Positions 1 to 32,210 of a stretch of DNA of 32,210 nt are shown piece by piece. The position numbers and the translations under genes are program-made. The DNA is from Hyphomicrobiales bacterium (GTDB lineage: Bacteria > Pseudomonadota > Alphaproteobacteria > Rhizobiales > Methyloligellaceae): assembly GCA_022361215.1 (NCBI GenBank), contig JAKSBI010000383.1:1-32210 (forward strand), given 5' to 3'. Numbering within the stretch: the first letter of the stretch is position 1; every line of letters starts with the position of its first letter. The notes beneath the pieces were generated by a model. That model did no database searches and had not been told where the DNA came from. It saw only the letters and a list, made by a program, of their open reading frames with translations.

Positions 1-155
1 GCGAAGGGGCCGTTGAGGCCGGGCGTGGCGCCGATGACGATGCCGAGAACGAGGCCCGCGACGGCCATCCCCATGGGCAGCCAGTCGAAGGCGCCGTCGG
101 CGGTATAGAAGACGTCCAGCACGCCGCGTGCCACGTATTCCAGCGCCAGCTCCAT
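1..155 (-). CDS. tctA: Tripartite tricarboxylate transporter permease TctA, N-terminal part (runs off left edge)
   Basis: Large membrane subunit of a tripartite tricarboxylate transporter, which takes up carboxylates with a periplasmic binding protein. Only about 51 residues are in the window. After a short amphipathic start comes the first membrane segment with the family signature GLVLGIVIGATPGLNG, where TctA proteins usually have a G-x-x-x-G-x-x-PG pattern. The ATG follows the tctB stop directly (TGA then ATG), so the two genes are translationally coupled, in the usual order tctC-tctB-tctA. The substrate cannot be told. The call is firm because of the signature and the neighbours; the rest of the gene is outside the window. 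Confidence 0.85.
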   Translation of the reverse strand, partial: MELALEYVARGVLDVFYTADGAFDWLPMGMAVAGLVLGIVIGATPGLNGPF

Positions 156-764
156 TCAATAATCGGCGTTCGGCGGGAGCTGCACGTTGGTCAGGAGCAC
201 GTCGAAAACGAGAACGGAAACGGCCAGCACGGCCAGCACGGTGAGAACCGCGCTCCTGCGCAGCCGGCCTTCGGCCCAGGCGATGAGGCCTGCCGTGATG
301 ACGAAGGCGCCGGCGAGATAGCCGACATATTTGTAGGGCGCCGTGTCGACGAGCTGACGGTAGGTCAGCTCCGAGCCGGAAAGCGCGTTCGCCAGCGCCA
401 CGACGATCGGGCCGAGCCAGAACATGAGCGCCAGCCCGGCGACCACGATGACATGGAACAGGATCAGAAACACGAGATTTGCACGGGTAAGCCGGCCGGC
501 ACTTGCCGACGCCCGGCGGCGAGCGAGCAGTGCCACCAATACCTGGCAGCCGCTCAAAAGCAGGATGGCGACGGTCAGCAGAACGGGGAAGAACGCATCG
601 CCCGGCTCCAGCTTCCCGGCATGGTTGGTTTCCACGAAGCCACCCTTGATGTCGTTGGGAAACCAGACCAGGAGCGCCAGCAGCGCCAACCCGAAGACGA
701 CGGCGCCGAACCCGATGTCCCACGGGTCCGGCGCCGCCTTGCCGGTCGGACCGGTGATGCGCAC
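156..764 (-). CDS. tctB: Tripartite tricarboxylate transporter small membrane subunit TctB
   Basis: Small membrane subunit of the TTT transporter, 202 aa, a little longer than the usual 150-180. Four to five hydrophobic segments can be seen (about residues 17-34, 57-79, 93-124, 145-163 and 170-190). The family hallmark at the end of the first loop, a PGxxFFP pattern, is present as EPGDAFFPVLL near residue 53. The start is GTG and shares one base with the tctC stop (TAGTG), so it is coupled to tctC upstream and abuts tctA downstream. The linker after the second segment is Arg/Ala-rich. Cytoplasmic membrane location is inferred. Confidence 0.85.
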   Translation of the reverse strand: MRITGPTGKAAPDPWDIGFGAVVFGLALLALLVWFPNDIKGGFVETNHAGKLEPGDAFFPVLLTVAILLLSGCQVLVALLARRRASASAGRLTRANLVFLILFHVIVVAGLALMFWLGPIVVALANALSGSELTYRQLVDTAPYKYVGYLAGAFVITAGLIAWAEGRLRRSAVLTVLAVLAVSVLVFDVLLTNVQLPPNADY

Positions 765-1705
765 TATTTGGCGACCATCTCGAGAAGCCGCTTGTTCGCC
801 GCGTAGTTCTTCTTCAGGCGCGCGGTCAGCTCATCGCCCGCCAGGACCACCGGGCCCGGCGGATACTGCTTGGAGACGAACTTGGCCGTCTTGGAGTCCG
901 GGTTCGACAGCACCTCGGCAATGGCCTTGGCGATGGTGTCCCGCGCCTCGGTGCTCATGCCCTTCGGGCCGGCGAGGAGAAACTGGAACCCCAGTGACAG
1001 ATCGATGCCGTAGCCTTTCAGGGTCTTGCCGCCCGGCGCCTGCACCAGGGGCGCGTCCTCCGCCGAAGCGAGAATGACCAGCTCGCCCGCGGCGACAAGG
1101 CCACGCTGCACACCGCCGCCCCAGCCGACATTCGCGTCCCTGGCGACGAGAGCGTTGATGGCCGACTTGCCGCCCTTGCCGCGCAAATGATTGACGTCGA
1201 TCCCGAAATGCTTGGCGACGATCTCCGCGCCGGCCTGCACCTGGCTGCCCCAGTTCGCCCAGACGATCTTCGTGCCGCCCTTGGCCGCGGCGACCATGTC
1301 CTCCAGGCTTTTCCAGCCGCTGTCGGCCCGGGCCAGAACGGCCATCTGCGATCCGGCCGTGGTGGTGATGAAGGTGAAGTCGTCGATCGACAGATTGTCG
1401 TTCTTGAGGGTCGAGAAATCGAATGTGGTGTTGATGGCAAAGCCGACCGTCTGGCCGTCGGCCGGTGCGTTCTTCAACTGCGCGGCCATCACCGTGCCGC
1501 CGCCGCCCGCCTTGTTCTCCGGGATGATACGCCAGCCCTTGAGCTTCTCCAGCTCCTCGGCGAGCGCGCGGCCCTGCGTGTCGGTTCCGCCGCCGGCACC
1601 GAAACCGATCCAAAGCTTGATGGGGCCCTTCGGCTGCCACTCGGCATGGGCCGGGCCCGCTAGCAGCCCGACCGCCATCGCCATGGTCAATAGACGTCGC
1701 ATCAT
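764..1705 (-). CDS. tctC: Tripartite tricarboxylate transporter substrate-binding protein (TctC/Bug family)
   Basis: Periplasmic binding protein of the Bug/TctC family, which captures a carboxylate-type ligand and hands it to TctAB. From the ATG at 1705 it has a clean Sec signal peptide (MMRRLLTMAMAVGLLAGPAHA), and a mature part starting EWQPKGPIKLWIGFGAGGGTD, the family's first beta strand and ligand loop. The pattern PENKAGGGG, standing in for the usual N-x-x-G-A-x-G, follows. The frame stays open up to 1849, but that extension lacks signal-peptide character. A GGAGAG sits a few bases before the ATG pair at 1705/1702, which decides the start. First gene of the tctCBA operon. Bug proteins bind many different acids, so the ligand is unknown. 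Confidence 0.88.
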   Translation of the reverse strand: MMRRLLTMAMAVGLLAGPAHAEWQPKGPIKLWIGFGAGGGTDTQGRALAEELEKLKGWRIIPENKAGGGGTVMAAQLKNAPADGQTVGFAINTTFDFSTLKNDNLSIDDFTFITTTAGSQMAVLARADSGWKSLEDMVAAAKGGTKIVWANWGSQVQAGAEIVAKHFGIDVNHLRGKGGKSAINALVARDANVGWGGGVQRGLVAAGELVILASAEDAPLVQAPGGKTLKGYGIDLSLGFQFLLAGPKGMSTEARDTIAKAIAEVLSNPDSKTAKFVSKQYPPGPVVLAGDELTARLKKNYAANKRLLEMVAK

Positions 1706-2038
1706 CTCACTCTCCATTTCATACGCTTTCTCTCCCAAGAGGCCGGCCGGCCGTTCCGCGGCGCCAGCCCGATCTCGGATCCGGCCAAACCGCTGCAAGA
1801 TCAGAGCGTTCGACCATTCGCGATGACACGATGTGCCAAGAAGCGTCAACCGGAACTTTCAACAAGCTCTTATCCCATTCCGCGAGCGCCTGCCGCCACC
1901 TGGATGACACTACGCCGCCCCCGCCGGTCCGGTTCAGAACACTTGGATTTGCCGCCCCGACGAGGCCATCATGGACGTCGGTCGGGGTCAAACACCCCTC
2001 AAGACGCTATAGATTCCCTGGAGACAAGGCGGATCGCC
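1706..2038. other. Divergent intergenic region tctC / thioesterase
   Basis: This stretch of about 330 bases separates two divergent genes and must hold both promoters. It has one moderately AT-rich part (about 1840-1880). I see no clear operator, hairpin or small gene in it. Confidence 0.5.
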
Positions 2039-2443
2039 ATGGACAGGCTGGCTCGGCTCAACGACGACATGCTGCCCTTTGCAGCCCATTTGGGCATACG
2101 CTTTGTTGCCGCCGAGCCCGACCGGGTGGTCGCGGAGCTGACGGTCGACGACGCGCTGTGCACACGTCCGGCGGTTGCCCATGGCGGCGTGCTGATGGCT
2201 TTCGCCGATACGCTGGGCGCGGCCGGCACCATCCTCAACCTGCCGGACGGCAGCCGAACGACCACCATCGAGAGCAAGACCAACTTTCTGGCCGCAGCTC
2301 CGGTCGGCTCGGTGATCACCGGCGAGGCGACACCGGTCCACCGCGGCCGAACGACCATGGTGTGGCAGACGCGCGTGACGACGGAAGACGGGCGCCTCGC
2401 CGCCCTGGTGACACAAACGCAACTGGTGCTGCCGGCCCCGTAA
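2039..2443 (+). CDS. PaaI-family hotdog-fold thioesterase
   Basis: Probable acyl-CoA thioesterase of the PaaI/YdiI hotdog class, 134 aa, the normal size for the family. The hallmark HGG at residues 48-50 followed by an acidic residue at 57 (HGGVLMAFAD) forms the active-site helix start. The later strands (TNFLAAAPVGSVITGEATPVHRG region) match the hotdog sheet. The ATG at 2039 is preferred: the frame is open upstream to 1823 but with non-protein-like composition, and the family begins near this Met. An AAGG lies about 10 bases upstream. It is divergent from tctC. The acyl substrate is unknown; a general housekeeping or aromatic-degradation role is possible. Confidence 0.8.
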   Translation: MDRLARLNDDMLPFAAHLGIRFVAAEPDRVVAELTVDDALCTRPAVAHGGVLMAFADTLGAAGTILNLPDGSRTTTIESKTNFLAAAPVGSVITGEATPVHRGRTTMVWQTRVTTEDGRLAALVTQTQLVLPAP

Positions 2444-2490
2444 CCGAAGCCTGAGGCGCAGACGAGAGGCTGCCTCGGTGCCTCGCGCAA

Positions 2491-2546
2491 CAGACGACGG
2501 CCCCGTCACATTGGCGAATGGTGACGGGGCCGTACCGGGTCGTCTG
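2491..2546. terminator. Long hairpin downstream of thioesterase gene
   Basis: A perfect 13-bp stem, ACGGCCCCGTCAC at 2497-2509 with GTGACGGGGCCGT at 2521-2533, closes an 11-base loop. A further 6-bp stem (CAGACG 2491-2496 with CGTCTG 2541-2546) lies outside a 7-base bulge. It starts 47 bases after the thioesterase stop. There is no T-run, so it may be a Rho-assisted or processing hairpin rather than a classical intrinsic terminator. Confidence 0.55.
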
Positions 2547-2718
2547 CAGAGCGTGTCTTGGGAGGAAGCTCTGCCCTTCAATCCTAAAGCGCATCGTTTA
2601 AAACGCATGTGACAAAAGCCGTACATGATCTTCCCTTGCCGGGGACAACGGCCAACCGCGCCGAGCGGATCGAAGTCCCCGTGACAGGAGATAGGCAGCA
2701 TGACAAAGCGAGGACGGG

Positions 2719-3303
2719 ATGCCTGAAACGTCAAACCCGCAGGCGATCGAGATTACCGAGCGCCTGAAAGAGATGGTCGCACGCACGGGCGCCGAGCTCT
2801 ATGGCGGCGAAGCGGTCACGCAGGAGCAGCACGCCCTGCAATGCGCGCAATTGGCGGAGGACGAAGACGCACCGCCGGCGCTCATCGTCGCTGCCCTGCT
2901 GCACGATATCGGCCACCTGTTCGAGGAGACCTTCGAGCTGGGCCTCGAACAGCATGAGGATCTGTTTCACGAGGACCTGGGCGAAAAACTCCTGGCGCAA
3001 TGGTTCGGGCCGGAGGTCACGGAACCCGTCCGCCTGCATGTCGCCGCCAAGCGCTACCTGTGCGCCGTCGACAAGACCTACGCAGACACGCTGTCGCCGG
3101 CCTCTCAGCATTCGATGATGCTGCAAGGCGGGCCGATGTCGCCCGAGGACGTCGCCGCTTTCGAAAGCGAGCGATTTTCAGAGGACGCGGTTCGGCTGCG
3201 TCGCTGGGATGACCGCGGCAAGGATCCGGCGATGAAGACCGCCGATCTCGAGCACTTTCTTGGCTACGTCGCCAGGTGCGCAAAGCCGGCACCCGTGGCC
3301 TGA
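2719..3303 (+). CDS. HD-domain oxygenase of the PhnZ/TmpB type (phosphonate-degradation-like)
   Basis: HD-superfamily protein, 194 aa, closely resembling the mixed-valent di-iron oxygenases PhnZ and TmpB, which cleave the C-P bond of a 2-amino(or trimethylammonio)-1-hydroxyethylphosphonate. Visible: Tyr28 and Glu31 in YGGE (the residues that close over substrate in PhnZ), His38 in the EQHALQ helix, the metal pair His62-Asp63 in ALLHDIGH, His84, then His107 and Lys111 in LHVAAKRYL. A conserved RRWDD follows at 161-165 and KDP at 168-170. All key positions seem intact, so it should be active. No PhnY/TmpA hydroxylase partner or phosphonate transporter is in the window. It converges on the PBP gene with only 12 bases between. 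Family is sure; the exact substrate is inference. Confidence 0.8.
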   Translation: MPETSNPQAIEITERLKEMVARTGAELYGGEAVTQEQHALQCAQLAEDEDAPPALIVAALLHDIGHLFEETFELGLEQHEDLFHEDLGEKLLAQWFGPEVTEPVRLHVAAKRYLCAVDKTYADTLSPASQHSMMLQGGPMSPEDVAAFESERFSEDAVRLRRWDDRGKDPAMKTADLEHFLGYVARCAKPAPVA

Positions 3304-3315
3304 CCCGACTCGCGG

Positions 3316-5394
3316 CTAAGAGCCGTCCTGACCGAAGTCCGACCAGCTGCGCTTCGACCGGCGGTGACGCGGCCGCTCGCGATAGCGATAGCGGCGGTCG
3401 CGCACCTCGTAGAACTGCCGGCCGAACAGCCAGCGCCCGCGGGGATCGCCGTCGGCATACCAGCCGGCGACCCGCGGCTCGGTCCCCATCAGGGACGAGC
3501 CCAGGAAGCCGGAATAGCCGGCGACGCTGTAGTGGTTGACGCGCGCGCGCCGGAAAGCGGCGACCCTCTGCAGGCGTGGCTTGAAGCCCGGGTCCTTGCG
3601 CCGCGCCTCATTCATGAAGCCGCGCCAGATCAGCGTCGGCAGGTTGCCGCCGGTGACGCGCCGCATGGGGCTGTTGTCGTCGTTGCCGACCCAGACGCCG
3701 ACCACCAGATTGCCCGCAAAGCCGATGAACCAGGCGTCCCGGTAGTTCTGACTGGTGCCGGTCTTGCCGTAGGAGGGGATCGGGAGCCGGGCGGCGCGCC
3801 CCGTGCCGTGCTGCACGGTCGCGGACAGGAAATGCCTCATGGAGGCGCCCGCCGTCAGCCGCCACTTGCCTGCGCCCTTCGGCGGGCGACCGACACCCTT
3901 CGCCCCCGCGCCCAGGCCGACGATGCCCCACGGCTTGACGGGATAGGCGTCCGCAGCGAAGGCCGCATAGGCGGAGGTCAGTTGCAGCAGGGTCACCTCG
4001 GAGGTACCCAAAGCGATGCTAGGTCCGGGCCTGAGCGGCGTCTCGATCCCGAGCTCGCGGGCGGCGTTGACCACGTCGGCACGGCCGACCGCTTCCGACA
4101 GCCGGACCGCAACCGTGTTGATCGACGACGAAAAGGCCTGCTGGAGGGTCACGATCCCGCGGTATCTGTGCGAGTAGTTCTCCGGGCTCCATTCGCCGAT
4201 GGTGATCGGCTCGTCGCTCGCCAGCATATCCGGCGTGGCGCCGGCCCTGAGGGCGGCCAGATAGACGAACGACTTGAAGGACGATCCCGGCTGACGCAGC
4301 GCCTGGGTCGCCCGGTTGAACTGGCTGTTCTTGTGATCCACGCCCCCGACGAGCGCGACCACGCGACCGTCCGGCCGCATCGCCACCAGCGCCGCCTGGC
4401 TGGCTCTGCGCCCGCGCGAGGATCGGCGCATGACATCGGCCACAGCGCGCTCAGCCATGCGCTGCAATCTGGGATCGAAGCTCGTGCGCACCGGCAACGG
4501 CGTCATGTCGCCGTCCTTCGGCAACTTCACGGTCTCCGCGATCCAGTCGGCGTAGTAAGCGCCCGACGGGCGCTCCTTCTCGGGACGGCGCTCGGCGGGC
4601 TCGATCCGGTCGAGCTCTTCGGCGCTCAGCCGGCCATCCTCGACCATCGCCTTCAGGACCAGCCTCTCGCGCTCACGCAGCGCCACCAGATTGCCGGCCA
4701 GATCCGTCGGGGACTTCAACAAGGCGACGAGATGCGCGGACTGGGCCACCGTCAGCTTGCCGACGGGCCGGTCGAAATAGTGCCTGGCCGCGGCACGCAG
4801 GCCGTAACAGCCCTTGCCGAAATAAGCGGCGCTCAGATAGCGCTCCAGGATCTGGTCCTTGCTCAGCGACAGCTCCAGCCGGAGCGCGATCACGGCCTCC
4901 TCCAGCTTGCGTCCGTAGGACTTGGCGCTGGAAAGATAGGAGATCTTGGCAAGCTGCTGGGTGATCGTGCTCCCGCCCTGCACGATCCGCTTCGCCTTGT
5001 AGTTGAAGAGAGCGGCACGAAGCACGCCGCGCGGATCGATGCCGAAATGGCTGTAGAAGCGGCGATCCTCCATCGCCAGGAGCGCATCCACGAAATGCGT
5101 GGGCACGTCCTGGAGCGTGACGGGCGCGTCGAAACACCCTCCCCGGCGCGCAAAGGGCCGACCCGTGGACGTCAACAGGATCAGCTCGCGCTTCGTCGGC
5201 ACCTCCTGGGTCTTATGGAGCGGGTAGCTCTCGGACGGCGACGGAAACAGGTGCATGCCGGCGAAGAGCGCGCCGGCCGAAAGCGGCACCGCAAGGGTGA
5301 GCGCCATCGAAAGCAGATTGAGCGTCGCCGATTCAAGACGGAGGCGGCGTCGGCGTTCGGGCTTGCGCGGGACGAGGAGTTCGGGCGGTAACAC
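3316..5394 (-). CDS. Class A penicillin-binding protein (PBP1a-type transglycosylase/transpeptidase)
   Basis: Bifunctional peptidoglycan synthase, inner membrane with periplasmic catalytic domains. From GTG 5394 it is 692 aa. After a basic cytoplasmic tail (RRRRLRLE) comes one membrane anchor at about 25-47. The GT51 domain follows, with the catalytic EDRRFYSHFGID (Glu at about 109) and the GGSTITQQLAK motif. The transpeptidase domain shows SSFK (nucleophile Ser about 371), SIN (424-426) and KTGT (544-547). The C-terminus is Arg/Tyr-rich. The frame is open to a TTG at 5499, but a GGGAG eight bases before GTG 5394 and the position of the anchor favour the shorter form. Probably monocistronic. 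Confidence 0.9.
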   Translation of the reverse strand: MLPPELLVPRKPERRRRLRLESATLNLLSMALTLAVPLSAGALFAGMHLFPSPSESYPLHKTQEVPTKRELILLTSTGRPFARRGGCFDAPVTLQDVPTHFVDALLAMEDRRFYSHFGIDPRGVLRAALFNYKAKRIVQGGSTITQQLAKISYLSSAKSYGRKLEEAVIALRLELSLSKDQILERYLSAAYFGKGCYGLRAAARHYFDRPVGKLTVAQSAHLVALLKSPTDLAGNLVALRERERLVLKAMVEDGRLSAEELDRIEPAERRPEKERPSGAYYADWIAETVKLPKDGDMTPLPVRTSFDPRLQRMAERAVADVMRRSSRGRRASQAALVAMRPDGRVVALVGGVDHKNSQFNRATQALRQPGSSFKSFVYLAALRAGATPDMLASDEPITIGEWSPENYSHRYRGIVTLQQAFSSSINTVAVRLSEAVGRADVVNAARELGIETPLRPGPSIALGTSEVTLLQLTSAYAAFAADAYPVKPWGIVGLGAGAKGVGRPPKGAGKWRLTAGASMRHFLSATVQHGTGRAARLPIPSYGKTGTSQNYRDAWFIGFAGNLVVGVWVGNDDNSPMRRVTGGNLPTLIWRGFMNEARRKDPGFKPRLQRVAAFRRARVNHYSVAGYSGFLGSSLMGTEPRVAGWYADGDPRGRWLFGRQFYEVRDRRYRYRERPRHRRSKRSWSDFGQDGS

Positions 5395-5561
5395 TGAACA
5401 TTCTCCCGATGCTTCGGAAGGCACGATACACTTAACCAGGAGTCCCCGGTCGACACCCAGCCCTGCGCCGAATGTGGCAATTTCTGAGCCCCAACGCAAT
5501 ACGACGGGTTCATCAGAGTTTTGCGACAGCCCGTCCCGGCGTCGATCCGAGGTCTTGGAGG

Positions 5562-5664
5562 CCTAAAGCATGTCTCCCGAAAGTGGGTACCGGTTTCGGG
5601 AGACATGCTTCGACAAAGAGCGAGAGCAATGGCGCGCATCAGAATGATCGCGACAGGCTTTAGG
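5562..5664. repeat. Rhizobiales-type palindromic intergenic repeat, 103 bp
   Basis: The element is bounded by perfect 8-bp terminal inverted repeats, CCTAAAGC (5562-5569) and GCTTTAGG (5657-5664). Inside, a perfect 17-bp inverted repeat (arms 5566-5582 and 5594-5610, core GTCTCCCGAAA / TTTCGGGAGAC) closes an 11-base loop containing GGTACC. The layout matches the short palindromic mosaic repeats scattered between genes in Rhizobiales genomes (from memory). It can fold as a strong hairpin in RNA from either strand. Confidence 0.75.
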
Positions 5665-5746
5665 GCCTGTTTGAGACTTGAGGGGGGGGGGGGCAGCGAT
5701 GTCGCGGATCTCTCGGGTCCAAAATGTGAATCTCAACAGACCCTAG
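5661..5746. mobile_element. Miniature element or insertion-sequence remnant with terminal inverted repeats
   Basis: Ends TAGGGCCTGTTTGAGAC (from 5661) and, on the other strand, CTAGGGTCTGTTGAGAT (from 5746) are near-identical inverted repeats that differ by one substitution and one indel in the core. The 86-bp body has no coding capacity and holds a run of 12 G (5682-5693). TAG/CTAG at the ends recalls the short TA-containing targets of IS5-group elements, but this is from memory. It abuts the repeat to its left, and its right end supplies the TAG stop of the pentapeptide gene. Confidence 0.5.
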
Positions 5747-6534
5747 TGCCTCACCGCCAGTTCGAGGTTCTTCGCCTGGTTGAAGTTCGCCTCTCCCTCG
5801 AGGTCAATCAGCTTGGCGGAATCCACATCCGCCTTGCTGAAATTCGCGCCGCCGACACGCGCGCCCGTGAGATTGGCCCCGTCCAGTTGTGCGCTCGTCA
5901 GGTTGGCCCCGGTCAGGTCGGCGCCGCTGAGGTTGGCAAACTCCAGAACCGCATGCGCCAGATCGGCCTTGGAGAAATCTGCGCCCGCAAGGTTGGCCGA
6001 CTTCAAGACGCCCCCCATCAACCCCATGGACTGGTTGCGCATGTCCGCGGCCAGATTGGCGCCGACGAGTTTTGCCCCCTGGAGGCTCGCCTTGGTCAGG
6101 TTCGCGGCCACCCGGGCGCCTCTCAGATCGGCGCCATCGAGCGTCGCCCCGATGAGCTGGGCCTGGAACAGGCTCGCCTTGGCGAGCGTAGCGCGCGTGA
6201 GGTCGGCGCTCAGCATCCAGGCCTGATCGAGCACGGCGCCGGTGAGGTTGGCGCCCTTCAGGTTCGCCTTGTTCAGCCTTGCCGCTCGAAAAACGGCGCC
6301 CGACAGATCTAGAGCGGAGAGGTTGAGGCCGTTCAGGCTGGCGTTGGTGAAGTCGGCCGGCTTGTCGGCGGTGGCGGCGGCCAGGCGCGCCTCGACCTGG
6401 GCCCGGGTCAGCTCGGCCTCGGTCATCGCCGGCGACGACAGGTTCACGTGGCGCATCATGTCCTGGCCAAGCGTCGCAACGGGAAGGGCCGCCAGGAGGG
6501 CCGCAGCCAAAGCGGCAGTGGACACGGGTCTCAT
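5743..6534 (-). CDS. Exported pentapeptide-repeat protein
   Basis: A 263-aa protein with a Sec signal peptide (about residues 1-23, hydrophobic core AALAAALLAALPVA). Nearly the whole mature part is built of A(D/N)LxX pentapeptides: ASLNGLNLSALDLSGAVF near residue 65, ANLKGANLTGA, ADLTRATLAKA, ANLSGADLTGAN and so on. Such repeats form a right-handed four-sided beta helix. A mid-protein Met/Gly-rich interruption (NQSMGLMGG) breaks the helix. ATG 6534 has AGGAG eight bases upstream; an upstream open frame to 6594 is less likely. Function unknown; periplasmic binding or scaffold roles are guesses. The stop codon lies in the end of a small mobile-element remnant, so the original C-terminus may have been altered. 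Confidence 0.82.
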   Translation of the reverse strand: MRPVSTAALAAALLAALPVATLGQDMMRHVNLSSPAMTEAELTRAQVEARLAAATADKPADFTNASLNGLNLSALDLSGAVFRAARLNKANLKGANLTGAVLDQAWMLSADLTRATLAKASLFQAQLIGATLDGADLRGARVAANLTKASLQGAKLVGANLAADMRNQSMGLMGGVLKSANLAGADFSKADLAHAVLEFANLSGADLTGANLTSAQLDGANLTGARVGGANFSKADVDSAKLIDLEGEANFNQAKNLELAVRH

Positions 6535-6891
6535 CGGAAAGTCTCCTTTCGATCCGGCGTCACGGTCCCGATCGTAGCCGAAACCGCGGCACAAGGAGAG
6601 ACCGCCCTCGCCGACGACGTCGAGGCTCTCCGCGACGAGGGTCGAGACCGCGTCTTCCGGTTTCGACGATGCTCCCGAAGCCTCCGTTAAGACTTTTGAA
6701 AGTCGCCGTATTGAGAGCAGAAATCCAGGCCCGGTGGGCGATTGCGCAGCCGGATCCCAATTCTACTCAAATCCGAATCAATTTGAGCGACCCGAATTGA
6801 AGCGAAATTAAAAGCCCACTGATAGCGTTCCCACCGTTAGCAAACGTGCAACGTCCTGATCCGGCTCTTCAGCGAGATAGGATGCGCCAAC

Positions 6892-8292
6892 ATGTCTTCG
6901 ACTCGGAATTGGCCCATAAAGCCGCTGTCTCTCGATGAGTTCAGCATCGTCAAGATCATCTATCTGGCCTTGCTCGCTTATCTCGTGTTTCTGACCGGAA
7001 TGGAGCATTTTTCGAAATCGGCCGTCTATGGCGAGAACACCATCGCCACGACCCTGAAGCTGATTTTCCCCTTTGTCCTGATTGCCTGGATTGCGCAGGT
7101 CTTCAGCCGGATCAGAAAGAAGAACCGGTCCTTGACCTCGGAAAACCAGTTTCTGTCGAAGGCGCAATATCAGGATCGGAAGATGGCCATGCTCGGCGAG
7201 ATCGGCCAGCTGATCCACGCCTGCCAGAGCTTCGACGAAGTCTACACCGTCGCGAGCGAGCGCTTCGGGCATGCCTGTCCAAACACATCCGGCGTCCTCT
7301 ATCTCATGAGCGATGCCGGCGATGCGCTCGAGAAGGTCATGCAATGGGGCGACGTCGACCCGCACGAAGAGAGCTTCGCTCCCAACGAGTGCTGGGCCCT
7401 GCGCTGCGGTCGTGCACATCATGTGAACGGACGGGCGGACACGGTTGCCTGCCAGCATGTCGCCGCAGATGAAGCCGATTGGCATATCTGCTTGCCGCTG
7501 ACCGCGCAGACCGGCGCTGTCGGCGTGTTGACCGTCCGCGGACAACGCCAAGCATCTCACACCGGCGATGCCGACGACTGGAATGAGGACGACCAGATCC
7601 CGTTCTATACCAAGGTTGCGGAGATCCTCGCTCTGGCGACCGCAAACCTGCGGGTGCGCGAGACGCTTCTCGGCCAGGCGATCAGGGATCCTCTGACACA
7701 GCTCTTCAACCGGCGCTACTTCCTCGAGACGTTCCCGCGCGAGCTAAACCGGGTTGCCCGGTCGAACGAACTGCTGTCCCTTGCCATCCTCGATATCGAT
7801 CACTTCAAGCGTTTCAACGACACCTACGGTCACGATGCCGGCGACGCGGTCCTTCGTGCGGTCGCCAGCGTTTTGAAGGATCAGACACGGCTCGCCGATA
7901 TCGCCTGCCGATACGGGGGCGAGGAGTTCGTGCTGGTGTTTCCGGGGATGGGCCCGGAGGACATGGTCCGCCGCATCCAAGCCGTGCGGGAGCAAATCGA
8001 AGCCCTCAAGATCGTGCACGCCGGGCAGCCGCTGGAAACGGTCACCATCTCCGCCGGCATTGCCGTCTATCCTCACGACGCCGCGGACATGGACGCGCTC
8101 ATCACGGTCGCCGATCAAGCGCTTTATCAATCCAAGGCTGCCGGGCGCAATCGGGCGACGCTGTCTCCGGTCTCGCAAGGCATGACCGCCCACGCGCCGG
8201 ACGACCTCGCCGACTATGAGTCCGATGCCGTCACGGCGCAGAGCAGCTTGTTGCGAATAGCGGATCACCATCGCTCGAAGGCCATCAACTAG
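6892..8292 (+). CDS. Membrane-anchored GAF-GGDEF diguanylate cyclase
   Basis: Makes cyclic di-GMP from two GTP. Protein of 466 aa: two membrane helices at about 19-37 and 52-71, a charged linker, a GAF-like sensor domain at about 105-255, and a GGDEF domain at about 262-425. The active-site loop is GGEEF (342-346). An intact inhibitory I-site RxxD (RLAD, 333-336) lies exactly five residues before it, so product inhibition is expected. The substrate-binding DxxHFKxxND (301-310) is also present. The GAF domain has several Cys and His residues (Cys167, Cys172, His176, His177, Cys187), which might bind a metal or haem; this is speculation. No partner genes nearby. Confidence 0.92.
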   Translation: MSSTRNWPIKPLSLDEFSIVKIIYLALLAYLVFLTGMEHFSKSAVYGENTIATTLKLIFPFVLIAWIAQVFSRIRKKNRSLTSENQFLSKAQYQDRKMAMLGEIGQLIHACQSFDEVYTVASERFGHACPNTSGVLYLMSDAGDALEKVMQWGDVDPHEESFAPNECWALRCGRAHHVNGRADTVACQHVAADEADWHICLPLTAQTGAVGVLTVRGQRQASHTGDADDWNEDDQIPFYTKVAEILALATANLRVRETLLGQAIRDPLTQLFNRRYFLETFPRELNRVARSNELLSLAILDIDHFKRFNDTYGHDAGDAVLRAVASVLKDQTRLADIACRYGGEEFVLVFPGMGPEDMVRRIQAVREQIEALKIVHAGQPLETVTISAGIAVYPHDAADMDALITVADQALYQSKAAGRNRATLSPVSQGMTAHAPDDLADYESDAVTAQSSLLRIADHHRSKAIN

Positions 8293-8539
8293 CCGCCGCT
8301 CGACGGCCACATCGCATGCGGTGTTGCACATCGATCACATGAACAGAGAAAAACGGGCCGGCGGATCAGGAATTGCATGACACCGACGCTAGCAGGAGTT
8401 GAGTTATAGTATAGGGTACAACGAGTGATTCGCGACACGTCTCTTTGTCGCCGCTAAGAAGCGCGAGCGATGACCGCACGCGCCGTCCCTTCAATACCAG
8501 AGGTTCCGCATACGAATACAGAGGGGCTAAAACAGGGGG

Positions 8540-8562
8540 CTGGCACTGGGGGAAAGTGCCAG
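8540..8562 (+). promoter_or_regulatory. Perfect 8-bp hairpin directly before the small gene at 8570
   Basis: CTGGCACT (8540-8547) and AGTGCCAG (8555-8562) pair perfectly around a GGGGGAA loop, leaving only AAGAAAG before the ATG at 8570. The ribosome-binding purines are thus just outside the stem. It could be a leader structure controlling translation or an operator-type palindrome. Confidence 0.5.
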
Positions 8563-8569
8563 AAGAAAG

Positions 8570-8827
8570 ATGTGGAAAGCGCTGATCGTTATGTTCGTAG
8601 CGTTCAGTTCACCACCGCCGGGCTACAAGTTTGTCCCTCCGCCCGGAATGATCTTCGGCGAAATGCCCGAGGTCTTCGTTAGCGAAGCCGATTGCAAGTC
8701 CTTCATCGAGGCCCGGCGAAAGAAAATCGAAGCGGGCATCGTCGACGCCAGCAAGGCGCCCAACGGCATGGAAATCGTCACGCACGACCTCACCTGCATC
8801 GAGGACCGGGACGGCCAGCTCACATAG
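8570..8827 (+). CDS. Small hypothetical protein, possibly exported
   Basis: 85 aa. The first 14 residues (MWKALIVMFVAFSS) are hydrophobic like a short signal or anchor. A proline-rich segment (PPPGYKFVPPPG) follows, then a charged helical stretch with DCKSFIEARRKK, and a Cys near the C-terminus (LTCIED). The pair of cysteines may form a disulfide. Codon use with high third-position GC supports coding. The ribosome site is weak (AAGAAAG) and sits just after a hairpin. I do not recognise the family. Confidence 0.6.
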   Translation: MWKALIVMFVAFSSPPPGYKFVPPPGMIFGEMPEVFVSEADCKSFIEARRKKIEAGIVDASKAPNGMEIVTHDLTCIEDRDGQLT

Positions 8828-9157
8828 CCGCATCCGTTGCTCATTGGTCCAAGAGGAGTATTTTGATCCCGGTCATCGTCGGCAGGCCGCGAGATCGCAA
8901 CCGACGACATCGGTTTCACGGCCCTGCCTCGGGTGAGCTCACGAGCAGGTTCAATGACTCTTACCGGCGGGAACTTTTTTGGCGCGGCAACGCTGCGCGT
9001 GTTGTTTGTGGGTTTCTAGGCGAGGTGCCTGTCGAAAGCCATGCCCCTAGCGCCGACAAGCTGAGACGATTTCGGACGGCTTCACGAAAGCCAAATTGAT
9101 TGTCTTAATTCGTTTTGATAAAATATTTCTATCTAAATATCCCGAGTCAGCGAATGC
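8828..9157. other. Intergenic region before lysR
   Basis: These 330 bases change from high GC on the left to strongly AT-rich (9090-9145), marking the left edge of the LysR/TRAP module. The right part holds the lysR promoter and the palindrome annotated separately. I see no gene in it. Confidence 0.5.
9105..9140. promoter_or_regulatory. Candidate LysR operator upstream of lysR
   Basis: GATA-N9-TATC at 9117-9133 is an imperfect palindrome with a T-N11-A core (T9119, A9131), the classic LysR-type motif. It differs at only two of 17 positions from the site at 10042-10058. The block TTAATTCGTTTTGAT (9105-9119) runs into it and also recurs at 10071-10085. A second inverted repeat, ATATTT (9123-9128) and AAATAT (9135-9140), overlaps. 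Probably the autoregulatory site. Confidence 0.6.
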
Positions 9158-10066
9158 ATGCGTATCAGAAACCTCGATACCTTCTATTGGATTGCAAGCC
9201 TCGGTAGCTTTCGGGCTGCAGCGGAAAAATTACATCTAACTCAGCCGGCGATATCGGCGCGCATTCAGGTTCTCGAGCAGGATCTGGGTGCCGAGGTGTT
9301 TGTGCGTGAGCTTAAGAAGGCAGAGCTGACGCCGGCCGGCCGTAAGCTGCTCGGGTTTGCGGAGCGCTTGATGGCGCTCGAACAAGACGTCCTTTCCGCT
9401 TTCGCCGATACGTCGAAAATCGAGCAGACGATCCGGGTTGGGGCATCGGAAACCATCGTTTCGACCTGGCTCCCCGATTTCATGTGCAGCCTAAGCCAAT
9501 CTCGCAAAAATCTATCCTTCGATTTGCGCGTCGACACCACAGACAACCTTCGAAACTCTTTGGTTTCGCGAGATATCGATTTGGCATTCTTGATGGGGCC
9601 GGTAGCCGAAGTTAGCGTCGCCAATCACGATATATGCAAATATGAGATGATGTTTGCTGCGCATGCTGATTTAGCAAGATTGCACGACACTTGGCGCCTC
9701 CCGGAAATCGCCCAATATCCAGTCTTGACATTTGCGGCCAACACGAAGCCAAGCAGACAGATAAGAGAGATGCTTGCTCCGTTCTGCAATGGCTCTCCCA
9801 ATATGACGACATCCGCATCGTTGGGGGCGATCATTCGGCTTGCAGCATCTGGAATGGGTATCTGCGCCGTGCCCAAGGCGGCGATTGACATCGAGTTGCG
9901 GGATGGAACCTTGGTTGCCTTGGCAACCCGTGCAGAGTTGCCGACAATCTCCTTCACGGCGTCCTATGTGTCCGCCAGCCCCATCGCTGGCTTGATCGCT
10001 GCGATCATCAGCGAGGTGATCGATTTTCTGGAGGGTCGCGCGATAAAAAATATCTATCAAAATTGA
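9158..10066 (+). CDS. LysR-family transcriptional regulator
   Basis: 302 aa, standard LysR size. Winged HTH at residues 1-60 with the typical FRAAAEKLHLTQPAISARIQ recognition region, a linker helix to about 90, then an effector-binding domain (from IRVGASETIVSTWLP) of two subdomains. Likely controls the hydro-lyase and TRAP transporter genes directly downstream on the same strand, an arrangement less common than divergent LysR pairs. Matching palindromes lie upstream of it and across its 3' end. The region is AT-richer than the flanks (for example the last codons, AAAAATATCTATCAAAAT), which suggests transfer. The inducer is unknown, perhaps the acid carried by the transporter. Confidence 0.9.
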   Translation: MRIRNLDTFYWIASLGSFRAAAEKLHLTQPAISARIQVLEQDLGAEVFVRELKKAELTPAGRKLLGFAERLMALEQDVLSAFADTSKIEQTIRVGASETIVSTWLPDFMCSLSQSRKNLSFDLRVDTTDNLRNSLVSRDIDLAFLMGPVAEVSVANHDICKYEMMFAAHADLARLHDTWRLPEIAQYPVLTFAANTKPSRQIREMLAPFCNGSPNMTTSASLGAIIRLAASGMGICAVPKAAIDIELRDGTLVALATRAELPTISFTASYVSASPIAGLIAAIISEVIDFLEGRAIKNIYQN

Positions 10067-10085
10067 AAAATTAATTCGATTTGAT
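10042..10085. promoter_or_regulatory. Candidate LysR operator for the hydro-lyase/TRAP operon
   Basis: GATA-N9-TATC at 10042-10058, again with T-N11-A (T10044, A10056), overlaps the end of lysR. The AT-rich block TTAATTCGATTTGAT (10071-10085) follows, matching 14 of 15 bases of 9105-9119. The hydro-lyase start is about 75 bases beyond the palindrome, the right distance for activation. Confidence 0.6.
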
Positions 10086-10132
10086 TTTTGTTTGCGCTTC
10101 CCATTCTATGTATGAATGGGAAGGTGTCTCTT

Positions 10133-10984
10133 GTGGAAACATTGCAAACAGCGAATGCGAGCGAAACCGTAAGACGGCAAGCCCGCAGTGGCCAGCTTGC
10201 CGGACAGACGGCAGGACGGGCACCGGGTTTTCTGCAGGGCAATATCGTAATACTTCCCAAGAAGTACGCTTGCGATTTTCTTATCTATTGCAGAAACAAC
10301 CCGAAACCTTGCCCGATCATCGGCGTGGCTGGACCCGGTTCAGCGAGCATCCCCACCCTCGGCAACGATTTGGATATCCGTACCGACATTCCAAAGTACC
10401 GGGTCTACGAAGACGGACGGCTGAGCACTGAACTCTGCGACATATCCGACCTGTGGTCCGCCGATCTCGTAACGTTCGTTCTGGGATGCTCCTTCACATT
10501 CGAAGAAGCGCTGATGCGCGCAGGATACCCCGTTCGCCATATCGCGCTTGGATGCAATGTCCCGATGTTCAAGACCAACATCGAGACGATGCCTGGGGGC
10601 ATATTCAACGGCCCCATGGTCGTGACCATGCGCTCTTTTCCGGAAGAGCAGATTCCCGCCGTCTTCGACCTTGCTGCACGGTATCCCCATGCCCACGGAA
10701 CACCCATTTTCTGGGGAGACCCGGAAATGATCGGCATCTCCGATCTTCAGTCTCCCGACTATGGCGATGCCGTCGGCATCCCCAATGACGAGATACCCGT
10801 TTTTTGGGCCTGTGGAGTGACGCCGCAGGCGGCAATCGAGCGGGCGCAACCCGAACTGTGCATCACCCATGCGCCCGGCTGCATGCTGGTCACGGATGTC
10901 CCTTCGATACAAGCGCCGACCGTAGACGCCCCGCTTTCGCAGTTTTGGCCGATCGGCCGCCACCAACAGGGAGAACGACTATGA
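10133..10984 (+). CDS. Putative hydro-lyase, UPF0317/DUF1445 family
   Basis: 283 aa from GTG 10133, chosen because GGGAAGG lies eight bases before it. An in-frame ATG at 10112 and a TTG at 10088 lack a good site. Family landmarks are all visible: RRQARSGQLAGQTAGRAPGF near the start, QGNIVILPKKYACDFLIYC, NPKPCPIIGV, DIRTDIPKYRVY, LGCSFTFEEAL, NVPMFKTNI, HGTPIFWGDP, VPVFWACGVTPQ and ITHAPGCMLVTD. The family is labelled putative hydro-lyase and is related to the D-glutamate cyclase domain, but substrates of bacterial members are largely unproven. Its stop overlaps the dctP start (ATGA), so enzyme and transporter are made together; it probably acts on the imported acid. Confidence 0.88.
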   Translation: METLQTANASETVRRQARSGQLAGQTAGRAPGFLQGNIVILPKKYACDFLIYCRNNPKPCPIIGVAGPGSASIPTLGNDLDIRTDIPKYRVYEDGRLSTELCDISDLWSADLVTFVLGCSFTFEEALMRAGYPVRHIALGCNVPMFKTNIETMPGGIFNGPMVVTMRSFPEEQIPAVFDLAARYPHAHGTPIFWGDPEMIGISDLQSPDYGDAVGIPNDEIPVFWACGVTPQAAIERAQPELCITHAPGCMLVTDVPSIQAPTVDAPLSQFWPIGRHQQGERL

Positions 10985-12018
10985 AGAGAACACTACTGAC
11001 ATTTGCAGCTCTTGCCGCGCTGAGCGTGCCGGCTGCGGCCGAGGACTTGTCCGTGGTCGGCAGTTGGTCCGGCCTGCCGCTTCACAAACAGTTCGAAGCG
11101 CCGTTCTGGTCCGAGACGCTGCCGAAAGCGTCCGGTGGAAAGTTGAACGTTTCCTTGACCACCCACAATCAGATGAACCTGGGCGTTGGCGATGTCTTCC
11201 GGCTGCTCGGCGATGGCGTATACGACGTGGCTATGACGGTTGCCGACTATGCCGTCGCGGACGCTCCGGAGTTGGAGGGGCTTGATGTGCCGCTTCTTGC
11301 GCTTACCGCAGATGAGGCGCGGAAAATGGTCGACGCGGCCCGTCCAATGGTCGCGGACATCTACAAGACGCGCTTCAACAGCCATGTTCTCGCGATCGCG
11401 CCGTACCCGCCACAGGTCGTATTCTGCAATAAGGAGATCAAGGACCTGGATAGCTTGAAAGGGCTGAAGGTTCGGGCCTCGGGTCGGATGACGGCGAAGT
11501 TCCTGGAAGCTCTTGGCGCTGAAGGTGTGAATGTGAACTTTGCAGAGGTTCCCGGCGCTCTTCAGAAAGGGGTTGTCGATTGCGCCGTCACCGGTGCCGG
11601 ATCCGGCTACAGTGCGGGATGGTGGGAAGTGTCGACACATCTTCTTCCGATTCCCCTGGGCGGCTGGGACTCGGTCGTGACCGCGGTGAATCTCGACAAA
11701 TGGAACAGTCTGGGTGCCGAAACCCGGGCGCTTATCGAAAGCAAGATAAAGACGGACTTCGAAGATCCCGCCTGGTCCGTCGCACAAGGCGCCCTGGTGA
11801 ACGATATCGCTTGCCTGACAGGTAATAGCGAGTGTGCGTCGGGCGAAACCCGCTCCATGACGCTTGTGGAGGTCTCTCAAGCGGACTTCGATAAGGCCCG
11901 ATCCATTCTCGAAGGTGAAGTCCTTCCGGAATGGGCGAAACGCGCAGGTTCGGAATGGGCCGAGCGTTGGAACTCGTCTGTTGGGAAAACAGTCGGCGTC
12001 ACCGTGTCGGCCAAATAA
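10981..12018 (+). CDS. dctP: TRAP transporter solute-binding protein DctP-type
   Basis: Periplasmic ligand-binding subunit of a tripartite ATP-independent (TRAP) transporter. 345 aa, with Sec signal peptide MKRTLLTFAALAALSVPAAA. The signature region DSLKGLKVRASG (about 155-166) carries the Arg that holds the ligand carboxylate in this family, followed by a pattern typical of the ligand loop (EVPGALQKGVVDCAVTG). An extra Cys pair near the C-terminus (CLTGNSEC) may be a disulfide. It overlaps the hydro-lyase by four bases, and dctQ follows after 29 bases. The ligand is a carboxylate by family, not known in detail. Confidence 0.9.
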   Translation: MKRTLLTFAALAALSVPAAAEDLSVVGSWSGLPLHKQFEAPFWSETLPKASGGKLNVSLTTHNQMNLGVGDVFRLLGDGVYDVAMTVADYAVADAPELEGLDVPLLALTADEARKMVDAARPMVADIYKTRFNSHVLAIAPYPPQVVFCNKEIKDLDSLKGLKVRASGRMTAKFLEALGAEGVNVNFAEVPGALQKGVVDCAVTGAGSGYSAGWWEVSTHLLPIPLGGWDSVVTAVNLDKWNSLGAETRALIESKIKTDFEDPAWSVAQGALVNDIACLTGNSECASGETRSMTLVEVSQADFDKARSILEGEVLPEWAKRAGSEWAERWNSSVGKTVGVTVSAK

Positions 12019-12047
12019 CGAACTCCAAAGACGTGGAGGGGATCTCA

Positions 12048-12596
12048 ATGGCGCAAAGAACATTGGCCTTGATGAAACGACTCAATCGGTGGGTAGCGAT
12101 GCTGATAGGTGCTTTGCTGCTTCTCTGTGCGGTTTTCATTTTGGCCGAGATTGTCATACGCCAGTTGGGGTCTTCTCTCGGAGGAACCGACGAGATCAGT
12201 GGATACGTCATGGCCATCGTGACGTCTTGGGGGATGGGATTTGCACTCCTTGAGCTCAGCCATGTACGGATCGACATAATCCGAGGACGGGTCAACGCAT
12301 TGGCGCGATCGCTGTTCGACCTGTTCTCAATGGCGATCCTGTCGATAACGATAACAATAATCGCGTTTCGCTGCTGGCCCGTTGTCGAGCGGTCATTGGC
12401 AAACGGATCTCGAGCCAACACGCCGTTGGAGACACCTCTTGCACTCGTGCAGATCCCCTGGTTCGCCGGCTGGGTCTGGTTTGCATGTGTCGCGTTGCTC
12501 ACATTCCTCGCAGGCTTTCTCCTCGTGCTGCGCGGTGAGTACTCCGAATCCGAGGCTGCCATCGGCACGTTCGGTGAAGAGAAGGCCGGCCAATGA
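12048..12596 (+). CDS. dctQ: TRAP transporter small permease DctQ-type
   Basis: 182 aa with four membrane helices (about residues 18-40, 55-75, 90-112 and 132-155), the normal DctQ topology. The conserved segment EIVIRQLGSSLGGTDEISGY in helix 1-2 is typical, as is SWGMGFALLELSHVRIDII in the next loop. ATG 12048 has GGAGGGG about 7 bases upstream; an upstream open frame to 11931 overlaps dctP and is rejected as start. Its stop overlaps dctM (ATGA). Acts with DctM in the inner membrane. Confidence 0.88.
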   Translation: MAQRTLALMKRLNRWVAMLIGALLLLCAVFILAEIVIRQLGSSLGGTDEISGYVMAIVTSWGMGFALLELSHVRIDIIRGRVNALARSLFDLFSMAILSITITIIAFRCWPVVERSLANGSRANTPLETPLALVQIPWFAGWVWFACVALLTFLAGFLLVLRGEYSESEAAIGTFGEEKAGQ

Positions 12597-13876
12597 TTGG
12601 AGCCGTGTCAATCGGGCTGCTTGCGCTGCTCACCCTCTCGATCCCCGTCGGCATCGTCCTCTTTCTTCTTGGATTTGGGGTCGACGCATTTTTCAGTCCG
12701 TTTCCGCTCACCAAGGGGCTCGGCAGCCTTGTGTGGTCGACGTCGAATAATGCCACTTTGATCGCGATCCCCTTCTTTGTCCTGCTTGGCGAAATCCTGG
12801 TCCGGAGCGGTGTCGCGACCCGCACCTATGCAGCTCTTGACCGCTGGGTCTCCTGGTTGCCGGGCGGACTGGTGCATGCAAACGTCGCCACGTCGACGAT
12901 GTTCTCGGCCATATCGGGCTCTTCTGTCGCTACGGCTGCCACCGTAGCGACCGTAGCCATGCCGCAAGCACAGAAGCTTGGCTACGATCCGAAGCTGTTT
13001 TCCGGTGCCATTGCGGCAGGTGGCACCTTGGGAATAATGATCCCGCCATCCATCAACCTGATCGTATATGGCTTTCTAACTCAGTCATCGATCCCACAGC
13101 TGTTTCTGGCGGGTCTCGTGCCAGGCCTATTGCTTGCCCTTGGCTTCATGGCGATCACAGCGCTGATCTGCTTCGTCCGACCCGAGTTGGGTGGAACACG
13201 TCGCTTCTTCAGAGTCGCGGAAATGTTGCGCGCCTTGGTGCAACTGGTGCCGATCGTCGTTTTGTTCGGAGCCATAGTCGGGACGATATACAAGGGCTGG
13301 GCGACTCCGACAGAAGCGGCCGCCGTTGGCGTTGCAGGCGCATTCGTTATCGCGGCGTTCTTAGGCGGTGTTTCCATTCAGATGGTCAGCGAGAGTATCG
13401 TAGGCACGATCAAGATCACTTCCATGATCATGCTGATCGTGACTGGCGCATCCTTTCTGAACTTCACTCTGGCGTCAGCGGGTTTGGGGGCGGAGTTGAA
13501 GTCTTTGCTCGACGGACTGGGGCTTTCACCATTGATGACGATCTTGGTGGTGGTCTGCGTTTACATCGTCCTGGGCCTCTTCATCGAAACCTTGTCGCTG
13601 ATGGTGGTGACCATTCCGATCATTGTGCCGCTCGTCGTCGCGCAAGGCTACGATGTGATTTGGTTCGGAATCCTGATGATCGTTCTCATCGAGATGGCGC
13701 TTATATCGCCGCCCGTCGGCTTAAACCTTTATGTCGTGCAGGGCGCGCGCAAGAGCGGAAAAATAGGCGACGTGATGTTAGGCGTCATTCCCTATGTGAT
13801 CGCGATGCTGGTGATGGTTGCAGCCCTGATCTCCTTTCCGGAGATTGCGCTCTTCCTGCCTGCAGCCTTGCAATAG
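12593..13876 (+). CDS. dctM: TRAP transporter large permease DctM-type
   Basis: 427 aa, the standard size of the large TRAP permease, which drives sodium- or proton-coupled uptake. About 12 hydrophobic helices. Typical sequence blocks: IPFFVLLGEILVRSG, FSAISGSSVATAATV, the AAGGTLGIMIPPSINLIVYG helix break, GWATPTEAAAVGVAGAF and EMALISPPVGLNLYVVQG. It overlaps dctQ by four bases and ends the module; no strong terminator is visible after it. The mixed codon use and lower GC match the whole module. Confidence 0.92.
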   Translation: MIGAVSIGLLALLTLSIPVGIVLFLLGFGVDAFFSPFPLTKGLGSLVWSTSNNATLIAIPFFVLLGEILVRSGVATRTYAALDRWVSWLPGGLVHANVATSTMFSAISGSSVATAATVATVAMPQAQKLGYDPKLFSGAIAAGGTLGIMIPPSINLIVYGFLTQSSIPQLFLAGLVPGLLLALGFMAITALICFVRPELGGTRRFFRVAEMLRALVQLVPIVVLFGAIVGTIYKGWATPTEAAAVGVAGAFVIAAFLGGVSIQMVSESIVGTIKITSMIMLIVTGASFLNFTLASAGLGAELKSLLDGLGLSPLMTILVVVCVYIVLGLFIETLSLMVVTIPIIVPLVVAQGYDVIWFGILMIVLIEMALISPPVGLNLYVVQGARKSGKIGDVMLGVIPYVIAMLVMVAALISFPEIALFLPAALQ

Positions 13877-14068
13877 CAATCCCAGGGTTTTTCCGATGCG
13901 TACTTTTCACACCCGGCCACTCATACCGTTAGGGGGCATTTTCTGGCGGGGGTGATCGCCGCTTGCAGACAAGCGTCCGGGAGCCGTGAAGCGCATTGTC
14001 GTTCGCCAGATTCAGGTTTTCGCCGCTCCCGCGGACGGCACACACAGCCCGGCAAACCTCGGAATGGC

Positions 14069-14329
14069 TTAGGAGCAATAGCGGTGCCGATGGCACCGGG
14101 TGCGCCGATGACAATGATAGCGCCCGCGGTGGTAGTGGCAGCTCCGGCGCCGGTGACAGTGCCGGCGTCCGTAGCGGCAATGGCGATGGATGACCCGGCC
14201 CGCGACATATCCGACGACCGCGCCCGCCACGAACGCGCCGCCGCTGCTGGCTTCGGCGGTGCGCACCTTGCCCAAGCCAAGCCCCATGGCCATCGCCCCC
14301 GCCATGATCAGCGTCAGAACTGATCTCAT
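14069..14329 (-). CDS. Small exported His/Cys/Arg-rich protein
   Basis: 86 aa. A Sec-type signal (MRSVLTLIMAGAMAMGLGLG) is followed by a glycine-zipper-like stretch (GGAFVAGAVVGYVAGRVI) that could span or insert in a membrane. A 39-residue tail then holds 10 His, 6 Cys and many Arg in HCH and CHYH clusters. The tail looks suited to metal binding, which is inference. ATG 14329 is supported by the signal peptide; GAGG is just upstream. An exact CtrA-type site lies 120 bases upstream. No family recognised. Confidence 0.65.
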   Translation of the reverse strand: MRSVLTLIMAGAMAMGLGLGKVRTAEASSGGAFVAGAVVGYVAGRVIHRHCRYGRRHCHRRRSCHYHRGRYHCHRRTRCHRHRYCS

Positions 14330-14449
14330 GACAGCCTCGCCCTCTATTCGATGTCCGTGTGCTGCAAACATCCGCCAGCAATGCGTCGGTTGGAAGACCA
14401 CGAGACGCCGGGCCGCACAGAGCCGCAACGGCGCGACCACGGACCAGGA

Positions 14450-14464
14450 TTAACAGTTCGTTAA
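14450..14464. promoter_or_regulatory. CtrA-type site TTAA-N7-TTAA
   Basis: Exact TTAA-CAGTTCG-TTAA, the full CtrA consensus of alphaproteobacteria. It lies in the divergent region between the His/Cys-rich gene (start 14329) and the hypothetical gene at 14603, in otherwise GC-rich DNA. Confidence 0.6.
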
Positions 14465-14602
14465 CCCCGATCTGAAACGGTCGTCAGGCAGATGTGGCGC
14501 TCTACCGCCGCAGCGCAACGTACTCCAAGTCTCTCGACGCGAACGACTTGCCCGCTCTGTGCTGCGCCGGCTCGCTCACAACGCCGACCATGGGCCCCGA
14601 CG

Positions 14603-14962
14603 ATGCATCCCAGGATCAAGGCTCGCTATCTCGCCAATCTCGAAGCCAAGAGAGTGCAGGCGCTTGACGAACAGGCCCTTCTCGCCGCCGATCTGAGATC
14701 GGTCCTGATCGACACGATCGGGCTGATCGACCGCTACAAGGCGTCGAAGAAACTCAACGTGCCCGAGTTCATCCCCTCGGCCTACAAGGCCATACAGAAA
14801 CGCGTTGAAATGCTGGAGCTCGACTCGATCGAGCACCTGCGGGATGCCCATGCCATCAGGAGCGAGCTGAATATCGTCAACGACCTGCTGGCGGCGCACT
14901 TCCGCATCTGCCATGCCCGCTCGGAACTCGCGAGCAGACAGAAGCGGCACGCGCGCGGTTAG
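14603..14962 (+). CDS. Hypothetical helical protein
   Basis: 119 aa from ATG 14603. No signal peptide or membrane segment. Mostly predicted helix with heptad-like spacing (LANLEAKRVQALDEQALLAA and EHLRDAHAIRSELNIVND regions), so it may be a coiled coil. The frame is open upstream to 14492, but that part reads like non-coding sequence, and the start remains uncertain because no good ribosome site is seen. It converges with the next gene and overlaps it by four bases at the stops. Possibly CtrA-controlled, given the site at 14450. I do not recognise the family. Confidence 0.6.
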   Translation: MHPRIKARYLANLEAKRVQALDEQALLAADLRSVLIDTIGLIDRYKASKKLNVPEFIPSAYKAIQKRVEMLELDSIEHLRDAHAIRSELNIVNDLLAAHFRICHARSELASRQKRHARG

Positions 14963-16080
14963 CGTGGGACCCGCAGCGTCCGCTTGATCGCCAGGAGAAC
15001 GTTGGTGCGATTGTACCGCCAGCGGTAGCCGATCCCGAAGTCGATGGGCACCGCGCGGGGCCTGGCGAAGAGCCTCTGCATGCGCGGCTGATAATGCTGC
15101 GCGAAGATCTCGATCGGTCCGAGATACTGTCCGAAGGGATGGAGCGCCCATCTCGTCTCGTCGAAAAAGCGCACCGGAATCGCGGAGTCGTCCTGCACGA
15201 TGGCCGCGCTGTGCTCGAGGAGAAACGCGCGCGCCAGCGAGAACGACCGGCCGTGCAGGAGATAAGACGCGCTCTTGATCAGACTGTCCGCCGGACCGAG
15301 GGCCCTGCAGAAGGCGCGCAGGCCGCTCGCCTTCAGGCCGCCATTGGAAAGATCGGTGCGGAAATAGTAGAGCGTCCGCCGCACCCCGTCGCCGCTGGAG
15401 AAGACGATCTTCACGCCCGGCGCGCTGCGCTTGCCAGCCCCTGCCCTGCGCGGGCCGACCGTGCCGTCGGGTTTCAGGGCGACGAACTGGACCTGGTGGA
15501 TCGTCTTGCCGGCACGCGCCAGGAACACGTAGAGGACCGGCAAGGCGCCGCGAAGCGTTCCGGTGCTGAGATCAGTTTTCATCTCCTTGGTGATGAAGAA
15601 GCTGAAGGTCAGCACCGACTGCATCGAGCCGCGCAGCTCCTGCAGCGCAAGCGCGCGGGCGCCGCGCGAGAGGCGCATCACGTCTGGGATGGGACCGACC
15701 GGTTCGAGCGCGGTGAGCACATAGGTGGTGGCGTTGGGGTAGAACGCGTCCGCGTAGAGGAAATCCGGCCCGCTGAACATGTAGAGCATGAGCTGGCGAT
15801 GGCCCGGCAGATGCTGCCTCGACCAGGCACGGATGCGAGAGAGCTGGTTCTTCTGCAGCCGCTGCCAGGCCTGATCCAGGACCGCGGCGTGCCGGACCCA
15901 GGCCTGATGCCGCGTCAGCCGGGCAAGCGGCGAAGCGCCGGAGGGCGGCAGCCCGGCGAGATACCGCGCCGTATCGTTCGGGCTCTGGGCCGCGGCGGGC
16001 ACGAACGCTGCAGACCAAATCAGGAGAAGAGCGATGAGGAGGGCTACTGCCGGCGCCATCGGCCTGTGGACGCTATTCAC
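14959..16080 (-). CDS. Exported hypothetical protein
   Basis: 373 aa from a GTG at 16080 with AAGGAG nine bases upstream. Sec signal peptide at about 8-31 (AVALLIALLLIWSAAFVPAAAQ). The mature part has no repeats and no membrane helices. It is rich in Tyr/Phe (QLMLYMFSGPDFLYADAFYP, SYLLHGRSFSLARAFLLEHS) and ends basic (RYNRTNVLLAIKRTLRVPR). No catalytic motif recognised. The start lies inside the tail of a decayed permease gene, so upstream DNA has been rearranged. Probably periplasmic, function unknown. Confidence 0.7.
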   Translation of the reverse strand: MNSVHRPMAPAVALLIALLLIWSAAFVPAAAQSPNDTARYLAGLPPSGASPLARLTRHQAWVRHAAVLDQAWQRLQKNQLSRIRAWSRQHLPGHRQLMLYMFSGPDFLYADAFYPNATTYVLTALEPVGPIPDVMRLSRGARALALQELRGSMQSVLTFSFFITKEMKTDLSTGTLRGALPVLYVFLARAGKTIHQVQFVALKPDGTVGPRRAGAGKRSAPGVKIVFSSGDGVRRTLYYFRTDLSNGGLKASGLRAFCRALGPADSLIKSASYLLHGRSFSLARAFLLEHSAAIVQDDSAIPVRFFDETRWALHPFGQYLGPIEIFAQHYQPRMQRLFARPRAVPIDFGIGYRWRYNRTNVLLAIKRTLRVPR

Positions 16081-16414
16081 CGGTTACAGCTCCTTGCGAT
16101 GCCGATCGCGGCGCGAGCCTGGATAAGAGCCAATAGACGAGCAGACCGGCGAGCAAGGTGGCAAGCCCTGCCAGAGACTGCACCGGCCTTTCGACGACCA
16201 GATAGATCATCATGAACAGGGCCACGGCCAGGAAGATGATCGGTGTCACGGGAGACCCCCAGGTCCGATAGGGCCTTGGCAGCTCGGGCCGGGTCCGGCG
16301 TAGGAAGACGACCCCGAGCACCGTCAGAAACGACCACAGGATTAGGCTGAACTGGATGTATTCGAGCACGTTCTCGAAGCTCTGCGTCAGAAGCGGGTCC
16401 GCGGCACCAGGACG
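16073..16414 (-). pseudogene. 5'-truncated amino-acid permease (APC superfamily), C-terminal remnant
   Basis: The open stretch encodes only the last two membrane helices of an APC-type amino-acid permease: LEYIQFSLILWSFLTVLGVV, then the family signature LRRTRPELPRPYRTWG before the final helices (PVTPIIFLAVALFMMIYLVVERP). Full-length members are about 450-500 aa, so roughly three quarters are missing. An in-frame TGA lies at 16415-16417, and beyond it the sequence no longer resembles a permease. No membrane protein gene in frame exists upstream. A relic left by deletion is the best reading; a short expressed piece from a GTG at 16369 is unlikely to work. Confidence 0.7.
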
Positions 16415-16804
16415 TCATAGGGAAACGGCAATGCCTCGAAGGCCACGAGCCGCGTCAGAGATCGAGCCATAGGCAGCGGGCGCAGCGCTTCCGGCCGCGC
16501 GGGGCTCACGGCCGGCGCTTCGCGCGGAGTGGGCGGAGCCGCCTGGCGCTCCGGCTTGGCGGGCCGTTGCGGTTCCGCGCGGATCGCGGGCGCCTCCAGC
16601 CGGCCCTGATCACGGCTGGACGCCACCACCGGGCCGGTCGGCATCGAGATAGGCCGATACCAGAAAGAACCCTGTCGCAAATGCCGTCATCAGGCCTGCG
16701 GCAAATGGAAGATGTCGCAGCATTCCCTCGATCCGATGCCGCGGCGCCCGCCGTCTTGGATCTGTGCCCGGCGGTCTTCTTGGCGCAACGCGCGTTCGTC
16801 CCAT
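16387..16804 (-). pseudogene. Possible frameshifted membrane-anchored proline-rich protein
   Basis: Two overlapping minus-strand frames look like halves of one gene. The first (16804 to 16610) has an Arg-rich start, a membrane segment (LPFAAGLMTAFATGFFLVSAYL) and then stops. The second, one base out of phase (about 16680 to 16387), gives a proline/alanine-rich tail (PERQAAPPTPREAPAVSP) ending in DVLVPRTRF. A one-base indel between 16610 and 16680 would join them into about 138 aa: cytoplasmic Arg, anchor, Pro-rich tail. This is inference from composition only; either piece could also be chance. Confidence 0.3.
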
Positions 16805-16824
16805 GTACCGAGGCCAAGCATAAT

Positions 16825-16848
16825 GCCCAAAATGTCAATAAATTGGGC
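16825..16848. promoter_or_regulatory. GCCCAA-N12-TTGGGC palindrome
   Basis: A perfect 6-bp inverted repeat around an AT-rich 12-base centre (AATGTCAATAAA), lying in the divergent intergenic stretch upstream of the ChaN-like gene. It could be an operator or a weak hairpin. Confidence 0.3.
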
Positions 16849-16915
16849 GCGTCCAAACAGGGTAAACACGCGGCATGCGATCAAGTTGCGCCGAGCGGCA
16901 AATCGCCTTCATTCC

Positions 16916-16982
16916 GTGCCAAGTTAAAATCACCGTGCCAACTTAAGATCACGATCTGTGCCAATCTAAGACCACGATCACG
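16916..16982. repeat. Three imperfect direct repeats upstream of the ChaN-like gene
   Basis: GTGCCAAGTTAAAATCACC (16916), GTGCCAACTTAAGATCACG (16935) and GTGCCAATCTAAGACCACG (16958) are three copies of one 19-base unit, with start-to-start distances of 19 and 23 bases. All share GTGCCAA-N2-TAA-N2-(T/C)CAC. They end about 20 bases before the gene start, so they are placed like binding sites of a regulator or a leader element. Confidence 0.55.
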
Positions 16983-17000
16983 ATAGAGAGAGCCAGAACG

Positions 17001-18350
17001 ATGAGAGCGGCAACGACGGTATCCGACGGTTTGGCACGGAGAAGCGCTCACAGCCGAGCGTTTACGCAACTGCCGCGCACGAGCCTCGCCATAGCATTGG
17101 CGTCCCTGATGGTCGTCGGCGCGGCAGAGCGCTCCACCGCCGCGCCGGACACACCCGGCGGCAAGCCCCAGCAGACCGGCGCGTGCAGCGCAGTCGGCGC
17201 TTGGGTCGACGGGCGGACGGGGGCACCCCTGGAGCACGGCGCGCTGATCGCCGGCCTGGTCCAGCGGCCCGTCGTGCTTCTCGGCGAGACCCATGACAAT
17301 GCCGAGCACCATCGCTGGCAGCTTCACACCCTCGCGGCCCTGCATGGCCGCGCCCGCAAGCTGGTGATCGGCTTCGAGATGTTCCCGCGCCGGGTACAGC
17401 CCGTCCTCGATCGCTGGATCGAGGGCGATCTGACGGCGAAGGCCTTCTTGAAGGCGGTGGACTGGCGCCGGGTTTGGGGGTTCGATCCCGGCCTCTACAT
17501 GCCGCTCTTCAACTTCGCACGCATGCACCGCATCCCCATGGTCGCCCTCAATGTCGATCGCTCGCTGGTCTCGCGCGTCGGCGCCGAGGGATGGGACGCC
17601 GTGCCCAAGGACGAGCGGGAGGGACTGAGCGACCCCGCACCCGCCAGCCCGGCCTATCGGCGCGCCCTGGCCGAGGTGTTTCTGCAGAAGCAGGCGCTCC
17701 AGGCCGCCCAAGCGCAGCCAGGAAAGCCGGCGACACCGAAGCCCGACACGCCCCCGTCGGACAACGCGATTGCCACGGTCTTGAAGGACCCGGACTTCAA
17801 GCGCTTTGTCGCGGCTCAGCTCACCTGGGACCGCGCCATGGCCGAAGGCCTGGCTGCGGCACGGCGTGGCGACAGCGACGCCGTGGTCGTGGGCGTGATG
17901 GGCAGCGGACACGTCTCCTATTTTCACGGCGTCCCGCATCAGCTCGACGACCTGGGCGTCGACGGCAGTGCGGTACTGATACCGGAAGAGGCCGGGCCGG
18001 CCTGCGAGAAGCTGGGCGTGGACTACGCCGACGCTCTGTTCACCGTGACGTCCGGCGGTCATGCGCAGAGCGGTCGCCCGCGCCTGCGGCTCGGCGTCAT
18101 AGTGCGGAGCGACAAGTCCGCAGCGCTTGTCGACCGCGTCATGCCCGATAGCGTTGCGGCAGCCGCCACGCTGCGCAAAGGAGACCGCATCGTCCGCGCG
18201 GCCGGCGTCGACATTGGCAGCTCCGGAGCGTTGATCGAGGTCATCTCCCGACAGGCGCCCGGCACCTGGCTGCCCCTGACCGTCGAACGGGACGGCGCGG
18301 AGATCGAGCTGATCGCAAAGTTCCCCGCAACGCGAAAGAAAGGGTCGTGA
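17001..18350 (+). CDS. ChaN-like (DUF399) exported protein with C-terminal PDZ domain
   Basis: 449 aa. An Arg-containing N-region is followed by a hydrophobic core (about 28-43, TSLAIALASLMVVGAA) and a probable cleavage after STAA. There is no lipobox Cys at that point, unlike lipoprotein ChaN. The DUF399 domain (about 65-345) starts with VVLLGETHDNAEHHRWQ, the family signature, and contains GFEMFPRR, DRAMAEGLA and VVVGVMGSGHVSY. ChaN of other bacteria is haem-binding and iron-regulated (established for a few members). A PDZ-like domain follows (about 355-445; VDRVMPDSVAAAATLRKGDRIVRAAG). Its stop overlaps the start of the M1-like peptidase, so the two exported proteins probably work together. 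Confidence 0.85.
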   Translation: MRAATTVSDGLARRSAHSRAFTQLPRTSLAIALASLMVVGAAERSTAAPDTPGGKPQQTGACSAVGAWVDGRTGAPLEHGALIAGLVQRPVVLLGETHDNAEHHRWQLHTLAALHGRARKLVIGFEMFPRRVQPVLDRWIEGDLTAKAFLKAVDWRRVWGFDPGLYMPLFNFARMHRIPMVALNVDRSLVSRVGAEGWDAVPKDEREGLSDPAPASPAYRRALAEVFLQKQALQAAQAQPGKPATPKPDTPPSDNAIATVLKDPDFKRFVAAQLTWDRAMAEGLAAARRGDSDAVVVGVMGSGHVSYFHGVPHQLDDLGVDGSAVLIPEEAGPACEKLGVDYADALFTVTSGGHAQSGRPRLRLGVIVRSDKSAALVDRVMPDSVAAAATLRKGDRIVRAAGVDIGSSGALIEVISRQAPGTWLPLTVERDGAEIELIAKFPATRKKGS

Positions 18351-20350
18351 TGACCTGCCGTCCCCGGCTTGTTGCCGGCATCCTGCTCGGCCTCGCATCC
18401 GTCGGTCTCGACCAGCCGGCCCGCGCCGAAGCGCCACTGCATCACGACATCCGGCTGATCGCCGACCCCGATGACGGCAGGATCACGGTCGCGGATCGCA
18501 TCACCGTCTCGGGCCGGCGCTCCGTCACGCTGCGCGTCGCGCCTTGGATGCGCATGAGCAATGTGCGGGTCGACGGCAACGCCATCGGCCACAGTGCGGC
18601 GGGGACGTCGCTGACCGTCGCCATCCCAAGCCTGGGCACGCATCAGATCGACGTAGCCGCAGCGGGCGTCGTCCCCAAGATCGATCCCAAGGCAACGAGA
18701 GGGCGCAGCGCGTCCGAACCGGCGGCGGGCGCGCAGGGCCTCTATCTGCCGGGATGGTCGCGCTGGTTCCCGGGCACAGCCGACGAGACGGTCAGCTATC
18801 GACTGACGGTAGAGACACCGACCGCGCATCGGGTGGCGGCGACCGGAGCGCTCCAAAGCGAGGACCTGGGCGAGCTCACGAACACGAGCGTGTTCGTCTC
18901 GCAGAGGCCGATCGAGCCGCCTTCGGTCTTCGCAGGCCCCTATGAGGTCTCCGAGCGAACCTCGGGAAAGTTACGCCTCAGAACCTACTTCCACCGCTCG
19001 GCCGCGGGCTTGGCCGAGACCTATCTTGAGACGAGCGAGCGGTTCATCAGGGACTTCGAGCGACAGATCGGCAGCTATCCTTTTGCCGATTTCCATATCA
19101 TTTCGGCGCCACTGCCCGTCGGGCTCGGGTTCCCCAACCTCACCTATGTGGACCGCCGCATCCTGCCGCTGCCCTTCATGCGCGGGCGGTCGCTGGCCCA
19201 TGAGGTGCTGCACAACTGGTGGGGCAACGGCGTGCGGACGGACTACGAAACGGGGAACTGGTCGGAAGGGCTGACCACATACATGGCCGACCACGCTCTG
19301 GCCAAGCGCCGCAGCGCGCGCGACGCAGCGGTCATGCGCCTGGGCTGGCTACGGGACTTCGCGGCCCTGCCCGGGGAGAGGGACATTCCGGTCACCCGCT
19401 TCGTGGCCAAGCAGCACGACGCGTCCCAGGTCGTCGGTTACGGAAAGGTCGCCTTCATCTTTCATATGCTGAAGCACGAGATCGGGGTGCAGCCCTTCGA
19501 CGCCGGGATCAAGCGGTTCTGGGACGACAACAAGTTCGCCAAGGCCGGCTGGTCGGACCTGCAAGCCGCGTTCGAAGCCACGGCGCAGCGCGATCTCGGC
19601 TGGTTCTTCCTGCAGTGGACGGCTCGCGCCGGTGCCCCGCGACTGACGCTGGAAGACGCGCGCGTCTCCCGCAGCGGCGAAGGCTACACCTTGGCCGTTT
19701 CGCTGGCCCAGACGCCGCCAGCCTACAAGCTCAAGGTCCCTGTCGAAGTGACGACCGGGGCAGGCACGGTGCGGTCGCATATCGTCATCGAGGACAAGTC
19801 GGCCACACAAGAGCTGCAGTTCGAGGCCAAGCCCCTCGGCCTGCACGTCGATCCGGACTACACGCTGTTTCGGCGTCTGCTTCCCGGCGAGGCGCCGCCG
19901 ATCCTGCGCGATGTCCTGCTCGACGAGAGCGCCAAGACCGTCATGCTGCACGACGACCCGGCGAGCCGGAAACTGGCGCACGCGCTGGCGGACCGTCTGT
20001 TCAATGGGGCGCGGAAGGCCCTCGGCCCGCAAGCGCGGCCCGACCCGGATACGCCTCTTCTGGTGTTCGGATCGAAGCAACAGATCGACCGGTTCATCGG
20101 ACGGTCCGGTTTGCCCGCGCGTCCGGCGGAGATCGAAGCCCGCGGCAGCGCGCGGGCCTGGACTGCCCGTCGCGCCGGCGGCAAGGCCGTGCTGTTCGTC
20201 GAGGCGGACGGACCCGAGGCACTGGGCGCCATGATGCGCCCGCTGCCCCACTATCGCTCCAAGAGCTACATCGTCTTCGAAGGGCGCCGCGCGGTCGCCC
20301 GTGGCGTCTGGCCGGCGGCCGAGGGTCCCCTGGCAAAAAAGCTGGAGTAG
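18350..20350 (+). CDS. Exported M1-like zinc metallopeptidase
   Basis: 666 aa from ATG 18350, which overlaps the ChaN-like stop (TGATG); a GTG one codon earlier is also possible. Sec signal peptide (GILLGLASVGLDQPARA). Beta-rich N-domain, then the gluzincin site HEVLHNWWGN with the third zinc ligand Glu in GNWSEGLTTYMAD. The spacer between last His and Glu is 17 residues, one shorter than in classical M1 aminopeptidases. The exopeptidase loop GxMEN is not obvious; GLGFPNLTYVD stands at that place, so the enzyme may not be an aminopeptidase. A C-terminal domain of about 230 aa is not recognised. Periplasmic; substrate unknown, perhaps delivered or checked by the PDZ protein. Confidence 0.85.
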   Translation: MTCRPRLVAGILLGLASVGLDQPARAEAPLHHDIRLIADPDDGRITVADRITVSGRRSVTLRVAPWMRMSNVRVDGNAIGHSAAGTSLTVAIPSLGTHQIDVAAAGVVPKIDPKATRGRSASEPAAGAQGLYLPGWSRWFPGTADETVSYRLTVETPTAHRVAATGALQSEDLGELTNTSVFVSQRPIEPPSVFAGPYEVSERTSGKLRLRTYFHRSAAGLAETYLETSERFIRDFERQIGSYPFADFHIISAPLPVGLGFPNLTYVDRRILPLPFMRGRSLAHEVLHNWWGNGVRTDYETGNWSEGLTTYMADHALAKRRSARDAAVMRLGWLRDFAALPGERDIPVTRFVAKQHDASQVVGYGKVAFIFHMLKHEIGVQPFDAGIKRFWDDNKFAKAGWSDLQAAFEATAQRDLGWFFLQWTARAGAPRLTLEDARVSRSGEGYTLAVSLAQTPPAYKLKVPVEVTTGAGTVRSHIVIEDKSATQELQFEAKPLGLHVDPDYTLFRRLLPGEAPPILRDVLLDESAKTVMLHDDPASRKLAHALADRLFNGARKALGPQARPDPDTPLLVFGSKQQIDRFIGRSGLPARPAEIEARGSARAWTARRAGGKAVLFVEADGPEALGAMMRPLPHYRSKSYIVFEGRRAVARGVWPAAEGPLAKKLE

Positions 20351-20444
20351 GGCCTGTACGCCGGATTGGACGGACGGTCCGGGCCGTGCGAGAGTCCTGC
20401 CTCGTGCCTCTGCATTCGTCGGTTGACCGGAGCGGCAGTGTCCG

Positions 20445-20750
20445 ATGAGCGAGACCGTTGTCAGACCGCGCACAAAGACCCGGCCCAAGACGGAACGGCC
20501 GCGTCTACACAAGGTCATTCTCCTCAACGACGACTACACGCCGCGAGAGTTCGTGGTCACGGTGCTGAAGGCGGTGTTTCGCATGAGCGAGGATCAGGCC
20601 TATCGGGTGATGATCACGGCGCACAGACGCGGGACCTGCGTCATCGCCGTCTACACGAAGGACGTCGCCGAGACCAAGGCCGACGAAGGCACGGAAGCGG
20701 GACGAAGCGCGGGCTATCCCCTGAAATTTACGACCGAGCCGGAAGAATAG
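20445..20750 (+). CDS. clpS: ATP-dependent Clp protease adaptor ClpS
   Basis: 101 aa. Brings N-degron substrates to ClpA(P). The N-terminal tail (1-20) is basic and disordered; the core starts HKVILLNDDYTPREF. The alpha-amino pocket residues Asn28, Asp29, Asp30 and His60 (N34, D35, D36 and H66 in E. coli) are kept. The position of the E. coli gatekeeper Met40 is Arg here (YTPREF). The core ends in VAETKADEGTEAGRSAGYPL, as in the second ClpS type of Rhizobiales. No clpA is next to it in the window. The upstream gap from the peptidase is about 95 bases, so it likely has its own promoter. Confidence 0.92.
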   Translation: MSETVVRPRTKTRPKTERPRLHKVILLNDDYTPREFVVTVLKAVFRMSEDQAYRVMITAHRRGTCVIAVYTKDVAETKADEGTEAGRSAGYPLKFTTEPEE

Positions 20751-20827
20751 GACAAGCCCTGAAGGCTCTATTCGTATATGCTGCGAGTCGCGTTTATGAG
20801 CAGTGACGAAATCCGAGGTGACGACAA

Positions 20828-21016
20828 GTGCCGGCTAAACCCAAAAAGCAACAGAACACGACCGTCAGCAAGAAGGGACGTAAAGCCTCGAGCCGATCGA
20901 CGACGGTCAAGGCCAAGGCCAAATCGGCAGCGCCGAAGCGCACGACCAAGACCGTCGACGCTCCGCCGGACTGGGCCACGGCGACGCGTTATACGTATCG
21001 CTCCCACGTGGACTAG
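20828..21016 (+). CDS. Small Lys-rich histone-H1-like protein
   Basis: 62 aa from GTG 20828; an in-frame TGA just upstream fixes this as the earliest start, and GAGG lies about 10 bases before it. The first 45 residues are Lys/Ala/Thr-rich (VSKKGRKASSRSTTVKAKAK), like the basic tails of bacterial H1-type proteins. The end is different (APPDWATATRYTYRSHVD). Third-position GC is high, supporting coding. Possible DNA- or RNA-binding; this is inference. A strong hairpin follows at 21076. Confidence 0.55.
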   Translation: MPAKPKKQQNTTVSKKGRKASSRSTTVKAKAKSAAPKRTTKTVDAPPDWATATRYTYRSHVD

Positions 21017-21075
21017 GAGCGCCCGCCCGCACCGATGCCGCATCGGGCCTGACGATATTCTGACCAAGTTTCCGT

Positions 21076-21105
21076 GCTGGGATGGCACCGAAGAGCCGTC
21101 CCAGC
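21076..21105. terminator. Hairpin between convergent genes
   Basis: GCTGGGATGGC (21076-21086) pairs with GCCGTCCCAGC (21095-21105): an 11-bp stem with one G-U pair around an 8-base loop, followed by CGTTT. It sits between the Lys-rich gene and the bactofilin gene and may end transcripts from both sides. Confidence 0.6.
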
Positions 21106-21133
21106 CGTTTGGATTCCAAGCTGAGGCTTCCGC

Positions 21134-21814
21134 TCAGGCGGCAAGCAGCGGTGTCTGCTCGCCGTCATCGCAGCTTGCGAATTCGACGTCCGGGTCTCGC
21201 GGCTCTGCCAGGCTGGCGCTGATGGCGTCGATCGAAATCGGACGCTCGGCGCGTCGGGACTTGCCTTCGAAGCAAGCCCCCTGCTCGATCTTGATCGCGC
21301 GGTGGTGGATCTCGCCCACGACGTAGCAGGCCGACTTCAGCGTCAGGCGTTCGGCCTGGACGGTGCCGACAATGCGCCCATGCACGACCACGTCCTCGGC
21401 CATGATGTCGCCCACGATGCGCGCCGCCGGACCGAGCAGAAGCGATTTGCAATAGACGTTGCCTTGCACCTCGCCCAGAACCGCGACATTGCCGTCCGCG
21501 ACGATGTGTCCGAGAACCTTCAGGCCCTTGCCGACGACATGCTCCGGCGAGCGAGCCAGGATCTCGTCCTCCGGGTCCGGGGCGGGCTTTGCCGCCAAGG
21601 GCGCGGTGGCTGCCGAATAGAGACGGCGCGCCAGAGACGACGACGCGTTGCCCTTTCTCTCGACGGCATTCCGCTCTTCGCCGGGCTCGGCACCACTGGT
21701 CTTGGCGTTCGGCTGCGTCCGATGTTGCGGCTTGAACGCAGGCAGATTGCTCGGATCGTGCAGAAGCGATCGCCGCATCCGCGGGTTCGCCGTTCCGGCC
21801 GTTTTCTGCTGCAT
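21134..21814 (-). CDS. Bactofilin (polymer-forming cytoskeletal protein)
   Basis: 226 aa from ATG 21814 (an upstream GTG at 21865 would add 17 residues; neither has a strong ribosome site). The N-terminal ~85 residues are disordered and basic/Ala-rich. The central bactofilin domain (about 90-195) is a repeating beta-helix pattern: GLKVLGHIVADGNVAVLGEV, GDIMAEDVVVHGRIVGTVQAE, then SACYVVGEIHHRAIKIEQGA and FEGKSRR. The acidic C-tail is short. Bactofilins form filaments at the membrane and place cell-wall or stalk enzymes in alphaproteobacteria. The small gene upstream on the same strand carries a CtrA site, so cell-cycle control is plausible. Confidence 0.85.
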   Translation of the reverse strand: MQQKTAGTANPRMRRSLLHDPSNLPAFKPQHRTQPNAKTSGAEPGEERNAVERKGNASSSLARRLYSAATAPLAAKPAPDPEDEILARSPEHVVGKGLKVLGHIVADGNVAVLGEVQGNVYCKSLLLGPAARIVGDIMAEDVVVHGRIVGTVQAERLTLKSACYVVGEIHHRAIKIEQGACFEGKSRRAERPISIDAISASLAEPRDPDVEFASCDDGEQTPLLAA

Positions 21815-21890
21815 GCGAGCCCTGCCCCTATCGCTCACTGTCGTTGGGAGTCCCTTCTGAATCACATCTGGCGCGGCGGACGATCCAGAG

Positions 21891-22232
21891 TCATGGCGAC
21901 AGGTGCGCCGGTCTCATGGGTGTCTCTTGCGGGCTGGTAGGGCGTGCGCTCTTCAAGGCCTGCGCAATCCGACGATCGAGCCGCCGCCGCAAACGCCGAT
22001 GCAGCTTGCGAAGCCTGACGCCCCAGACCGCGGTCCACAGTCGAACCGGCCGCCGATCAAGCGCCAGGAGGCCTTGCGTGGTCACGAACAGATACCCCTG
22101 AAACTCGAGCACCAATCCGTGCCGCGATAGCGTGTCGAGAGTCGCATCCCGACCCTCGAAGACTGAGATCGGGGTTTTCGCCAGCCTCGCCAACGTCAAT
22201 AGCGAGGCCCGGTCGAGCCTTAGTGCCGACAT
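21891..22232 (-). CDS. Small hypothetical protein, winged-helix-like
   Basis: 113 aa from ATG 22232, with GGAG nine bases before. The first 60 residues resemble a winged helix: LLTLARLAKTPISVF as first helices, DTLSRHGLVLEFQGYLFVTTQG as recognition helix and wing. A strongly basic stretch follows (RLRKLHRRLRRRLDRR), then a proline-rich tail. DNA or RNA binding is inferred from shape and charge only. The bactofilin gene follows 76 bases downstream, perhaps in one transcript. A CtrA-type site lies 80 bases upstream. Confidence 0.55.
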   Translation of the reverse strand: MSALRLDRASLLTLARLAKTPISVFEGRDATLDTLSRHGLVLEFQGYLFVTTQGLLALDRRPVRLWTAVWGVRLRKLHRRLRRRLDRRIAQALKSARPTSPQETPMRPAHLSP

Positions 22233-22311
22233 GAGTCATGCTCCGATGTTGCCTCAGGCCGGGTACTGCCGACTTGCTCCCGGAGCCGACTTCAGATTGC
22301 GTTAGGAAAGG

Positions 22312-22326
22312 TTAACCAACCCTTAA
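22312..22326. promoter_or_regulatory. CtrA-type site TTAA-N7-TTAA
   Basis: Exact TTAA-CCAACCC-TTAA, 80 bases upstream of the minus-strand gene starting at 22232 and so placed to control it and the bactofilin gene behind it. Confidence 0.6.
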
Positions 22327-22427
22327 AGGGCCGGTATCGCGGCGTCATGGGCGTGGCGCAGCTCGGCCAGCAGCGGACCTTTTGGCCGCCTGACCACACC
22401 GCGATCGGGCTGAAGAGAAGGACCGAT

Positions 22428-22832
22428 CTACAGATCCATCAACAGCCGCCGAATGAAGGCGTTGGTCTTCTCGATCTCGCGCGTGAGCGTCTCGACGATC
22501 TCGCTGCGTCGCTCGGCGAGCCGAGCGCCTTCCAGCGTCTCGGCCGCCGCGGCGGTCTCGACGACGGACCAGGCGCCGATGCACTTGGCCGAGCCTCCGA
22601 TCGTGCGGGCGATCTTCCGCCACTCTCTGTCGCTGGCCGTCTCCTTGAGCCGCTTCAGGCAGCAGCCGGACTGTGTGCTGAACAGCTCCAGCATGTCGCG
22701 CTCGTGCGTCCTGTTGCCGAGCGTATAGCGCGCGAGCTCCACCAAATCGACGGGACGCCGGGATTTCGACGGCCGCGACGGTCTGTGTGCCTCGTCGGAT
22801 TGGGCGACGAAGCCCTCAACCGTGAGTTCCAT
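22428..22832 (-). CDS. Hpt-like protein without the phospho-accepting histidine
   Basis: 134 aa, cytoplasmic. A short disordered N-terminus (1-27) leads into a four-helix bundle like a histidine phosphotransfer domain: DLVELARYTLGNRTHERDML, then SDREWRKIARTIGGSAKCIGAW, then ETAAAAETLEGARLA and a last helix. In working Hpt domains the third block reads A-H-x-L-K-G-S-A; here His is Arg76 (CGC) and Lys is Gly79. Phosphotransfer is therefore not expected, and the protein may instead bind a kinase or receiver as an inhibitor or scaffold. It stands alone; no kinase is adjacent. Confidence 0.75.
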   Translation of the reverse strand: MELTVEGFVAQSDEAHRPSRPSKSRRPVDLVELARYTLGNRTHERDMLELFSTQSGCCLKRLKETASDREWRKIARTIGGSAKCIGAWSVVETAAAAETLEGARLAERRSEIVETLTREIEKTNAFIRRLLMDL

Positions 22833-22943
22833 GTCTGTACTCGATTCCGCTCTCGACGGGCGGACCCGTTCCGCCCTGTTTCGATCGAAGGTTTTTAGGG
22901 AAAGTGGTCTGAACCGCCCCTGAGGACCCCATTCAAGTTGCGT

Positions 22944-23117
22944 TCAGGTATCCGCTCGTTTGCTTGCCGCAGCATGTGGTCGAGATTGTGTCGGCGACAA
23001 TCGGCAAGGCAGCATATCGGCCATGCGATGGGCGCATGCGTGCATGAGCGTGACGGACAGCGCACACATCTGCGTGAGGACCGGCCATAGGGTCTGTTCC
23101 TCTGCCGCCAAAGACAT
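22944..23117 (-). CDS. Possible small protein of 57 aa
   Basis: From ATG 23117 a frame encodes a helical, Cys/Met-rich N-half (EEQTLWPVLTQMCALSVTLM) with three Cys and several His, and a basic tail. Composition is protein-like, but no clear ribosome site is present and I do not know a family. Otherwise the 380-base gap from 22833 to 23213 shows nothing. It may be chance. Confidence 0.3.
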   Translation of the reverse strand: MSLAAEEQTLWPVLTQMCALSVTLMHACAHRMADMLPCRLSPTQSRPHAAASKRADT

Positions 23118-23213
23118 CAGATTTGTTGGACGGCTCTCGGCCGCCGCCCGCGCCGGTGCGCCGAGACCCAATGACGGTGAGCGCGGCGTATGCGGCATCG
23201 GACCCGAGCTGTC

Positions 23214-24167
23214 ATGAGACAAGTCTGGCGGTTTGCGCTTGTGGGCCTCTTGCTGGCGCTCGGCAGCCCGCAGGCCCGCGCCGAGGACGACCTCGCGCGG
23301 TCCCCCTGCGGCGGCACGCTGGCGGCCAAGGTTTGCCTGGTCGACCCGCCCACGCGGTCGCAACGCGGGATTGGCGACCTGCGCCGGCCCTGTCTGCCGG
23401 GCAGCCGCGACTACGTCTCGACCTTCCTTCGGATTTACACCTTCTATCCCAAGCGGCTGCGCGAGGAGATGTGCCGCCTGAAGCGGATCTTCGTCGAGAA
23501 CTCCTTCTGGGCCTCGGGCTATGCCGATCCGGGCGGGCCCTCGATCGCCGTCCGCCGGGAGATCCTGGACCGAAACCTGACGCTTTCGCAGTGGGCGACC
23601 TGGAAGGAGCAGCTCTCGTTCGAAGGCTCTAAGGAAGCCTACCGGTCGGCGGCGGGGCTGCCGTTCATCTCCGCCGCCCTGCCCTTGCCTGTCAGCGGCG
23701 CCGCCTATTTCATTGTCACCCATGAGCTCGCCCATCTGATGGACCGGGACATCGGCGCATCGAAGGTGGCACCCGGGTCCTTCGCCAGCCTGAGCTGGCG
23801 TGCGAAGAACAAGATCGACACGCAAGCCCTGACCGCCGATTGGCCGCGGCCCTGCTTCTATCTCTGCCGGCGAGGGAAACTGAAGCCCGCCCGCGTGCCC
23901 GAGCTCTATGGCGCGCTATCGCGCGGCGCTTTCGCCAGCCTCTATGCCACGCGCAACCCGACCGAGGACTTCGCCGATACCATGACCTTCCATATCCTGG
24001 CGCGGCATCCGGGCTTTCGCTATCGGGTACACTATGGCGACGGCCGGGTATGGGACATAGGGCGGCATCTGGACTCCGCTGCCATGCAGCCGAAGCGCGC
24101 GTTCATCGAGTCCGTGCTGCAACGCCGCGACCCTCCGGCGCCAAACGCATCGCATTCGATGAACTGA
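23214..24167 (+). CDS. Exported putative zinc metalloprotein with HELAH motif
   Basis: 317 aa from ATG 23214; the open frame extends 8 codons further up. Sec signal at about 1-23 (FALVGLLLALGSPQARA). A typical metal site HELAHLMD has His170, Glu171 and His174. About 80 residues on, NPTEDFADTMTFHIL has Glu251 placed like the third ligand of gluzincin peptidases. Eight Cys in the mature part suggest disulfides (for example Cys32/Cys41 and Cys214/Cys218). I do not recognise a named family. Likely periplasmic; peptidase activity is inferred from the motif. No operon partner is certain, as the next gene starts about 150 bases on. Confidence 0.7.
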   Translation: MRQVWRFALVGLLLALGSPQARAEDDLARSPCGGTLAAKVCLVDPPTRSQRGIGDLRRPCLPGSRDYVSTFLRIYTFYPKRLREEMCRLKRIFVENSFWASGYADPGGPSIAVRREILDRNLTLSQWATWKEQLSFEGSKEAYRSAAGLPFISAALPLPVSGAAYFIVTHELAHLMDRDIGASKVAPGSFASLSWRAKNKIDTQALTADWPRPCFYLCRRGKLKPARVPELYGALSRGAFASLYATRNPTEDFADTMTFHILARHPGFRYRVHYGDGRVWDIGRHLDSAAMQPKRAFIESVLQRRDPPAPNASHSMN

Positions 24168-24315
24168 CGCACCTCCCGTCCAACGCTCCCGATCTCCGAA
24201 CCGTGACTAGGGGCGGCAGGGCGCGCCCGCTATAGTGATCGGCAAGGCTGGGCCCAATGCCGCGCCGAGCGGCCGGTTTCACGAAACCGAATGAGAGCAG
24301 AGACGGGAGGTCCAA

Positions 24316-24606
24316 GTGGGGATTTCGAAACACAGCACGATTTTCGCGGCGATCGCCATGACGCTTGCGGTGTTGCAACCTCAAGAGGCGGAGGCCCGGC
24401 CCGGCAAATATGTGACGATTGCAGCCGGCCTGGCCGTGTCCTCGGCCACGGCCGCGATCATGGCATACAACCGGCTCTACCGGCCGAACCGGTATCGACG
24501 CCATCTCGGCCCCCACCACATTGCCACCTACTACCGGCCCTACCGGTCGTCCAAAGCCAAGCGAACGCGCTACCGCGCCAAGCGAAAGCACGCCAAGCGG
24601 CGCTAG
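24316..24606 (+). CDS. Small exported basic protein
   Basis: 96 aa from GTG 24316, with GGGAGG six bases upstream. Sec signal at 1-27 (IFAAIAMTLAVLQPQEAEA). A short hydrophobic stretch follows (VTIAAGLAVSSATAAIMAY), and the tail is very basic with Arg-Tyr and Lys-Arg repeats (YRRHLGPHHIATYYRPYRSS, then KRTRYRAKRKHAKRR). Similar in plan to the His/Cys-rich protein at 14069 (signal, hydrophobic, basic tail) but without Cys. Function unknown; it may bind anionic envelope polymers. Confidence 0.6.
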   Translation: MGISKHSTIFAAIAMTLAVLQPQEAEARPGKYVTIAAGLAVSSATAAIMAYNRLYRPNRYRRHLGPHHIATYYRPYRSSKAKRTRYRAKRKHAKRR

Positions 24607-24658
24607 CCTGCCGCCCAGAGTCACAACGGCCCGGTAACACGTCATAGGAGGTCTTGCG

Positions 24659-25915
24659 ATGAAACGGTGTGGTTCTGTGTGGGCGCTCGCAGTCGGATTG
24701 GCGATGAGTGCCGCAACGGTCGCGCATGCCGATACGTCGGACGTGACATGGCAGAACAAGGTGATCGTTGCCAAGAAGGGTGCGCACTGCGTCGACGATC
24801 CGCATTGCTTCAACCGCTACCATCCGGCGATACCGCCGGTGACGCGCGCCAAGCCCGGCGACATGATCGTTCTGCATGCGCGCGACGCGCTCGACTCCGA
24901 CCTGAACCTGGGCTCGAACGCGGACGATCTGGCGGCGCTCGACCTCAATCTGGTGCATCCGATGACGGGCCCTGTCCATATCGAGGGCGCCAAGCGCGGC
25001 GACGTCCTGGCGGTCACGCTGATCGACATCGCGCCCGACGAATACGGCTACACCGTTATCGTGCCGGGCTTCGGTTTCCTCCGCGACATCTACACCGAGC
25101 CCTATCTGGTCAACTGGAAGCTGTCGCGAACCCACGCTGTCTCCGACCAGATGCCGGGGGTAAAGGTGCCCTACGAGGCCTTTCTGGGGTCCGTCGGCGT
25201 GCTGCCGGGCGAGCCGGAGACCAAGGCATGGCTGGCCCGGGAGGCGGCGCTCGCCAAGGTCGGCGGGGTCGCGCTGCCGCCGCAGCCGGTGGGCGCCCTG
25301 CCCGCGGCGATCTGCGGTCCCAAGGGCAGCTACAAGGACGCCTGTCTGCGCACCATTCCGCCGCGCGAGAACGGCGGCAATATGGACGTCCAGCAGATGC
25401 AGGTGGGCACCACCCTGCTGCTGCCCTGCTTCATCGATGGCTGCGGGCTGTTCGTCGGCGACGTGCACTACGCGCAAGGCGACGGCGAGGTCTCCGGCAC
25501 GGCCATCGAGATGGGCGCGGTCGTGACGCTACGGACCGAGATCCGCAAGGGTCTGGGCAGCGTCATCAAAGGGCCCGAGGTCGAGGGAGGATCGCAGATC
25601 AAGAACATGGAGCCCTCGCGGTTCTACCAGACCATCGGCCTGCCCCTGAAGAAGGCCGGCGAGGTGCCTGCCCCACATACCTATCTCGAGAGCGAAAAGA
25701 TCAAAGGTCTCGAGAACTTGTCGGAGGATCTGACATTGGCGGCGCGGGACGCGCTGATCAAGATGATCGCCTACATCCAGCGCAGTCACGGGCTGGATGC
25801 CGAGCAGGCCTATATCCTCGCCAGCGTCGCCGTGGACCTGCGCGTCGGGCAGGTCGTCGACGTGCCGAACTACGTGGTGACGGCGGTGCTGAACATGGAC
25901 GTGTTCGACAAGTGA
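24659..25915 (+). CDS. Exported acetamidase/formamidase-family protein
   Basis: 418 aa with a perfect AGGAGG before ATG 24659. Sec signal MKRCGSVWALAVGLAMSAATVAHA; most FmdA/AmdA enzymes are cytoplasmic, so export is unusual. Family blocks present: KPGDMIVLHARDALDSD, NLVHPMTGPVHIEGAKRGDVLAV, PRENGGNMDVQQMQVGTTLLLP, FVGDVHYAQGDGEVSGTAIEM and a late YILASVAVDLRVGQVVDVPN. These are metal-dependent amidases that release ammonia from short amides; the true substrate is unknown. The stop overlaps the GTG start of the next gene (GTGA), which suggests a shared task. Confidence 0.85.
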   Translation: MKRCGSVWALAVGLAMSAATVAHADTSDVTWQNKVIVAKKGAHCVDDPHCFNRYHPAIPPVTRAKPGDMIVLHARDALDSDLNLGSNADDLAALDLNLVHPMTGPVHIEGAKRGDVLAVTLIDIAPDEYGYTVIVPGFGFLRDIYTEPYLVNWKLSRTHAVSDQMPGVKVPYEAFLGSVGVLPGEPETKAWLAREAALAKVGGVALPPQPVGALPAAICGPKGSYKDACLRTIPPRENGGNMDVQQMQVGTTLLLPCFIDGCGLFVGDVHYAQGDGEVSGTAIEMGAVVTLRTEIRKGLGSVIKGPEVEGGSQIKNMEPSRFYQTIGLPLKKAGEVPAPHTYLESEKIKGLENLSEDLTLAARDALIKMIAYIQRSHGLDAEQAYILASVAVDLRVGQVVDVPNYVVTAVLNMDVFDK

Positions 25916-26454
25916 ACCGGCGCCGGCTGATCAAGGCAACCGCGCTGGCCGCCGCGGCGACGCTGCTCGGCGGCCACACGCCCTATGGCCAGTGGGTCGT
26001 CTATCGCAAGAAGCATCTGCTGATCGGCTGCCACCGGGCCGATCCGCAGACCTACGACCTGGCGAAGCAGATCGTGGCGGTCCTGAAGGAGCGCCTGCCC
26101 AAGGCCCGCGCCCGCGTCGCCCGTGCGCCGAACGCCGGACGGCTGGCGAGCCTGCTCGGCACGGACCAGATGGACGTAGCGGTGCTCGGCTGGGCGGACG
26201 CTCTGGCCATGCTGAAGGGTGAGGCGGCGTTCGAGCCCTACGGGCCCATTCCGCTGCGGCTCATTGCGGCCGTCGGCGACCGCGCGCTCGTGGCCCATGA
26301 GAGATTCCCGGCGCGCCACTCCTGGCTCGTGAGGGCGGCGCTCCCGCCGAGGCCATTCGGGCGCAGCGATGTTCGGACCGAGGCTGCTCAGATTGAGCTC
26401 CATCCAGGCAGCCAGGCTTTCGTCGAGGGCAAGCCGCAACCGCCAACCGATTGA
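25912..26454 (+). CDS. Tat-type exported solute-binding-like protein
   Basis: 180 aa from GTG 25912, overlapping the amidase stop by four bases. A twin-arginine-like start (NRRRLIKATALAAAATLLGG) suggests Tat export. The mature part reads like one lobe of a substrate-binding protein: LLIGCHRADPQTYDLAKQIV, then RLASLLGTDQMDVAVLGWADA (the usual turn where such proteins report a low-affinity signal) and PLRLIAAVGDRALVAHERFP. It is shorter than TAXI or DctP proteins, so may be a one-lobe form or a redox-linked accessory protein. The C-end (ELHPGSQAFVEG) is intact-looking. Ligand unknown; perhaps products of the amidase. Confidence 0.6.
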   Translation: MNRRRLIKATALAAAATLLGGHTPYGQWVVYRKKHLLIGCHRADPQTYDLAKQIVAVLKERLPKARARVARAPNAGRLASLLGTDQMDVAVLGWADALAMLKGEAAFEPYGPIPLRLIAAVGDRALVAHERFPARHSWLVRAALPPRPFGRSDVRTEAAQIELHPGSQAFVEGKPQPPTD

Positions 26455-26541
26455 TATCGGGGAACGACCGGCCGGTGCCTTAACGGCACGCGGCAAGCTC
26501 GTGACGTCGGTCGGCTCCCTGCCCCGCACCCGTCGCGATCG

Positions 26542-27024
26542 CTAACCCGGCTCCAGGTCCCAGACCTCGTTCTGGAAGTGCCCGTAGATCGCGGCGACGG
26601 CGCCGTCGTACCAGCGCTGCACGGTGCGCTCGGATCGGCCGAAGCGCTGGGCCAGCTTCCACCAGGGCGCGCGGCGGGCCCGGCTCATGATAATCTTGGC
26701 ATCGCGCTCGCCGTTGTGCCCCTGCTCGAGCCAGCAGATCCAGGCCATCACCGGAAGCAGGTTGCTGACGTCGCGCGGCGTCGGATTGAAGCGCGGCGGT
26801 CGGCTGTCGTCATAGCCGTAGGCCTCGTGGGCCTCACGGATGATCGCGGGCCAGTTCGTCACCTTGGCGATCTCGCGGCCCGGCAGGGCGTCGTGGGTGA
26901 GGATCGCGCGGCGCAGCAGGTCGGCGCAGCGCGCCGCTCCGTCCTCGTGATCCCGCGGCTTCGCGAAGGCCTGCAAAGAGGGCGTTTCATCATCCGCGCG
27001 GGACGGGGCCTGTGGCGGCGTCAT
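26542..27024 (-). CDS. Phage-type DUF6362 protein
   Basis: 160 aa from ATG 27024, with AAAGGAG ten bases upstream. The conserved core is NWPAIIREAHEAYGYDDSRP, then PRDVSNLLPVMAWICWLEQG, then a helix-turn-helix-like end PWWKLAQRFGRSERTVQRWY. This matches DUF6362 proteins, which are found in prophages and gene transfer-like elements and probably bind DNA. Not further known. Same strand as the HTH gene 63 bases upstream, likely one operon. Confidence 0.7.
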   Translation of the reverse strand: MTPPQAPSRADDETPSLQAFAKPRDHEDGAARCADLLRRAILTHDALPGREIAKVTNWPAIIREAHEAYGYDDSRPPRFNPTPRDVSNLLPVMAWICWLEQGHNGERDAKIIMSRARRAPWWKLAQRFGRSERTVQRWYDGAVAAIYGHFQNEVWDLEPG

Positions 27025-27087
27025 GGGCTGGACACTCCTTTCTGTACTGAGACGTGTGAAAAGCAGGGCCCGGGCCCGCTCATGGAG

Positions 27088-27489
27088 TCAGTCCCCCATG
27101 TCGGCGAGAGAGGACGGGCCAAAGGCGCTGCTCGCATCGATGGCACGGCCGGCACGGCGAACGGCATCGAAGCTGGAGAACCGTCCCGAGCCGTCGGCGC
27201 GCGTCTCGCGCTCCGGATGCTCGCGGCGCATGGCGGCGACGAATGCCGCATCGTTCTGGCGCCACCATTCGGCGCTGAAACGGGCGGCCGTCACATGCTT
27301 GGGCTTGTCCGGCCTGACACATGTCTCGCCGCGCCGCGGATAGAGCAGCACGCTCAGGACCACGGCCCGGGTCCGGCCGACGCGCTCCGCGATCTCGTCG
27401 AGCGTGCAGCCCTCGGCCTTCAGATCCAGCACCAGGCGCGCCTCCTGCCCGGTCCAGGGGCTCTTGTGGTTCCGCGCCGGTCCGCTCAC
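27088..27489 (-). CDS. Phage-type helix-turn-helix protein
   Basis: 133 aa from GTG 27489, chosen because GGAGGGCAGG lies eight bases upstream; the frame is open to 27870 but that part is Pro/Arg-rich and not protein-like. The start of the protein has WTGQEARLVLDLKAEGCTLDEIAERV, a SANT/GcrA-like helix-turn-helix, then a conserved AARFSAEWWRQNDAAFVAAM. Likely DNA-binding. Forms a minus-strand unit with the DUF6362 gene. Confidence 0.6.
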   Translation of the reverse strand: MSGPARNHKSPWTGQEARLVLDLKAEGCTLDEIAERVGRTRAVVLSVLLYPRRGETCVRPDKPKHVTAARFSAEWWRQNDAAFVAAMRREHPERETRADGSGRFSSFDAVRRAGRAIDASSAFGPSSLADMGD

Positions 27490-27934
27490 CGCCCTGCCCT
27501 CCGGTCTGCAACGATGACGGAAGGCTCCCCGCAGCGGGACCATGGCGAGGTCCAAAGGGTGACCCGGCGCCTCGAGGCTGGGAGGGAGGACTTTCGGAGG
27601 CGTCCACCTCTTGGCGCCGGGTCTGCAGGACCGGCCAGGCACGCAGGGCGCCGGTCCCGACCTCGGGTGTTCTCGTGCTCCACCTTGCGGAGATGGCTCG
27701 GTGCGTTCGCCCTCGCTGGCCTCAAGGCGTCGCCTTGGGCGATTGCGATGCCATCGCAGCGGCTGCTGCTCGGGGTGCGGCGCCGCTGCCGACCGACCGC
27801 CTGAGGCGGGGCCGAGCGGCAGGTCTGGAGGGCGTCGGTATGCTGATATCGGCTGTACATTACGCCCCACTGTACGTATTGCACCGCCTCATGTCAACAC
27901 CGAATGTACAGCATTTTCCTGTACGGTCCGCATC
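27490..27934. other. Divergent control region of the phage-like island
   Basis: About 445 bases between the minus-strand HTH gene and the repressor. The right end holds the operators annotated separately. The GC-rich left part (27490-27840) has open frames on both strands, but none has a convincing start or composition. A cro-like gene was looked for and not found. Confidence 0.4.
27853..27924. promoter_or_regulatory. Operator cluster of the S24 repressor (four CTGTAC sites)
   Basis: CTGTAC occurs on the plus strand at 27853, 27870 and 27919, and on the minus strand at 27911-27906. The first two are 17 bases apart; the last two form the palindrome GTACAG-cattttc-CTGTAC. The site at 27870 reads CTGTACGTATTGCAC, almost the same as CTGTACATTTTGCAC at 28695. 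The cluster ends ten bases before the repressor start. Confidence 0.65.
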
Positions 27935-28624
27935 ATGGAAACGGCCAACGACCGCTTAAAGCAGATTCGGAGAGAGCGCGGTTACGACACTGCGACCGCT
28001 GCGGCATCCGCTTTTGGATGGAACGTCAACACGTACCGAAGTCATGAGAATGGTCATCGCGGTCTTCCGGAAAAAACCGCGAGAAAGTATGCAAGGGCTT
28101 ATCAAGTACCAGCATCTTGGTTATTGTTTGGCGATGAAAGAGAGGCGGTAAATTCGAGGGGCAATGACAATGTAAGGCCGGTGAGCACGCGGCGTGTGCC
28201 TCTGATTAGCTGGGTCTCGGCCGGGCTGATGAAGGACGTTTCCGATCCCTACGAGGTCGGCAGCGGGGTAGACGAGGTGACACTCGATGATGCTAGAGAT
28301 GTTGGCCCGCGCGCATTTGCGCTGAGAGTTCAAGGCGATAGTATGTTGGCGCGCCCACTTGGCGGCGACGACAGCTTTGCCGATGGCGACGTGATTGTGG
28401 TGGATCCCGATGCGCCCATCGAACCCGGCAGGTTCGTCGTCGCCAAGACAGCCAACCAGCAGGAGGCCGTCTTCAAAAAGTACCGCCCACGCGGCGTCGA
28501 TAAAAACGGTCAGGAAATCATAGAGTTGGCGCCCCTCAATCAGGATTACCCGACGATCAGGATCGATGCCGACAATCCGGGCCTGATCGTCGGGCGCGTG
28601 GTGCGCCACATCAAAAAGCTCTGA
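27935..28624 (+). CDS. CI-like phage repressor with S24 peptidase domain
   Basis: 229 aa. An N-terminal helix-turn-helix (about 5-60; NDRLKQIRRERGYDTATAAASAFGW) resembles XRE-type DNA-binding domains with a variant turn. A linker leads to an S24 LexA-like domain (about 90-229): the start of self-cleavage VPLISWVSAGLM has an Ala-Gly bond, the catalytic Ser is in RVQGDSMLARPL, and the Lys in VVAKTANQQEAVFKKY. So RecA-induced self-cleavage, as in CI, is possible. Its start is close to the operators, with no strong ribosome site, perhaps leaderless. Lower GC than the flanks and mixed codons (AGA, GTA, ATA) mark foreign DNA. Confidence 0.85.
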   Translation: METANDRLKQIRRERGYDTATAAASAFGWNVNTYRSHENGHRGLPEKTARKYARAYQVPASWLLFGDEREAVNSRGNDNVRPVSTRRVPLISWVSAGLMKDVSDPYEVGSGVDEVTLDDARDVGPRAFALRVQGDSMLARPLGGDDSFADGDVIVVDPDAPIEPGRFVVAKTANQQEAVFKKYRPRGVDKNGQEIIELAPLNQDYPTIRIDADNPGLIVGRVVRHIKKL

Positions 28625-28693
28625 CCTGATACTTTCGCAACCTGCGCGAGAGGATCGCACGCCATCGTGGAAGAACGGTGCGCGCCTCAATGA

Positions 28694-28739
28694 ACTGTAC
28701 ATTTTGCACTTGATTGTGATGAAGTGCATTTAGTACAGT
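28694..28739. promoter_or_regulatory. Second repressor operator, 18-bp inverted repeat
   Basis: ACTGTACATTTTGCACTT (28694-28711) and AAGTGCATTTAGTACAGT (28722-28739) form an inverted repeat matching at 14 of 18 positions around ten bases. It lies between the repressor and the gene at 28806 and shares CTGTAC-N4/5-TGCAC with the upstream cluster. Confidence 0.65.
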
Positions 28740-28805
28740 GCGCTGGTCAACGCAATCGTGCGCTGTCACCGCCACCTGGCGGGCCACACAAGCAAGGGAG
28801 CCCGC

Positions 28806-29129
28806 ATGCGCTTTCGCTCCCCGGGGCAACCCGGCCCCGAACACGAGGATGCCCCGGGGACCCCACGCGCACCGTCGGAGTCCTGGGAGGTCTGCCGGCG
28901 CCTCACCGAGCCGCACCAAACCTGCCGCGCCGCCACGACGCCGGACTATCTCGAGGAGTTTCGCGCCCGATTTGAGGATCTGGTGGAGCACCTCGAAACC
29001 GGCCTGACCGCGGATCTGGAAGCCCGCGGCCCCTCCGAGGACCTCATGCACGACTGGTCGCTGCTGGTCGCCCAGGCGCAGGACTTCCTTGCCGCGCTTG
29101 GCGCGGAAATCGCGCGCGCCGAGCGATAG
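28806..29129 (+). CDS. Small hypothetical protein of the phage-like island
   Basis: 107 aa from ATG 28806 with AAGGGAG five bases upstream. An N-terminal Pro/Gly-rich, disordered part (1-35), then two long helices (TTPDYLEEFRARFEDLVEHL and DLMHDWSLLVAQAQDFLAAL), acidic overall. No family recognised. It sits behind the second operator, so the repressor probably controls it. Confidence 0.55.
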   Translation: MRFRSPGQPGPEHEDAPGTPRAPSESWEVCRRLTEPHQTCRAATTPDYLEEFRARFEDLVEHLETGLTADLEARGPSEDLMHDWSLLVAQAQDFLAALGAEIARAER

Positions 29130-29226
29130 GGAAGCAGCAATCCCCGGCGCCAAGGCATTGATAGGTGACCGCGCCCGATGCCGCCGACCTTCGGCGCTTG
29201 TTCGCTGGAGGCTCGACGAGGACAGG

Positions 29227-29303
29227 TGGTAGCGGAGGAGGGACTCGAACCCCCGACACGCGGATTATGATTCCGCTGCTCTAACCAGCTGAGCTACTCC
29301 GCC
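29227..29303 (-). tRNA. tRNA-Met (CAU anticodon)
   Basis: 77 nt with encoded CCA. Cloverleaf: acceptor GGCGGAG/CTCCGCT, with a G1-U72 pair; D-arm with AGCTCAGCTGGTTAGAGC; anticodon stem GCGGA/TCCGC with loop ATCATAA, anticodon CAT at 29269-29267; TpsiC loop GGTTCGAGTCC. The sequence matches elongator tRNA-Met; initiator features (mismatch C1-A72) are absent. A tRNA-Ile with a lysidine-modified CAU is a less likely reading. Its 3' end points at the phage-like island. Confidence 0.9.
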
Positions 29304-29404
29304 ATGGGATGGGTACGCGGCCGATATAAGGACCGGCCTCGGGCGCTGTCAAGCGAGGTGGACGTTGGACCGGCGCCGGAGCGCAAAGGCCACGAGCGGG
29401 CGGC

Positions 29405-30112
29405 TTAGCCCCTGGCCTCGGCCGGCTTGTAGCTCGGCATGGCACCGACCACGTCATGTTTGATCTTTCGGTCCGCGACGAGCTCGGGCTGCTTCACGAA
29501 ACGCAGCATGGTGAACAAGCCTGCGGGCCTCAGCGAGCGCTTCTCGGCGAGCCTGAGACCGGCGGAGCCGAGCACTCTGTCCACCGGGAACACCGGCCGC
29601 CAGCCCAGCGTGGCGGCCAGTGGCTCCATCTTGCGCTCGATCCAGCCGCGCACGCCCTCCTCCTCGCTGAAATGGTTGACCAGCAAGACCTCGCCGCCCG
29701 GCGCGCAAACGCGCTCGAGCTCTGCCATCACCAGCTCGGGATCCGGCACCACGGTCATGACGTACATGGCGACGACGGTGTCGAAGGACTCGTCCTCGAA
29801 GGCGAGCGCACCGGCATCCATCTCATACAGGCCGACAACGTTGGACAGGCCCTTCTCCTCGACCCGCTCCTGGGCCTTGCCGAGCATGTCCGGCGATAGG
29901 TCGACGCCGGTGATCTGCAGGTGTTCGGCATAGCGCGGCAGGGAAAGCCCTGTGCCAACGCCGACCTCCAGAACCGAGCCCTTGCGCCGGTTGATGATTT
30001 CCACCGCGTGCAGGCGGCCTGCTTCCGCGATACGCCCGAATGTCAGATCGTAAACAGGCGCCCAGCGCCGATATGCCCGCTGGACGGACGCTACATCCAT
30101 CGTAGGCCCCAT
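29405..30112 (-). CDS. SAM-dependent methyltransferase, PmtA-like (phosphatidylethanolamine N-methyltransferase type)
   Basis: 235 aa from ATG 30112 (GGAG about 11 bases upstream); an upstream open part to 30283 overlaps mnmA and is rejected. Motif I is VLEVGVGTGLSLP (about 47-59), with GVDLSPDMLGKA as the acidic loop and PGGEVLLVNHF as motif post-III. The N-terminal YRRWAPVYDLTFGRI and the whole layout resemble the Rhodobacter-type PmtA, which methylates PE stepwise to phosphatidylcholine with SAM. It follows mnmA on the same strand by 71 bases, probably as one transcript. Other small-molecule methyltransferases remain possible. Confidence 0.75.
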   Translation of the reverse strand: MGPTMDVASVQRAYRRWAPVYDLTFGRIAEAGRLHAVEIINRRKGSVLEVGVGTGLSLPRYAEHLQITGVDLSPDMLGKAQERVEEKGLSNVVGLYEMDAGALAFEDESFDTVVAMYVMTVVPDPELVMAELERVCAPGGEVLLVNHFSEEEGVRGWIERKMEPLAATLGWRPVFPVDRVLGSAGLRLAEKRSLRPAGLFTMLRFVKQPELVADRKIKHDVVGAMPSYKPAEARG

Positions 30113-30183
30113 AGATACTTGGTCTCCTCGTCCCGTTCGGTCCGGCCGACTGTCGCAGCGTCCCGTCTCGGACACCGCCGCAG

Positions 30184-31404
30184 TCACTGATTCACGGCTT
30201 CTCGCCGCCGTGGCCCCGCTGCCCCCGCAGGCCGGTTGAAACTCTGATAACGCGCACCGCCTTCCTCGGTGCCATCGATCCACCCTCCACCCAAGACGCG
30301 CGACCCGTCATAGAACACGCAGGCCTGGCCGGGTGAAACGCCGTATTCGCCATCGTGCAGCTCCACCACCGCCCTGCCCTCGTCGTTGAACAGGGTGGCG
30401 CGTTGCGGCGACTGTGTGGAGCGGATCTTTGCAAAAAGATCAAGGCCTTTTTCGGAAATGGCCGCAAACGGCGCATCTGCGAGCCAGTTCATGTCGCGCA
30501 AACGGATGCGGTGTGCCAGAAGCGCCTCGCGCGGCCCGACGACGACCTCACGCCGGTTGGCATCCACGCGTACCACGTAGAGCGGCGCGCCGGTGGCCAC
30601 GCCGATACCGCGGCGCTGACCGACCGTATAGTTGATGATGCCGTCGTGCCGGCCGAGAACCCGCCCATCCAGATGCACGATGTCGCCGGCCTCGGCCGCG
30701 CCGGGCCTCAGCCGCTCGATCACCTGCGCGTAACGGCCGCTGGGCACGAAGCAGATGTCCTGGCTGTCGGACTTGCCCGCAACCGTGAGACCGAACTCCG
30801 CCGCCAGGGCACGGGTCTGGGCCTTCTGCATACCGCCCAGTGGGAAGCGCAGGAAGTCGAGCTGCGCGCGCGTCGTCCCGAACAGAAAGTAGCTCTGGTC
30901 GCGCTCGGCATCGACCGCGCGGTGCAACTCGAAACCGTTCCGGCCCGGCCGGCTCCGGATGTAGTGTCCGGTGGCAAGCGCCTGAGCGTTGAGATCCCGC
31001 GCCGTCTCCAGCAGATCCCGGAACTTGATCTTCTGGTTGCAGGCGACGCAGGGCACCGGCGTCTCGCCCGACATGTAGCTGTCCGCGAACGCGCCTATCA
31101 CCTCGGCGGAAAAGCGCTGCTCGTAGTCGAGCACATAGTGCGGGATGTCCAGGCGTGCCGCGACGCGCCGCGCGTCGTGAATGTCCTGACCGGCACAGCA
31201 GGCCCCCTTGCGCCCGACCGCGCCGCCATGATCGTAGAGCTGCAGCGTGATGCCGACGACGTCATAGCCCTCACGCTTCAACAGCGCGGCAACCACGGAC
31301 GAGTCCACGCCGCCCGACATGGCGACCACCACGCGGGTCTTCGCCGGAGGCCCCGGCAGATGCAGGCTGTTCAGCTCGGACATGGATCGGGAGGTTGGAG
31401 TCAT
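30184..31404 (-). CDS. mnmA: tRNA-specific 2-thiouridylase MnmA
   Basis: 406 aa. Puts sulfur on U34 of the tRNAs for Lys, Glu and Gln. PP-loop SGGVDSS at 30-36 for ATP. Catalytic Cys122 in PCVACN and Cys218 in SQDICFV (the E. coli Cys102/Cys199 pair). The domain between has [12 protein letters not shown], the tRNA-binding central part, and a C-terminal barrel with [16 protein letters not shown], all typical. Slightly longer at both ends than E. coli MnmA (368). ATG 31404 fits; an inner ATG at 31383 (8 residues in) is possible. The pmtA-like gene follows. Confidence 0.95.
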
Positions 31405-31571
31405 AGGTTCGTCAACACTGTCCCCGGCGAGGTTCGGCGCCGGCTCCTACAAGCCACAGCGGACACACATCAGGCGCCGACACCGCACAGTGGTTCTCGC
31501 GCGGCAGTTCTCTAAACATATTGCGGCACTTACGGCGACGCAAGCCGCTCTGGCACGGCTAATATGAGGCT

Positions 31572-31607
31572 GCGGCAAAAAACGCCGCAAAGCGGCAGCT
31601 TTTGCCG
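31572..31607. promoter_or_regulatory. Two FlbD/ftr-like palindromes
   Basis: GCGGC-AAAAAAC-GCCGC (31572-31588) and CGGCA-GCTTT-TGCCG (31593-31607) are perfect inverted repeats with centres 20 bases apart, two helix turns. They resemble the CGGC-A-rich-GCCG ftr elements bound by the enhancer protein FlbD in Caulobacter (from memory). They stand about 110-130 bases upstream of a sigma-54-type promoter. Confidence 0.45.
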
Positions 31608-31694
31608 GTCAATTGCTGCCTCCAGATGCCGAGGAGCACGCGCCAAGACGAGCAAACCATTGTAAATTATAAATAAATTAATCCACCTACCGCC

Positions 31695-31710
31695 TGGCCC
31701 AAGGCTTGCT
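31695..31710 (+). promoter_or_regulatory. Sigma-54-type promoter (-24/-12)
   Basis: TGGC-CCAAGGC-TTGCT, with GG (31696-31697) and GC (31708-31709) exactly ten bases apart, as RpoN promoters require. The expected start is near 31721, giving a leader of about 27 bases before ATG 31748. Confidence 0.6.
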
Positions 31711-31747
31711 CCTGTGTCATCGAGTTTCGCGTATCAGGCGTATTACG

Positions 31748-32210
31748 ATGAACCCACTTGCTGCACTTCTCGCCACTCTCGGCGGCGCTGCGACCGGACA
31801 GGCCGGCGGCGCCCAGCAGTCCGGAGCGCCCGCTGCAGGCGGCCTGTTTGCCGCCATGCTAGAGGCCGCCAACGGCATCGAGAGCGGCCTGCCCGGTGAA
31901 GCTGCCGCCAACTCCACAGGCAAGGCCGCAGTGCCCGAACTCTCGCAGATCGAAGACCTGGCCGGCCTGCTGGGACAGGACGTGGAGACGCTGATCCTTG
32001 CCGAGCAGCATGTCGGCGAGGGGGCCGAGGCCCCGACCGACGGCGAAGCCGCGGCGGCGGGAGATGCCGTCGGCGACGTGCCGCCCGATGGCGAACTCGA
32101 CGCATCCACGCTGCTGTCGGGTGACGAAACGCCGCAGACCGACGACGTGCCGGCCACACCCATCGACGGCGCAGCCGGCACCGGCGAGACCGGTGCACCG
32201 CAGCCCGTAA
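31748..32210 (+). CDS. Probable flagellar hook-length control protein FliK, N-terminal part (runs off right edge)
   Basis: 154 residues to the window edge, no stop. Starts MNPLAALLATLGGAATGQAG and continues Ala/Gly-rich with LFAAMLEAAN and an acidic stretch (GQDVETLILAEQHVGEG), like the disordered N-terminal domain of FliK proteins. FliK measures and ends hook growth. The family is suggested by composition and by the sigma-54 and ftr-like sites upstream; there is no conserved motif in this part. Could also be another low-complexity secreted protein. Confidence 0.5.
   Translation, partial: MNPLAALLATLGGAATGQAGGAQQSGAPAAGGLFAAMLEAANGIESGLPGEAAANSTGKAAVPELSQIEDLAGLLGQDVETLILAEQHVGEGAEAPTDGEAAAAGDAVGDVPPDGELDASTLLSGDETPQTDDVPATPIDGAAGTGETGAPQPV

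Follow-up and report, generated by a model that had tools for sequence, protein, structure and literature searches.

A stand-alone Hpt protein without its acceptor histidine in a Hyphomicrobiales genome: a candidate pseudo-Hpt

Closest described systems and the window Hpt

Dead relatives of phosphorelay proteins can tune signalling. The plant pseudo-HPt AHP6, which carries Asn at the acceptor site, is described as a negative regulator for which competition has been proposed (PMC7402358). In Pseudomonas aeruginosa, FimL is described as having Hpt-like domains with Gln at both acceptor sites and a role in polar signalling (PMC3019171). The literature consulted on pseudo-HPt and histidine phosphotransfer deals with plants; FimL (PMC3019171) is the nearest bacterial case considered. 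Stand-alone bacterial pseudo-Hpt proteins seem to be little described. Among active proteins, ShpA is reported to serve as a histidine phosphotransferase in the ShkA-ShpA-TacA relay of Caulobacter (PMC7010744).

Here we analyse a protein, the window Hpt, encoded on a contig of 32,210 nucleotides (JAKSBI010000383.1; the whole contig is called the window) from a genome of the order Hyphomicrobiales. We consider a pseudo-Hpt to be its best reading. It shares its fold with ShpA (PDB 2ooc), which among solved proteins comes closest to the family profile, but has Arg where the aligned motif of ShpA has the acceptor His. Like AHP6, it combines an Hpt fold without acceptor His with the presence of intact paralogs in the genome; AHP6 differs in being a plant protein with a separate loss of His and with reported inhibition. 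With FimL it has in common bacterial origin, Hpt-like structure and absence of acceptor His, while FimL contains two Hpt-like domains, is linked to the ChpA system and did not arise by duplication of a stand-alone Hpt.

Table 1. Features of the window around the gene of the window Hpt
Feature	Position	Strand	Basis or remark
CDS of the His-less Hpt	22428..22832	-	134-aa ORF; predicted disorder in residues 1-24, predicted helical bundle in 25-134
Codon 76, CGC (Arg76), at the phospho-acceptor His column	22605..22607	-	codon read and alignment column
Codon 79, GGA (Gly79), at the H+3 Lys column	22596..22598	-	codon read and alignment column
Codon 32, Glu; His in 94.9% of the family; helix A	22737..22739	-	alignment column
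Codon 43, His; Leu in 94.9% of the family; start of helix B	22704..22706	-	alignment column
113-aa ORF, neighbour	21891..22232	-	no Pfam or NCBIfam match
Bactofilin gene, neighbour only	21134..21865	-	Pfam
TTAA-N7-TTAA, past the hpt stop, upstream of both the 113-aa ORF and the bactofilin gene	22312..22326	+	exact site

Predicted fold and the lost acceptor

The Pfam Hpt family (PF01627) matches the window Hpt weakly (E 4.7e-4; 20.8 bits, below the curated cut-off of 24.6 bits), and the phospho-acceptor His of that family is replaced by Arg76. The homology is certain, since the same genome encodes two intact Hpt proteins, here called C41 and C823, with which the window Hpt shares 58% and 47% identity, respectively. 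Third-position G+C of 0.87, compared with 0.61 and 0.50 at the first and second codon positions, makes the reading frame coding-like. Absence of stop codons was rejected as a sign of function, its probability for 134 codons under neutrality being about 0.15.

From a 30-row alignment, AlphaFold2 predicts the four-helix-bundle Hpt fold with a mean pLDDT of 86 (95-98 per 10-residue block across residues 31-130). Five helices are present in the model, at residues 30-36, 41-64, 68-85, 88-98 and 102-133. In VIA-align, solved Hpt proteins stand at the top (HptB 7c1i, Z 16.5; 3myf, Z 16.1) and Caulobacter ShpA gives Z 14.0, the highest non-Hpt row having Z 12.5. Foldseek brings up the same Hpt chains first, with a best E of 6.0e-3 and no match reaching E 0.001. 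A profile built from 30 family members and compared with solved proteins ranks ShpA first (E 5.6e-13). The earlier note had recognized an Hpt fold pattern, and this is borne out by the AlphaFold2 bundle, Foldseek and VIA-align; the structure prediction it proposed as a check yields a helical bundle over residues 25-134 matching solved Hpt proteins. The codons CGC and GGA, together with the alignment columns, agree with its reading that His is replaced by Arg76 and Lys by Gly79.

How unusual these two replacements are was judged from 277 loci together with the window, 278 records in all, which gave 261 ORF rows and 158 distinct aligned sequences. The sequences added from the order-wide search correspond to 80 of its listed places, and further loci came from other searches. 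One of the 158, L057, is the Hpt portion of a hybrid kinase and was dropped for the tree, leaving 157 rows. His occupies the acceptor column in 156/158 sequences (155/157 without the hybrid kinase), the alignment-based contig scan having kept its best 80 of 503 and its seed patterns containing canonical motif letters, which biases it towards His-bearing members. The two exceptions both have Arg: the window Hpt and L098 from Rhodomicrobium sp. R_RK_3. At the H+3 column, Lys is found in 142 of the 158 sequences, and the 16 without it are the window Hpt and 15 sequences that keep His. The rare event in the window Hpt is thus the loss of His (2/158). The earlier note also took the change of Lys to Gly as telling; Gly79 does stand at the H+3 column, but it is weak evidence, because a position at which 16/158 sequences have no Lys is less strictly held and its change alone says little.

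The Rhodomicrobium protein keeps the H+3 Lys and has Ala instead of Gly at H+4. Its gene lies in the family's usual context beside a gene similar to that of the growth pole ring protein GPR (see below), and it is the sole stand-alone member in its genome, where the other match lies within an 840-aa frame. Among the eight genomes of its family that were searched, the stand-alone gene was found only in this one, and another gives a weak match that is part of an 846-aa frame. This scarcity hints at loss in that group, and not at a selected pseudo-Hpt.

No ortholog of the window Hpt was found in the other genomes searched, its genus being represented in the set by this genome alone. The scan of genome contigs with the single window Hpt protein confirmed no relative, and a plasmid search gave no match. 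According to the earlier note, His in homologs from sister species would indicate recent decay. Formally this is the case, since all near homologs have His; these are, however, either paralogs or the ancestral GPR-linked copy, which points to loss after duplication and not to recent decay of an ortholog.

Paralogs and the GPR-linked family

In the genome that contains the window (G000), one ShpA-like Hpt family has three representatives, namely the window Hpt, C41 and C823. The acceptor His and the Lys are both kept in C41 and C823, and in C823 Asp replaces the H+4 Gly. The window Hpt and C41 share an N-terminal start motif and a clade. In the tree of 157 rows, a branch with SH-aLRT 87 separates all three copies from the rest; the pairing of the window Hpt with C41 has SH-aLRT of only 22. 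Comparison of upstream DNA between the window Hpt and C41 or C823 revealed matches of chance length only.

C41 (locus L059, 2264-7220) occupies the usual place of the family. It adjoins a divergent gene for a 1349-aa protein together with ferredoxin and pyridine-nucleotide oxidoreductase genes. The 1349-aa protein contains apolipoprotein-type repeats (PF01442; 102 bits, cut-off 90) and, by eye, two hydrophobic stretches near its N-terminus. This matches the architecture described for GPR (Atu1348; PMC8262873) and equally for its homolog RgsE (SMc00190; PMC7327166), the likeness being drawn from described architecture alone. The window Hpt belongs to the ShpA-like GPR-linked family by sequence kinship, while its gene is without the GPR-like, ferredoxin and FAD/NAD oxidoreductase neighbours that C41 has; C823 also lies elsewhere. 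The window Hpt is a lineage-private extra copy outside the conserved GPR locus. The C823 copy (locus L038, 771-1316) adjoins an adenylate/guanylate cyclase gene.

In 80 named loci of this so far unnamed family (L079-L158), a GPR-like match is present in 74, ferredoxin in 69 and the oxidoreductase in 52, counted anywhere in the locus; the identity of some coiled-coil matches is low, and contig ends truncate some of the loci. Across the order, 310 of 397 genomes contain the family (E <= 1e-12). Among the matches listed, with scoring limited to 11 candidates per genome, more than one member occurs only in G000 (three) and G013 (two). The G013 bin carries two similar GPR-linked Hpt loci, on contigs C44 and C66, possibly representing two strains.

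The linkage of Hpt and GPR/RgsE genes across Hyphomicrobiales looks more general than the dead copy, which is a modest curiosity of one genome. The larger by-product of this analysis is a live Hpt family tied to a GPR/RgsE-like polar-growth gene across the order. Judged by titles and opening lines of abstracts, no report joining a ShpA-like Hpt with a GPR/RgsE-type gene was found. The consulted parts of the GPR and RgsE papers (PMC8262873, PMC7327166) make no mention of such a link, and in those of the RdsA paper (PMC9022086) no Hpt gene is reported near rdsA.

Constraint, possible role and competing readings

The window Hpt has evolved faster than intact C41. Its end branch measures 0.64, compared with 0.40 for C823 and 0.07 for C41, and with four different outgroups it shows 22, 24, 19 and 20 unique changes where C41 shows 5, 4, 3 and 8 (p 0.0002 to 0.023). 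It departs from 5 of 20 near-invariant columns (H32E, L43H, E46D, H76R, K79G); the dropped hybrid kinase departs from seven, other members from at most three. Most glycines, Ser/Ala and core hydrophobic residues of the near-invariant set are unchanged. There are 68 columns in which at least four of the five nearest relatives agree, and the window Hpt deviates at 16 of them, which upholds the earlier view that the altered motif is not a single error. Six of the deviations fall into helix C, the helix of the acceptor site (A70E, D73K, A74I, H76R, K79G, G84C). The H+4 Gly is kept; in Ypd1, this residue is reported to weigh on phosphotransfer more than on binding (PMC6341664). In Ypd1, the receiver is described as docking on helix A together with the first part of helix B and the last part of helix C (PMC6341664), which would put altered columns of the window Hpt, as placed by helix and not by coordinates, into partner-facing elements.

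Selection was examined by a codon model (12 sequences, 108 codons, F3x4). The window branch has an omega of 0.12-0.13; on the IQ-TREE tree it is 0.12, equal to the background, and omega = 1 is rejected (2dlnL 17.8). Three fixed placements of the genome's own copies give 2dlnL of 17.4, 13.2 and 17.7 against omega = 1, and none of 200 simulations under omega = 1, with other parameters held, reaches the observed value. Separate omegas are 0.11 for the window Hpt, 0.012 for C41 and 0.057 for C823. These values are rough, because synonymous sites are saturated (the fitted window branch is about 5), and the test averages over the whole window branch. The window Hpt is freer than C41, yet it has not been drifting throughout.

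We tentatively favor, at slightly less than even confidence, the reading that the window Hpt is an inactivated and still constrained duplicate, predicted to bind but not to pass phosphate, as a competitor or a scaffold. A duplicate of the ShpA-like GPR-linked Hpt of Hyphomicrobiales would have left the GPR locus and lost the acceptor His and the H+3 Lys, and with them phosphotransfer, while the predicted fold and the constraint were kept. Without the acceptor, carriage of phosphate in the usual way should be impossible and the dead copy can probably only bind partners. The window Hpt might still dock to a receiver domain, whether of a hybrid kinase or of a response regulator, and would then compete with, or tether, intact C41 and C823. 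A simple decoy would be expected to look different, since the window Hpt has changes on docking elements; because of the changed docking-face residues H32E, L43H and E46D, its set of partners may have shifted.

In its most far-reaching form, this would be a bacterial counterpart of AHP6: a dead duplicate acting as a non-phosphorylatable damper of a ShpA-like relay at the growing pole of Hyphomicrobiales. We consider such a role unlikely, although, if it exists, relay output would be set by how much active Hpt there is relative to dead Hpt. Having two live Hpt copies beside a dead one, the genome offers a natural test.

The strongest rival is recent loss of function, and we regard it as a serious, if minority, possibility. 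According to it, the duplicate is on its way to disappearance: its signalling role was lost first, the catalytic residues followed, and the frame is open only because the loss is recent. The excess of near-invariant departures, the highest among free-standing members, would also be produced by relaxed constraint, and unique changes are about 2.5 to 6 times as many as in C41. The copy is present in a single genome, and the other Arg case, in Rhodomicrobium, comes from a group in which most searched genomes yielded no such gene. Late release after a long period of constraint is compatible with an omega averaged over the branch. On the other hand, omega = 1 is rejected along that branch and the fold is predicted with confidence. 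Several hits concentrate on the functional face, while the near-invariant core mostly stayed, and K79G and H32E would have required two base changes each if the ancestral codons were the usual ones.

Another explanation, which appears rather improbable to us, is that the Hpt fold was repurposed for a role outside phosphorelays, for example as a structural or scaffold protein acting with bactofilin. The docking-face positions H32, L43 and E46 are altered alongside H76 and K79, helix C carries the six changes given above, and the gene lies outside the GPR context, 562 bases upstream of the bactofilin gene on the same strand. This neighbourhood is, however, not conserved among 60 other genomes, so the adjacency may be a matter of chance, and an operon with bactofilin was rejected for that reason.

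It is very unlikely that the window represents an assembly error or a stray contig of another organism in the genome bin. The assembly does give some ground for suspicion: it has 903 contigs, a contamination estimate of 6.19 and a size of 5.37 Mb, whereas other genomes of its family range from 1.9 to 5.4 Mb and are mostly about 3 Mb. Against this, the three copies group together with the SH-aLRT support given above, their G+C is similar (window 0.64, C41 0.66, C823 0.63), and the genome has just one copy of the oxidoreductase gene that belongs to the GPR locus, which means that there is no second GPR locus. The departures are spread over 16 sites, unlike a sequencing slip, and the loss of His would stand even in a stray contig. 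We know of no precedent for an Hpt acceptor that has moved. A working phosphotransfer protein with its acceptor shifted to H43 is hardly credible: L43H does add a His close to where helix B begins, a docking-surface region in Ypd1 (as described in PMC6341664), and H16 and H43 are the only histidines of the protein, but H43 is on a different helix, 33 residues away from the usual site and roughly a helix length off as judged from helix limits, and the H+3 Lys is gone.

Several further features surround the gene of the putative pseudo-Hpt. The 113-aa ORF next to it has one weak match among the 60 other genomes. On the other side of the hpt gene (23190-24167) lies a gene whose 325-aa product shows an apparent signal peptide and, by eye, a HELAH motif; this protein has no Pfam or NCBIfam match and one relative, of 41% identity, among the same 60 genomes. 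Besides the TTAA-N7-TTAA site in Table 1, a second exact one is found at 14450-14464 and precedes, by 27 bases, a 156-aa ORF that has no Pfam match. We take these sites to be CtrA-box-like; two exact copies are observed in the window, compared with 0.01 expected by shuffling.
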